DNA of 64,000 bases from Cyathus striatus. Lineage: Eukaryota; Basidiomycota; Agaricomycetes; Agaricales; Nidulariaceae. This document shows, piece by piece, positions 1 through 64,000 of the stretch. Location: positions 2,356,001 through 2,420,000 of the forward strand of contig JAOVFP010000004.1 in assembly GCA_025738555.1 (NCBI GenBank). The letters run 5' to 3'. Each line of letters begins with the position of its first letter. Position 1 is the first letter of the stretch. Both the position numbers and the translations under genes were made by a program. Below the pieces are notes generated by a model. It saw only the letters and a list, made by a program, of their open reading frames with translations. It was not told the DNA's origin and made no database searches.

Positions 1-720
1 CTAATTTTTAGTGAGTGTAAGTCAAGTTCCTTCAAGTTCAAGTTTCAAAATTTCAAGTGTAAAGTAAGTATAGACTAATTACTGGTACTACTATTTGAGT
101 GAAAGTTAAGTTTTTTGAGTGGACTTAAGTTCCTCACTAATTTTTTTTCTGAAAGTTGAGTTCTCTCGAGTTAAGTTAAGTTCCTTACTAATTTTTTAGT
201 GAGTGTAGGTCGAGTTCCCTCAAGTTAAGTTTTTTGAGTTGACTTAAGTTCTTTGTTAATTTTTTTCTGAAAGTTGAGTTCTCTTGAGTTAAGTTCCTCA
301 GTAATTTTCGAGTTCCTTTTGAGTTCCTTCAAGTTCAGGTTTCAAAATTTCAATTATACAATAACTATAAACTATAAACTAGTACAACTATTTTCTAATC
401 ACTACTATTGCTACCACAGCTCTGTCCCACACCCCACCTGATTTCATCTACATTTCCCACGCACTCTGCCTGCCTTTATTTACTTCTGTTTGCGTGCAGT
501 GTTGAACCATCACATCTATCATACACAAATATTCATCACTGCAACTCTTCCTTATCACCAATGCTCATCATGTTCAACAGTGAGCAAGTCTTTTCTGATT
601 TTTAAGCTCAATTCTTGCTCTTTTTATTTCAATCTTTTTGCATCACTTAATATAAGTTGCTATACATTTAGTAGGCCATATTATACTAAGTACTAATGTA
701 AATAAACTTATAAAAATGCG
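1..720. repeat. GAGTT/AAGTT satellite block with shared flank
   Basis: The first 330 bases are built from variations of GAGTTAAGTTCCTCACTAA, GAGTTCCTTCAAGTT and TTTTTGAGT. It is followed by a non-repetitive stretch (about 395-535: 'ctactattgctaccacagct', 'catttcccacgcactctgcc') that recurs almost unchanged at 14180-14320. The same GAGTT unit reappears at 1385-1720, 2400-2500, 10715-10825, 11215-11335 and 14120-14150. I see no coding potential; the short open frames here have no recognisable composition. It is best described as part of a dispersed non-coding repeat family with internal short-period repeats. Confidence 0.7.
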
Positions 721-1375
721 AGTTATATATGTATTTAGTCTTTTATTATAATATGTTCCATGCTTTGTACAAATTATGTGATTTGTTTAGAAAAGTGTAT
801 TAGTTGTGAGGGAAAATAATAGTGGAGGCATGGGAAACTATGAGTGGGAGGGCGGGAAATGGTGGGAAATTGCAAATGGGAGGGAGGGAAATAATAAACA
901 GAGGCCGGAATAATAAGTGATAGTGTGGGAAAATGTTGAGTGGGGATGCGGACAGCAGTGAGCAGCAGAAGCAGAAGCATGTGAAACTATAAGCAGGAGG
1001 GCAGGAAATGATGAAATTGCAAGCAGAAGGGAAGGCAGGAAATAATAATTAAAGGAGAAGCGAAAGCATGGGAAATGCTTAGCAGGAAGTGGACAGCAGT
1101 GGACAGCAGAAATAATAAGTGGATGTGTGGGAAATTATGAGCGGGAGGGCGGGAAATAATGAGTAGAGGTCAGAATGATAGCAGCAGAGCATGGGAAACA
1201 TTGAGTGCGAAAGTATGTAGGCATGATATGTTAAGCAGAAGCGTGTGAAATTATGAGCGGAGGTGCGGGCAACAATGAGGATGTGCAATTAATGGGAAAT
1301 GAGTAAACATTGAATTATAATTTATATGCGTGGGAAACAACACAAACTACTGTATGTATTATTGTAGGTACTCCA
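721..1375. repeat. GGGAAAT/GGCGGG minisatellite stretch
   Basis: Purine-rich irregular tandem repeats in which 'gggaaat', 'gagcgggagggcgggaaa' and 'agcagaagc' recur at roughly 40-70 base intervals. It lies between two GAGTT blocks and probably belongs to the same composite repeat. Frames open on the minus strand are low-complexity translations of the repeat, not genes. Confidence 0.55.
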
Positions 1376-2520
1376 TACAATACAATTTCAGAACTTGCTT
1401 ATTTTTCAAGTAAAAGTTAAGTTTTCTTGTGTAAAGTTAAGTTCCATCGAGTTGAGTTGAGTTCCTTGCTTATTTTTTTGAGTGAAAGTTAAGTTCCATC
1501 GAGTCAAGTCAAGTTTCTCACTTATAATTTTTTTCAAGTGTCAGTCAAGTGGAGTTAAGTTCCTTGCTTAAGCTAAATTCGAGTGTCAGTCAAGTTACCA
1601 TCGAGTTACCTTCAAGTGGTAAATGACAACTCAACTCCACTTGAATTTGAGTCGAGTTCCATTCAAGTTCCAGTTAAGTTCCAGTTAAGTTCCTACTTTA
1701 AGTTCCTCAAATTCCATTACAAAAAACCCATACTTTACAATCATGCTCATTGCTGTTGCGATCCTTAGCTCATTGTTTCCCATGCTCACCCCTGCCACCA
1801 TGCATGTGTAAAAATAGCACCATCACATCAACCATCAAATCTCTGATAATTCTGCTTGCTTCTGATGTGTTGATGGTGATTGTGTTGCACTTCCATCATC
1901 ATGCTCAACAGTAAGCATGTATTTTGCACATTCTTCTCTCAGTTTTTGCATTCATCCTGTGATTTTTTTTTTACAATATGAAGTTAATTATTTTGTATGT
2001 AAAATAACATCTTAGTTGCATAAACATCATGTACTGTGCTTACATAAAATATAACAAGAATAATAATAATTTCAACTTCTCATACTATTTTATAGGTAAT
2101 TTAGCTTTACTGTAGAAGTATTTAATATACATTTGTATTCACGAAAATATTGGGAAGAATCAACCAAAAACTCGACCAGGAATGAAAATAATTGGTGCTC
2201 ACTGTTTTTGACGATGACAAGGCACATGAATGCGATCAAACGCGCCGCGGAAATAACGTGCGGCACTCATTGATCAATTGATGGAGGTACATCAAATTAA
2301 TGATCAACATTAAGGGGCATGGGAAATAATGAGCGCCGAGGCGCAATAGTGAGTAAGCATTAATCAAGTGATCCATAGCAGTGTTGGAATATCTGTCATA
2401 TACCATACAATTTACATTTTTCGAGTTACAAGTAAGTTCCAAAGTCGAGTTCCACTTAAGTTCCAGTCGAGTTCCATTCGAGTTACGGGTAACTCGAAAA
2501 GTTGACGGCCCATATCCTGG
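1376..2520. repeat. Second GAGTT satellite block and AT-rich spacer
   Basis: GAGTT/AAGTT units return at 1385-1720 and 2400-2500. The intervening 1740-2390 is AT-rich without recognisable genes. A 'gggaaataatgagcg' unit like the one at 720-1375 recurs near 2308. From 2520 to about 3005 I see nothing recognisable. Confidence 0.5.
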
Positions 2521-3004
2521 AGCATTTCATCGGCCCTCTATCATCAATGTGTTGCAACTTCACTTATATTCATTGCCTTCGACCCCTTGAGAGACTGAAG
2601 CCCAGCCATATTTCTATCAAAGCTTTAAATGACCATACCTAACTTTATCACAAAACTTGAACAGTCAGACAAAGTTGATAAATCTACTGCCAACAACAAC
2701 GAGTGTAAAGTCCTTACAAAACCAACTTCGCGTGACGGAGAACTAGCATCGCAGTATAGTAATTCATACATAACTACTAAGCATGAAGATCACAGATATT
2801 ATGTAAACCGTATTTTGGAAGTTGGCGATGCTGATTGAGAAATGTCGTACGACATTGAAAATTCTTCCCGGGCATGAAGAATAACCCGATATGCAAAGAT
2901 ACAGTGCATCATTCTTGCGAGTCTATTTTTTTAAAACAAATGTTAGCACCACCCGTGATTGATGACCCAGAGATGTTTAAGCTTGTACACACACGATTAT
3001 AAGT

Positions 3005-5335
3005 CCGAAATAGTCATTCTAAATATATTCATTAGTTAGTGAATGAATAAATGATATCACTACAAACGTACACTTAGTATTCCAAACGCGACAATGTTTG
3101 CCAAGCTTATAACTATTGATAAGACTCATTAGGACTAAAGCAAGTACAGCGGTTTAAGTCATTGATAAGTCTTACGAAAAATATAACAGTAATAAACGAG
3201 TCCTGTTCGCGTCAGATTAATGGGATGAAAACGATCGGAACATAATGTCGACTAACCATCGCGTACCACAATCTGAGTCAGACTTTCAGAATAGCTTTGT
3301 CTGACTAGAATATGTACCCAAGTGCTCTCAGAGATTAAAACAAAAATGAAACGTTTGCTTCACTTACATGAATGGTATGCAGGTATTATAATTAGCACCA
3401 TATTCACTGTATTTAAATTAATTGCAAAAAACCCACTGAAAAAGGAAGATACGACTAACCGGTATCGTAAGCAAGCAAGATACTGCAATATATAATAAGT
3501 ACGTTCAATTTTCCATAAGTAACTAAACACCCTTTCAAAATGGGATGTAGAGGACTCTGTAATTCAACTATAATAATGAAAGGCATCAGATATAGCAATT
3601 GTTGATCATAATAGATGTGCACATTTCAATTCTTCAAGGAAGATAACTCCTAGTCCAGTGCCAATTATTCCGATGAACATTATAGAGAGAATGATTCCCA
3701 GCCACTTTCGGCTACCACAGACAGCCCATGTGCGTAAAGTTAAAACAACTGTAGAGTTATTGAGGTAGTGTCTGTTAGCTTTATTAGTATACTTACATTC
3801 CGCAATGAGCACTGAGTCAACAAACTCAATCCCTGTCATTGGAAAATGAGTGTAAACTAGCATCGTTTTTACCGGCCAAGATTGACTTACATGCAAGGGA
3901 CGTATATAGGGATTTGCATTCTGCTTCAGAGGCATTAGGCAATAGTTGCGCTATTCGATCATGGAAATTAGACGCAAGTGTATGCGACACATGAGAATGT
4001 AGTACTTATGATACCGCCAGTCGCATTAAGGATAGCAATGTAGCGTGTAGGTATGAATAGAAATTTTACAAGGCCCCATTTTGCTTTCCAGATGTAGTTG
4101 ACTTCGAGGTCGAACGTCAAGATGTAGTCGTAAACCTGATAGATGACAAATATCATCTTATTTTTGCATAGGAGCGATAAAGTTGTATCCTTACAACCAA
4201 AGCTAATGTGGCAGCTATACTGGAGTTAGAATCAAAACGCGGTGTAAAAGTATATAGCTCAACCGCGGATATACTTCATCACTAGTCAGATGCAAAATAC
4301 ATATTGAGAATATAGTTAAGAACACTTACGTTTACTACATGCATGTGTTCTAAAGACGTTGCAAGTTTCTGGAGTTGTTCAGGAAGAATTGGAGAAGACA
4401 TTGAGATCTTGTTATGCTTTTTCGACCGCATACACATCTTTTAAGGGGGAGAATCTTTATGTTGCCCCACAAAAGCTATGTCAAGACCATGATATCAGCG
4501 CACTATTATAACTCCCCATACTACAGGATCTTGATAATGTTTATGGCTACTAATATTTACATGACTAGAAGGATATTAAAGTTGGCCCACATGTATTTCT
4601 ATAGAAGATTTAAAGACTTAGTTAGAATCTCACCAAGAGACAAATATTTCTTTTGTGCTTAAAGAAGAATAGAAAGAAGGGAAATCTGTCAACGAAGTGT
4701 CCACATGGGAGGACGCCTTAGGGTATGCCCGAGTCCCGAGTATTGACATGCAGTGCAGTGTTCCGATTCAGCCAACTGATCTGTTTATGTCGCGACTATT
4801 TATGAACACTCTGTCCTTTTCTAAAGATAACAATAAAGCTATTGGTAGCGGGAGTTATGTCTGTTACGGAGCCGAACTTGCCTCTGAATCATCATATATC
4901 ATAAATCATCATCAACGGCGATCAAGGGGTGTCAGGACCCTCCGATTTCGGAACATAATCTGTAGAACCCTCCCCCAAAAGCGGTCTAGCTTGTTGCCAG
5001 CTGCATACCGCTGCACTGTAGGAAATATGCAAAATAAATAAACATGTTGACAGGTCAACTGGTCACGCGCACGTTTATCGATTATCGTTGACCAATCCGA
5101 CCAAAAAAGTTAAAAAAAAACTAGAACGAGATAACTCGGCTGAACCGCACAAGTATGGAAAGTCTAACGACCACGCTCAAACGCATCAAAAATAATTGGA
5201 CTCCGGTGTCCAGCACCGCGGCTTCTCGGTTAGATATTATAATCTCAGTTCAGGATTTCAGTTTCGCTTAGTATTCTCAGGATCGCCTAAGCGAGTTCCA
5301 TCACTAACTGAAGCATGGTCGTCCGGTAATACTAA
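3005..5335 (-). mobile_element. Segment A: shares both ends with segment B, encloses a DUF6533 remnant
   Basis: The reverse complement of about 3008-3420 aligns with 10325-10690 (for example the shared hairpin-like stretch AGTCAGACAAAGCTATTCTG), and that of about 4980-5335 aligns with 8892-9140 (CCATGCTTCAGTTAGT, CACCGGAGTCCAATTATTTT). The interiors differ: this copy holds a DUF6533 gene remnant, the other a halogenase remnant. Order and orientation of the two ends are the same in both copies. I infer a non-autonomous element or duplicated segment that acquired different cargo; the superfamily is undetermined because I see no clear terminal inverted repeat or target duplication. The exact limits are uncertain by some tens of bases. 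Confidence 0.5.
3606..4401 (-). pseudogene. DUF6533-domain membrane protein, decayed or truncated
   Basis: Read on the minus strand, a short first exon starts at 4401 (MSSPILPEQLQKLA...) and ends at a GTAAGT donor at 4330. It is followed by the family hallmark YDYILTFDLEVNYIWKAKW (around 4070-4135) and, after further putative introns, LTLRTWAVCGSRKWLG and the hydrophobic stretch IILSIMFIGIIGTGLGVIF (around 3620-3740). DUF6533 proteins of basidiomycetes have this YDxxLTFxxEVxxIW motif in their first part and an LRTWAxxGxSRWL motif before a membrane helix; full proteins usually have several more helices. Here nothing recognisable follows 3606, and the join between the second and third coding stretches does not fit a simple in-phase GT-AG intron. 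I therefore call it a fragment. Function of the family is unknown. Confidence 0.6.
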
Positions 5336-6479
5336 CTATGTGCTCGTGAGTCACAATATTTATAATAGTTGTATAAGGCCGATTTTTGAGTCAAACTAAA
5401 TGTAAAACAGGTATATATACTGGTATCATACTACTGTAGTTCTATTGTGACTACAATTAAAATATTTAAGCAAGATATACACATATATCGAAGAATAAAT
5501 GTTAAATGTCACACTCAATGTATCTAAACTCACACTCATGGTATTGAAGAGGTGGACGAGCGTTGTGCACATCTGTCTAACCTTAAGGTTCTAAGGTAGA
5601 ACAAAAGAATGTGTCAGCAATGCTCACGAGAGATTTGACAGCGCAATGAAAGACATTACTTCGAGATGAAGTTCTGGACTGTTTTTCAGTAAACAGAACT
5701 TGCAGAAAGCAGAGATATCGAGCGAGACAATGACTGAGAGCGTGACTGAGAGACCGAGAGCAGGAGAACTGTGGGGTGAAATTCACTGAAGTAATGTAGA
5801 CCTACATACACTGTTTAAATAGTAAAAGATAGGAGGAAAATACATAAGTGAGCGAATAGAATTTAAATAGGTCCAGGGAGGTCACAAGAACTAGACTATC
5901 GTCCCTAGAAGATGAAAAAAACACGGAGAATGAAAATATAAATGAGAGGAAGTCTTGAAGTTGCTGCCAGAGCAACGGTGCCATGATGGGATCGATATCG
6001 AATAAATTGTTGTTTTGCTTGTGCGCATCGCAGTCCGTTTCTTCGCCAGCCTGTAGTCAAGTGCCTGAGGTATCTTTCTTGATGTCCTAATTTCGATTGT
6101 AGGGCAGACGTGGTCCAATGTCGAGAGCATTGGGATGCGTTCAGGAGGACTATTCAACAGCAGACGCGTTGACATTGACAATGACATGCTTAAAGGACAG
6201 GCCACGTGATCATACCGGAGTGCATTAGAATGTCGACTCTACCGTGCAAACATCTATTTTATTAGATTAAATAAAACATTTGTATTGTGACTTAATGCAT
6301 GTTGGAGGAGTAATGAATACTACAATACTAGGCACGAATACACTTTAATGTAAGTGTGATTCAGTAAACTAGTAGAATTGAAATAAGTATGACTCTGAAG
6401 TGAACATCAGGGGAAAAAAGTGAGGAAGTGTAGTGATATGTAGTCGTTGTAGATCCGATAGCGTCATTGTCAACACTCG
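5336..6479. other. Unassigned spacer
   Basis: About 1.1 kb with no recognisable gene. It keeps some CpG sites. The longest minus-strand frame (5891-6205) gives a 104-residue translation with no domain that I recognise and no introns; I regard it as unproven. No repeat partner was noticed inside the window. Confidence 0.3.
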
Positions 6480-7080
6480 CGGTCACTGCGAAAGTCCTTT
6501 AAATTGAGAGTGAGCGTGAAAATATATCTTATATTCACGCTCTCACTCAAACTCAAAATCTACTGGTGACTTAAATATAACATTTATACATGTTCACACA
6601 TGCACTCTATTCAATTAACATAAGCATAAACCACTTATATACAGTTTTGTATAAAATTTCATACTCAATCTAAACGATATGTATGTATGAACATGAATAA
6701 ATATTACTTATTAGCACGCTCAGCCTGCTCAAACTCTACCAAACTGCGTGTGTGTGAGTTGAATATAATATTCATGCCTGAGCTATAGTAAATATGGGTG
6801 AGTCGTGCTCAAACCAATCAACTTAAGTGTGAACATCATTCAATGAATATAATAATATATGCTGTTTATATAGACCATACAGACATAAAGTAGTACAACA
6901 TGTATTAACAATATTACTATATTTATGACGACCTATTGCTTCTTGCTCGTTTATGCATTGCATCATGCCCACCTCATGTTGCTTCATGCTAACTTACATA
7001 TATATTATTCACACCCAGGGTCGAATTTTCATGCACAGACCCTGAGTGAGTGTGCACGGAAATTTACGCCTGTCTGAAGG
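6480..7080. repeat. Inverted-motif repeat related to the 12.6-14.1 kb element
   Basis: Contains 'gagagtgagcgtgaaaatat' followed by its inverse 'atattcacgctctcactc' (6507-6547), and ends near 7022-7072 in 'gtcgaattttcatgcacaga', which resembles the right end of the 12645-14105 element ('gggtcaaatttccacac'). It looks like a degraded relative of that element. No open frame is supported. Confidence 0.4.
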
Positions 7081-7213
7081 ACATTTGTAGTAGAATTTGA
7101 GTCGCAGCGCCGCGTAGTATTACTTACATTACATAGTCAGTTCATCTAGCACGCAAATAATTATATTGGAACTCATACAGGTATATTATCCTATTTTAAT
7201 GAACCAAATAATT

Positions 7214-7400
7214 GCTTGATTGGGGAAGCTTGCTTCCCCTATTTGTTTGCGTTGGCGACGCAAAATGCATAGTGGCTGTGCATGCACGGAATATTATTAG
7301 TCAGCGAATCTGGCGACGCAAAATGTGTAGTGGCTGTGCATGCGCGGTGCATTAGTCAGCTCGGACTCTGGCGGCATTAGCCATCTGTTGCGCACCGGGC
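7214..7400. repeat. Palindrome-headed repeat GGGGAAGCTTGCTTCCCC
   Basis: A perfect palindrome at about 7221-7238 is followed by CTATTTGTTTGCGTTGGC and then two copies, 66 bases apart, of 'ggcgacgcaaaatg' + 'tagtggctgtgcatg'. The same palindrome-plus-tail reappears at 63963-64000 (GGGGGAGCTTGCTCCCCC, then CTATTTGTCTGCGTTGGC), cut by the window edge. Probably the terminus of a dispersed element; the rest cannot be delimited. 7401-7939 holds nothing I can name. Confidence 0.45.
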
Positions 7401-7939
7401 ACCGGGCATGGAGCACAAAATGTTATTGTATCAAACTTCACTCAAATTACACACATTCCCATCATCAAAAAATCTATGCTCATTGTATATAGTGTGGCTA
7501 TCCCTCTTTAAATTACTTTAAATTCAATACTGAGTGCTCTATGTAATTTCCACAACCACTTCAAAAATGCTATTGGATATCTACCAGGCAACCGCCACAT
7601 GCATCACACCCATATAAGTAGTGTGTACCTATACATTTGTCCTTGATTCCCCTGCGGTAGAATAATTAGAATGAAGTGGGAGTTATGGGAATGAATGTAA
7701 CAGCCAGTAAAACCAAAGGTAAGATATTCTAATGAAGATAGTATAATTAGAATGAAGCAAGGGCTTTTAGTCTTTAGAACAAAGGTAGAATAAATAAAAT
7801 AATCCACAAGCAATCCATTAAAATATTTCTATCTCATAACATGAAATTTTACTTTAAATTTGCCAATCCAGTCAGAAATTCCTGAGTGACTATCTAAGGA
7901 TTCGTCAAGCTTGCCCTTTAACGTGCGTTGCGAAGCGAC

Positions 7940-8892
7940 GTACATTACATGTTAACATATACAGTCATCAACCGCCTAACGAGGTACCACCTTGTCACGT
8001 GACACTTCTGGTTTGTCTATGCTCTCCTACTTCCAAATCATCACCAATTTCCATTGAATTTTTTGTAAATTACAGCTGTGCATGTAGTTAACATTTAGGA
8101 ATATCATAATATTGCACAGCACTGTAAACTGATATAAATTATACTCACAAAACTTGATAGGTTTGTCAGAATTTGAGACTTTCAAAATTAAATGACATAG
8201 AACTATGTATAGACAACACTATTTCACATAGAAGTAGTTGTTTAAAGCATCACTTTTCCAGTCAGACTCATTACACATGATATTTATGAGAATCAGTGTG
8301 CAGTATGGATTCCATGCTATTAGAATGCATAATACACAACAACTGTTCTACTTTGCACCAACCATCTTCTCCCTGTTTTTTTCACCTTTACAGATGCTAG
8401 CCAGAATAAATCTACATATTATTTAAGGTAGGAAAGGAGAAGATATTTGTAAAAGAGTGGACATCATAGAGTTGCTGCTTATCTTGAAGGAAGCCAAATG
8501 GGAAGGGTGCATGCACAATTACTGGGGACTTTGAGCAGACATTCTTACAGTCAGCTGGTAAATATACCAAATTCAGTCTTCACAGTGTTACTGTGAGAGC
8601 AAATATAGACCTTCTGAATCATAGTGGGGAAAGAGCAATGCCTCAATGGTGAGAACGATCAAGCTCAGGGTTTGCTGTCACACCATGCAGTGATGGCTGA
8701 TTTCTAGCCTCCTCAACCTTTTCAAGAATTTCACCCACTTCCCACCACTCAAAATTCTCAAAATTTTACTATGTTATATATGCGGTATATCTTCAATCAT
8801 TTGTGCAATTTTTATATTTATTTCATGTATATCTGACAATGGAGATCGAGTTTTTGTTTTCAGTGTCATGTGTCCCAGTTGATGACTGTAGC
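7940..8892 (+). mobile_element. Internally deleted pogo-like element copy
   Basis: 7955-8230 aligns with the reverse complement of 32580-32880 (upstream part of the big pogo element). 8300-8600 aligns with the start of its transposase gene (shared pieces include the LVEEW-like stretch near 8445 and 'gggaagggtgca' at 8511). From about 8690 the sequence jumps to the far 3' end of the element (reverse complement of 29870-30070), ending in GTTGATGACTGTA near 8893. About 2 kb of transposase is therefore missing and the reading frame is broken by many changes. Outer terminal repeats are lost on both sides. It is an old, non-autonomous deletion derivative in plus orientation, abutting segment B. Confidence 0.65.
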
Positions 8893-10712
8893 TACCAGAT
8901 GACCATGCTTCAGTTAGTAGTGGAACTCACTTAGGCGATCCTCAGGGTACTGTGCGAATCTGAAATCTTAAAACCAAGATTATAATATCTAACTGAGAAG
9001 CTGTGGTGCCGGACACCGGAGTCCAATTATTTTTGATGTGTTTGAGCGTGGTCGTTAGACTTTCCATACACAAGAGCTGCATACAACCACTGCTTCTACA
9101 GTACAGCTATGGAAGAGGCTCCAGCTGGCACATTAACTTACCAACTCAGAGCTGGCCTGCTGTGAGCAACAAAATACAAGATCAGTATCTCAAGATTAGA
9201 GCTTCCTTTCTGCAGGAACAGGGGCCACTTACCGCCAATGTAGACATATAGTAGTGGCAGAGCTGGCTGCATGGTAAAGTCCTCTTGACAACCCCAAGTG
9301 AAGTGTTCTTCTTGACGTTGTCTCAGACTTCAAAGCGGGCCCTCTTCATCTGGATGAGTACACAGTCTGAAGACAAAGTCTGTCATAGCATGAATTTCAT
9401 TTTCACTCAAATGTGTATCTCGAGTTGCAGAGTTATTGACACTGATATTTCCCGTTCCCTGAATTACTGGGCGAATCAAGCTAAATGCCTTGTCAAAGTT
9501 CTTCTCATTAACGTCGTTTAATACATTGATGTTTATTTCCTTGCACATTTGCTTGTACCCTACCATCACAATGATGAAGAACCTTTAAATGTGGATTCAA
9601 TGTTCATTTCTACTTGATGAAACAGATGGAATTGCACCTGGTATATGTGGTCTTCAATTCCACACTATGGAACTTGGCTGCAGTGTTCTCATCGGCATCA
9701 CCATCAATCATTGAAATGATGAATATGGCTGCAGATAAGGCACTAAAAAATATTCCAGTGAGACGGACTCCCAAGGAAAAGAAAGGATCAATGAATGCTG
9801 TAAAACGAGTTAGATTCATTTAGCAGACTTTTAATAGTACACACCAGCTGAATCACCAGCGATACGGTAGTTCAGCTTCCCAACATCTTTGGGGGCATAG
9901 CTATAATTGCTTGCCATGACACTGGAGATCCCTTACCTTCCTTGTTTGGGGACATCTTGGCATCTCCCCAAAGCAGAGGAATCTCACTGAGATACTTGAA
10001 CTGATCAAGGTAAAGCTCTTCAAGCAGTATGCCATTCTTCTTTTCCCTTACAAACTCTTTGTGCATTACAAATCCAATGGATATGGTGTCATTGTTAATA
10101 GGAATGTACCAGCACCAGCCAGTATTATCTATATTAAATGGGTTTTAATTCAAAGGGAGTGGAAGGCAAATACCATAGAGGGATTTGATAACGAGTGCCT
10201 CTGAAAATTGCTGAGTTAGCTTTGTTCAGATGGAAAACTATAGAAAAACATTGCTCTCACTAACCATAATGCTCAGTTCCTTCACCATAGTTTACTATCC
10301 TTATAATAGGCCCAGATAGCTGAATTATACCTGCATACTATTCATGTAAGTGAAGCAAACAATTGATTTGTTTTAATCTCTAAGAGCACTTGGGTATATA
10401 TTCTAGTCAGACAAAGCTATTCTGAAAGTCTGACTCGGATTGTGGTACACAATGGCTAGTCGACTTCATGTTCTGATAGTTTGCATTGTAATGGCATTAA
10501 TTTAATATGAATAAGACTCGTTTATTACTGTTATATTTTTCGTAAGACTTTAATAACCTATTACTCCGCTGCACTTGCTTCAGTCTCAATGAGTCTGATT
10601 AATAGTTATAACTTAGCAAACATCGTTACATTCAGAATGCTGTGTGTAAGTTTGTAGTAGTATTATATTTCGTCCACTAACAAATAAATGCATTTAAAAT
10701 GGGCTGCTAACA
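8892..10712 (+). mobile_element. Segment B: shares both ends with segment A, encloses a halogenase remnant
   Basis: The left end (8892-9140) and right end (10325-10710) match the reverse complement of the ends of segment A at 3005-5335, but the interior is a different gene piece, a FAD-dependent halogenase lying antisense. The right boundary coincides with the start of a GAGTT satellite block at about 10715. No target duplication is evident. See the companion entry for the comparison. Confidence 0.5.
9285..10322 (-). pseudogene. FAD-dependent halogenase, C-terminal remnant
   Basis: Read from 10322 downward the minus strand gives AIWAYYKDSK, a frameshift, then YGEGTEHYG, then (after an intron-like gap) TGWCWYIPINNDTISIGFVM, EIPLLWGDAK, YRIAGDSAG, FIDPFFSLGVRLTGIFFSAL, DGDADENTAAKFHS and RPVIQGTGNISV. 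These match, in order, the second half of fungal flavin-dependent halogenases of the Trp_halogenase family (GWxWFIPLHNGTxSVG, FRIAGDAGxFIDPFFSSGVHLA, FRPxIQGTAD), enzymes that chlorinate aromatic secondary metabolites with FADH2 and oxygen. The N-terminal half with the GxGxxG FAD-binding fold and the catalytic lysine region is absent: the match stops where the shared end of segment B begins. At least one frameshift near 10290 and several stops mark it as a pseudogene. Confidence 0.7.
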
Positions 10713-11335
10713 TTTCGAGTTCCCCTTAAGTTTTTTGAGTCAAAGTTAAGTTCCTCACTAATTTTTCGAGTTCCCTCAAGTTCAATTTCAAAATTCAAGT
10801 GTACAGTAAGTATAAGCTAATCACTAGTACTGGATAATTTCGACCAACTGTTCAGTCATGTGTCACACAGGGCCATGAACAGAACAGATTTAGCTGTTGG
10901 TCACGTCACAAAGACTCATGAACACAGGTACAAGGAAAACCAAAAATTGTCAAAAATCGTTAAAAATAAAATAAAATGAGTAGCAATATTTAAACAGTGT
11001 TGATACCAATATATACCTCCTGAAGTGTGTAATGAGTATAATAACTACAGTTAAAAGCCATTCAAATCTATTCCAGCTTAAATTTCGCTCACCCAATGGC
11101 TTAGGCTGCGAACAGTTCACTTCAGGTGTCACACATTCTATAGGGCTGTGAACAGAGGTTTGGACCGTCACACCTAAAAGGGTCCGAACACTTGGTCGAA
11201 ATTATCCAGTACTACTATCTGAGTGAGTGTAAGTCGAGTTCCCTCAAGTTAAGTTTTTTGAGTCGACTTAAGTTCCTTGCTTATTTTTTTCTGAAAGTTG
11301 AGTTCTCTTGAGTTAAGTTCCTCACTAATTTTTGG
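10713..11335. repeat. GAGTT satellite copy split by a MITE
   Basis: GAGTTCCCCTTAAGTTTTTT and related units at 10715-10830 continue at 11209-11335 once the inserted MITE at 10831-11208 is removed; the rejoined target reads like the uninterrupted copy at 60-115. The copy shows that the satellite family is older than the MITE insertion. Confidence 0.7.
10831..11208. mobile_element. 378-bp MITE with perfect 17-bp terminal inverted repeats
   Basis: The element begins TGGATAATTTCGACCAA and ends with its exact reverse complement TTGGTCGAAATTATCCA. It is flanked by GTAC on both sides (10827-10830 and 11209-11212). Because GTAC is a palindrome, the insertion may equally be read as a TA duplication with the inverted repeat one base longer (CTGG...CCAG), which would suit a Tc1/mariner-type MITE. 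Internally it has subterminal repeats: 'gtgtcacac' near both ends, 'gggccatgaacag' at about 10872 and 'gggctgtgaacag' at about 11143. It carries no coding sequence. The host repeat supplies an empty-site comparison, so the insertion is well supported. Confidence 0.85.
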
Positions 11336-12640
11336 GCACATAGGAAATTCCATTGTCATGGGTGAAAGTTGATTTCACATAATGACATGAATACAGCTAA
11401 ATCACTCAAAGATAGAAAAGCAAACACTTAGAAAACTTAATAATACCTTAACAAACAACACTTAATATGCACTTCTATTTCACTATTAATCAGAAAAACC
11501 ATACACAAGTAACTAATCAATACACTAACAAATGGAGCTACATAAACACTAATAGTCCATCACCAATCAGAACAATTATACACAAACAAGTAACTACAAT
11601 ACCAGCTCATTATTAATCAAGATAAACATACACAAATACTTAGTCATACTACTGGACCAGCACTAATCAGAATAAATATCATCATACAACAACTACACCA
11701 AGACTAATATGTACAAACAATTATACCCTGTACAAAATAAGAAAGCCTTCAGGTACAAACAAAAGAGCACCATTGTTCTCAAGAGCTATTAATAGCACAA
11801 TCATTGTGCTAAATATACCCATTGTCTAAGATGCTGACTCATGCATCCTAAATTGGAGAACAATGGAGAAAAGGATGACTCATACTTTCCCCAGTTGGAG
11901 AACAATGGGAAAGTAGGTGTGGGATATGATTAGTCAGCAGGAGGGTAAAAGGCATATAAGGAAGAGGAATTGGCCTGTAGAATTAACAACTTATACCTAG
12001 TTTACATTTGTTTGTATCCCTTTGCAGTTGCAGCACACAACCCTTACCTACTAAATATAACCTATATACTTCCTCTCTACCCAGTACACGTATTGTCAGA
12101 GTCACATATAAAGCGTCAACAGTAAAGTGTGAAACTAATTTGTATTATTTGTGTCTACTCAGATAGTAAGGCACTGTATCTTTGTAAAGTAACAGCAGCA
12201 GCAGCATTGTATTTGTGTCCACTCAGATAGTGAGGCACCGTATCTTCGTAAAGTAACAGCAGCAGCAGCATCGTATTTGTGTCCACTCAGATAGTGAGAC
12301 ACCGTAACCTTGTAAATTATATATGTGCCCCAGTTGTGAAGTAAGAAGCAGAAACTGTCAGGGACCTCAGCTCTGCTTCAACCTTCAACATAATAGTGAC
12401 CTATATCTTCAGCCTACCCTTCACCTGCAAGCCCTTGCCACAATCCTAGTTGTTGTGCTTGCTATTCACCTACTCTTCTAAACTTACCTACTCACCTCTA
12501 CACTTAAATATACACCTGTGTTCATCACCAAACCTCTTGAGTTAAGGAGAATATCTACAAATAATATCCCCCAACACTCAGGTGCAAAGCATGAACAAAG
12601 TCACTTCCTGCTGACCACCTTAGATATTTATTATCTTAAA
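11336..12640. other. Unassigned stretch with a 70-bp tandem repeat
   Basis: No gene recognised. At 12143-12310 a unit containing 'gtgtctactcagatagt' followed by 'gtaaagtaacagcagcagca' is repeated about 2.5 times at roughly 70-base spacing. The surroundings (a 'ggcatataaggaag' TATA-like stretch near 11951 and an end in 'cccccaacac' near 12568) would fit a decayed long terminal repeat, but no partner or TG...CA boundary was found. Confidence 0.35.
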
Positions 12641-12644
12641 CTGA

Positions 12645-14105
12645 CACCGTGCATGCACAAAAGTGAGTGTGATTGAGTGTGCCATGCTCAAGGCCACATT
12701 TTCACGCTCAAGGTATTTATATTAGCTCTAAATGGCCTATTTTTAAGTCAAATAGAATGTAAATCAAATGTACATATGAGTTTTTTATGCTGTGTCTTAT
12801 TGTAACTGTGAGTGAGGTTTTTAATCGAGATACGAAGTCAAATGTTGAAGAATTATATTTATATTTCATGCTCAAACTTGTGCATGCACACTCATTTTTC
12901 ATGCTCAAGGTGTGAGCATGCATTGAGCGTAATAGGTAGCTTTCTATCACACTATTGATACATCTTTATTTTAGCTTGGAGTCACTGTGAGTGTGGATAT
13001 GTAATAGATTCACACTCATGCTCACTCTCTTTTAAAATTCACTTGAGCATGAGGGTGAATGTGAAATCTATTCACACTCACACATATTTCTTTTAGCTTA
13101 GAGTGAGCATGATCATAGATATGTATTATTCACTCTCACTCTCACTCTGTTAAATTCATTTGAACTTGAGCATGAACATGAAATCAATTCATGCTCATAC
13201 ATATCTACTGCAAGTGTTGAGCGTGAGTGTGAATCTACACTCTGTTAAATTCATTTGAACTTGAGCATGAACATGAAATCAATTCACGCTCACACATATC
13301 TACTGCAAGTGTTGAGCATGAGTGTAGATATGTAATAGATTCACACTCACACTCACTCTCTATTAAAATTTGCTTGAATGTGAAATTTATTCACACTCAC
13401 ACATATTTCTTTTAACTTAGAGTGAGCATGATCATGGATATGTATTATTCACTCTCATGCTCCCTCTATTAAAATTCATTTGAACTTGAGCATGAACATG
13501 ACATCAATTCATGCTCACACATATCTACTACAAGTGTATGTGATTTATATCTTTCTTTTAGCTTAGAGTGGGCATGAGTGCAGATATGTATTTTTCATAA
13601 TCACACTCACTCTATTAAAATTCATTTCAATGTGATGCTGTAAGTGAGCATGAGCATGGATATGTACATATTCACTTCACGCTCACTCTCAATTATAATT
13701 CATTCATTTTAGCATGGGTGCAAATATTACATTTATTCATGCTCATGCTATCAATCTCATTCCAGTCTTGTATTAGTAATTTCAAATCAATGGCACCCTT
13801 ATTATAATCTGGATCGCAAATTTAAACCATTGATTCTGCTTGTAATATATATATACTTCTTTGATTATTACATCACAGTGCTTAATATATACCAAATCAT
13901 ATTAGATACACACCCCAGCACACCAAGTACCCACTGTAATAGTTGATTTATAACAGCCAGTTTTTTCATGCTCATATAAAATTTATTCACACTCACATAT
14001 AGGATATTTATGCACAGGGTCAAATTTCCACACTCACCTAGTGAGCATGGAAATTCAATCCTGTGCATGCACACTCAACTCATGCTCACTTTTGTGCATG
14101 CCCGG
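12645..14105. mobile_element. TIR element filled with GTGAG/CTCAC inverted motifs
   Basis: The outer ends are inverted copies of GTGCATGCACAAAAGTGAG (left, about 12649) and CTCACTTTTGTGCATGCCC (right, ends about 14103). The interior (12960-13750) is a series of diverged units of roughly 100-150 bases, each alternating 'ttgagcatgagtgtgaat' type and 'attcacactcactctctatt' type motifs, so that much of it can fold on itself. There is no coding sequence; open frames such as 13868-14074 cross the repeats. It resembles a MITE or foldback element enlarged by internal satellite growth. No target duplication was seen. Confidence 0.6.
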
Positions 14106-14114
14106 AATTTTCTT

Positions 14115-14325
14115 GCTGCCCTAATTTTTCGAGTTCCCTCAAATTCAATTTTCAAAATTTAAAGTATACAGTAACTATAAACTGATCACTACTATTGCTA
14201 CCACAGCTCTCTGCCCTGCACCCAGCCTGATTTCTTCTACATTTCCCATGAACTCTGCCCACCTTTATTTACTTCTGTTTGCATGCAGTGTCGAACCATC
14301 ACATCTATCATACACAAATAAATAA
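14115..14325. repeat. GAGTT-family flank copy
   Basis: 'taatttttcgagttccctca' followed by the same unique stretch as at 395-535 ('cactactattgctaccacag', 'catttcccatgaactctgcc', 'catcacatctatcatacaca'). This direct copy lies immediately right of the TIR element. 14326-15015 beyond it holds nothing recognisable; a short minus-strand frame at 14432-14653 has no family resemblance. Confidence 0.65.
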
Positions 14326-15020
14326 AATAAGGCCAGCAAGCAGCAGGGCCCACTACCTAACATACTTTTTTTGTTTGTTATTTAGTAAGTCATTTTGTTG
14401 ATGAAAACATTTATTTCTGTTAAGGGTATGTCTACTCCAGTGTGTAATTTATATAAACATTGACATGTTGGAATGTGGGAAGGTGAAGGATGTGACAAAT
14501 TATGGTTGTGTATGAAGGTTTCCTAGATGTCATTTTTGAGTCAGAAATGTATGGGAAATTTGGGGTATGTAAAGTTGAAAGTACTAACCTTGCATATGTG
14601 TAGTCATACAACCATCTATTCATATACCTCAAGCCCTGTACCATTGTAGACATATCCCATCTGCTCCAAGCAATACATTATGGAGGGGCACTAGCACTAT
14701 GCAACTTCTCTCCTGCTGTGCATGTTATACCCTAACCTTGTTGTTATCCATCATCACTGGCAACTACTATGTCATTATCAGTGCTCATCTATACCCTCCC
14801 TACACCACACCATCCACCACACACTGCACATTTCAGACATCCCAAGGCCCACAATCGTCAAACAAGAGCATGAAACTATGTTGACCCAAGTGCTGAATTG
14901 CTTTTGTAGTTTGCCAACAGTGTGCATTGTTGTTAGTCTAGATATTAGAGCTGTGTACAAGTACTCCAGTTTACAATTGATTGCTTGCATAGATTGATTC
15001 TTCATTCTATTCTTGGTGGG

Positions 15021-15700
15021 TGTCACGACTGTGCCCCTAGCCTGACTTGGCGGCGGAGTATGAGAGGGTAACTGCGAAGAAACGAGGGGTGAGTAATAGA
15101 TGAAGGTGGAGGACGATAACTCAGGGGGTAGGACTTCAGCTTCAGCTTATGTGCTGCGCCCCTGGGATTCCTGGTCCTAGATTTCGGAGTAAGGGCAAGG
15201 CCCTTTGGAGAAGACGAGAGACAGAAGACGAGAGACAGAAGACGAGAGACAGAAGATGAGAGGTGTAACTCAAGTCAGACTAAAGGGTGAGGATGTAGTT
15301 CAATACAAAACTAAAGACTAAAGTACAAATCGAGTATTACTTAAATACTGGAGACTTGGAGTAAGTAAAAGCCAGCGGAGAAGTACAGTCAGGGTAGGCA
15401 TATGTAGAATGAAGACTATAACTAATTAAACATAATAAAACATGTTGGAGAAGTGAGCACATATGGCAGTGTAAAGTGAAACAGATAGTGGCACACTTAA
15501 GAATGATAAGTGACTCACTATGATATGTATACTACATTACTGAGGGGATAGCTCAGTAGAATGGAAGGAAGAAAACAAGAGTAATCTATGTACAGTAATC
15601 AATAAGTAATATTAAGAGCATAAGCAAAGTTCGGAGTAAGCAAAGGAAAAGGTGGAGTAAGGGACTAGGAGCTCAGAGGTAGGTGATACAGGATATGACA
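15021..15700 (+). repeat. Solo LTR, copy 1 (680 bp, TSD GTGGG)
   Basis: Starts TGTCACGACTGTGCCCC and ends CAGGATATGACA, with the direct repeat GTGGG at 15016-15020 and 15701-15705. It aligns along its whole length with 38385-39046. This copy has lost many CpG sites that copy 2 retains (for example 'agtatgagagggtaactgcg' against 'agtacgagagggtgactgcg') and has a three-fold 17-base repeat 'gacgagagacagaagac' that is single in copy 2. A solo LTR arises by recombination between the two LTRs of a complete element. No internal retrotransposon sequence belonging to it is present in the window. Confidence 0.85.
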
Positions 15701-15862
15701 GTGGGTCATATGTATTGGCTGGGCTCAAGTGAACCTTTCACTGCACTATGTCAAATTGTATTTACACATAGTAAATGTCTAGCATTAATTTCATATCTAT
15801 AACTAATCTACATTCATAATATGATATGATTAGAGTACTAAATCTTTATTTAGCTTAAACTT

Positions 15863-17489
15863 GAGGTCTTTACACTCACCCCCCCATTCCGTCTGGACTC
15901 TGGGTGGACTCCGTGGATTCCACAGATTCCTGATGGACTCCTGCTGGACTTTGGCTGAATGTGTTTTAGCAGCAAGTCCAGCTATTTTTGTTGAGTCCAG
16001 TCCTGTTCAAGTCTGTCTCAAGTCCACCAGGAGTCCACCCAGAATCTATTGAATAGTGGGAGTCTGGCTAGTTCAACAGGAATTCCAGCAGACTAAATCC
16101 TTACGGAGTCTGACTGGACTCAACAGGACTCCTGCCGGAACATTGGAATAGCTAGATTACATTTACTTTATATTAATTAATATTACAGTAAGTACTAGTA
16201 CTGTATCAAAAATAAATACATACATTGTCCACAGCACAGTTTGAACTTGTGTCAACTCAAGTATTACATAATCATAAGTTCAAATGCTTATGCGCGCAAC
16301 CGATACACTACAATAGTGTTATAATTATAATGCATATTACACAATATGTAGGGTGCTCACTTGTGTGCACCGTACACATTCAGCAACTCCCATCTTGGCC
16401 ATGTCACAAGTCACGACAATGTTCACTCCTTCCCTCTCACTCTCTCCTCCTCCTCTCCCCTCCTCTCCTGCACTCCCCCTCCTCCCCTCCCCCTCCCTCT
16501 TCCTCCCCTCCTTCTCACCTCCTCTCCTCCTCCTTGCCTCCTCTCCCCTCCTTCACAATGACAACGACATGATGAGGGAATGACAATGATGCGCAGGTGA
16601 TGACAACAATGGGGGATGGACGACAAGGGAGGAAGCATGGGGACATGGGGAGTGAGAGAGGAGGCACAACAAGGGGGAGAGTGCAAGGGGGAGAGGGGGC
16701 ACATTGAAGAGGGGAGGTGCATCAAGGAGGGGGCATGTCGAGGAGGGGGCACATCGAGAGGGAGGGGTATGCATTGAGTGGGAGGGGGAAGCGTTGAGAG
16801 GGAGGACACATCAAGAGGGAGGGGGACGTGTTGAGAGGGAGGGGAGTGCATTGAGAGGGAAGGGAGCATGTTGAGAGGGAAGGGAGTGCGTTGAGCGGGA
16901 GGGGAACACATTGAGAGGGAGGACACATCAAGAGGGAGGGGGACACATCAAGAAGGAGGGGGATGCGTCAAGAGAGAGGGGGATGCGAGAGGGAGGGGAG
17001 GTGGGCATGACAAATAGGGAAGTGCGACGTGGGGGGAGGGCGTGGCAGTGATGAGATGGGGAGAAAAATAAGGGAGATGCAGTGAGAGGGAGGGAGAGGT
17101 GCAACAAAGAGCGAGTGCCATGTCGACAATAAGCGCTTTCCCGCCTGTTGTTGTTGTCAAGAGTGCCAGGTGGGAGCATGGGAAATGAAATTGGGGAGCA
17201 GTGGGGAGTAAATTATAGAAAATAAATAAAAATATGTAAATTAATTGTAATAAATTTATTTGTTCTGATTATTTTAAATGAATTTTCGTAATTTATTTAA
17301 TTCTTTTCACCTTAAGTTCACTTCAAATAATTACTATAGTGAATTTGGTGATGAGTTGATTTACACTGGTAGATACAAAGTCCATCAGGAATCCATTAGG
17401 ACTCCACCAGGACTCCAGGTGGACAATTGGATATCCAGCTGGAGTCCACCCAGAGTCTGGACGGACTGGGGGGGGAGTGTAAAGTACTG
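15863..17489 (+). mobile_element. hAT-like non-autonomous element, copy 1 (1627 bp, 8-bp TSD)
   Basis: Flanked by TTAAACTT at 15855-15862 and 17490-17497. The ends are GAGGTCTTTACACTCACCCC and GGGGAGTGTAAAGTACTG, imperfect inverted repeats, followed inward by inverted GGACTCC/GGAGTCC-rich subterminal repeats (15880-16150 and 17375-17465). The centre (16430-17110) is a pyrimidine/purine-strand-biased minisatellite of CTCCCC and 'gttgagagggaggggg' units. The 8-bp duplication and short ends fit the hAT superfamily. No transposase is present; long open frames in the centre (for example 16423-16926 minus) are low-complexity artefacts of the repeats. A second copy of nearly equal length lies inverted at 23415-25044. 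Confidence 0.8.
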
Positions 17490-17856
17490 TTAAACTTGAT
17501 GTTTTGGGCATGTAAATAATATAGCACCATACTGTTACCACACAGAAACATATGCCAATATCTTCCAGTGAAGCATCACTGTTCCAGTCAACTGCTTCAT
17601 TGGGAGAATGATCCAATGCTTATGTCAAACTACACACTAGAATTGTGAAATATAGATATATCATTAAGCCAAGACACTAAAATTTAGTGTCAATGTGATA
17701 TCAAGAATAAGTTAAAGTGCACAGACCTTGTCCAATCTCAAAGGGCTTCAGGTAGCTCACTACCAATGACTTCCCCCTCCCATTTGACACATCTCAGCTA
17801 CCCACCAACTTCATCTCACATTCCACAGTGCTCAATTGCATTGACAGGCTGACAAT

Positions 17857-18120
17857 ATGCCTGGTATGAAATGGGCAGAGGTTGATCAAGAGGCTCAGTT
17901 GAAGCAAAAATTCAATGAATATCTCATCATTTATCCAAACTGTGCATCACAGAAGGAATTTTACATCAAGAGCTGCCAGATGTTTTTTGAGAAGTGGGGT
18001 ATATGTCCAATGAAGGACAGGAGGGGTGGCCAGGTACAGCTTGTTGGAACTCTTGAGGAGTTGCACAGAAATCAGAATTGTGTGAGTATTTCGCTTTTTT
18101 TACACAGTACTATATTCTGA
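17857..18120 (+). CDS. Hypothetical short coding piece
   Basis: The 87-codon frame begins MPGMKWAEVDQEAQLKQKF and contains LIIYPNCASQKEFYIKSCQM, KWGICPMKD and LVGTLEELHRNQN, then runs into a probable GTGAGT splice donor at about 18080 (after CAGAATTGT). The amino-acid composition is balanced and protein-like, unlike the low-complexity frames around it. It may be a first exon of a gene or a captured gene scrap; no continuation was recognised. I cannot assign a family. Its CpG-poor surroundings argue that it is not a conserved active gene. Confidence 0.3.
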   Translation: MPGMKWAEVDQEAQLKQKFNEYLIIYPNCASQKEFYIKSCQMFFEKWGICPMKDRRGGQVQLVGTLEELHRNQNCVSISLFLHSTIF

Positions 18121-18885
18121 CTTTACTGCAGTGAATTCAGTCTTGGTTCCAAAACACTACTCATTTCCCATTGGTTTAGAACCACACACTTCAAAATCTA
18201 AAAACTCACTGGTGTTTTACTGCTGTTTCAGCTCACAGATATATTACACACTCTCTCCAATGATTTCATTACTAGGTATTATGTACATGTTGAAAGCCAC
18301 ACATGAACTACAGACAACACAGAAAGAGAATATGAATACAAAAAGAAGCAGAGAAAGACAAGAAAGTGAATAGTGATGAATGGAAGGTGGGTAATAGAGG
18401 TAAAGGAATGAAAGGCAGGGGAATTGAATGGAACTCAGAGGGAGGAAGGAAGGGGGTAATGTGATCTTAATGATGTACATTGTTAGTGGGAATGTTGGGA
18501 GGAATTTGGATGATTGGAGTGGGTTGTTGGTAGCCCCTAACATGTCAGACCACAACCATTGGCTTTGAGGTACTAATGTCAAGAATGAAGGCTAAGGGAA
18601 AGAGTGACATATACATACATTCAGATTATATAAGTACTCAGTCTGAAATGTAAAGAATGAAATGAACAAAGATCCTGGTGGAAAGCATTGGGCTGAATCA
18701 TGAACCTGAAGAGAACACAGTGCACTAGTATGATCTGAGTTACTATTCTTGGGTTGTTTGAATTATTAGCTTGAATTTATTATCATTTGAAGCATGTAAA
18801 AAGTATGAGAACAAGAGTAACAAAGAGTGTGGATGGTAGTAGATGGTTATTATAGAGGAAAAATGATCATATAGTCAAGGATGAA

Positions 18886-19455
18886 GTGTCATGTCCCATT
18901 CTATTCCACTATGGACAAGAACCTCAGAGGAGATAGTCTAAGTAGTGGAGTAACTTGTAACATATTAGTAGGGTGTGTGGAGGTAGTGAACAAGTACAGG
19001 AGTAGTGGAATGTTGGCTTCAACTTGTGTGTTGCGCCCTTTGGACTTCCAGTTCTGTATTTAGAACAAAGTGGAGTAAGTGGCAAAATAGCGGAGTTGGC
19101 TCAAGGCTCAAGTGGGAGAAAGGGTGTAAATGTAGTTGATTTGAAACTGAAGTCTATCTACATTACAGGAGTAGTTTATATAGTAAACTACTTTGTCCAA
19201 ATGCATATGGAGTAATGCCCATGGGTATGTGGCATCCTAGGGGTAAGTAGACTCCATGAAATGTAGACCATGGTAAACTAGTAGTACACCTCTAGATTAT
19301 AGTCATAGGAGAAATAGCTGCAGCTGGAGAATGAGGTAGTAATATTTAAAGGGAAGGAACAAGTAAACAGTTACAAGTAAACATTAGTAAGAAAGAGTTT
19401 GATATATAATAAGTATACATAGTCCAGAGGAAACATACTAAAAGTGGAGTAAATC
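18886..19455 (+). repeat. Possible strongly decayed relative of the solo LTRs
   Basis: Begins TGTCATGTCCCATTC and around 19013-19170 shows the same order of pieces as the solo LTRs: 'ggcttcaacttgtgtgttgc', 'gccctttggacttccagttc', 'gtggagtaagtggc' and 'gggtgtaaatgtagttgatt'. No matching end or target duplication was found, so this is tentative. Confidence 0.35.
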
Positions 19456-19460
19456 TGGAG

Positions 19461-19626
19461 TTGACTCCAATGGTTCGGTTGCTTGGTTCAGCTGATTTTT
19501 GGCTGGTTCTGACTTGGGTTCTGACTTTGGTTCTGGAATTTAAAAAGTCTTGGAACCAAACCAGAACCAGGTTCTATCATGACCCCCCTATTTGGATTTC
19601 TGGTTTTTCATTGGTTCATGTTCTGG
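19461..19626. repeat. GGTTCTGG/CCAGAACC short-motif repeat with CATGACCCCCCT tail
   Basis: Runs of 'ggttctgacttgggttctga' and 'ggaaccaaaccagaaccagg' are followed by 'catgacccccctatt'. A related stretch at 25345-25525 has five successive CCAGAA units, inverted counterparts and the same 'ccatgacccccc' tail. Probably two members of one small repeat family. Confidence 0.45.
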
Positions 19627-19740
19627 TTCACAGCATGAGTGTTAGCCAGAATGATCATAAAAGTGTAGTGTTTTATGATTGCGGCAATCATCTATCTCAT
19701 GATTGCCTGTTTCTAATGTAACTACTATATGCCTATTACA

Positions 19741-20520
19741 ATTATAAATGGTGATCATATGCAATCATTGGTTAGTTTGAAGTGTATATTACTATTGTAG
19801 ACCTATTATAAATGGTGATCATATGCAATCATTGGTTAATATGTAGTGTATATTACTATTGTAGGCCTATTATAAATGGTGATCATATGCAATCATTGGT
19901 TAATTTGAAGTGTATATTACTATTGTAGGCTATTATAAATGGTGATCATATACAATCATTGATTAATTTGAAGTGTATATTGCTATTGTAGGCTATTATA
20001 TATGGTGATCATATGCAATCATTGGTTAATTTGAAGTGTATATTGCTATTGTAGGCCTATTATAAATGGTGATCATATGCAATCATTGGTTAACTTGAAG
20101 TGTATATTACTACTATAGACTTATTATAAACAGTGATCATATGCAATCATTGGTTAATTTGAAGTGTATATTACTATTGTAGGCCTATTATAAATGGTGA
20201 TCATATGCAATCATTGGTTAACTTGAAGTGTATATTACTACTATAGACCTATTATAAATGGTGATCATATGCAATCATTGGTTAATTTGAAGTGTATATT
20301 GCTATTGTAGGCCTATTATAAATGGTGATCATATGCAATCATTGGTTAACTTGAAGTGTATATTACTATTATAGACCTATTATAAATGGTGATCATATGC
20401 AATCATTGGTTAATATGAAGTGTATATTACTATTGTAGGCCTATTATAAATGGTGATCATATGCAATCATTGGTTAGTTTGAAGTGTATATTACTACTGT
20501 AGGCCTATTATAAATGGTGA
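19741..20520. repeat. 64-bp tandem array, left arm (about 12 units)
   Basis: Unit core 'ataaatggtgatcatatgca' + 'atcattggtta' + 'gaagtgtatattact', repeating every 64 bases with few differences (first units at 19741 and 19805). The inverted counterpart is at 22690-23285 (about 9 units). The copy number differs between arms, so the arrays expanded or contracted after the inverted arrangement was formed, or by unequal exchange. Confidence 0.85.
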
Positions 20521-21071
20521 TTTGTCACGTCATTCCTGCGCTCCACATACTTCCCGTGCACTACATTTGTCACACGTCCACACGTGTCACATTTGTCACA
20601 TCATTCCCGCGCTTCACATATTTCCCGCGCATCACACTCGTCACATTTGTCACATCATTCCCGCGCTCCACATATTTCCCGCGCATTACGTTTGTCACGC
20701 ATCCACGTGCGTCACGTTTGTCATATCATTCCCGCGCTCCACATATTTCCCGCGCATTACATTTGTCACATCATTCAAGTGCTCCATATATTTCTTGCGC
20801 ATCACACGCGTCACACTTGTCACATCATTCCCGCGCTCCACATATTTCCCGCGCATTACATTTGTCACGCATCCGCGCGCGTCACATTTGTCACATCATT
20901 CACGCGCTCCATATATTTCCCGCGCATCACACGCGTCACATTTGTCACATTATTCCCGCGCTCCACATATTTCCCGCACATTACATTTGTCACGCATCCG
21001 CGCGCGTCACATTTGTCACATCATTCCCGCGCTTCACATATTTCCCGCGCATCACACTCGTCACATTTGTC
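20521..21071. repeat. CpG-rich TGTCACA/CCCGCGC array, left arm
   Basis: About 54-bp units combining 'tttgtcacatcattcccgcg' and 'ctccacatatttcccgcgca', some with an added CGCATCCGCGCGCGTCAC-type spacer. The inverted counterpart occupies 22275-22690. CpG and CGCG are plentiful here although the surrounding DNA is nearly free of CpG. Confidence 0.8.
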
Positions 21072-21280
21072 ACGCTTTAACGCGTTTGTCACGCTTTAAC
21101 GCGTTTGTCACGCTTTAACGCGTTTGTCACGCTTTAACGCGTTTGTCACGCTTTAACGCGTTTGTCACGCTTTAACGCGTTTGTCACGCTTTAACGCGTT
21201 TGTCACGCTTTAACGCGTTTGTCACGCTTTAACGCGTTTGTCACGCTTTAACGCGTTTGTCACGCTTTAATGCGTTTGAC
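21072..21280. repeat. 19-bp array CGCTTTAACGCGTTTGTCA x 11
   Basis: Eleven consecutive units, the first ten essentially identical, the last with CG changed to TG. The unit contains the palindrome AACGCGTT. The right arm has only one corresponding unit (near 22318-22340), so this array grew on one side only and recently. Confidence 0.9.
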
Positions 21281-22274
21281 CATCACATATGTCATGTTTT
21301 TGAGATGCATGATATGTTTTTCATGTGTGTTGTGTTTGTCAAGCACTTTGCAACTTTTTGCAAATGTCACACTTTCCAATCATGAGATTTATCTGTCTCT
21401 ACAACTATTGAAATTACCATGAAAGTGGAGTAAGTATCTAATGGTACAGAGTGAATTACAAATACAGATGAAACAATATGTACTTGTAGAATTGGAAGAC
21501 TTAATATGGAAAATGACAATTGGAATGTTGTGGAATTGTGGTAGTAATAAGAAACTAGAATGAAAGATGTAGAGTGTTTATGTAGCTGGAGTCTTACCAC
21601 TATTGACAGAGCATGAGATATTTGAAAATGAGATGGTATGAGAAGTTTTTAATCAGGTCTAGAGATGTAATGAAATGACATAGTAGAAACTATAATGGTT
21701 TGTCTGGATATGAGAGATGATGAGGTTATAAAAGATCTACATATGTATGACAAATGTGAAAGAGTGGTGAATATGTAATTTCACATTACATCAAATTCAC
21801 ATGTATCAGTCATTAGATAGTCATAATTCTTGTATCAACTATTGGTTATTCTTATATCTTCAAAACACATCATAGAGTTACATACATGCTTACTCTATAT
21901 GATTACATGACACTTCTATACTGTCATATGTGTTTCTATTCTCTGACATGTGATTTTGCTCTTTTAGTATCAGTATGCATTCTTACATATGAAAACCACC
22001 TCCTGTACTTCTCTACACTTTCTTGTGCTGTGGCCATTACTTAATTGCTTTTCTATTCTTTAGTTTAGTATTCACTGAAGGCCTCTTTGCCTTTTTTTCT
22101 CTCTTGCCTAAAACAACTTACTGTTACTTCTCCATAGTCATGTGCAGTATTGTTATTGACAGGATCTGTGAAAAGTATACAAACATTTTCATTATAGACT
22201 TGCTGGAATCCCATCAACATGTTACAATCATGACACACATGCAAGCATGATGTGCTTGAAATGTATGACACTCC

Positions 22275-23285
22275 TTATAAATGTGACACATGTGACATAT
22301 GTGACGCCCTTCCAAAAAACGCACTAAAGCGTGACAAATGTGACGAATGTGATGCACGGGAAATATGTGAAGCGTGTGAATGATGTGACAAATGTAATGT
22401 GCGCGGATGAGTGACAAATGTAATGTGCGTGGATGCGTGACAAATGTAATGTGCGCAGATGCGTGACAAATGTAATGTGCGTGGATGCGTGACAAATGTA
22501 ATGTGTGCAGATGCGTGACAAATGTAATGCGCAGGAAATATGTGGAGCGCGGGAATGATGTGACAAATGTGACGAGTGTGATGCGCGGGAAATATGTGAA
22601 GCGCGGGAATGATGTGACAAATGTGACACGTGTGGACGTGTGACAAATGTAGTGCGCGGGAAGTATGTGGAGCGCAGGAATAACATGACAAATCACCATT
22701 TATAATAGGCCTACAGTAGTAATATACACTTCAAACTAACCAATGATTGCATATGATCACCATTTATAATAGGTCTACAATAGCAATATACACTTCAAAT
22801 TAACCAATGATTGCATATGATCACCATTTATAATAGGTCTATAGTAGTAATATACACTTCAAGTTAACCAATGATTGCATATGATCACCATTTATAATAG
22901 GCCTACAATAGTAATATACACTTCAAATTAACCAATGATTGCATATGATCACTGTTTATAATAAGTCTATAGTAGTAATATACACTTCAAGTTAACCAAT
23001 GATTGCATATGATCACCATATATAATAGCCTACAATAGCAATATACACTTCAAATTAATCAATGATTGTATATGATCACCATTTATAATAGCCTACAATA
23101 GTAATATACACTTCAAATTAACCAATGATTGCATATGATCACCATTTATAATAGGCCTACAATAGTAATATACACTACATATTAACCAATGATTGCATAT
23201 GATCACCATTTATAATAGGTCTACAATAGTAATATACACTTCAAACTAACCAATGATTGCATATGATCACCATTTATAATTGTAA
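22275..23285. repeat. Right-arm arrays of the foldback element
   Basis: 22275-22690 is the inverse of the CpG-rich TGTCACA array, with a local run of 'gtgacaaatgtaatgtgcg' units (22385-22530) in which CG is often changed to TG or CA. 22690-23285 is the inverse of the 64-bp array. The order mirrors the left arm exactly. Confidence 0.8.
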
Positions 23286-23414
23286 TAGGCATATAGTAGT
23301 TACATTAGAAACAGGCAATCATGAGATAGATGATTGCCGCAATCATAAAACACTACACTTTTATGATCATTCTGGCTAACACCACTCTTCACAGATTGGG
23401 TTCATGGCATCTTC

Positions 23415-25044
23415 CAGTACTTTATGCTCCCCCCCCCAGTCCATCCAGACTCCTGATGGACTCTGGCTGGATATCCAATTGTCCACTTGGAGTCCTGATG
23501 GATTCCTGATGGACTTTGTATCTATCAGTGTACATACTCATTACCAATTCACTATAATAATTATTTGAAGTAAACTTAAGGTAAAAAGAACTAAATAATC
23601 AAAAAAAATGAATTTATTACAATTAATTTACATATTTCTATTTATTTTCTACAATTTACTCCTCACCGCTCTCTGCCTTTTTCCCATGCTCCTGCCTGGC
23701 ACTCTCAATGACAATGACAGGTGGGAAAGCACCTGTTGTCGACATGGCACCTGCTTTTTGCTGCACCTCTCCCTCCCTCTTGCTGCACCTCCCTTATCTT
23801 TCTCCCCATCTTGTCATTGCCGTGCCCTCCCCCCATGTTGTGCTTCCCTCTTTGTTGTGCTGGCCTCATTCCCATCTCATCACCCCCTCTCCCTCCCATT
23901 GCACTCTCATCAACTCAGCACCTCCCTCTTTGTTCTGCCTGCCTTGTTCTCATTTCAGCGTCCTCCTCCCAGTTCATCCCCTTCCCTCTTGACACATCCC
24001 CCTCCCTCTTGGCGCATTCCCCACCCTCTCAATGTATTCCCATTCCAACATGTCCCCTCCCTCTCAATGTGTTCCCCTTCCAGTATGTCCCTGTCCCTTG
24101 CAATGCATCCCCCTCCCTTGCAATGTGGCATGCACCCCTCATTCCACCCCCCCTAGCATTGCACCCCTCTCTCATTGATGCAGCATCCTCCTTCTTGTCT
24201 CCTCGATGTGGCACCCCCCTCTTGATGCACTGTCCTCCTTGCTGACATGCTGTGCCCCTCCCAATGCACCTGCCTCCTTGCCAATATGGCACCCCCATCT
24301 CAATATGCCACCACTCCTCGATATGCCCCCCTTGCAGTTTCCCCCTCATGTTGCCCCCTCTCTCTGCTTCCCCCCGAGTTGTCATTTTCATCCCTTAGTC
24401 ACCTGCATCATCGTCATCCTGTTGTAATTGAGAAGGAGGGAAGAGGAGGAGGGGAGAGGAGGGTGAGAGGAGGGGAGAGGAGGAGGGGAGAGGAGGGTGG
24501 GAGGCAAGGGGCAAATGTTGTCATGACCATTAGGTGGTTGTGATGTGTCCAAAATGGGAGTTGCCGAATGTGCACCATGCATGCACATGAGTGGCCTACA
24601 TATAGTGTAATAAATGTTATGTTAATAATGCCTTTGTAGTGTATCAGTTAAGCACCAAAATGTGTGAATATGTTATTATGTAATTATTGGATAGGTCCTA
24701 TGTTTGAATCACGCTGTGGACAGCATATATATTTATTTTAATTCAGTACTAGTAGTTATTGTAGTATTAATTAATATAAAGTAAATGTCAACTAACTATT
24801 CCAATGTTCTGGCAGGAGTCCTGTTGAGTCCAGTTGGATTCCATATGGATTTAGTCTGCTGGAATTCCTGTTGAACTAGCTGGACCCCCACTATTCAATG
24901 GATTCTGGGTGGACTCCTGGTGGACTCGAGACAGACTCAAGTAGGACTGGACTCGACAAAAATGGCTGGACTTACAGCTAAAATATGTTAAGCCAAAGTC
25001 CAGCCAGAGTCTGGACAGAATGGGGGGGTGAGTGTAAAGACCTT
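23415..25044 (-). mobile_element. hAT-like non-autonomous element, copy 2 (1630 bp, 8-bp TSD)
   Basis: Flanked by GCATCTTC at 23407-23414 and 25045-25052. It is the inverse of 15863-17489: the left end CAGTACTTTATGCTCCCCCC corresponds to the right end of copy 1, and the right end GTGAGTGTAAAGACCTT to its left end. The subterminal GGACTCC repeats, the CTCCC-rich centre and the 'acgctgtggacagca' stretch (24712) also correspond. There is no transposase; the open frames in 23608-24543 are low-complexity. Equal length of two copies with independent target duplications shows a defined transposon family. Confidence 0.8.
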
Positions 25045-25052
25045 GCATCTTC

Positions 25053-25354
25053 AATCATATCTCTTGTTTTTCTCATAGTACTCACTACTGTTAGAAAGTC
25101 TATTGTAGACTCTAGTTATTATTAGTAGGTTAAAATCAAATGTCAAACTGTCTTTTCTATTGTGATACTCAAGAATCAGAAGTCTACACTTTGATAGTAT
25201 CAGTAAATACTACTAGTTGGGGAGCAAGTATAGTAAAATATAAGCATTGATTTAAATTTGTATAAGTACTTAATAGGAAATGTAGTCAAATGTAGTATTA
25301 TGTAGTATACTTAAATAAATTATAAGTGTTGGGTGGGGAGAAGTACAGAACCAA

Positions 25355-25389
<35 letters not shown>

Positions 25390-26568
25390 CCTGTGGACCA
25401 ACTAAAAAGCTGGTCCACGGATGGATTCTGGTTCACAGTTTTTCTTGGTTCTCCCACAGTTTTGGTGTTCAGAACCAAAGTCTGAACCAAAACCAGAAGC
25501 AGCCATCCATGACCCCCCCTAATGAATCAATGAAGGGTGAAAAGTATGACTATGGGATCACAAACTGATGTTCCCCAAGTGGCAAATCCTGGTGTCCTCA
25601 ATTCAAATAGGTGATGTAGGCAGAAGGAGAACTGACATTGGCAGAGGGGAACACTAACACAAAATGACATTGTTGACACCCACAGAACACACTTCACAGC
25701 ACATTACTTACACCCCCAACCACACTCCATGAACAACACACAAATCACAAGCTGAGCCCCTGTGTGTTGCTGTCTATAATGGATCTGACACAGGGGGAGA
25801 GGATGATGTACTCAGGAAGAGAAGGCAGTCATACTATACATGGTGTGTTCATACTCCATGTTCACCTTGTCCTATATGTGTGCCTTAGCTTTTATTACTT
25901 TCCCCTATACCCACCTCAACCTCATATTTCATGCTCTCCTCCATAAGTAGATATGCAAGATAGCCATCTGATTTGGAGTTCACAATGACATTGCATAGTT
26001 TTGTGACTGTAGATGACACATCAACAAAGGTGTGATATGACAGTTGTAGGAGGGTTGCTGATGACTTATAACTGCTCAGTAAATAAAGTCAATCTGAGAT
26101 GTGGGAACCAGTGGAATATAGAAGTTGAGTTACCTATTTTATCATGAGCTGACAAAGATGTTAGGAGGAGTGGAGGTGCACAAGGTCCATGGGGGTTGCA
26201 TTCAGGTATGATAACTGATAAAGTAGGTTGTAAAACTCACAAACTAAATGACAGTGAAGGCTATCCTGGCCAAACAATCCACTGGTACATTCTCCAGTGC
26301 AAATGACAAAAGGACAGCATAAACAGTATGCATTGAGCACTGGTGCACAATGGAGTTGGGCCCACAAGCAAGTGGGCACAGAGATAAATACAAAGCCATG
26401 TGGGTGTGGGAAAAGTCACATGTGGGTTGAAAAGTGCAACCTATTATCACCCAAGAGAGTACTTTGCAACCAAGGTGACTACTGAAAAGAATACACAGAC
26501 CCCCTAAAATGAATAATCCACCCTATTATAGCATACACTCCTCCCCACCCACCAATATACTATGACCT
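25053..26568. other. Unassigned CpG-poor stretch
   Basis: Contains the CCAGAA-type repeat at 25345-25525. No gene was recognised elsewhere; open frames at 26161-26485 on both strands have no family resemblance. Confidence 0.35.
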
Positions 26569-27043
26569 GTGCTTCCCCCCCTTCCCCTCCACCCCCTCCA
26601 CTCAACCTCTAAGCACCCTTCAGAATTCACAAACCTCAAATTCCCCAACATAAAACACAAACACAACTTCTTGGACTTAGCACAACTAGCATGCACACCT
26701 AGTGCCTCCTTTATCTGCTTATATCACCCCAAGCTACCATGGTACATTGATATACATGTGTCACACCCAAACAGGGTAATGGTGTATGATGTGTTGATGC
26801 AGATGCATGTGGAGTTGAAGATGAGAATTAGTATGAGGCATTATCCCACTGAAGTGCTTGGGTAAGAAAAAGGAGGGGCTTAATAAGGCATATCAGACGT
26901 ATTGGGAGAGGTGTGAGGGACAGGGGAGGGAGCTTAATGAGGGGGTGAAGCAGGTTGATTTTTTGGGTGAGGGGGTGGTATTGAGGGGTTTTTTGAGGGG
27001 GCACATGGGGATGTGGGAGGTTAAGACTAGTGAGGCCAAGTAG
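26569..27043 (+). pseudogene. DUF6699-domain protein remnant
   Basis: The first part of the plus-strand frame gives HPKLPWYIDIHVSHPNRVMV followed by YDVLMQMHVEL (about 26729-26815). After a +1 shift near 26860 the frame continues with AYQTYWERC, GREL and GVKQVDFLGEGVVLRGF (26885-26995), ending in MWEVKTSEA. DUF6699 proteins of agaricomycetes share the order HPxxPWxIxVxxSHPxGVTVxDVL ... YxxRC ... GVRRVDFLxGxxxFxGL ... DxWxL. Their function is unknown. The single frameshift and loss of CpG indicate a decayed copy. The upstream part is proline-rich and uncertain as coding. Confidence 0.55.
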
Positions 27044-27090
27044 GTCATTGGAGTAGGGGGTGATGGGAGTGGAGAACTTGTCACTTAGCC

Positions 27091-28487
27091 ACATGTTTCA
27101 ACTGACTATCAGAGAGTTGATTGATAGTAAAATGAGACTTAGTTGAGACTCAGGTGAGAGTTTTGAGAGTCAGATGAGAGTCAGTTGATAGTAAGATTAT
27201 AATTACATACAAAATAGAGTAATTGCTAGTCTCACCTTACTCTCACCTTACTATTAGCTTACTCTTATTCAATCTGGTATCAGATACTAATCTGAGAGTT
27301 GATTGATACAATTTCACCTGACGATCACCTGACTATCAATTAAATTTGTATGAGTTATTGGTGTAAAATAGACTCCATGTAGATTCCACCTGATTACTAT
27401 AGTTTCCTACAGTTATAACACTTACCTAGACTATATTTTCCCACAGTCATTACACATGTCACAATGTGTGACATGTGTGACATATTGAAAAAAGTGGACT
27501 TCCTGAATGACACACTAGAACAAGTGTGCACAGTTATCACACTTACCTAGACTATAATTTCCCACAGTCCTCACACATGTCACACATTGTGACATGTGTG
27601 ACATGTTGGAAAAGCGTGACATGTTCAAAAAGCGTGATATATCGGAAGAAGCGTGACATATGTGACATGTTGGGAAAGCGTGACATGTGTGACACATTGT
27701 TACAGTATCATAGCCATCACACTTATCACACTTTTCATGTATTGTTACACTTTTCATGTATTGTCATGCTTGTCTTGCTTGTTCCAACATGTCACACTTG
27801 TCACACTTTTTCAGCTTATCACATAGTAACAAGTGTGACAAGACGTGTCACACAAGTCACGCTTTTTCCAACATGTCACAAGTCACACTTTTCCCTGCAT
27901 ATCACGCTTTCCAACATGTCACGCTTTTGGGAAAAATGTGACATGTGTGATACATCTTGGCACACTTGTCACTGTGTGACATGCTGGGAAAGCGTGACTT
28001 GTGTGACACGTCTTGTCACACTTGTTACTATGTGATAAGCTGGAAAAGTGTGACAAGTGTGACATATTGGAACAAGCGTGACAAGCGTGACAATACATGA
28101 AAAGTGTAACAATACATGAAAAGTGTGATAAGTGTGATGGCTATGATATTGTGACAATGTGTCACACATGTCACGCGTTCCCAACATGTCACATATGTCA
28201 CGCTTCTTCCGATATATCACGCTTTTTTGAACATGTCACGCTTTTCCAACATGTCACACATGTCACAATGTGTGACATGTGTGATGACTGTGCACACTTG
28301 TCCTAGTGTGTCATTCAGGAAGTCTCAACTGACTCTCAACTGACTCTAATGAGACTCTTAGTTGACTATTGAGACTTAGTTAAGAGTCAAATGACAGTCA
28401 GATGAGAGTCTAATCTGACTTCTGAGACTTAGTTGAGAGTCAGATGAGAGTCAGGTGAGAGTCAGTTGATAGTCAGTTGAGACATGT
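27091..28487. mobile_element. 1.4-kb foldback element with TGTGACA and GAGTCAG motifs
   Basis: Outer inverted repeats: ACATGTTTCAACTGACTATC at 27091 and GATAGTCAGTTGAGACATGT ending at 28487. Next come GAGAGTCAG/CTGACTCTC clusters (27155-27190 and 28325-28475), then an inverted pair CCTGAATGACACACTAGAAC (27502) and CTAGTGTGTCATTCAGG (28302). In the core, arrays of 'gtgacatgt', 'aaaagcgtgacatg' and 'ttgtcacactt' lie as inverse copies left (27540-27900) and right (27960-28290). Three frames are open across the arrays only because of the repeat. No transposase and no clear target duplication were found. Confidence 0.65.
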
Positions 28488-28539
28488 GTGGGAGTGACAC
28501 ATACAGTGGGGGTGGACCTTTATTCCTGTATCAAAAATG

Positions 28540-29095
28540 ACCATGTGACAATTTAAAACATTTGTCATCCAAGGTTCCATTGAAGTTGACCTTGAAGTTG
28601 ACCACCAACCATTGATGAACTTAGCCTCACTCAGGTTATTATCAACTTGCTCCTATCAATGCAAGATATCTTTCTATCAACTATGTGTCTCAGAAGATGA
28701 TGTACATATTCTACAATTGACCTCTTTGTTGACATTGACTGAAGTACTAGCATCTTCATGATTTAAATTCTCGCAATGTATGTAGAACCATGCCCTCTTC
28801 TCTAAAATCCCCTCACAATGTTGACTACCACCCTCCTGGATGCCAATCCAAACTGATACCCCACTCACCCCTGCTATGCTGGAGTCCCTTGTTTGACTTA
28901 TCCTCCTCCTCTCAGTCCTCCTCCCACTCTCAATGCCCTCCTCTGAAGCTTGCAGATGGCTCTTCATTCTACTCTTTCTGATTTCATTGCACCTCACTCT
29001 GCAGACTACTACTGGGGACTTGATGGGTGCTGGTGACTTGGGACTGAGACTGTACATAGCAAGCAAGTGTGTGCTCAACTTCAACTATATCATTT
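28540..29095 (+). pseudogene. First-exon copy of a wax-synthase-like gene
   Basis: 28540-29095 is a direct partial duplicate of 35255-35890. In the plus strand the frames give LVCLILLLSVLLPLSMPSS, LFILLFLISLHLTLQTTTGD and LYIASKCVLNFNYIIF. This is the hydrophobic N-terminal region with the TTTGxxxxxxGLGxxIASxxxxxxDYI motif seen in fungal wax-synthase-like (membrane O-acyltransferase type) proteins. It then stops, with no second exon. Frameshifts are present (an extra GGTGCT near 29023). It is separated from the longer copy by the pogo element. Confidence 0.5.
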
Positions 29096-29242
29096 TTTGA
29101 GTTTGGGGTTGACGAGGTTTAGAGTGTGGACTATTTATTTATGAGGACTTGTATTACAATATGATGTATTAATGACTGGTTATAACTCTTTTTTATGCTT
29201 TGAGATCTTGGTAGTATGACTACTACCTTGAAAGTCCAAGAG

Positions 29243-29457
29243 CTCTGTTAGCTGACTGGTTGTGATCTAACCAAGTATATATGCAGCTGGTGCATAGGTT
29301 CAACTCCTATAACAGCTGATGAAATCATGGGTGCCATTTTTTTGTGTTCACATCTACAACTTTCTTGATCCACTTAGCATACACTTGTATTTTGCTTTAA
29401 TAAATGCACTGTTAGTCCAGTCTTTATAACAAGATAGGGTTTAAATCCCACTAACAG
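29243..29457 (+). repeat. tRNA-shaped repeat modules (CTCTGTTAG family), plus strand
   Basis: 29243-29317 (75 nt) starts CTCTGTTAGCTGACTGGT, which contains an RNA polymerase III A-box-like TAGCTGACTGG, holds the B-box-like GGTTCAACTCC, and ends AACAGCT. 29409-29457 starts CTGTTAGTCCAG, holds GGTTTAAATCCC and ends with CTAACAG, the perfect complement of its first seven bases. A third partial module begins at 29668 (CTGTTAGTCCAGCC). The region corresponds to the inverse of 48411-48792. These are degraded tRNA-derived (SINE-like) repeats, not functional tRNA genes. Confidence 0.55.
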
Positions 29458-30142
29458 ACTACAGTCAAGGCTGAGTCCTATGGCTCTAATGACAACATTC
29501 TTTTCCACCTACCTTTCACTTACAATGCACTTTCTGTACTTGAGTTAGAAATGGATATGGGTTGGACACTCACTGACAACTTTCTAAATTTGTGCCAACA
29601 ACTTTCTTTGTCCAGTGCTATAGGGAGCCCCAATCTATACATACACTTGTGCTTGCTTTCATAGATGTGCTGTTAGTCCAGCCTTTAGTGTATGATAAGG
29701 CAGGAATTGTGGCTATCATCGTGATTGATCACTATCAGTAAGCTGCAGGGGTGCACTATGTTTCACCACTGGGGAGCTTGATTGATTGCAATTTGAGTTG
29801 GCACAATCAATAAATCACCATGAAATCAATTAGAAATATATAGTTAGAAATCATTGAATACATACAGTTATCAACCAGGACATGTGACACTGAAAATAAA
29901 AAATTGATCCTCATACTTATATATTCATGTAACAAATATAAAATTGATACCAATGAATGAAGACATATTGTATATATAACATAGTAAAATTTTGAGCATT
30001 TCAAGTGAAGGGAAGTGGGTGAAATTCTTGAAAAGGTGGAGGAAGCCAAAAACCACCAATCACTGCATGGCATGACAGTGCTTAATCAGCCAATCCATGG
30101 GCCACAGTCTTATTACTATCACCATCATCAGGGTGCCGTTTC

Positions 30143-32407
30143 CTACTCCTCCTCATCCTCCATGTCTTCTTCATCTTCACTGCCCTCTTCACTACTCTCC
30201 TCAGCATCTTCAAGATTAATATTTGCCTTGAAAGTCTTCAACAGGGGCCTGTCAGATTCCTTTGGCAACATGGCTTCCTTTACTGGAGGATCAATAATAA
30301 ATGGTTTTCCCTCTCGTTTGGTGGCCTGCTTTGCTTTTTTCCAGGCATCATTTGCCTTGTTATATTTTCTGGTTTGTTGTTTGTTTTCTGCCTTCTGTTC
30401 CTCCTCCTTCTCTTCCCACTTCTTCACTGCAGCTTGCCATAGCTCTCGCATTTTAGCATTGGCACCCTTTGCTCCTCATCTCGCTGCTGCTGTTCTACAT
30501 GCTCAATGACTTTCTGGTGAAATTCATCACCAGAAAGCATTCTAGGTAAGCCATCCCCTAATAGCTTCCCCTTCCCCTTCCCTCTCCCCTTCCCCTTCTC
30601 TTCCCTCTTCTTCTCTTTTGATGTGAGCTCAGTCTGAACCTTTTTGCAGTACATTTCATTCAAAATATTTGATGCTTGTGCACCAACAAGCCACCCTCAC
30701 AGATTTGTGTTATCAACATGAGTCTCCTTCAAAGCTGCTAGTAGAAGGGCCTCATTCTCTGTTCATGGGGTTAGAGAGAGGAGGGATGCTATCGTGTCTG
30801 GGGGTTGTTGGATTGGCTGAGATGGTGCATGAACCATGGGTAATGATGAAGATACTCCTGAGCTCCCAATTAGATACCCCATGTTGGTTTTTACCAACTG
30901 CCAAGCAGCCTTGTCAACAATTTCCTTACAGCGCTTCTTTTGTGCATCTGATGGTGATGGTGGGCCTTCTTCATCATTTTCATTGATTGTTGCTAATGCC
31001 ACATTGTCGTCTTCTATTGACAGGTTATGGAACATCTGAGCTATTGTTCTCAACAGGGTAGAAGGTTGTGCGGGAAGGTTTGACAGTATTGATTTGGGCA
31101 TGCTAGGTGCAAGCATTGCTGGAGTGACAACAGTTGGGTCAAATGGATGTACACCTGTTTTCTGAAAGGCAGCTTTGACATTCTCAATAGTTAAAGCTGC
31201 AATATGAGCATTCCCATAGATTTCGAGAAAATTCTCTTTTGTTATATCTCCAGCATGTGTTCATGTAAACTTGTCGTGCTCTTGGCTGAGGTGCCACTTC
31301 AAAACTGAGAATATAACAACATCCAGGCCCTGATAAATGTGGGTTGTGTGCAAGGGATAGCACAACACCAGTATTTTGTTCTCCTGTGCAAAGTTGAGAA
31401 ATTCAAGGCTGTAGTGTGATGTATGGCCATCAACTAGAAGAAGTCACCATTCATCCCCTGCCTTCTCACATGTTTGCTTCTCAAACAGCTTCAGCCAGTC
31501 AGTGCCTATCTGGTTGTCAGTTCAACCCTTTTGTGAATATCCAATCCTGTGAGCACATATAAGCTTCAATTTGTTTTGATAGTATGTTGACTTATGAAGC
31601 ATTTGTGGGGTTATTCTGTTCCCATTTTACCTGGTAGCCCTTGCCTTTGAAGATCACTCCTGGTGGCAAGCTAGACCCATCAGCACAGATAGAGATGAGC
31701 ACAGTAATATTTTCTTTGTTACCAGTTTGTCATTGATAATGAGGCCCTTGCCATTGGCCTCCAATAACCCAGTGTTTTTCTGTTTCATATGGCTGGCATC
31801 CCACCTCATCAACTGCATATATATTTTCATCTTTAATATCATATTCTTGCAATGTTGATTTGAGTAGATCCCACCACATTTTATTTGTGGTTGGGTTTGC
31901 AGCATCAGCTTGTTTTGACTCCAATGGTGTTGACCAAGTTGTTTTTAAGTGGTCACTATGCTTTTCAACAAAACATGAGGTCCAGTTCTTTCCAACTCCA
32001 TCTTGTGGGAAGTCAGAGTGAGGTCCAAGTCATGCACATACTATTCTGTCAACAGTATCTTTCAATAGTCGATGAGTAAATGGAAATCCTTGATTTGTGG
32101 ACTTTGTGAGAAGATCAATTATAAGTTCTGTCTCTGATGGAAGTAACCACTCCTGCTTCTGGCTCTTCTCCAACACAGTAGGTCTACCATTTGCTCTTGC
32201 AATAATGGTATTATGACTGAGTTTTATATGTTTACCAGTTGACTCTAAGTATACCTGCTTGAAATCCCTGGCAATTGTATGTGCACCCTTCCCCTTTGGC
32301 TTCTTGTGCTCTTCAAGATAAGCAGTAACTGCATGTGATGTCCACTGTTCTACAAGTTGCCTCTCATCTCGTATCTTCAGTGATGTGGATTTTGCTTTAG
32401 CTGGCAT
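30143..32407 (-). pseudogene. Pogo/DDE_1-type transposase, decayed
   Basis: The likely start is the ATG at 32407 (MPAKAKSTSLKIRDE). The N-terminal part has a CENP-B/pogo-type DNA-binding helix-turn-helix region (AVTAYLEEHKKPKG, AHTIARDFKQVY, KLSHNTIIARANGRP; about residues 25-85). The DDE region follows: IYAVDEVGCQ (first Asp, near 31800), DGHTSHYSLEFL (second Asp, near 31420) and LDVVIFSVLKWH (third, near 31320). The tail is charged and Pro/Lys-rich (KGKGRGKGKGK; acidic EDEEDMEDEEE end at 30146). Original length about 755 residues. Stops and frameshifts interrupt it (for instance TGA after DRIVCA near 32030, shifts near 31740 and 30430), many explicable by CpG loss. It cannot encode active transposase as it stands. 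Confidence 0.8.
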
Positions 32408-32877
32408 GTATAAAAGTGAAAATGAGTAGTGAAAGAGTGGTTGGTATGAAGTGGAAAGACCATGTATTATCCAGTCTAACAGCACTGAATCCATGCTGCA
32501 TCCTCATGGAATTAGCTCAGTTTACTGAGAATCAGTGCATTAATTTCTGTAAATTTCATACATAGCATGTTGGACCAACAGATTGATGCTTAAAATATCA
32601 GCTTCCACACGAACAATCCTTGTCTATACATAGTTCTATGTTATTTAATTTTTGAAAGTCTCAATTTCTGACAAAGCTATCAAGTTTAGTGAGCATTATT
32701 TATATCAGTTTAAAGAACTGTAAAATATTGTAATACTACTAGATGTTCACAACATACATAGCTGTGATTTACAAAAGATTCTACATAAATTGGTGTTGAT
32801 TTTGATACTGTAGAGCATAGATAATGCGGAAGTGTCATGTGACAAGGTGTTGCCTCATTTGATGGTTGATGACTGTA

Positions 32878-34503
32878 GTTGGGATCTATTATACAAAGTG
32901 TGAAATCATTCAATAAATGGAATCAATAGTGTGTCTGAATTGAAATCAATACTGTATCTGAATCAATAAAAATCAAATCAAGAGAAAATATAGTGTAATC
33001 CATTCAAATAAATGGTCCCCAATGATGATATCCACATGCAAGTAGGGTTTTTAACCATATGTGCTTAACCAGTAGGCTATTTGGTCTTGTATAGGTTATG
33101 TGCTTTGCTGTATTTAACCTCTATTTCACTACTATGGTGCTCTTCACTTAGTCACCACATGTTTTGTACAAGAGAAATATCTCATGTTAAAGACCTCTAT
33201 TTTCTTATTCCTCTTGTAAAAATGCTTGTTTCAATGAGTTGAGTAAATCCTCTAGAGCATTTGTCAAAATTCTCAAAACTGAGCAAGTTATATTTTTCAG
33301 ATTATAGCAATATTTGCCAACTACCATAAATGGAAGGAGTTACTAAATATGGTATGCTTAGTCATCCTATCAAGTGTCTATTTGTTGCAGTTTAAGAGTA
33401 TCTTGCACTGGGCCAATAGGGATGGTAGTGTTGTGTCTTTTAGGTTGTGAAGTACCTTCACTTTACAAGTGTCTGGTACTTGATGGAATTTCAATTATGG
33501 GTTGGCTTGTCATGATTGAGACCTTGATGCTTGAAACATCTATTCTATCTCCTTTCAAATTCATTCACAGTGATCAGCTTTCATCATGTAGTAGAGCAGG
33601 TCATATGGATGGTAAAAGGAGCTCAGAGGAGTTGATGACCAGCATTCCTCCTCCTTGCTCCTGCACCAGGTAACTTTCTCAAGTACTCTATTGAACCCTG
33701 CAATGGGATGTGTGCTTCCAAGAACTGAAATTACAAACTTCCTTTTGTGCATTGTGTGCATTGAGTCATAAGCAGCTGTACAACAGTAAATATAATGCTC
33801 CCAATTTTGAATTGTTTCAACAGACACTGATACAAGAGCTTTTGACATCATTTCCTGTAAAGTGGTGAAGGTATAATCACAGTTCTCTCAGCTATATTTT
33901 TTTACTGCCCCCCAGAAGAACTGCATTGTCAATGACAGTGAAATAATGAGAAATAAATAACCAAAAATAGACATTAAAATTGTTGTGGGGGAGATTTTGC
34001 CACTGTACAAAACACGTGGTGACTAAGTGAAGAGCACCATATTACTACAGACTTTGTGAAATGAAGTGTGTTCCCTTATATCTTCATGTACACATTGCCA
34101 TGGTAGTTCAGTGCATCATTAAGCTAAATATAAATTCTAACATTATGTAGTGTTTAAATACAATAATTGTATAAATTATCTAGCAGGAAACATGTGGATG
34201 AAGGAGAGGGAACATGGAAGTCTTTATTTCACAAAGTTCATAGTAGTAGTAGTAAATTAGAGGTTAAATACAGTGAAGTGTGTTACCTATACAAGACTGA
34301 ATAGCCTACCAGTTAAGCACATATGGTTAAAAACCCTACTTGCATGTGGATATCATCATTGGGGACCATTTATTTGAAAGGATTACATTATATTTTCTCT
34401 TGATTTGATTTTTATTGATTCAGATACAGTATTGATTTCAATTCAGACACACTATTGATTCCATTTATTGAATGATTTCACACTTTGTATAATAGATCCC
34501 AAC
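32878..34503. mobile_element. 1.63-kb TIR element nested in the pogo element
   Basis: Ends GTTGGGATCTATTATACAAA and its inverse TTTGTATAATAGATCCCAAC are flanked by TA (32876-32877 and 34504-34505). Inverted arms of roughly 310-490 bp (for example 'gcaagtagggtttttaacca' and inverse) surround a central part with no recognised gene; the minus-strand frame 33561-33851 has no family resemblance. The arms differ in length: the right arm carries about 170 extra bases (34060-34230). Removing it restores the pogo inner terminal repeat, so this is a clean nested insertion. Confidence 0.7.
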
Positions 34504-34789
34504 TATATATTCAATGATTTCTAACTATATATTTCTAATTGATTTCATGGTGATTTATTGATTGTGCCAACTCAAATTGCAATCAATCAAGCTCCCCAGT
34601 GGTGAAACATAGTGCACCCCCACAGCTTACCAACAGCAATCAATTGCAAAGACAGCCACTGGTGAAGGCATAGTTTTAAGCACACTAATAGTCTATGTAA
34701 GGTTTCTTCTTGCAGCTTGAGCAACTTTTCTGCATGCCTTGCACCTACTATACACTTTTCTGTACTACTAGAAATTATGGTATATGCTC

Positions 34790-34868
34790 CTGTTGGACCA
34801 ATGGTTAGTATGTATTTGTAATGAGCTAGTAGGGCTTAAATGTTCAAACATTCAAAGCCCACTGACAG
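34790..34868 (+). repeat. Possible further tRNA-shaped module
   Basis: 'ctgttggaccaatggttagt' followed by 'gttcaaacattc' and 'actgacag' resembles the modules at 29243 and 48411 in order of A-box-like, B-box-like and closing stem, but pairing is incomplete. Confidence 0.3.
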
Positions 34869-35605
34869 AGATAGATAGGATAGCTGAAGGCTAAGAAATG
34901 GCAAAATGTCTTTTTACCCTTCAGAACTTTAATTCAGAATAATTCACCTTTTCCTCCTACTACACATGCAAGATGTGCTAGTCTAATCAAAATGATTAAT
35001 CCAAGTTGGTAGATTTGAATTCAATGTTCAATGTCCACTAACAGCTTGTTTAAGTCTATGCAAAGATTTACATAACTATTAGTGCATGCTAGTATTTGTT
35101 TACATTTTTGGCCATACTTACATAGATGACATACCTGAAATTCATGCTCAAATCACATAGAAGTTGAATAAGGATCTGGATGATCACTTCTGAACATTAC
35201 ATTCTCCAAGCTGACACCAGTCATCAATCCTGAGATCTGGACTGAGAATCCATGATTATCAAAAATGGTCATGGGACAATTTAAAATGTTTGTCATCCAA
35301 GGGTCTATTGTTGACTTGAACTTGAAGAACCATTGATGAACTTGAGATGAACTTAGCCACACTTATCTTCAACTTGCTCCTATCAACACAAGGTGTCTGT
35401 CTATCAGCTATGTATCTCAGGAATATGTTTGTATTCTACAATTGACTTCTTTGCTGACATTGACTGATGTACTGACTTGCAGTGATCCCCTGTTAAGAAG
35501 ATGATCCAACTACCCTGTGGGTGTGGGTCCACTGTCCATAATTGTGAAGTCCATCAATCACATCAAATTCTTCATGATTTAAATTAAAAACAGATTCAAC
35601 AAGGT

Positions 35606-36680
35606 CACTATACCCTCTTCTCTGCAGTGCCCTCACAATGACCACCACCCTCCCAGATGCCAATCCAAACTGACTACCCTACTCACCCCACTACACTCTC
35701 TTGTCCAACTTATCCTCCTCATCTCAGTCCTCCTTCCACTCTCAGCACTCTCCACCAAAGCTTGAAAATGGCTCTTCATCCCACTCTTTCTGATTTCATC
35801 ACACCTTGCTCTGTGGACTACTACTGGGGACTTGATGGGTGATTTGGGACTGGGACCATACATAGCAAGCAAGTGCATGCTCAGTTTTGATTATATTGTT
35901 GTTTGTGATTCTAGGAAAGAGTTGAGGCTTAAACAAAGGTCAAATTTGAAGGAGAGCAATGAGAAAGACAGTGGAGGACCAGGGGATTCACTGTGGACTC
36001 GACTCAAGTGGTCAATAAAGCTTCTTTTTACTCCTCAGATGATAGGATGGACATACAAATCTACCTCCATTCTCCTGCCTCATTCTAGGCCTGGAACCAC
36101 TTGAACACAATTCATCCTTTTCACCTCACTACAGATCCCTGTGTGTGCAGTTATAGAAGTGATAACATACACACTCAATGTATTCAATCCCACTCTCAAT
36201 CTGTATACATTGATATGGGACTATACATTCAAGTATCATGTTTTGGCAGTTCTCAAATATGTGGGGAATGCATATGTGCATATGAATATCTCATATTGCT
36301 TGCTTGCAGTACTACTTGTTGCACTGAGGTTCCATCAGATTGACAAAGCTAAGAAACTGTCCAGGAAGACAGTTAGAGGACTATGATCATTTCACTGAAG
36401 AGCAGCTTGAATCATCTTCAGGCATTTAACGAGTTCTTGGATAGCTTTTCAACTGGGCTCTGATTAATTTTCAGCACTGACTAAGCACCTACAGTGGTAA
36501 GGATCCTTTGCAATCCTTGGTGCTCTCCCTTGCCCTCTCCCTCTTCACACTCAAACTCTAACAAGTGTATCCATCAGCCTCTCCACCATTGTCTCAAACT
36601 TCACCCTCCTGAGCTTCTGGGTTTGATCATCCTTGAAAATGCTAGCTACAGTTGTATGGAGCTTGGCATCATCTCAATAA
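35606..36680 (+). pseudogene. Wax-synthase-like acyltransferase remnant
   Basis: Joined over frame changes, the plus strand reads LVQLILLISVLLPLSALSTK, LFIPLFLISSHLALWTTTGD, MGDLGLGPYIASKCMLSFDY, RLKWSIKLLFTPQMIGWTYK and, near 36140-36330, a membrane stretch ending MNISYCLLAVLLVAL. The order matches agaricomycete wax-synthase-like proteins: hydrophobic N-terminus, TTTGxxxxDxGLGxxIASxxxxxxDYILL, then RLKWAxxLxFSPRGIGWxxEPTS. Members of that family are predicted membrane O-acyltransferases. The catalytic histidine region is not identifiable. Frameshifts (near 35765 and 36110) and many stops after 36400 make it a pseudogene. 35255-35605 is the shared 5' flank also found at 28540. Confidence 0.5.
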
Positions 36681-38384
36681 TTTTTTGACTTCACAGAGAT
36701 ATATGCTCTATATAGAACTCAGATAAAGAGGGCACATGTGGTATTAAGGAAGGCATGAATGGGTATGCAAACAGCTATACATGTATCAGCATACTCAAGC
36801 TGTCATAGATGCACTTTTGATGTATTCCTGGTTGGCAGAAAATGGAGTTTTTACTATAGTCTGCTGCATTATAGTTCTGCCAAAGCATACCTCTTGAACT
36901 GAGAACAAGTATATTTTCATCCTCCAACTTCTAACATATCCTGACCATCTGTGGCAATTCATATCATACAGTGAGTTCCTGGTGCACCTTCACTTTCAGA
37001 ATAGTATGTCTAGTCAAACCCACAGAGCATGTCAACATCTCATATGGATAAGCTTGCACAGACCCACTTCATGATCTGGACTCTTTCAACTTGACATCCT
37101 GGATAATAATGGGCTTCCTCTATTGCTGCTTTTATTTCCCCCTCTGCACTTTCTCAGGGTCATACTCAAGGCTGGGGGTTTGTTGCACTACAGAGTCTGT
37201 CCAATACAAGTAAAAAGGTAAGCTACACACTTCTCATTCTATTGTGTCAGATAAGCTGACAATGCCATTGGTTGGTCTCTAGCTGAGTCTTTTACAGTGG
37301 ATATTGTATTCTATATTGATAAAGTGAAGTGTTTATCACATGCATCATTTGGAGGACAAGTTCAAAGATTCATGCCAAGGTGAGAATAGAGGAAGGAATC
37401 AGACCCTGATATCTTGCTGCATATCAGCAATGTGAAGATGACACATATAGTAAATTTTTATGCCACTATCACCTGCTCTTGGAATATAGTATGGGGTTTT
37501 GAACAGGTGTGAGCTAAGGTAGGGCTCAGATAAATCCAGCACCCCATTACATAAGCAGTTGCCTTCACCAACATTGACGGCTATCTGCTCAACCACAATT
37601 CACTCTAATGCATTTATTTCTTCTGGGATGTGTTTATGATGATTGAATCTCTAAATCCCAGAAAGAAAATTTTAAATAAAGTTTATTTTGGGGGACCAGA
37701 TAGGCAAAGAATTTTTATTGTAGAAAATGCATATTTATTACATTTCTGTGTGAATAATAGCATTTTATATTTTTGAGTTCTCAGATTTGGCTGTCACACT
37801 CCGTGACATATTGTGACATGTCACCAAAATGTCACACAATGTCACACTTATACATGACCTTGGAGAGCAGGAGATACTCCTTCCACTCTTGGCGAGAGCA
37901 GCTTGGTTGGCTAGATGTACCACAAGTGTTATAAACTACTTCTAAATGCTTTGTATGGGGGACTTGACAGTAACTTTTACTTCCCTGAGTAACATTTTCA
38001 ATTTTTTTGACATTATATTTTCAGAAATTTTTTCAGCCTCAGATTTGGCCAGTCTTGGTGCTTATGTAATATGATTACATAAGGGTGCTGGGTCTATTTG
38101 AGCCCTACCTTAGATGAGAAGGGGAATATAAAACAGAGAAAAGGGTCTGGATGGATACAATTGTTGGGAAGTGGAGGTCCTGAGTATGTTAGTGACATGG
38201 GGAAACCATGAGAAAGAAGGTAATTATGCCTAATATTGATCATGTGGGAGGAGCCTGCTATACTTGATTAGCATTCAGGAGCAGTGAAATTTCAGTGTTG
38301 TAGGCACTACTTGGTATCACCTACTGTAAAAAACCTTCCCCATTTAAATTATGCTCACAATGTGCAAGCTCCAATAAACTTAAT
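36681..38384. other. Unassigned CpG-poor stretch with a TGTCACA cluster
   Basis: No gene recognised. At 37792-37850 there is a compact cluster of GTCACACT, GTGACATATTGTGACATG, TGTCACCAAAATGTCACAC and TGTCACACT, the same heptamer that dominates the two foldback elements. Confidence 0.4.
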
Positions 38385-39046
38385 TGTCACGACCATGCCC
38401 CTAGCCTGACTTGGCGGCAGAGTACGAGAGGGTGACTGCGGAGAAGCGAGGGGTGAGTATGAGACAAAAGCGGAGAACGATAACTCAGGGGGTAGGACTT
38501 CGGCTTCAGCTTATGTGCTGCACCCCTGGGATTCCCGGTCCTGGATTTCGGAGTAAGGGCAAGCCCTTCGGAGAAGACGAGAGATGGAAGATGAGAGGTG
38601 TAACTCAAGTCAGACGAAAGGGTGAGGACGTAGTTCAATACGAAACTCAAGTCTAAGTACAAATCGAGTACTACTTAAATACTAGAGACTCGGAGTAAGT
38701 AAAGGCCGCTGGCCAAGGCCAGCGGAGAAGTACAGTCAGGGTAGGCATACGTAGAATGAAGACTATAACTAATTAAACATAATAAAATGTGTCAGAGAAG
38801 TGAGCGTGTATGGCGGTGTAAAGTAAAACAGATAGTGGCGCACTTAAGAATGATAAGTGACTCACTACGAGATGTATACTACATTACTGAGGGGATAGCT
38901 CAGTAGAACGGAAGAAGGGAAACGAAAGTAATCTATGTACAGTAAGCAATAAGTAATATTAAGAGCATAAGCAAGGTTCGGAGTAAGCAAAGGAAAAGGC
39001 GGAGTAAAGCATAGGAGTCTGGAGGTAGGCGATACAGGATATGACA
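38385..39046 (+). repeat. Solo LTR, copy 2 (662 bp, TSD TTAAT)
   Basis: Starts TGTCACGACCATGCCCC and ends CAGGATATGACA, flanked by TTAAT at 38380-38384 and 39047-39051. It corresponds to 15021-15700 throughout. CpG sites are largely kept here, so this insertion is younger than copy 1 or has escaped mutation. It contains 'ggccgctggccaaggccagc', a short palindromic insertion absent from copy 1 (near 38704). Confidence 0.88.
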
Positions 39047-39051
39047 TTAAT

Positions 39052-40059
39052 GTACTTTTTGTTTTATCTCTTTTCACTGCTTGCCTGCACCACATATTGA
39101 GCTAAGAGCATATATGAGACTCTCTGGCATTATTCTCCATTCACCACAGATCAACACAGTCGCCATATTACACCACCTTTGCTTGCATGGTGAATCTGGT
39201 ACATATGAATGCTTATGTGTAGCAATGCATTCACTGGCAATAAATTTTAGACTACTCAGATGAACAAATTTGTCATTTATATTGCTGCCTCCACTCAGCG
39301 AAGTGTATCAGTCCAATGGCTTCAATACACCCCTGTGTTCTGTCTTCCATCTATTGAACTCTACACTCAATTTGTTTCATTTGCATTCACATTATTCTTT
39401 CCATAATTGTTTGTTCTCAGTGTTCAAGGTCCCTCACAACATCCTTACATATCCAATTGAGACTTCAGAACTGACCATTGTCATATTCAATTTCTATCCT
39501 GTTTCTTTCCTGCTCTTTTACATACCTTTACTCACTTTATGGGCTCTTGAACCCTCATTGCCATTCACTTTTCTTCACTCTTCAATTTCTCTTCTGTTCT
39601 CAATTTACTTAAATTTTATATTTCTTTGCTATGGTATTGATGATGGCAAGAGGGTAGTGGGCTCTGCTGGCATGAGCCAGCCCTAGGGTTTATTTGCACT
39701 GGGACCAAAAATGTGTGTGCCAAACAACACATGAAATGTTTGTGATCCATCAAAAAGTGTTTGTGCACCTTATTAAATGTGCACTTTGACCACCATACAC
39801 ATTGGTTGGTTAGCTAATGACAAATTAAGCAATAGCCAATTATTTTACCATGCTAACTGCTGTCTCTCTGTTAGAACAACCTGAAACCTGGCTAGTATAT
39901 TCGAACATTGAGTTCACCTGTAAGACATGGCAAGGAGTCCAATGTAAATCATAATGTTTATGTATGCAATATGTATGTAATCAATGACTTACACTTTGAT
40001 TATTACCTGAAACAGATTCGAGCAGGGGTGGTATACATATTATTGGAGGATGGGTGCCA
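39052..40059. other. Unassigned stretch
   Basis: An AT-rich, CpG-poor segment. A frame at 39270-39686 (138 codons) is rich in Leu, Phe, Ser and Tyr from a pyrimidine-rich strand and shows no motif that I recognise; I do not call it a gene. Confidence 0.3.
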
Positions 40060-40188
40060 TCAGATGGCATTTGCACTAAAGATAATGCTTCTGAGATGGT
40101 TTTATTAAAGATTCCATGACTAGTGTGTGTATCCATATCCAATAGCAGAGACAATTCTTGGCCAGGCTGAGGTCTACTTGCAATGTGA
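40060..40188 (-). other. Left half of an open frame split by the gypsy element
   Basis: On the minus strand this side reads HIASRPQPGQELSLLLDMDT and MPSDGTHPPII, directly after the target duplication. The other half lies at 46741-46905 on the same strand (NLRLKLIDINAMADITEASC and NITYIEWNP). With the element removed the frame runs through the join. The composition looks protein-like, but I do not recognise a family; it may be part of another decayed transposon. Confidence 0.35.
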
Positions 40189-40193
40189 GGGTT

Positions 40194-40581
40194 TGTTAGC
40201 GACAGATGAGCAAAAACTCGAAGTCGAACTCAAACACTTGAAAATATGAAAGCGAAGTGAATCTTATTGCTTGTCTGGAATAAACTAGCACAAGAATAAG
40301 GAATATCTAACTAAAATGACCATATTTATAATGAAAGTCCATGAGGAAACTGCATGTAATCTAACCTACACTATAACACATGTTTACTGTGCTTCTACTG
40401 TGCAAACTCATGTACTATGTATGTAACAAGCATGGCCGAACTGTGGACTGTGCCCGTAGTCTTGATGAATAACGCATGTCGATATGCATGGTGTCCGCAT
40501 TGTAAGTCAGGTGATATATGTCAGGTGACTATGATAAGATAAGATATATGGATTAGATAAGATAAGTGTGAAATCCTAACA
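40194..40581 (-). repeat. 3' LTR of the gypsy element
   Basis: 388 bp, TG...CA ends. It differs from the other LTR at a handful of sites, all seen as C/T or G/A (for example 'gacagatgagc' here against 'gacagacgagc', 'gaccatattt' against 'gaccgtattt'). Confidence 0.9.
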
Positions 40582-40594
40582 TTACCCCCCCTTT
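40582..40594 (-). other. Polypurine tract
   Basis: Read on the minus strand, AAAGGGGGGGTAA lies immediately inside the 3' LTR, the expected position for the plus-strand DNA primer. Confidence 0.65.
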
Positions 40595-40801
40595 AAAGGT
40601 CGTGTCCTCACGACATTTCTATGATCTTCGGGGGTAATAATAGTCGCAGACGAAGAGGAGGAGTATTGGGAGGAGTTTGCTGATAATAAAAACGGCGAGG
40701 CAGGAGGAAAAGATCGCAAGACAGTAAAGAATGATGGTTACTTCATCAGAAAACATGATAGTAGTTTGGAATAATAAAATTGGTGAAGGATTGTCGTATA
40801 T

Positions 40802-43800
40802 TTATATATTTAGAGCTTCCGGATGTTCCCGATGAAATTTATTAAGTAAGCTCTTGGCTCCTGTTAGTGTGTCGATCGGTTCCCAAGTGCAATCTTCCAT
40901 TGAGTAACCTTTCCATTTAATTTTATATAAAACACATTTTCGGTTCTTTTTCCATGCTAGAATAGATTCAACTTCGTATTGTTCTTGATCATCCACTAAA
41001 ATAGCAGGTGGCGGTTTAGGTTTTTTCTGCGATGAATATTGAGCTGGCGTGAATTTAGATAGTAATTCTACATTGAAAGTTGGATTCTTTCTATTCCACG
41101 ATTTTGGTAATTCGAGTTTATAGACAGATGGTGCAACTTTTTCAATAATTTTAAAGGGTCCGTAGCGTTTGTCATCCAATTTTGAGACCGGTCGATCGGA
41201 TTTAATATTAATGCCTTCTAGATAAACTTTATTGCCAATTTGGTATTCGGGTGCTTCTTTTTGATGTTTATCATAGTAGTGTCCCATTGTTTCGTTTGCC
41301 AAGGATAAGGCTGCCTTTGCATTTTCTCTTGCCCTTTCCATTGTTTTAATAAATTCTACAACACCTATGGCTCTTGTTTTTCCGGATGGTCTAATTCCCG
41401 TGTAAGGGTGATATCCATACATTAAATAAAATGGTGTGTATCCAGTTGTCCTGTGAACAGTGTTATTATAATTAAATTGGCAAACATCCGTTTTTCGGGC
41501 CCAATCATCTTGATCATAGTTGACGTAAATTCGCATATATTGTTCTATCTCCTGATTTACCCTTTCTGTTTGTCCGTTGGTTTGGGGTCAGTAAGCCGTT
41601 GATAAATTCATTCAAACACCAAGTTGTCTTGTTAATTCTTTAGTGAAGAATGAAGCGAATTGCAATCCTCGATCACTAATTACTCGTTTTGGAACACCAT
41701 AATGTTTAAATACATTTTGAAGATATTTTTCCGCTACCCCTGTGCTATTGATTTCTTTATTACAGGGTATGAAGGCAGCCATTTTCGTAAATCGATCAAC
41801 GACTACCATTAGAAAGTCAAAACCTTCAGATAATGGAAGAGGTCCTACAAAATCTATAGATATCGTATGCCAGGGATGTTCGGGTACACTATTCAGAATA
41901 AGTTTTCCGACTGGAGTGGATCTATGAATATTTGTTCTCTGACATGCTTCGCATCTGGATACATATTTCTTTATATCTGCCATAAGTCTAGGCCACCAAT
42001 AGTCTCTTGTGATGAGTTCCATAGTTTTGTATTCTCCTCGGTGTCCTGATATTTCTGAGTCATGACAAAGTCTAATTATTCATTCCCTTAGTTTGGCATT
42101 TTTAGGGACATAAATACGATCCTTCCATGTGATGATACCTTCCTGAGATTCGTTCCAATCCTTAGATTTAAGATCAAGCATCTTAATTACTTCTTTATCC
42201 CGGTTTTTTCTAGATTTACGAATTTGTTCCATAATTTCTTCATCTTCTCCATGGACTTCGTAGATTTGTCTAAAATGTTCTGGTTTAAGTAATATAAGGT
42301 CTTCGTTATCTTGATCTCCTTGATTGTGTCCTGCTCTTCGTGATAATAGATCCGCTTTGGTCATTTGATTTCCTGGCTTATGATGTAATGTATAATGAAA
42401 TTCCTGTAATTTGGTATTCCATCGTGCCTGGCGTCTGTTTAATTTCTGCAGTTTTCTAAAATATTGAAGATTCTTAGTTCATGGAGTGGTTTGGCGATTT
42501 TTGCGAATCCTTCTATGAATCGTTGATAAAAGTTGATAAAACCTAAAAATTGTTGAAGTTCCCTTTTATTATTTGGGACTGGCCAATCAACTATTGCTTT
42601 AACTTTTTCAGAATCCATTCGTACAGAATTCTTGGAAATAATAAGACCGAGGTATTTGACTTCAGCTTTTTCGAAGAAACATTTTTCCAGTTTAAGAAAT
42701 AATTCATGTTCTTCTAGTTTTCTAAGAACACGTTTTACCATTCTTCAATGTTCCTCTAAAGTTTCTGTGAAAATAAGGATATTGTCCATGTAAATGATTA
42801 CTGTTCCTTCATTGATTTCCATTCTGAAAATATCATTCATCATTGTTTGGAAAGTAGCCAGGGAATTGGTTAAGCCAAAGAACATAACTAAAGGTTTGAA
42901 TAATCCTCGATTAGTTCTAAATGCAGCATATTGTTCATCTCCTTCTTTAATTCGGACATTGTTGTATCCCCATCGAATATCCAATTTAGTGAAATAATGT
43001 GCTTTCTTTAATTTATCTACTAGTTCCTGAATCAACGGTAAAGGATATCTATTTTTAACCGTCATTTCATTTAACTTTCGATAATCTTGGATTGGTCGAA
43101 GTGATCCATCTTTCTTTTTAATAAAAAAGAAGGGAGATGCCCAAGGTGATTTTGAAGGTCGAATACGTCCAGAATTCAAATTTTCATCTAGGAATTCATC
43201 GAGTTGTTTTTGTTCATCCAGATTCAAAGGATAGATTTTACAATCGAATGAAGTAGCTCCTGGTAAAAGTTCAATGGCATGGTCCCATGGTCGTCGTGGT
43301 GGAAGTTTATCGAAGGACTCTTTGGCGAATACTTTTTCAAATTCATGATAATACATGGGAATAGTTTCCTTCCAATGCTTCTTAGGTTTCTGCTGATTTT
43401 GTGCTTCAGCAATTTTGGAAGCGGTTGTTTGGAATGCTCGTATTTCAATCTGTTCGAATAGGTTTACAGCGATAATTCGATCATCAGTTTCTAGATTCAT
43501 TGGTTCATCTAGATCTGATTCATCTTCTTCAGGATTCATGGTATTAATTAATGGAGTGCATTCTATTGGACATCATGTGAATTTAATCAATCCTTCTTTC
43601 CAATCTATTTCCGGATTATGAATTTTAAGCCAGTCATGTCCGATGAACATGGAGGCTTTTCCAAGATTAGAAATGGCGAATTGAATTATTTCCACATGTC
43701 TTCCTAGTCGGACTTGTAGTTCAACGTAATTGGTAATAGCTCCATCACTATTTAAAGTTCCATTGGCATTATAAACAGGAGTAGGTCGTGGGAGTTTCTT

Positions 43801-44277
43801 TGTTGTGATATTATTGTTTTCTACAAATTTCCGATCGATGCATGTTCCGGTACTTCCACTGTCAAGTAATGCTTTAAGCCCATAAGTTCGTTGAGTATCC
43901 AAAGTGGTAATCATTAGATCGAGATCCATTTGATTTCCTTTAGATCCTCGAATGAATCTTTTGGGTCCCTTTAATTCGTTTAATGCTTGAATTACATCTT
44001 GGTCTGAAAGATTATTCAATTCATTAACCGTTTTAGAGGTTACTTCTAGTTTCCATTTCGAATGTGTCCAGATTGCAAGTGAGGCTAAGGCAAGTTCCGA
44101 TGTTTGGTCTTTTAATCTTCGTGCGACCCAATACATGTTTCCAGGTTTTACTTCCTGATTAGGGAAGGTGCGCTGTGATATCTTTTTCTTGAACAATACG
44201 AACTCAGATTCCAGATCAATTGTAGGTACAGTTACAGAAGAAGCTACATAAATAGAGGCCGGCAAGTTCGCGCTCAC
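40802..44277 (-). pseudogene. Gypsy pol: protease, RT, integrase, chromodomain (RNase H deleted)
   Basis: Protease has ALLDSGSTGTC (near 43850-43875; DSG active site). Reverse transcriptase spans about 42430-43480, with [18 protein letters not shown] and an active-site motif reading YMDN (42781-42795) in place of the family's YMDD. After PLHEL (42480) the sequence jumps to NLQYFRKLQKLNRRQARW, so most of RNase H, including its catalytic acidic residues, is missing. Integrase has the zinc-binding H/C region (CHDSEISGHRG, CEACQRTN) and the D, D, E core (ISIDFVGPL, VISDRG, NGQTERVNQEIE). A chromodomain at the C-terminus (YEVESILAWK, YKIKWKGYSMEDCTWEP) would guide insertion to marked chromatin. 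In-frame TGA codons: 43573, 42745, 42080, 41612 and 41588. The frame begins in a phase different from gag, overlapping its end at 44274. Confidence 0.9.
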
Positions 44278-45856
44278 TGCTGGCCTTGGGGAAACCCCAA
44301 TTGAGCCATTAGTAAAGCACGTTGTTCCTCGGATAGTTTAGTAATGTCCGGTATTTCTACAATGCTACTGGTAGATGCTACTGGTACAGAATTATTTACA
44401 TAAGTATTGTCCATATTATTATTACATTGTACATAAGGGCCTCGGTTTTGCTTTTTAGGGCATGCGTTGGCCATGTGTCCTTTGTCCTTACAATAAAAAC
44501 ATCGTCCTTCATGTTTCAGGGTATCGATGTCCATGCGGTCTCCTCCTTGCGATACCGTAAGGTTGGCTCAGTTAGGGGGAGGTGCAGGGTTCTGGGGAAA
44601 ATGGGGTCCTTGGTTTTGAGGTTGGAATTGATTTGGTCGTGGTCCGCCCTGTTGGGTATTCTGCACGCTTTGTCGTTGCCCAAAATTCTGGTTCTGTCCG
44701 GGATTAAATTGTTGTCCTTGTTGTGGGTTTTTGTTTCTAAAAATATTCCAATGTTCTTGATCAATTTCCTGGGCTGTGTCGTACCATTTTTGAAGTGTGT
44801 CCGGAGTTCCTCGCATGACAATCATTTCGAGTAACTGGGGGTCGAGTTTGTCCTTGTATTTCCTAATAACTGCGGCGTCGTTATATCCTGTTCGTCCAGC
44901 AATAGTCGAAAATCTGACTGTGAACTCTTCGACTGTTCAGCATCCCATGTATAAGTTGTCAAGTTCGTCCTGAGCATCCTGTATTTCTGAATATACTCCG
45001 AAAAAATGTAAAAAATCCTCCTTAATTTGTTCGTACTTGGTTCCAGGAGTCTGTTCCATGATTACCATAATTCGATCAACCCAGCTAGCTGCTGTTTGAT
45101 TCTTTGATCTGTCTATAAGGCTCAACATAAACCTTATCTTCATCTCATGCTCAAGGGGATTAACACGAGATCCAGTGAAGTAAGACTCCAGCGATCTCAT
45201 CCAAGCTCTCGCATGTTTACAATCTCCTGTATATTTCTCAGGCTTCTCTATTTTGAGAGCCATATCCGTGACTGCATCACGTTGCCTTCTTGCCATCATA
45301 GAAGTGGCTTCGGCAGTTTCAAATGCAGGAGCATGCAATCCAAAGATTCCTCTTCCAATGAATCTGATGGCATCTACAATCATATGGATCCAACCTCCTT
45401 GTTCAGTTGAAGTCGGAGGGTTAGATGGTGGAGGTGGTGGTGGTTGTGGGGTTTGGGGTAATGGAATATTAATTCCTTCAGGAGTCGGTGGATGTGTAAA
45501 AAGTCCTGGAGGTGGGATTTGTGGATAATGGGCTGGTGGTGCAACAAGATGTCCTTCATCCATTATAATTTGAAATCGGGATAGGTGGGTGTAGGAAGTT
45601 CCCTATCGTCGTTGTGAACGGTGTTAAGAAGGGTTTCGTATCCTAATGGAGAATAGAAATCTTGTGGAAACAGAGATATATATCGGGTGGGAGTACTGAA
45701 TCTTAGACTGTCGTCATGTCCTAATTTGGTGATGATAGTGAGGATACAGGGAATAGGGATGACGGGGCGAGGTAGAGGTGAAATGTAATTAGGGATTTGA
45801 TGGAGTGATAGGTATGTGTTGGGATCGAAGTCTGAGTCGTCGGAGTCCACCGACAC
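44274..45856 (-). pseudogene. Gypsy gag polyprotein with CCHC zinc knuckle
   Basis: A first part (45563-45856) is followed by a Pro-rich stretch (PPPPPPSNPPTSTEQ), the capsid-like core (LKIEKPEKYTGDCKHARAWM, EDFLHFFGVYSEIQDAQDEL), a Gln/Pro-rich linker and the nucleocapsid motif CFYCKDKGHMANAC (C-x2-C-x4-H-x4-C, about 44459-44500). TGA codons interrupt it at 44937 and 44568, both placed where family alignment would continue. Whether the 97-codon first part is fused to the rest in active copies is uncertain, because the second part starts with its own ATG overlapping the stop of the first at 45563. Confidence 0.85.
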
Positions 45857-46347
45857 GGCTCTCAGATTACGAGTGTAAGGGGTAGGGCGAGATCGAGGGG
45901 TGTAGATTGGCGTGGAGGATGAGGGGATGTGATAGGATCGGTTACGGAGAGTACGGAGGGTTTGGGAACGGGTGACAGGTGCCAGAATGAAAGACTAGGT
46001 AACAGATGCTCTTGAAGGGGCTCGGAGATTAGCGAGATGTCCTAAATCTCACGCACACCAATTTGCAGATAGAACCAGCTGGGGCAACACGTGGTAGCCT
46101 CCCCAGTCACTGGCGCCATGCCAAACTCAAGGCAGAGGGCCTAAGATGTTCAGTAATTTGGAAGAGTTGGGCTCAACGTTACTCTATCCTCTCGTGCATC
46201 CAAGCACAACGAACAAGTCTATCGAACGGGGTGTACGTCTAAGGATCCAAAGGTCCAAAGAACAGGGAACGGGGTAAAGAGAAAAGTGTGCCAGGGGTCG
46301 GCGGGAGAGAGTTCGAGGTCGAGAAACGAGGTAGATTCTTGTGCTTT

Positions 46348-46735
46348 TGTTAGCGACAGACGAGCAAAAACTCGAAGTCGAACTCAAATACTTGAAAATA
46401 TGAAAGCGAAGTGAATCTTATTGCTTGTCTGGAATAAACTAGCACAAGAATAAGGAATATCTAACTAAAATGACCGTATTTATAATGAAAGTCCATGAGG
46501 AAACTGCATGTAATCTAACCTACACTATAACACATGTTTACTGTGCTTCTACTGTGCAAACTCATGTACTATGTATGTAACAAGCATGGCCGAACTGTGG
46601 ACTGTGCCCGTAGTCTTGATGAATAACGCATGTCGATATGCATGGTGTCCGCATTGTAAGTCAGGTGATATATGTCAGGTGACTATGATAAGATAAGATA
46701 TATGGATTAGATAAGATAAGTGTGAAATCCTAACA
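46348..46735 (-). repeat. 5' LTR of the gypsy element
   Basis: 388 bp, TG...CA ends; it should carry promoter and polyadenylation signals for the minus-strand transcript. The sequence immediately inside (AAAGCACAAGAATC on the minus strand) is not an obvious tRNA-complementary primer site, so priming may differ from the classical tRNA mode. The leader 45857-46347 has no recognised coding function. Confidence 0.9.
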
Positions 46736-46740
46736 GGGTT

Positions 46741-46905
46741 CCACTCAATATAGGTGATGTTACCACTGGTGTTTAGGATATTTGTATTGCTGATTGTTTG
46801 ATCTTTACCATTAATAAATGCGGAGGAAGCACAAGATGCTTCAGTGATATCTGCCATCGCATTGATGTCAATGAGCTTCAGCCTCAGGTTGAGCTAATAT
46901 CTGGT
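46741..46905 (-). other. Right half of the open frame split by the gypsy element
   Basis: The minus-strand frame reads NLRLKLIDINAMADITEASC, then FINGKDQTISNTNILN, and stops being readable exactly at the GGGTT target duplication. Its continuation is at 40060-40188. Family unknown. 46906-47154 beyond it holds nothing recognisable. Confidence 0.35.
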
Positions 46906-47163
46906 ATGAGCTTGGGATGAGCAGTTTTTTTTGTGGTGGTCTTTGAGTAGAATCAACCAAGTGCAAAAGGCCTTGGTAAACGTGGGGACGGTCTGACAAG
47001 TGATAGCAGGTATGGCCGATGGCACTGTCTTGCTTCGCCTTTTAAGTACCCAATAGGCACCCATTCGTATAAATATACATACTTGTATGTAGATCTGATG
47101 TAGACCCTAGGGCCCGGGGCTAATAAGTATCTGTATGAAAGGTCTAACAGCCACGGGCCCAAG

Positions 47164-48016
47164 TAGTCTCGGCTACCCAGCCGTTAGCGCTGGGCCAAAT
47201 CCAAATAAGGATTTCCCACTGCCAACATCTGGGACAAAACCAACAGGTTTGGCAGGGGTTTGCGTTCGGTGTTCTCAGGCTTCACGAGCCCTCATCCGCT
47301 GTCATATTTGATGGTTTTGTATATTAGTAATCGTATTAGTCACCTTTATGATGTAATTTTGATGTAACTAATTACATTATATAATCACATTGATTTCGAT
47401 CGCATCACATTGATTTGAATCACATCGTGTTGATTTGAATCACATTACATTGATTCTTGTAAATGGGACAATAACAAGTGAGATACCAGTCTTCTGTACT
47501 AAGAGAGGTAGTATCCATAGCATTGACTTTCCAGCACCAGTTGGGGCTACCACACAGATATCTAACTTATGTTCCAGTATCCTATTTGCACCTTCAATTT
47601 GATAGTCATGCAGCTTTTCATTTTCTTGAAGCAAGTTATGAGAATGTGCCAAATTGTTCCATTCATTAGCAGAGAGATCTGGTATAGAGAAAACTCTTGG
47701 AGATGAGGAGAAATTTAATGCTTTTCCCCTTGATTTTCCAGAGGAAGCAATGCAACGCGATTCAAATCAACGTGATGCGATCGAAATCAATGTGATTATA
47801 TAATGTAATTAGTTACATCAAAATTACATCATAAAGGTGACTAATACGATTACTAATATACAAAACCATCAAATATGACAGCGGATGAGGGCTCGCGAAG
47901 CCCGAGAACACTGAACGCAAACCCCTGCCAAACCTGTTGGTTTTGTCCCAGACGTTGGCGGTGGGAAATCCTTATTTGGATTTGGCCCAGCGCTAACGGC
48001 TGGGTAGCCGAGACTA
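47164..48016. mobile_element. Mutator-type element, 853 bp, 9-bp TSD, carries a helicase piece
   Basis: Nearly perfect inverted repeats of about 260 bp begin TAGTCTCGGCTACCCAGCCG (47164) and end with the inverse at 48016. The flanks are GGGCCCAAG on both sides (47155-47163 and 48017-48025), a 9-bp duplication. Long inverted repeats plus 9-bp duplications fit Mutator-like elements. The about 320-bp centre carries a fragment of a host-type helicase gene and no transposase, which is the structure of a gene-carrying (Pack-type) element. CpG sites are kept, so it is young. Confidence 0.85.
47440..47745 (-). pseudogene. RecQ-like helicase fragment inside the Mutator-type element
   Basis: The minus-strand frame is open for about 100 codons from one inverted repeat to the other: RVFSIPDLSANEWNNLAHSH, LHDYQIEGANRILEHKLDIC, VVAPTGAGKSMLWILPLLVQ, LVIVPFTRINVM. 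The order 'HDYQxEGxxxxLxxxDxxVxAPTGAGKS' followed by 'LVIxPxxxL' matches motifs 0, I (Walker A, APTGAGKS) and the start of Ia of RecQ/DEAD-type helicases. No later motifs (DExH and beyond) are present, so it encodes no active helicase. The uninterrupted frame suggests recent capture or selection. Confidence 0.7.
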
Positions 48017-48410
48017 GGGCCCAAGCTACGTCAGTGCGTCAGCCATCAAACCGACATGATTTGAGGTTAAGCGACCATCACGACCCCAAAAACCTTTTGA
48101 TGTTAGGATGCTTAGGACCTTGTCTGTAGCCTGGAACGCAGTACGATGAGAGTCTATCTATTAGATGTAAGCGGGATGTACCGATGTACATACGAAATAA
48201 CTTAAAGGTCATGAGTTGGAAAATAAAATTAGAAAACTCAGAAAGTCAGAATTTAGGCATCACACCTCTGTTTTAGAACATCTTCAACAGCTGGTCTAAC
48301 AGGGTGCGTATTCGAGTACAAAACAGATATGTCCTAAGTGCATGTGAACGTTTACTGTTTAATATTGTGAACCAAAAAAATTGCGATTCAGGCGCCGTGA
48401 ATGGCTAAGC

Positions 48411-48792
48411 TGTCAGTGGTTGTCGTCGTGTCGAACCCTATAGATATGAACTAGCCACTGGACTAACAGAGCACATATCCATTTCTAGTCCCAGTAAAAT
48501 AAAGTGCACTGTAAGTGAAAGGAAGACGGAGAAGTTCATTGTGAATAAAAAAGCTCAAGTCAGAAGGGAATGATCGGAGATTGTCAGTGGGCTTCGAACC
48601 CTAGGTAGGCCCTTATAACGGCTGGACTAACAGTGCATCTATCAATGATACTATCAAAGCAAAATACAGTGTATGCTAAACGGACCAAGAAAGACACAAA
48701 AAGAAGTATGAACACGTGATTCTCTGTTATAGGAGTCAAACACTAACCTGGACCACATGCTCGGTTGTAGCACAACCAATAGGCCAACAGAG
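48411..48792 (-). repeat. Three tRNA-shaped modules, minus strand
   Basis: 48722-48792 (71 nt, minus) starts CTCTGTTGGCCTATTGGTTG and closes AACAGAG, a perfect 7-bp end stem. 48582-48632 starts TGTTAGTCCAGCCG, contains the B-box-like GGGTTCGAAGCCC and closes ACTGACA. 48411-48468 starts TGTTAGTCCAGTGGC, contains GGGTTCGACACG and closes ACTGACA. The set is the inverse of 29243-29700, linked by the same spacers ('ctttcacttacagtgcactt'). It looks like a composite tRNA-derived SINE. 48026-48410 has nothing else recognised. Confidence 0.6.
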
Positions 48793-48968
48793 TCCCCATG
48801 CTTTCAAGTTTGAAGTTACATTTACACCCAAGCTAATTCCGAGAAAAAGCGTAAGAAAGAATTATAACCAGTCATTAATACATCATATTGTAATATAAGT
48901 CCTCGTAAGTAGTTCATAAAAAGTACTAATAAAAAGTCGGTCCTGAATCATATGCATACACCCCCGCG

Positions 48969-50632
48969 TTACGAAACCCCACTCAAAACAGCAAACACCT
49001 CCCCCTGTCTAGCTTTGAACGCTCTCAACCTCGTCAACCCCAAACTAAGCGCATTAATGCGATTAGCAAACATAACTGCACGGCCTTCAACACTCCTCGT
49101 TCGAGCCCTTTGCACTCCATCTCCCCTCCCTTCTTCCCCCTCTACCCCCGCCCGGGTCTCCCCATAAGCAGACGCACGACTAGACACATCATGCCCAACA
49201 CCCTCCTCCAAAATCTTACCCACGCGCTCCATCCTCGTGAGAGGAGGAATATCTTCTCCACGCGTTGCGTGTTCGATAGCGAGGACTGTGTCTTCGTCTT
49301 GCATTTGTTGGGCTTCGCGGCCTATGGCTGCTAGTTCGAGCATGAATGGTTTGAGGTGGGGTGGACATTCTTGCAGTGTTAGAACTTTTCCTGGGAGAAA
49401 GATATGTTAGAGAGAGAGAGGTGGAGAGGGGCGATGAGGGAGAAGGAAGGGGAGAGAAGGAAGAAGGGGAGGAACGAAAGCGGGTAATAGAGGAAGGAGG
49501 TTATGAGAAGCGAGTGGAAGAACGAAAGGGAAGGGGAATAATGAAAGGGAGGAAGGAAGAAAAGGCAAAACAACTAGCAGGGGAGAAACAAGAAGAGAAA
49601 GACTTACCAAGTACACCCAACACACTCCCATCACTCCTAACCTGCGTCTGCGCAACCTGCAAAACGGCAAAAGCAACACAAGCGAAATAGGCCCTCGCAG
49701 GATCCGAAACTAATAACGCCTTCAACGAAGGTCGCGCATAAAGAATATCGTACAATGACGCGTAGAGTGTTTCGCGGATTAGTTCGATTGCGGGTGTTGA
49801 GGGGGATAGGAGGGACGGCGATTTTCGGGCTTTTGGGGCGCGGGCTGAGGAGGGTGGTGTGGAAGGTGGGGGTGGATGCGAGGGAGGAGAATAGGGCGAT
49901 GGCATCGGAATTGGTGGAAGCGGTGTTATTTTGGCCCGTCCCGAAGAGATAGGCGGAGGCGCCGTATTAAAATCAAATGACTGCCTCGGTGTACTCGCAG
50001 GACTCGACACTGTACTCTCATACGTAGGCGGGGGAGCAAACGACGCCGTCCTCTTACTCTCCCCACCTCCACCGCCAGCATCCAAAGCAGCTTGCAAATC
50101 ATCCCCATATCGTTCTTGAAAACTCCTCCTCTGACTTATCTCAATCGCAACAGCACGCAAATCAGCTGCGATCCCGTTGACTTCGCGCGGTGTGGACGAG
50201 GAGGCGGGGTCGAGCCCGCATATGATCCGTGCGAGATCGTGTTGGTGCTCTGGTGCTAGACTCTGGATGTGGGGTACGGTGTGTGACCAGACGCGGAGAA
50301 AGGATGTGAATTGGGGTGGGCAGTTTGATAAGGATAGATCGAGGGGTGCTGAGGACTTTGTTTGGCGTGGGAGGGGGACACTTGGTGGAGAGGTGGTTGA
50401 TCTTAGGGCGGCGAAGTAGAGACATAGTGCTGGGCCTGTTTGATCGTTAGATTTTGATAGAAAGAAAGAGAAAAGAGAAAGACATACCGGTGATCATCAA
50501 ATCACCCTCTGCACTACTCAATACATCGGCATCTAAGAGTCTTTCAGCTTTAGCTTGAGCGAGACTCGACTTGAGGTAGCTGTGGAAGCTGTTTTGAATC
50601 AGCTCCTCGCTCAGGGTTATGTTCTGTGCCAT
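48969..50632 (-). CDS. Conserved-looking protein of unknown function, 464 aa, 3 exons
   Basis: Exons on the minus strand: 50488-50632, 49608-50435, 48969-49390, with GT-AG introns of 52 and 217 bases; phases agree and the sum is 465 codons including stop. I chose the ATG at 50632 (MAQNITLSEELIQNSFHSYL) because the upstream in-frame ATG at 50716 adds only a Ser/Pro-rich leader. The N-terminal part is helical (AKAERLLDADVLSSAEGDLM, LCLYFAALRS), the middle is Pro/Ser-rich (residues about 190-260, likely disordered), followed by ALLVSDPARAYFACVAFAVL. The last exon has QQMQDEDTVLAIEHATRG and RINALSLGLTRLRAFKARQG. No known domain was recognised. CpG content is normal and no lesion is visible. A shortened copy lies at 56553-57300. 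The second intron is long and GGAA-rich. Confidence 0.7.
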
Positions 50633-51414
50633 CGGAAGCGGAAAGGGAGGGGGAGAGAGAGAGAGAACGGGGATAAGGTGGCAATGTTTGGTGTCATGGC
50701 GGTGGGAGGTCAACATTTTATGGGACGGACTATTTCGTGGGCTGTGAACTGACTCTGAAAAGTGATGTCATGTGGTGCCGGCACTGCCACCGCAATCTGT
50801 GTCGAGCGGATCGGCACTTGCCACTGGTGCGCAGCCGCTGCGCTCTCCTGAATTGAGAATAGTACTTATTTGCTATTGGGTTATACTTTTATTCGATGAC
50901 TGAACCTCAAACGAGAGGAAGTATCAAAAACAAGGCTTGTTGATGTGTACCCGCTATGAATTTTATTAATAAGAAACTAACGCGGCTGGATCATCATCAG
51001 CTTCTGTTGATCCAGATGGATTGTTTGTTACTACGCCTGCAGAGACCATATACGACGCTCATCATCTGACCTTTGATGATATTAAGGCGTTTCCGGTGTT
51101 CCATCTGGTACGAGGCTGTTTCTATTACAGCTGTTTGCTAAACGATATAGCACCCAGGTTAAAAGCACACATAGGCTGAGTTGGTCCGCTCATCCATTTG
51201 GGCCCAGGGACATGGCTGCCCCAGCGACTATTCCCCAGAGCGAGAGAGCTAGCGGGTGGAGTGGTAGAGTTGACTTAAAGTGCTAGGAAACCGGTTGGTT
51301 GGCTAAGGACTTGTCAATCAAATCAGCTATGTGTGCTGTCTAAGTGCTCAATCATTTAGCAAACAGCTGTAAAGATGTAATGAAAAAATCGTAAGTTGTA
51401 ACCTACATGCGAAC

Positions 51415-52949
51415 TCTCTGTTTGGGGGCGAACCCTACCCAGTGATATAACATGCACAGGGTTGAAAGCACACTGGAACCGATGGGCGATCAGAGACTCT
51501 TTCAGTATACTGCATGTCGTGGTATATCACCTATTGATCACAGGTGAGGTTATACACCATAATAGTCCGCAATCCCAGAAATACTCTGCTAGCGCATCGG
51601 TCGACAGTCGCATGCCTTGCGAATTTATTGTAAAGTCGGGTTCAATTTCCAAAGAGTATCTAAGGTCGGTATTGTGGAGGTTATGTATCTTTTGGCACAG
51701 TATGTGATGTTCTGATTAAAAGGTACTTATACAAGGCTCTGTCATATTTTTCGTTCAGACACTCAGTTGCACAGTAGATTTGCATATATTAAGGTGTTTC
51801 TGGTGTTCTATTTCTGGAATGAGGCTGTTTCTATTAAAGCTCTATGACACAAGTGATATCCTTGATCATTTATTGAAAAATTACAACAATACAAGATACC
51901 CACGTTAGAATTCTTAATAGTGCATTCCTAACACTTGGGTTAAATGTGCTTATGGAAATTTAAAGAAGAATTGAAAAAATCACCGTTGGATGTGATATGA
52001 CTACATACTCTCTGTTTGGGAGCCTAACCCAACCTGGTTGCATATTGATATTAAGGCGTTTCGGTGTCCTCTGTGGCTGTATCTATCAAAAATACTATGA
52101 TGTTCCGAGTGATTAATGAAGATAAAAATGATATCCGTGATCATTTGCTAAAACATTCTGAACTCGCTTGTGAATTCTCTGTTTGGGAGTCGATCCCAGT
52201 ACTATTGCGTATAGCATGCAGTGGGTAACCGATGTGCAATCAGAGATTACTGCGTGTTGTAGTATAAATATCAATTAATCTGAATCACGACTCGTTTTTC
52301 TAACAGGTTATATACTACAGTATTCTGTGTTCCCCAATAATACTCAGTTATTCCATTGGTTACATTTGTCGTATGCACAATATCAAGTCGGGTTCGATTC
52401 CCAAAAAAGTATTCTCCTGGTCCTGATGTGCGTTTTTTTTTGGAGCTGGCATAGAACTTATGCAGATTTAATAGCCCGCAATCCCCAAAATACTCTGCCT
52501 GCGTATCGGTTGCATTCATACCTTGCGAAATTGTAAAGTCGGGTTCGATTCCCAAAGAGTATCTAAGCAATTAGGATGGAGAACTTAACTTTTGTAAGGA
52601 GATGGATTTACTTACACTGAGCTTCATTTTTCAGAGATTCTGTGTCTAAGGTCTTTTGTGCAGTTGATGGTATTTATACGAGCCTCTGTCACATTCTTAT
52701 GATACTCAGTTACACTGTGGAGCTTGCGGATTTTAAAAATCAAGTAATGTACTCGTAACAATTGGGTTAAACGATTACGTAGTAGTGTATTCCTAACACT
52801 TGGGTTAAATGTGCTTAGGAACATTTAATGAAGAATGCAAAAAATCACCGTTAGAGGTGACGTGATTAATTGATTACGTACTCTCTGTTTGGGAGTCGAG
52901 TTCAATTCTATTGTGTATATGCACTGGGTAACCGATGCGCAATCAGAGA
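51415..52949. repeat. Spacer with tRNA-shaped repeats in head-to-head pairs
   Basis: Plus-strand modules: 51581-51659 and 52490-52562 (ATACTCT ... GGTTCGATTCCC ... AGAGTAT, perfect 7-bp closing stem, 79 and 73 nt), and 52340-52412 (imperfect stem). Minus-strand modules: 51415-51496, 52176-52246 and 52882-52949 (TCTCTG ... GCGCATCGG ... CGACTCCC ... CAGAGA). A-box-like TAGCGCATCGGT and B-box-like GGTTCGATTCCC are clear. A partial minus module without its second half is at about 52006-52036. The space between modules contains 'gatattaaggcgtttccggt' repeats. No protein gene is visible from 50760 to 53150. Confidence 0.65.
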
Positions 52950-53154
52950 TTAATGTGTATTGTAGTATAATATCTATTAGTAATTACTCGTCTTTCTAAC
53001 GGGTTATATACTATGATGTTTATAATCAAGGAAATATTGTTTGTTAGGAGGTGACGCTGAACTTACAGAGTCTCAAAAGGGAAGTGTTCCACGAATGAGA
53101 ACAATTACCATTCAAGCTCAAGCTTCAAGCCTGATCGGTTCGTGAGAAACGGTG

Positions 53155-53225
53155 GGCTTTGAAATAAGTAATGAAGCCCTTAAATTCCCATAGCGAAGAA
53201 CTAGCACCAATCATTATGCACAAGC
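53155..53225 (+). pseudogene. Relic of a P450 C-terminal exon
   Basis: 'tttgaaataagtaatgaagc' and the following bases through about 53222 align with the penultimate exon of the third P450 gene (63419-63478, encoding FEIMKPLNSHGEEVEPIIK). It includes an extra two bases and a changed stop-like TAG. Nothing of the preceding exons is left. It shows that a further P450 copy once lay upstream. Confidence 0.55.
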
Positions 53226-53426
53226 CGTCATTCGTGTGGAGCGGAGGGAGCCGGCAAGCTCCTGTTCCCGTAGCGGAGCACGGGTGTAAGGCTTGTGGAT
53301 AATAATAGGATATCCATTGCAAATGATTTACCAGGAAACCATTACATTCCCATGTCAGATAATGTTACTTATGTATAAAAGATACCGTAGTGCGACTCTC
53401 ATGGTGTTCTTATCTCAAGTCTAGGC

Positions 53427-55557
53427 ATGAACTCAATCGATCTGTTAGTCCTCGTATCATGCATATCCCTGCTATTATACGTCTACATCCGCAAAACATA
53501 CACTCTCCCTCTTCCCCCAGGTCCACGCAGATATCCACTAATTCGAAACCTATTGGACATTCCAGCTACCTGTCAGTGGGAAGCATTCGCAGAGTGGAGT
53601 AAGACACACGGTATGTCATTACCAAGCATCTATAGCACCTCTCACTAAGTGCCTAATACTTACGTTCACAAGGCTCGGATGTGGTATTTGCTGAGGCGAT
53701 TGGTGTGAGGTTCATTAGTCTGAATTCGGTCAGAGCAGCAGAGGACCTTCTTACGAAACGGTCCACGATTTATTCAAGTCGGTATGTCCTGCCATGATGT
53801 AGTACATGTCTAACATTGATCATACATTTGGACAGCCCAGTGTTTACAATGGCAGTCGAACTGTACGTCATATTTCTGTATATTTTACATTTTCTGATTT
53901 AGTCCAAAAGTATGGGTTGGGGGTTCCAATTCGCCGCCATGCCTTACGGAGAGAAATGGAGAGAACGTAGGCGGCTCTTTCAGAAACACTTCCCAACTGG
54001 GCGACATGATAACTACAGACCTTTGCTGAAACACCTCGTTCGGATATTACAGCTGGGATTGATAGAGCAGCCTGAGACATTTTACGAAAGGATACAACAG
54101 TAAGTCGAATTTCAGTTGGAATTTCAGTTCTAAATTACAGAATTCAAGTATGAGCGGTGCTTTCGCTTTGGCGCTAGGATATGGCATTAAGATACAGCCG
54201 ATCGATGATCCCCTAGACGATTTTTCTAAGCGGACACTTGGGGAAGGGTTGAGAGCAGGAACCCCAGAGAGGCATATGGTTGATGTTATTCCTGCGCTGA
54301 AGCATGTACCGGATTGGATGCCTGGGGCCGAGTTTAAACGAGTCGCGAAAATGTGGTACGGACTTGCTCAAGAGTTCCGAAACCGTCCATTTGAAAAAGG
54401 AATGGATGCATTAGTGAGAAGCTCTCCCGGGCCTGGATAATGTCTTCACGACTAAACGCACCCTAGGCAACAGGATTAAGTCTTACGCAGTCGTTTCTTT
54501 CAATGTGCATAAGTGATCTTCATAATTCAAAAGATGAGCAACAAGAATTAGAAGCGATAAAGGATGCTGCATCGATGTTCTACACAGGTAAGAAATGATT
54601 CATAAAGATGATGTGAAATCATGAAAATATTGACGACATTACAGGAGGATCGGATACCTCTGTAGCATCCATGTACGTATTTGTTTTGGCGATGACCCTA
54701 TTCCCGGAAGTTCAACGAAAAGCTCGAAACGAAATTGACGAGAAAATTGGAGGCGATCGTTTACCAGACTTTGACGATGAACCCAATCTTCCATATCTAA
54801 CTGCTGTTATACTGGAAGTTTTCAGGTGAGGGCGTTGACAATCTATGATGTATATATAATCTTCTGAAACAGATGGCACCCTGCTGTCCCAATGGGTATT
54901 TAACCGCAATCAAATGATCACAGAATTTTGCTTAAACGATTACTCAACAGGAGTGCCACACTTTTTGACACAAGATGATATATACAAAGGTTACCGAATG
55001 CCAAAACAATCCATGGTTGTGGCAAATACTTGGTACGAACTATCAATTTTTATTTTCTATGATTTACTCTGAATTGTTATACCGAAGGGCAATGGCGCAC
55101 GATGAAACTGACTACCCAGATCCATACAACTTTAACCCGGATCGATTCATGAAGAATGGTCAAATTGACCCAGATATACGCGATCCACGCGTGTTCAGTT
55201 TTGGGTTTGGACGAAGGTACTAGAATTTGCTCCTCATGCAACTAAGTTTCAATTAGACACTCCCATAGGATCTGTCCTGGGCTGCACATTGGATAGTCCA
55301 CGGTGTGGTATACTGCAGCCAATCTCCTTTCAACATTTGAAATATTAAAGCCCTTAAACGATCGGGGCGAAGAGACAGAACCAGAGATCGTATATGAATC
55401 TGGAATAGTTTCGTGAGTATCGGTAATACTCAGATGCATGCATACTGAAGAGTTCTCCCTTAGACCTCCTTTAATATTTGACTGTCGATTTAAGCCACGC
55501 TCAGCTACTCGTGAGCAAGTTATTCGTGCAGAATCGAACGAGACGTCCCTCTATTGA
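53427..55557 (+). pseudogene. Cytochrome P450 no. 1, one internal stop
   Basis: Twelve exons: 53427-53610, 53673-53781, 53836-53862, 53911-54099, 54149-54413, 54467-54587, 54645-54825, 54873-54895, 54951-55032, 55088-55216, 55269-55412, 55464-55557. All phases agree (516 codons). An N-terminal membrane anchor (LLVLVSCISLLLYVYI) and Pro-rich hinge (LPLPPGPRRYPLI) precede the I-helix GGSDTSV, the K-helix ExxR (EVFR), FNPDRF and the haem loop FGFGRRICPGLH with its cysteine. The codon following HIG is TAG at 55294-55296 where the two sister genes have TGG (Trp), eight codons after the haem cysteine, removing the last 70 or so residues. Also an Arg replaces the usual Gly in YPLIGN. Family resemblance is to fungal monooxygenases of secondary metabolism; substrate unknown. 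Confidence 0.8.
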
Positions 55558-56552
55558 ATCCCTCAAATGCCTCCACTGTCATATGGTATATTCATGCGTT
55601 ATCACAAGATATTCTCACCACTGTTATACAATTACAACGAAGAATCTCCAGGAACATGGCTTCCCACATAAACTCGGGGTACCTATCGACAGGAAAGTTG
55701 TGCGTGGATAGTGTCCTACGTGGCAGTCAATCAAACCTTTCGAGTAGCGGGGCTAGCATTAGCAGTCATGTGTAATAGAAAACATGTATAAGTATAATGA
55801 TAGAGGTCGGGAAATGGACCCCGACCCGAAATCCCAGGTGACAACAGCGTTATTGTAGCTTCCGTACGCTGGGACAAGTTAACCCTTCATTAGAAATGAT
55901 ACCTATCAGTCGAAAACATTGCACTTACGGGATCGCATGAACGCAGGCGTAGCGCTTATAATCCTCTGCAGCGCCTCTGCACAATATGAACGTCGACTCC
56001 AGAATGATCCAGTATGTATTGCTAACTGAAACTTACGATCCAAACGCCACATTTCGTCGTGGACTGCGATGGGGTAGGTTGAAACGGTGTCTACGCTTCT
56101 AGATAAACATCAACGTACTTTGATCCCATGAAAGAGTAGGTAGATTCTGATACGACCACGTATGTGAAGGAACTTGCTGTCCGTCGTAGGCGTATTTAAG
56201 CGAGGCGCGAGGGATCTATGGTATATGCAAACCCCTGAATAAAATAGCTTAGAAGCAGATGATCCATAAAAGGGAGCTATTGAACTGGGGACATACAGTT
56301 GTTTCCTTCTACAAATTTCATCAAGTAGAAGAATATAAAGGAAGAAGGTAAGGGCTTACTGAAGATAAAAGTTCCTTTCGTGTCATTGGAATCAGGTAGG
56401 TCAACAATGTTGTTCAGGTAGTTGTACGGTCGGTCCATCATCCTGTAGTGAGGTTAATACAGAGGTTTCCACAGCGTTAGTGTAAATTACGAATGTCAGA
56501 GCTAGTGTTAGTAGCAGTGTAACGTGTAACAACTTGAGCACGTTGACGCTTC
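55558..56552. other. Unassigned spacer after P450 no. 1
   Basis: About 1 kb without recognised gene or repeat; CpG content normal. It separates the two copies of the duplicated segment. Confidence 0.35.
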
Positions 56553-57300
56553 TCAATCATACCCAACACCATCCTCCAAAGTCCTGCCCACACGTTCCAT
56601 CCTCGTCAGAGTCGGAACTTCAACTCCCTTTGTAGCGCATTCAATGGCCAGAACTGAATCTTCGTCATATATTTGTTGAGCTTCGCAGCCTATGGCTGCT
56701 AGTTCGAGAATGAATGTTTGAGGAGCGGGTGATGTTCCTGGAGTGTTAGGATTGCGCCTAGGAAGTGATGTTAGCCGAAGAAGGAAGGGAAAAGAATGAA
56801 GTGGAAGGAGCGAAGAACGAGGAACAGTGGAAATAAAAAGAAACAGAACGAGAAGAATGAATAACGAAGGAGGATGAAAAGGAAAGGATGGGTAGAGGGG
56901 AGAAAAATAAAGAATATTGGGAATGAAGAAAGAAAAGACAGCGTACCCAAAACTCCCAACCGTACACTCCCAGTCACTCTGCATCACTAACACTCCTGAC
57001 AACACTCCTGACTTGTGTCCCTGCAAAAAGGCAAAAGCAACACAAGTAAAATACGCCCAAGCCGGATTTGAAACCAGTAACGCCTTCAACGAAAATGTCG
57101 TACAACAACATTGACGCGTACAGTGTTTCGTGCATCCACTCGATTGCGGGTGTTGAAGGGGACAAAAGTGATTTTGGGCTTTTGCGACGCGCGCGTGTTG
57201 ATGTGGGTGGTGTTGTAGGAGGAGAAGGGTGAGATGGAGGTTGGAGTAGGCAGAAGCGGTATGATTTTCGCTCGTCCTAGTGAGAGGTCAACTTTTTCGG
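56553..57300 (-). pseudogene. Shortened copy of the unknown gene at 48969-50632
   Basis: On the minus strand it gives SPSTPAIEWMHETLYAS (end of exon 2 of the parent), then a broken TQVRS piece, an intron-like purine-rich stretch, and LELAAIGCEAQQIYDEDSVL followed by RMERVGRTLEDGVGYD. Exon 1, the first half of exon 2 and the end of exon 3 are missing. Immediately right of 57270 it joins a sequence equivalent to the parent promoter (GAGGTCAACTTTTTCGGGAC, compare 50708-50728). It marks the left end of the second duplicated block. Confidence 0.75.
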
Positions 57301-58715
57301 GACGGGGTGTTTGGTGGGCTATGTCACGTGACTATTTGCCTAGTGATGTCATGCTGTGCTAGCTTGTCGATTGGTGCGTGTACCCGTTGTGATGTTTATT
57401 AACAACTTGTAACTCGCGCGGCTGTTCATCATCAGCTTCCATTGATCCAGATAGATTGTTTGTTACTACACCTGCAGAGACCGTGTGCGGTTAACTATTT
57501 GACGTTCACCTGGCTTTTTATAATGATCTTAAGGTGTTTCCGTTCGAGGCTGTTTCTATTCTTGATCATTTTTTAAAACATTTTAACATTCTACCACACT
57601 CCTAAAATACCCAAGTTAGAATTACTGTGTAATGTAGTTAAGCATGCTTAAGGACATTTAAAGAAGAATCTAAAAAAAAATATTAGACATGATATGATTG
57701 CGTACTCTCTATTTGGGAGTCGAACTCAACCTGGACCTGATATATGATATGACACCTTGAAGCACTGGCAAGCGAATTATAACTAATAGGAAATCAGAGA
57801 CCTTTCAATATGCTGCATGTCGTTGTATAACATCAATAAATCACGAGTGAGGTTATATCTGTAATACTCAGCATTCCTCAAAAATACTCTGCTAACACAT
57901 CAGTTACTTAACATGCGTTGTGTAGACAATATCAAGGTCGAGTTCGATTCCCATAGAGTACATTGTAGAAAAAAGATTCACTTTTGCCAGGAGCAGTGGC
58001 GCATAACTTACTGTCTTCTGTTACAGTAGGTATATGATTTAGTTATCACCTTTACTTTCTAGTAACTTGAAATAACATGCTACATACTACAATACACAGC
58101 TATCCCCCAAAATACTCTACTAATGCATCGGTTATCATGATTAAATTGGATTAGATTTCCAGAGTATGTAGTACTGAAGAAAGATAACATAACTTTTGTT
58201 AGGAGCTCCACTTGTATAAACGGAGCCTGCTGCAAATTTTCAGAGTTTCAGTCCACTTTTTCGGTCAAGAAAACCGCAGTAGATAGGCTTGGAATTTGGG
58301 AGAGGCCGAATTATAATGAGGTCGTAGCACTTCAGGCTTCACGTTTCTTACATTCAGAAGTGGTGCATGATGCGCTTACGAGTTCAATTTACTTTTATTG
58401 TCGACGTGGAACTCCGACCGTACGCAACGCTCAACATGGTTGTCTATGGAACTTTCCATCTATGAAACTTCTAAATGTAAGTAGCTCCATCGTAGTTTTA
58501 TATAATCTTCTTAGAGTGTCACAGGGCTACTGTTATGGCCAATAAACGAACTTCCATTACGATTCAAGGCAGGCGGCATCAAATCGAGTTCCCGTGTCAC
58601 TTTCACTGTCGGATAGGGTCATTTACACGCCTCCTTATCTACATATGAGAAAGCATCAAGACGATACGTTACGGCTCCCATTCAAGTCTATCGTACTGAT
58701 ATCTAGTGTCAAGAA
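57301..58715. repeat. Duplicated spacer with tRNA-shaped repeats and P450 promoter
   Basis: 57370-57500 matches 50935-51060 ('catcatcagcttccattgat', 'ccagatagattgtttgttac'). tRNA-shaped modules: minus 57716-57800; plus 57884-57961 (ATACTCT ... GTTCGATTCCC ... AGAGTAC) and 58112-58167. 58500-58715 resembles the region before P450 no. 3 at 61290-61516 ('actgttatggccaataaacg' against 'ctgctgttatgggcaattag'), so promoters were duplicated with the genes. Confidence 0.6.
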
Positions 58716-60833
58716 ATGAATACGGTTGAATTGCTACTACTCCTCTTCGTGTCCCTAGTGGTGCACCGTTACTTTCGCAAAGCATACCTTCTTCCTCTTC
58801 CTCCTGGACCACGAGGATATCCACTGATTGGAAACTTATTGGATATTCCACTGAAATATCCCTGGGAGGCATTCACTGATTGGGCCGGGGTACATGGTGA
58901 GTGCTATGGAAATTTATTAGTCTTATATGTTCACATCTCATTTCGCTTACAAAGACTCCGATGTTGTATATGCAGAGACATTCGGAGTGAAATTCATTAT
59001 CTTGAACACTGTCAAATGCGCAGAAGAACTTCTGACGAGAAGGTCCTCCATTTACTCAAATCGGTATGTTCTACAATGGTTGATACCGTACCTCGTGCTT
59101 ATTATATCTTGAACAGCCCAGAGTTTCCTATGGAAAAGCTGTGCGTCATATTTGTATTATACATGAAATATTTTCTGACGCATTAAATGAAGTATGGGAT
59201 GGGATTTCATATTCGTTACTATGCCATATGGAGAGAAATGGAGAGAAAGAAGACGTTTATTTCAAAAGCACTTTCCTTCTGGAAGACACGATCACTACCG
59301 GCCTTTGATAAAGCATTTCGTGAGGATACTGCAGATAGGATTGATGGAGCAGCCAGAAACATTCTTCGAAAGGATACTTCAGTAAGTCACTAATTATGTA
59401 GGGTATTCGTTTCTAAAGCACAGAATACAAGTATGACTGGTGCGTTTGCTCTGGCATTGGGATATGGAATTAAGATAAAGGCTATCAATGATCCATATGT
59501 CGAGTTTTCGAAGAAGACGCTTCGGGAGGCCTTGGAAGCTGGAACCCGGGAAAGTACTTGGTTGATATTATTCCAGCGTTGAAGCACGTACCGGAATGGA
59601 TGCCAGGAGCAGAGTTCAAACGTAACGCTAGGATATGGTATGGACATGCTCAAGAATACAGAAATCGGCCGTTTGAGGAAGGAATGCGTGCATTGGTGGG
59701 GTATTTCCGGGCTTTAGATATTTGTTTGTTAACGTGACCATCTAGGCAACGGGATCGAGTCTCATGCACTCCTTTCTTTCGATGTGCATAAGTGAACTTC
59801 CTGAGTCAATAGACAAGCAACGACTCGAATTAGAGACCATCAAGGATGTAGGTGCAATGTTTTATACCGGTGAGGAATCACTATTAGGATATGGGCATAG
59901 TGTTAACATTATTCCAGGAGGATCCGATTCATCTGTCGCCTCGATATATACGTTTGTGTTATCGATGACAATGTTTCAGGATATTCAACGGAAGGTCCGG
60001 GAAGAAATTGACGAGAAAATTGGACATGATCGTCTACCGGACTTTGAGGATGAATCTAATCTTCCGTATTTATCTGCGGTTATAATGGAAGTCTTGAGGT
60101 GAGGTCATCGATTAACTACAATCCTACACTTCTCTGAGTTAGCGCGCATCAGATGGCACCCTCCAACTCCAATGGGTATTCCCTTAGTTCAATATTTATA
60201 CGATTATCTTATATTTCTCTTTGACTAGGCGTGCCACACTTCTTGGACAAAGACGATGTTTACAATGGATACCGTATACCAAAAGGGTGCACGGTTATGT
60301 CAAATGCATGGTATAGACCTAGCCTCACACATAAAGTAATGTCTCTACTAAATATTATTTAAAGGGCAATGGCACATAATGATAGCGACTATTCGGATCC
60401 ATATAACTTCAATCCGGACCGATTCCTAAAGAATGGCCAAATTAACCTTGATGTACGCGACCCACGTACCTTCATTTTTGGATTTGGACGAAGGTATTAA
60501 ATGAACACTCCAAAGTTCTCCGCTTGACGATTTGATCTGTCATAGGATTTGTCCCGGGTCTCATATAGGATGGTCAACAGTTTGGTACACCGCTGCTAAT
60601 CTCCTTGCAACCTTTGAAATTCTGAAGCCGTTAAATGACCGTGGTGTGGAAGTAGAGCCAAACATTGAATTCGAATCTGGAATAGTAGCGTGAGCATTCT
60701 GGTAATAACTACTAATGTTCATCTGCTCATGATCGTTTTAAGACCTCCCGTTAAATTTGATTGCCGATTCAAGGCACGGTCACCTATTCGCGAGCAGCTT
60801 GTTCGAATGGAATCGAGCGATATCAACGATTAA
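58716..60833 (+). pseudogene. Cytochrome P450 no. 2, one frameshift
   Basis: Twelve exons: 58716-58896, 58955-59063, 59117-59140, 59193-59381, 59432-59695, 59746-59869, 59918-60098, 60153-60175, 60229-60310, 60365-60493, 60546-60689, 60743-60833. The exon sum is 1541, one base short of a multiple of three. The missing base is in exon 5 near 59543-59547: GGAACCCGGGAAAG where P450 no. 3 has GGAACACCTGGGAAAT. Otherwise complete: anchor, LPLPPGPRGYPLIGNLLDIP, MPYGEKWRERRRLFQKHFP, GGSDSSV, EVLR, FNPDRF, FGFGRRICPGSHIGWSTVWY, 513 aa if the frame is restored. Such enzymes sit in the endoplasmic reticulum membrane and oxidise small molecules with a P450 reductase. A base-calling error cannot be excluded. 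Confidence 0.8.
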
Positions 60834-61516
60834 TATATTGGTATGCTTATTTTGAGGTTGTGCGATATTCATATCTTTACAGCTTATCAAGAGTTATCTG
60901 CATACTTATACCTGTAGTATATATCTATTGGATTCAGTGGTAAATATATGTGCGGTAAATAAATTCTCTGGTAACGAATAGATGTGCTTGTAGATGGGAT
61001 TAGGTGTTCCAATCCTAAACATAGAGCTGACTGACTGGCGCTTGCTGACCGGCCAGTGGCAAGTGCCGGTCGACAGCTATCGATCATCCGAGGACCGACA
61101 CAAGTCCGATACCACACTAAGCGTCGAAGCCTGTTCGGAGTTCAATTTACATTTTCAATTGGTGCAACGTGTGCTAACCCATGCACAACAACGCACTGAC
61201 AATGACTCGAGCTCAGAATTAAGGTGCTTACAACCAACCATCTATCTGTATGTACGAACTATTTGAACATATTTTCCATCGTAACTTCCCACAGTGTCAA
61301 AAGTACTGCTGTTATGGGCAATTAGCGGTCAATATTAGGACTTCCATTTGCTTCCATTACACCACAAGTCAGGTGTTAGATCGCTTTCCCATGTCACTAT
61401 CGCTGTCAGATATGTATATCCTCACTGACATGCCTATCTTGCATAAGAGGCTCACGCTCAAGAGTTTAAACGTTTACATCTCCCGTTGATCTTCCCAAGA
61501 CATCTGGTGTGAAGAT
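60834..61516. promoter_or_regulatory. Region upstream of P450 no. 3
   Basis: 61290-61516 is related to 58510-58715 upstream of P450 no. 2, including 'gctgttatgggcaattagcg', 'gtcactatcgctgtcagata' and the sequence just before the ATG. The remainder (60834-61280) has no recognised gene. No individual regulatory site can be named. Confidence 0.4.
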
Positions 61517-63644
61517 ATGAATACGGTTGAACTACTCCTCCTCGTATCTTGTGTATCCCTTGTGCTGTACGGATACTTTCGTAGAGTATACCCTCTCCCC
61601 TTCCACCTGGACCACGAGGGTACCCGCTGATTGGAAACTTACTCGATATTCCGGCCGAATTCCCATGGGAGGCGTTCACCAAGTGGAGTGCGATGCATGG
61701 TAAGTACCGTATAACTTGTTGAAGTTCTGTTCACATCTCATTCCGTTGGGAAAGGATCCGACATTGTATTTGCAGAGACCTTCGGGGTGAAGTTTATTAT
61801 CCTCAGTACTGTAAAATGTGCAGAAGATCTTCTAACGAAACGGTCATCAATTTACTCAAGTCGGTGAGTTCTACTATTTGCTGATAATGTACTTACCTTA
61901 CATTGACCATACATGGCATGGTAAAGCCCAAGTTTCCCTATGGGAATCGACCTGTATGTTGTATTCAAATACACAAATATTCAACTGATCAAAAAAGCGA
62001 AGTATGGGATGGGATTTCCAATTTTCCGCTATGCCTTACGGCGAGAAATGGAGAGAACGAAGACGGATATTTCAAAAGCACTTTCCTTATGGACGACATG
62101 ATCACTACCGGCCCCTGCTAAAACATTTCGTTAGAGTGCTGCAGATGGGATTGGTGGAGCAGCCTGAAACGTTCTTCGAAAGGATTCAACAGTAAGTGGC
62201 ATATTCGATCGGATATATTAGTTCTGAAGTATGGAATAAAAGTATGACTGGTTCATTTGCCCTAGCGTTGGGATATGGAATTCGAACAAAGCCGATCAAC
62301 GATCCCCATGTCGAGTTTTCGAAGAAGACACTTGGAGAGGCTTTGAAAGTTGGAACACCTGGGAAATTTTTGGTCGACATTATTCCTGCGTTGAAGTATG
62401 TACCTGAATGGATGCCAGGAGCAGGTTTCAAACGCCAAGCTAGGATATGGTATGCACAAGCTAAAGAATTTCGAAACCGACCTTATGAAGAAGGGATGCG
62501 TGCACTGGTACGCTGCTGGCCTCGCCTGATATACATTATCTTAACCATACCTATTAGGCGTCAGGATCAGGTTTTACGCACTCCTTTCTTTCGATGTGCA
62601 TAAATGAACTTCAGGAATCAAGAGATGAACGACGAGAATTAGAGATGATTAAGGACGCAGCAGCAATGTTTTATACAGGTAGGGTGTCATTATCAGGAAC
62701 TGGACTGGCGCTGATGTTATTTCAGGGGGTTCTGATACATCTGTCGCCTCAGTATACACATTTGTTTTAATGATGACATGCTTTCAAGATATTCAACGCA
62801 AGGCCCGAGAAGAAATTGACGCAAAGATTGGACATGATCGACTTCCTGACTTCGAAGATGAGCCCAATCTCCCGTATTTAACGGCGATTCTACTGGAAGT
62901 ATTGAGGTAATGTCGGTTAGCTCATTGGGATCTACGGTCATCTGAAGCTGGTTTAATAGATGTCATCCTCCCGCACCAATGGGTATCTGACCACAATTCT
63001 AATCACAAAACGATCTCATATATAAATCTCTTTTCAGGCGTACCTCACTTTTTGGACAAAGACGATGTTTACAATGGATACCATATACCAAACGGGTCCA
63101 TGATTGTAGCAAATACTTGGTATGAACTTACATCTTGTTTAAGGACTGACTTTATAACAGTATAAAAGGGCAATGGTTCACGATGAAAACGACTACCCAG
63201 ATCCATACATATTCAACCCAGAGCGGTTCATGAAAAACGGCAAAATTAACCCGGACGTGCGCGATCCGCGTACCTTCATTTTTGGATTCGGGAGAAGGTA
63301 TTATTTTCCGATGGTTTTATTCTTCATGCAGTAAAATCTGAGCTGTCGTAGAATCTGTCCAGGATTGCACATTGCATGGTCGACTGTCTGGTACACTGCC
63401 GTATCTCTCCTCGCAACGTTTGAAATAATGAAACCATTAAATTCTCATGGCGAAGAAGTTGAACCGATCATTAAGTACGAATCTGGAATAGTGACGTGAG
63501 CGTTCTGGTAAAACTCGCCGATGTTCTAGTGGTCACCATGTTTCTTATAGACCTCCTGCTAAATTCGATTGCCGATTTAAGACACGGTCCCCAACTCGCG
63601 AGCAACTTGTTCGAATAGAATCGAGCGATATACCAGCTGAATAG
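61517..63644 (+). pseudogene. Cytochrome P450 no. 3, one frameshift
   Basis: Twelve exons: 61517-61699, 61755-61863, 61927-61953, 62003-62191, 62243-62507, 62558-62678, 62726-62906, 62960-62982, 63038-63119, 63169-63297, 63352-63495, 63551-63644. The exon sum is 1547, one base short. The missing base is in exon 1 near 61591-61602 (CCCTCTCCCCTTCCACC, where no. 1 has ACTCTCCCTCTTCCCCC), which destroys the LPLPPGP hinge frame. Downstream motifs are intact: MPYGEKWRERRRIFQKHFP, GGSDTSV, EVLR, FNPERF, FGFGRRICPGLHIAWSTVWY. The Trp in the usual RWHP after the K-helix is Cys (RCHP). The lesion lies in a C-rich run, so a base-calling error is plausible. Confidence 0.8.
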
Positions 63645-63959
63645 GCGCAATGTAATCGTCCATGATTATTCCATATGTCATATAATGTTCAAATGCTTTA
63701 AACCTTCTTCAGGACGATGATGGGTGCATGGTAGTAATTTAGTCAAGAACTACAGATCACTGAGCTCCGTTATGAACCACACTTGAATTTCCAAGGATCA
63801 CGGACTCCTGTCGTGCTCCAGCGGAGAGATGTGCAGCACGCTTTACACGCTGTTCCATCATTGCCACCTGAAGTTGCACTGACATTTCTGTCAACCTGGA
63901 TTCGCTTCTTCGGTTCCGTGTTCATATTTCCACTGTGATGACGTAACAACATCAATAAG
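63645..63959. other. Unassigned 3' flank
   Basis: No gene recognised; the minus frame 63770-63955 has no family resemblance. Confidence 0.3.
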
Positions 63960-64000
63960 AGATTGGGGGAGCTTGCTCCCCCTATTTGTCTGCGTTGGCA
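63960..64000. repeat. Second copy of the palindrome-headed repeat, cut by window end
   Basis: GGGGGAGCTTGCTCCCCC followed by TATTTGTCTGCGTTGGC, as at 7221-7253. The element presumably continues past the window. Confidence 0.5.

Follow-up and report, generated by a model that had tools for sequence, protein, structure and literature searches.

The inverted structure at positions 19634-23387 of the window, i.e. the 64,000-bp stretch of the Cyathus striatus genome under analysis (contig C4:2356001-2420000), very probably belongs to the KDZ superfamily as a non-autonomous foldback transposon, and the 7-bp length of its target site duplications makes it Kyakuja-like. A foldback transposon had been suggested by the original prediction, and that reading is supported by dispersed copies, flank duplications, uninterrupted sites and a KDZ-bearing relative. 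Since long elements with the same ends carry a KDZ transposase match, we interpret the element in the window as a non-autonomous foldback form derived from a KDZ element.

The element is 3,754 bp long and sits within an older inverted repeat (15864-25043). From its left (L) to its right (R) side, it consists of a 107-nt end, a 64-bp array, a CpG-rich array, a 19-bp array, a loop of about 1 kb and then the mirror image. The L-type end (19634-19740, plus strand) has the tip CATGA, and the R-type end (23281-23387, minus strand), assigned by end comparison, has the tip GAGTG when read inward. The two ends differ (CATGAGTGTTAGCC vs. GAGTGGTGTTAGCC), but nt 6 to 112 of the left end are identical to the right end. 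The 64-bp array of the left arm (19741-20521, plus strand) contains 12 units with individual variants and its inverted partner (22692-23280, minus strand) contains 9, as determined by TRF (12.2 and 9.2 units) and by unit-by-unit comparison. Next to it on the inner side lies the CpG-rich TTTGTCACATCATTCCCGCGC array of the left arm (20522-21065, plus strand), for which TRF reports repeats from about 20520 to 21073. The corresponding array of the right arm (22304-22691, minus strand; TRF and arm alignment) is a mirror of the left one, has its TRF repeats within about 22385-22634, and includes one 19-bp unit. The 19-bp array itself, TTTGTCACGCTTTAACGCG (21066-21278, plus strand), comprises 11.2 units with 99% matches by TRF; when counted, there are 11 such units on the left side vs. 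1 on the right. The loop (21279-22303, plus strand; inner boundaries approximate) has no coding match. Alignment of one arm with the inverted other arm is gapless at 96% identity over 691 nt, and then at 96% over 539 nt. Thus, all parts of a foldback layout are present, namely: long inverted arms, tandem repeats, a loop and a target duplication. The predicted coordinates are correct almost to the base, and the arrays, with their estimated 12 and 9 units of 64 bp, and the 1-kb loop are likewise borne out by TRF and the arm alignment.

The original prediction had also described the element as having no coding sequence. Among its 14 stop-to-stop ORFs of at least 60 aa, none of the 10 that were scanned has a Pfam match at 0.01, the other four being two array frames and two ORFs that straddle the element edges, and this agrees with the description. 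No Rfam family exceeds its threshold within 15000-29000, and the element has no match in a plasmid collection, which may omit records near this genome.

The element was inserted as a whole, and 7 bp of its target were duplicated in the process. TTCACAG lies immediately outside both ends, at 19627-19633 and 23388-23394, as had been noted from the sequence, the right copy matching the left. When the flanks are joined with one TTCACAG and used as a query, junction-spanning matches of 93-96% identity are found at 7 other places; these run from query positions 177-179 to 354, with the junction at 334. A 31-nt junction pattern occurs at 10 places in the genome (6 perfect and 4 with 1-3 mismatches; none for the reversed control), which include all 7 places found with the joined flanks. 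TTCACAG is intact in 9 of these 10 uninterrupted sites and reads TTCACAT in the remaining one. Such sites indicate that the element landed in one copy of a dispersed repeat of about 178 bp, and that the second TTCACAG is a target site duplication.

The genome searched comprises 107.45 Mb in 24 contigs, and the element belongs to a large family that is dispersed across it and whose L and R tips are distinct. A 141-bp left-end query returns 190 candidates, 40 of which were scored as matches, so that the proposed search with the outer end does reveal multiple copies. End patterns allowing up to 3 mismatches identify 72 L-type and 101 R-type places, while the reversed-pattern control identifies none. 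It should be noted that one of the 72 L-type places (C2:2114493) is in fact R-type and was removed before pairing, and that 100 of the 101 R-type places were listed. Automatic pairing of the ends gave 57 pairs (50 L/R, 3 L/L and 4 R/R), among which pairs on C5, C11 and C22 had been misjoined through nesting or neighbours and were reset by hand. The nesting on C5 consists of an 11.4-kb family-B element, with the duplication AGGATCT, within the loop of a family-A foldback. The side-specific part of the tips covers nt 1-5 in family A; it reaches nt 10 in family B and nt 18 in the two family-C copies compared. The ends of families A and B are largely common over about 58 nt, and accordingly the first 58 nt or so of the left end in the window are mostly conserved with family B.

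Flank duplications were examined in the 35 L/R pairs with sequence retrieved, which are not a random sample and do not include the autonomous copy on C5. An exact 7-bp duplication is present in 23 of the 35, and at least 6 of 7 bases match in 27; in the other 8 fewer than 6 match. Exact duplications of 5, 6, 8 or 9 bp were found in none. Two L/L pairs have flanks that match at only 5/7 and 3/7 positions. The copies are therefore dispersed and have duplications of their own, contrary to the unique structure without flank duplication that had been named as speaking against a transposon.

The original prediction had called for an autonomous relative with the same ends and a transposase, and long elements of this kind are present. 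The L/R pair C5:781609-800169 is 18.6 kb long, with 64-bp arrays of 18.9 and 15.9 units just inside its two ends and with flanks (AAATCTG/AAATCCG) that match at 6 of 7 positions. Exons in its right part (L050) match the KDZ profile PF18758 (4.2e-38) as well as CxC2 PF18803 (2.2e-38). The best-scoring relatives of this transposase are mushroom proteins, from Cyathus striatus (52%), Laccaria bicolor (45%), Galerina and Amanita. The outer 885-893 bp of the C5 element are 92-94% alike to those of the window element, with the match ending exactly where the 64-bp array ends, and the right ends of the two are identical over 112 nt. Thus, the partner has both a KDZ transposase match and the ends and subterminal arrays of the element in the window.

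Across the genome, the PF18758 profile gives 159 matches (150 of 169 candidates scored). A search with the KDZ exon, for which all 83 candidates were scored and 81 matches listed, has its best four matches at 100, 96, 92 and 90% identity and the others at 79% or less. These four lie inside C5:781609-800169, C22:432060-462210, C6:5313940-5329681 and C1:6302933-6318316, which are all of the long (15-30 kb) L/R pairs of families A and C; this set leaves out the C5 foldback that is long solely through its nested element, and includes a C22 pair that was set by hand around a nested 4.3-kb element. The KDZ match is on the L-to-R strand in 4 of 4, at 2.5-4.1 kb from the R end. Four further KDZ matches have the same orientation: three (C1:4950634, C6:5940659 and C1:1182228) lie at a distance of 12-13 kb from a lone L end, which has 3 mismatches in the case of the latter two, and one (C6:5172249) lies 4.9 kb from a lone R end. 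Some of the KDZ matches have in-frame stops. Neither the PF18758 profile nor the KDZ exon search gives a match in any of the 6 long family-B pairs. The element in the window probably borrows its cutting enzyme from the larger relatives, and we infer such mobilization in trans from the combination of matching ends and a matching engine.

Within the KDZ superfamily, Kyakuja of Laccaria has 7-bp duplications, whereas Zisupton and a Dileera element have 8 (PMC12730594, accessible text). The present elements resemble Kyakuja, a lineage found in Agaricomycetes, in their 7-bp duplications, their 5′ CA terminus and the KDZ transposase with CxC2 of the partner. The two Laccaria families described in the accessible part of that report have 5′-CA..TG-3′ termini, no TIRs and a TET/JBP gene, whereas the ends here are CA..TC and mirrored 64-bp arrays are present even in the autonomous copy (PMC12730594). 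The 7-bp duplication of the Kyakuja lineage is thus found here and its CA..TG termini without TIRs are not; the latter may describe the two Laccaria families rather than the lineage as a whole. No match to TET/JBP (PF12851) was found in this genome, nor in the control genomes. Because of the CA..TC ends and the inverted arms, we leave the assignment within KDZ at Kyakuja-like, by duplication length. The KDZ1-3 elements of Cryptococcus neoformans are likewise DNA transposons of this superfamily from a basidiomycete; they differ in encoding a transposase, in having the CxC1 domain, in their TIRs (139-241 bp) and in duplicating 8 bp (KDZ1) or 4-8 bp (KDZ2 and KDZ3), compared to 7 bp for the gene-less element in the window (PMC12810828, accessible text). 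In Pristionchus, Zisupton has terminal inverted repeats, and duplications were not found there according to the part of the study available (PMC9297572).

Foldback elements of other superfamilies provide the main alternatives, and their layout is known from Drosophila FB, Galileo and Tetris. Duplications of Drosophila FB are 9 bp long. A Mutator-superfamily foldback of the FB/Tetris type, moved by a MULE transposase, would have the same succession of unique end, tandem arrays and loop, and both FB4 (PMC4022104) and Tetris (PMC4079207), as far as their accessible descriptions extend, combine long repeat-bearing inverted arms with a non-coding or variable middle and conserved termini. Most foldbacks seem to belong to Mutator according to the Tetris paper, whose authors place Tetris itself there, but its duplications are 8-10 bp (PMC4079207, accessible text), compared to 7 bp in the present family, in which no pair is exact at 8 or 9 bp (lengths of 5-9 bp were tested, 10 being outside this range). 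Together with the KDZ match inside long copies having the same ends, this makes a Mutator origin highly improbable. Elements of the hAT7 type or of the P type could account for the duplication length, given that hAT7 families of Puccinia (PMC12730594) and Galileo of Drosophila (PMC3573991) both duplicate 7 bp in the accessible accounts. Galileo, of the P superfamily, is in fact the nearest analogue in layout and dynamics: its long arms contain tandem repeats, its gene-less copies have internal sequence recruited into the arms, and exchange between arms and between copies has been proposed for it (PMC3573991, accessible text). Yet its transposase is of the P type, neither a two-way loop orientation nor side-specific tips are mentioned in the available text (PMC3573991), and the coding partner identified here is KDZ with CxC2; a hAT7 or P affiliation is therefore very unlikely.

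The Helitron reading arises from a family-B relative with related ends (L032), in which a 1514-codon Rep/helicase frame matches PF14214 (1.5e-59) and PIF1 (4.1e-72) within a copy that has the duplication AGGATCT. Genome-wide, 152 Helitron matches were obtained (150 of 192 candidates scored), but among the matches listed only two long elements, both B-type, are hit, namely the nested C5 element and C9:1530123-1543249, with the L end about 3.8 and 8.0 kb away, respectively. Helitrons are not known to duplicate their target, let alone 7 bp of it; the combination of a Rep/helicase engine with an unduplicated target is not what is found here. A Helitron was rejected as the engine based on the genome-wide position of the matches and on the 7-bp duplications, and there is little chance that the element is Helitron-driven. 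As for a local rearrangement or an assembly product, long inverted arrays are hard to assemble and array lengths may be wrong in places, but the many dispersed copies with duplications of their own and the ten uninterrupted sites render this the least probable of the alternatives, and we retain the KDZ foldback.

No KDZ foldback was found in our literature search, which was weighted to open-access sources with most subscription journals outside it, so that one may already be in print. Foldback and Zisupton are listed together for one software paper with a Drosophila FoldBack4 case study, in the accessible main text of which Zisupton does not appear (PMC4022104). The foldbacks in the literature examined were described from animals and plants and have been linked to Mutator- and P-like transposons. 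In the present case, the layout belongs to another, little studied superfamily; the same genome also contains an autonomous partner that matches it as well as numerous copies whose duplications are clear, and arm copying and loop inversion have left natural records. The question of how foldbacks form becomes directly testable, and the ends of these KDZ elements, i.e. the 58 nt or so and the 64-bp units, are usable for binding and excision assays.

The record of arm copying begins with the 64-bp units. In the window, the unit variants follow the same order on both arms: the right arm corresponds to left units 1-4, a 5/6 hybrid, 7, 8, a 9/10 hybrid and 12. In each of the seven non-hybrid pairs of units, all 64 positions agree, and each hybrid agrees at 63 with one parent. 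This shared order indicates that the two arms are copies of each other, with one arm having lost or recombined units. For 15 scored copies, some of which are perfect mirrors and some chimera-like, unit-order agreement between the arms is only modest and weaker than in the window copy, at 0.57 with the own opposite arm vs. 0.47 with others, and 11 of the 15 have the higher value with their own arm; the set excludes four family-A copies and any copy in which an arm has fewer than 3 units. The case for concerted evolution rests on the end sequences, i.e. the arm differences and nt 30, rather than on unit order. Over nt 19-108, L-R differences within an element of family A (n = 21) average 1.67, compared to 2.85 between elements and 2.83 for L-L, and 0 of 20,000 permutations are as low as the within-element value. 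The corresponding L-R values for family B (n = 10) are 2.90 within and 4.83 between elements (p = 0.003). L053, L069 and two L/L copies were dropped, and family C, with two copies, is reported without a test. Thus, similarity between arms is greater inside a copy than from one copy to another, although the outermost 5-18 nt remain side-specific. This argues against a single ancient duplication without later exchange, for which the opposite order is expected.

Individual positions show which type of end the arms resemble. At nt 30, 20 of 21 family-A foldbacks have G on both arms and one has A on both, with none mixed; at nt 33, 14 are T/T, 5 are A/A and 2 are mixed. By comparison, nt 30, 33 and 50 as well as positions further inward distinguish the L end of the autonomous C5 element from its R end, and nt 30 is A on L and G on R in each of the three family-A pairs with a KDZ match. 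Most foldbacks therefore have R-type letters on both arms.

The loops vary in their orientation. A loop query returns 467 candidates, and the 40 scored places are 86-100% alike, the query itself included. Orientation relative to the L-to-R tips was compared for 18 loops that come from copies with sequence retrieved and are 860 nt or longer and 90% or more alike to the query: 6 lie one way and 12 the other way. The best tree requires 5 changes of orientation (4-6 in bootstraps), 2 of which are forced by well supported branches, and orientations are no more clustered on the tree than in shuffles. Furthermore, near-identical loops are found both ways round (plus in the window and minus in L034). 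Recombination between the inverted arms explains both the loop flips and the homogenized arms.

A 35-nt CpG-unit pattern has 200 places at up to 2 mismatches and none in the control. Of the 100 places that were listed, 76 are inside L/R pairs, 13 have a lone end no more than 6 kb away, and the other 11 are elsewhere, some of these 11 at three loci (C3, C6 and C10) near loops that are 87-88% alike. The listed places form 30 clusters, and in all 18 clusters that combine the two strands, the plus copies all come before the minus copies. No CpG arrays were seen in the 12.1 of 18.6 kb read of the C5 KDZ element. This distribution and strand order show the CpG array to be a mirrored module tied to the loop and not to the autonomous arms that were read. 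The CpG arrays and the loop are thus an extra mirrored module, with no source in those 12.1 kb of the autonomous element.

We propose that the KDZ transposase of the long copies would act in trans on a pair of tips, one of each type (the conserved 58 nt or so of L and R), and would cut and paste the element. That the arms are protein-binding arrays, as originally suggested, is likewise something we infer, and the 64-bp units might assist as extra binding sites for this transposase. The foldback form may go back to the repair of an excision gap or a break, in which the L end received a copy of the R arm and the gene was lost; the template switch could be placed in the 24-nt block common to the L and R ends (nt 6-29). 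Later recombination and conversion between the arms would then have flipped the loop and kept the arms alike. The two tips may be held different by selection for a functional combination of L and R, if the enzyme needs one of each. A broader and rather doubtful proposal is that foldback formation is a recurring step in this KDZ lineage, in which the remaking of one arm from the other after excision would lead to concerted arms and a flipping loop, selection on an L/R-asymmetric transpososome would preserve only the outermost 5-18 nt, and the mirrored CpG array and loop would be an acquired module that aids the gene-less form, e.g. by holding a host factor or through its methylation state.

Within the arms, a single CpG (2 of the 89 positions in nt 19-107) accounts for 17 of 49 arm differences, 12 of them transitions, among 38 arms (42 less 4 that had more than 12 differences). 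Such an excess at one CpG would be expected if the DNA is methylated.

The KDZ foldback (window 19634-23387) lies inside an inverted-arm repeat at window 15864-25043, which is older than the foldback that it encloses. Its arms are about 1.6 kb long, with the outer 276 nt 88% alike, and the repeat contains G/C-rich minisatellites. Its end, which reads AGGTCTTTACACTCACCCCCCC, has at least 44 matches genome-wide at 70-100% (own copy counted; 40 of the 151 candidates scored). The insertion site of the KDZ foldback is held by a dispersed repeat of about 178 bp (window 19476-19633 and 23395-23414). Adjoining this is a second common repeat (window 19300-19476), which is found at 31 further places among the matches listed, at 93-95%.

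The window also contains a second, small foldback at 27497-28324, whose arms are 97% identical across 239 nt. TGTCAC/TGTGACA motifs occur in it, and TGAGAGTCAGT-like repeats are found outward of it, at 27112-27197 and 28423-28482.

Six long family-B pairs of 12-19 kb are found in the searched genome, G000 (C1:5826994, C9:1530123, C10:2756744, C11:2366342, C12:51477 and C16:2843723), and none of the six has a KDZ match. On C6, long minus-strand frames are found on the inner side of the R end at C6:5351801 (positions 1-4700 of the fetched stretch L049); they appear to resemble a Ty3/gypsy polyprotein.

On C5, a family-A foldback has in its loop a nested family-B element (C5:1455970-1467364; L032:2971 to L033:4365 in the fetched stretches) with the duplication AGGATCT. 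This family-B element carries a Helitron Rep/PIF1 frame of 1514 codons, as well as further TGTCAC arrays. In the arms of the family-A copies themselves, the GCGGC site (nt 48-52 from the tip) is a hot spot of change; the changes are for the most part CpG transitions, and some copies keep the palindrome ATGATTGCNGCAATCAT despite them.
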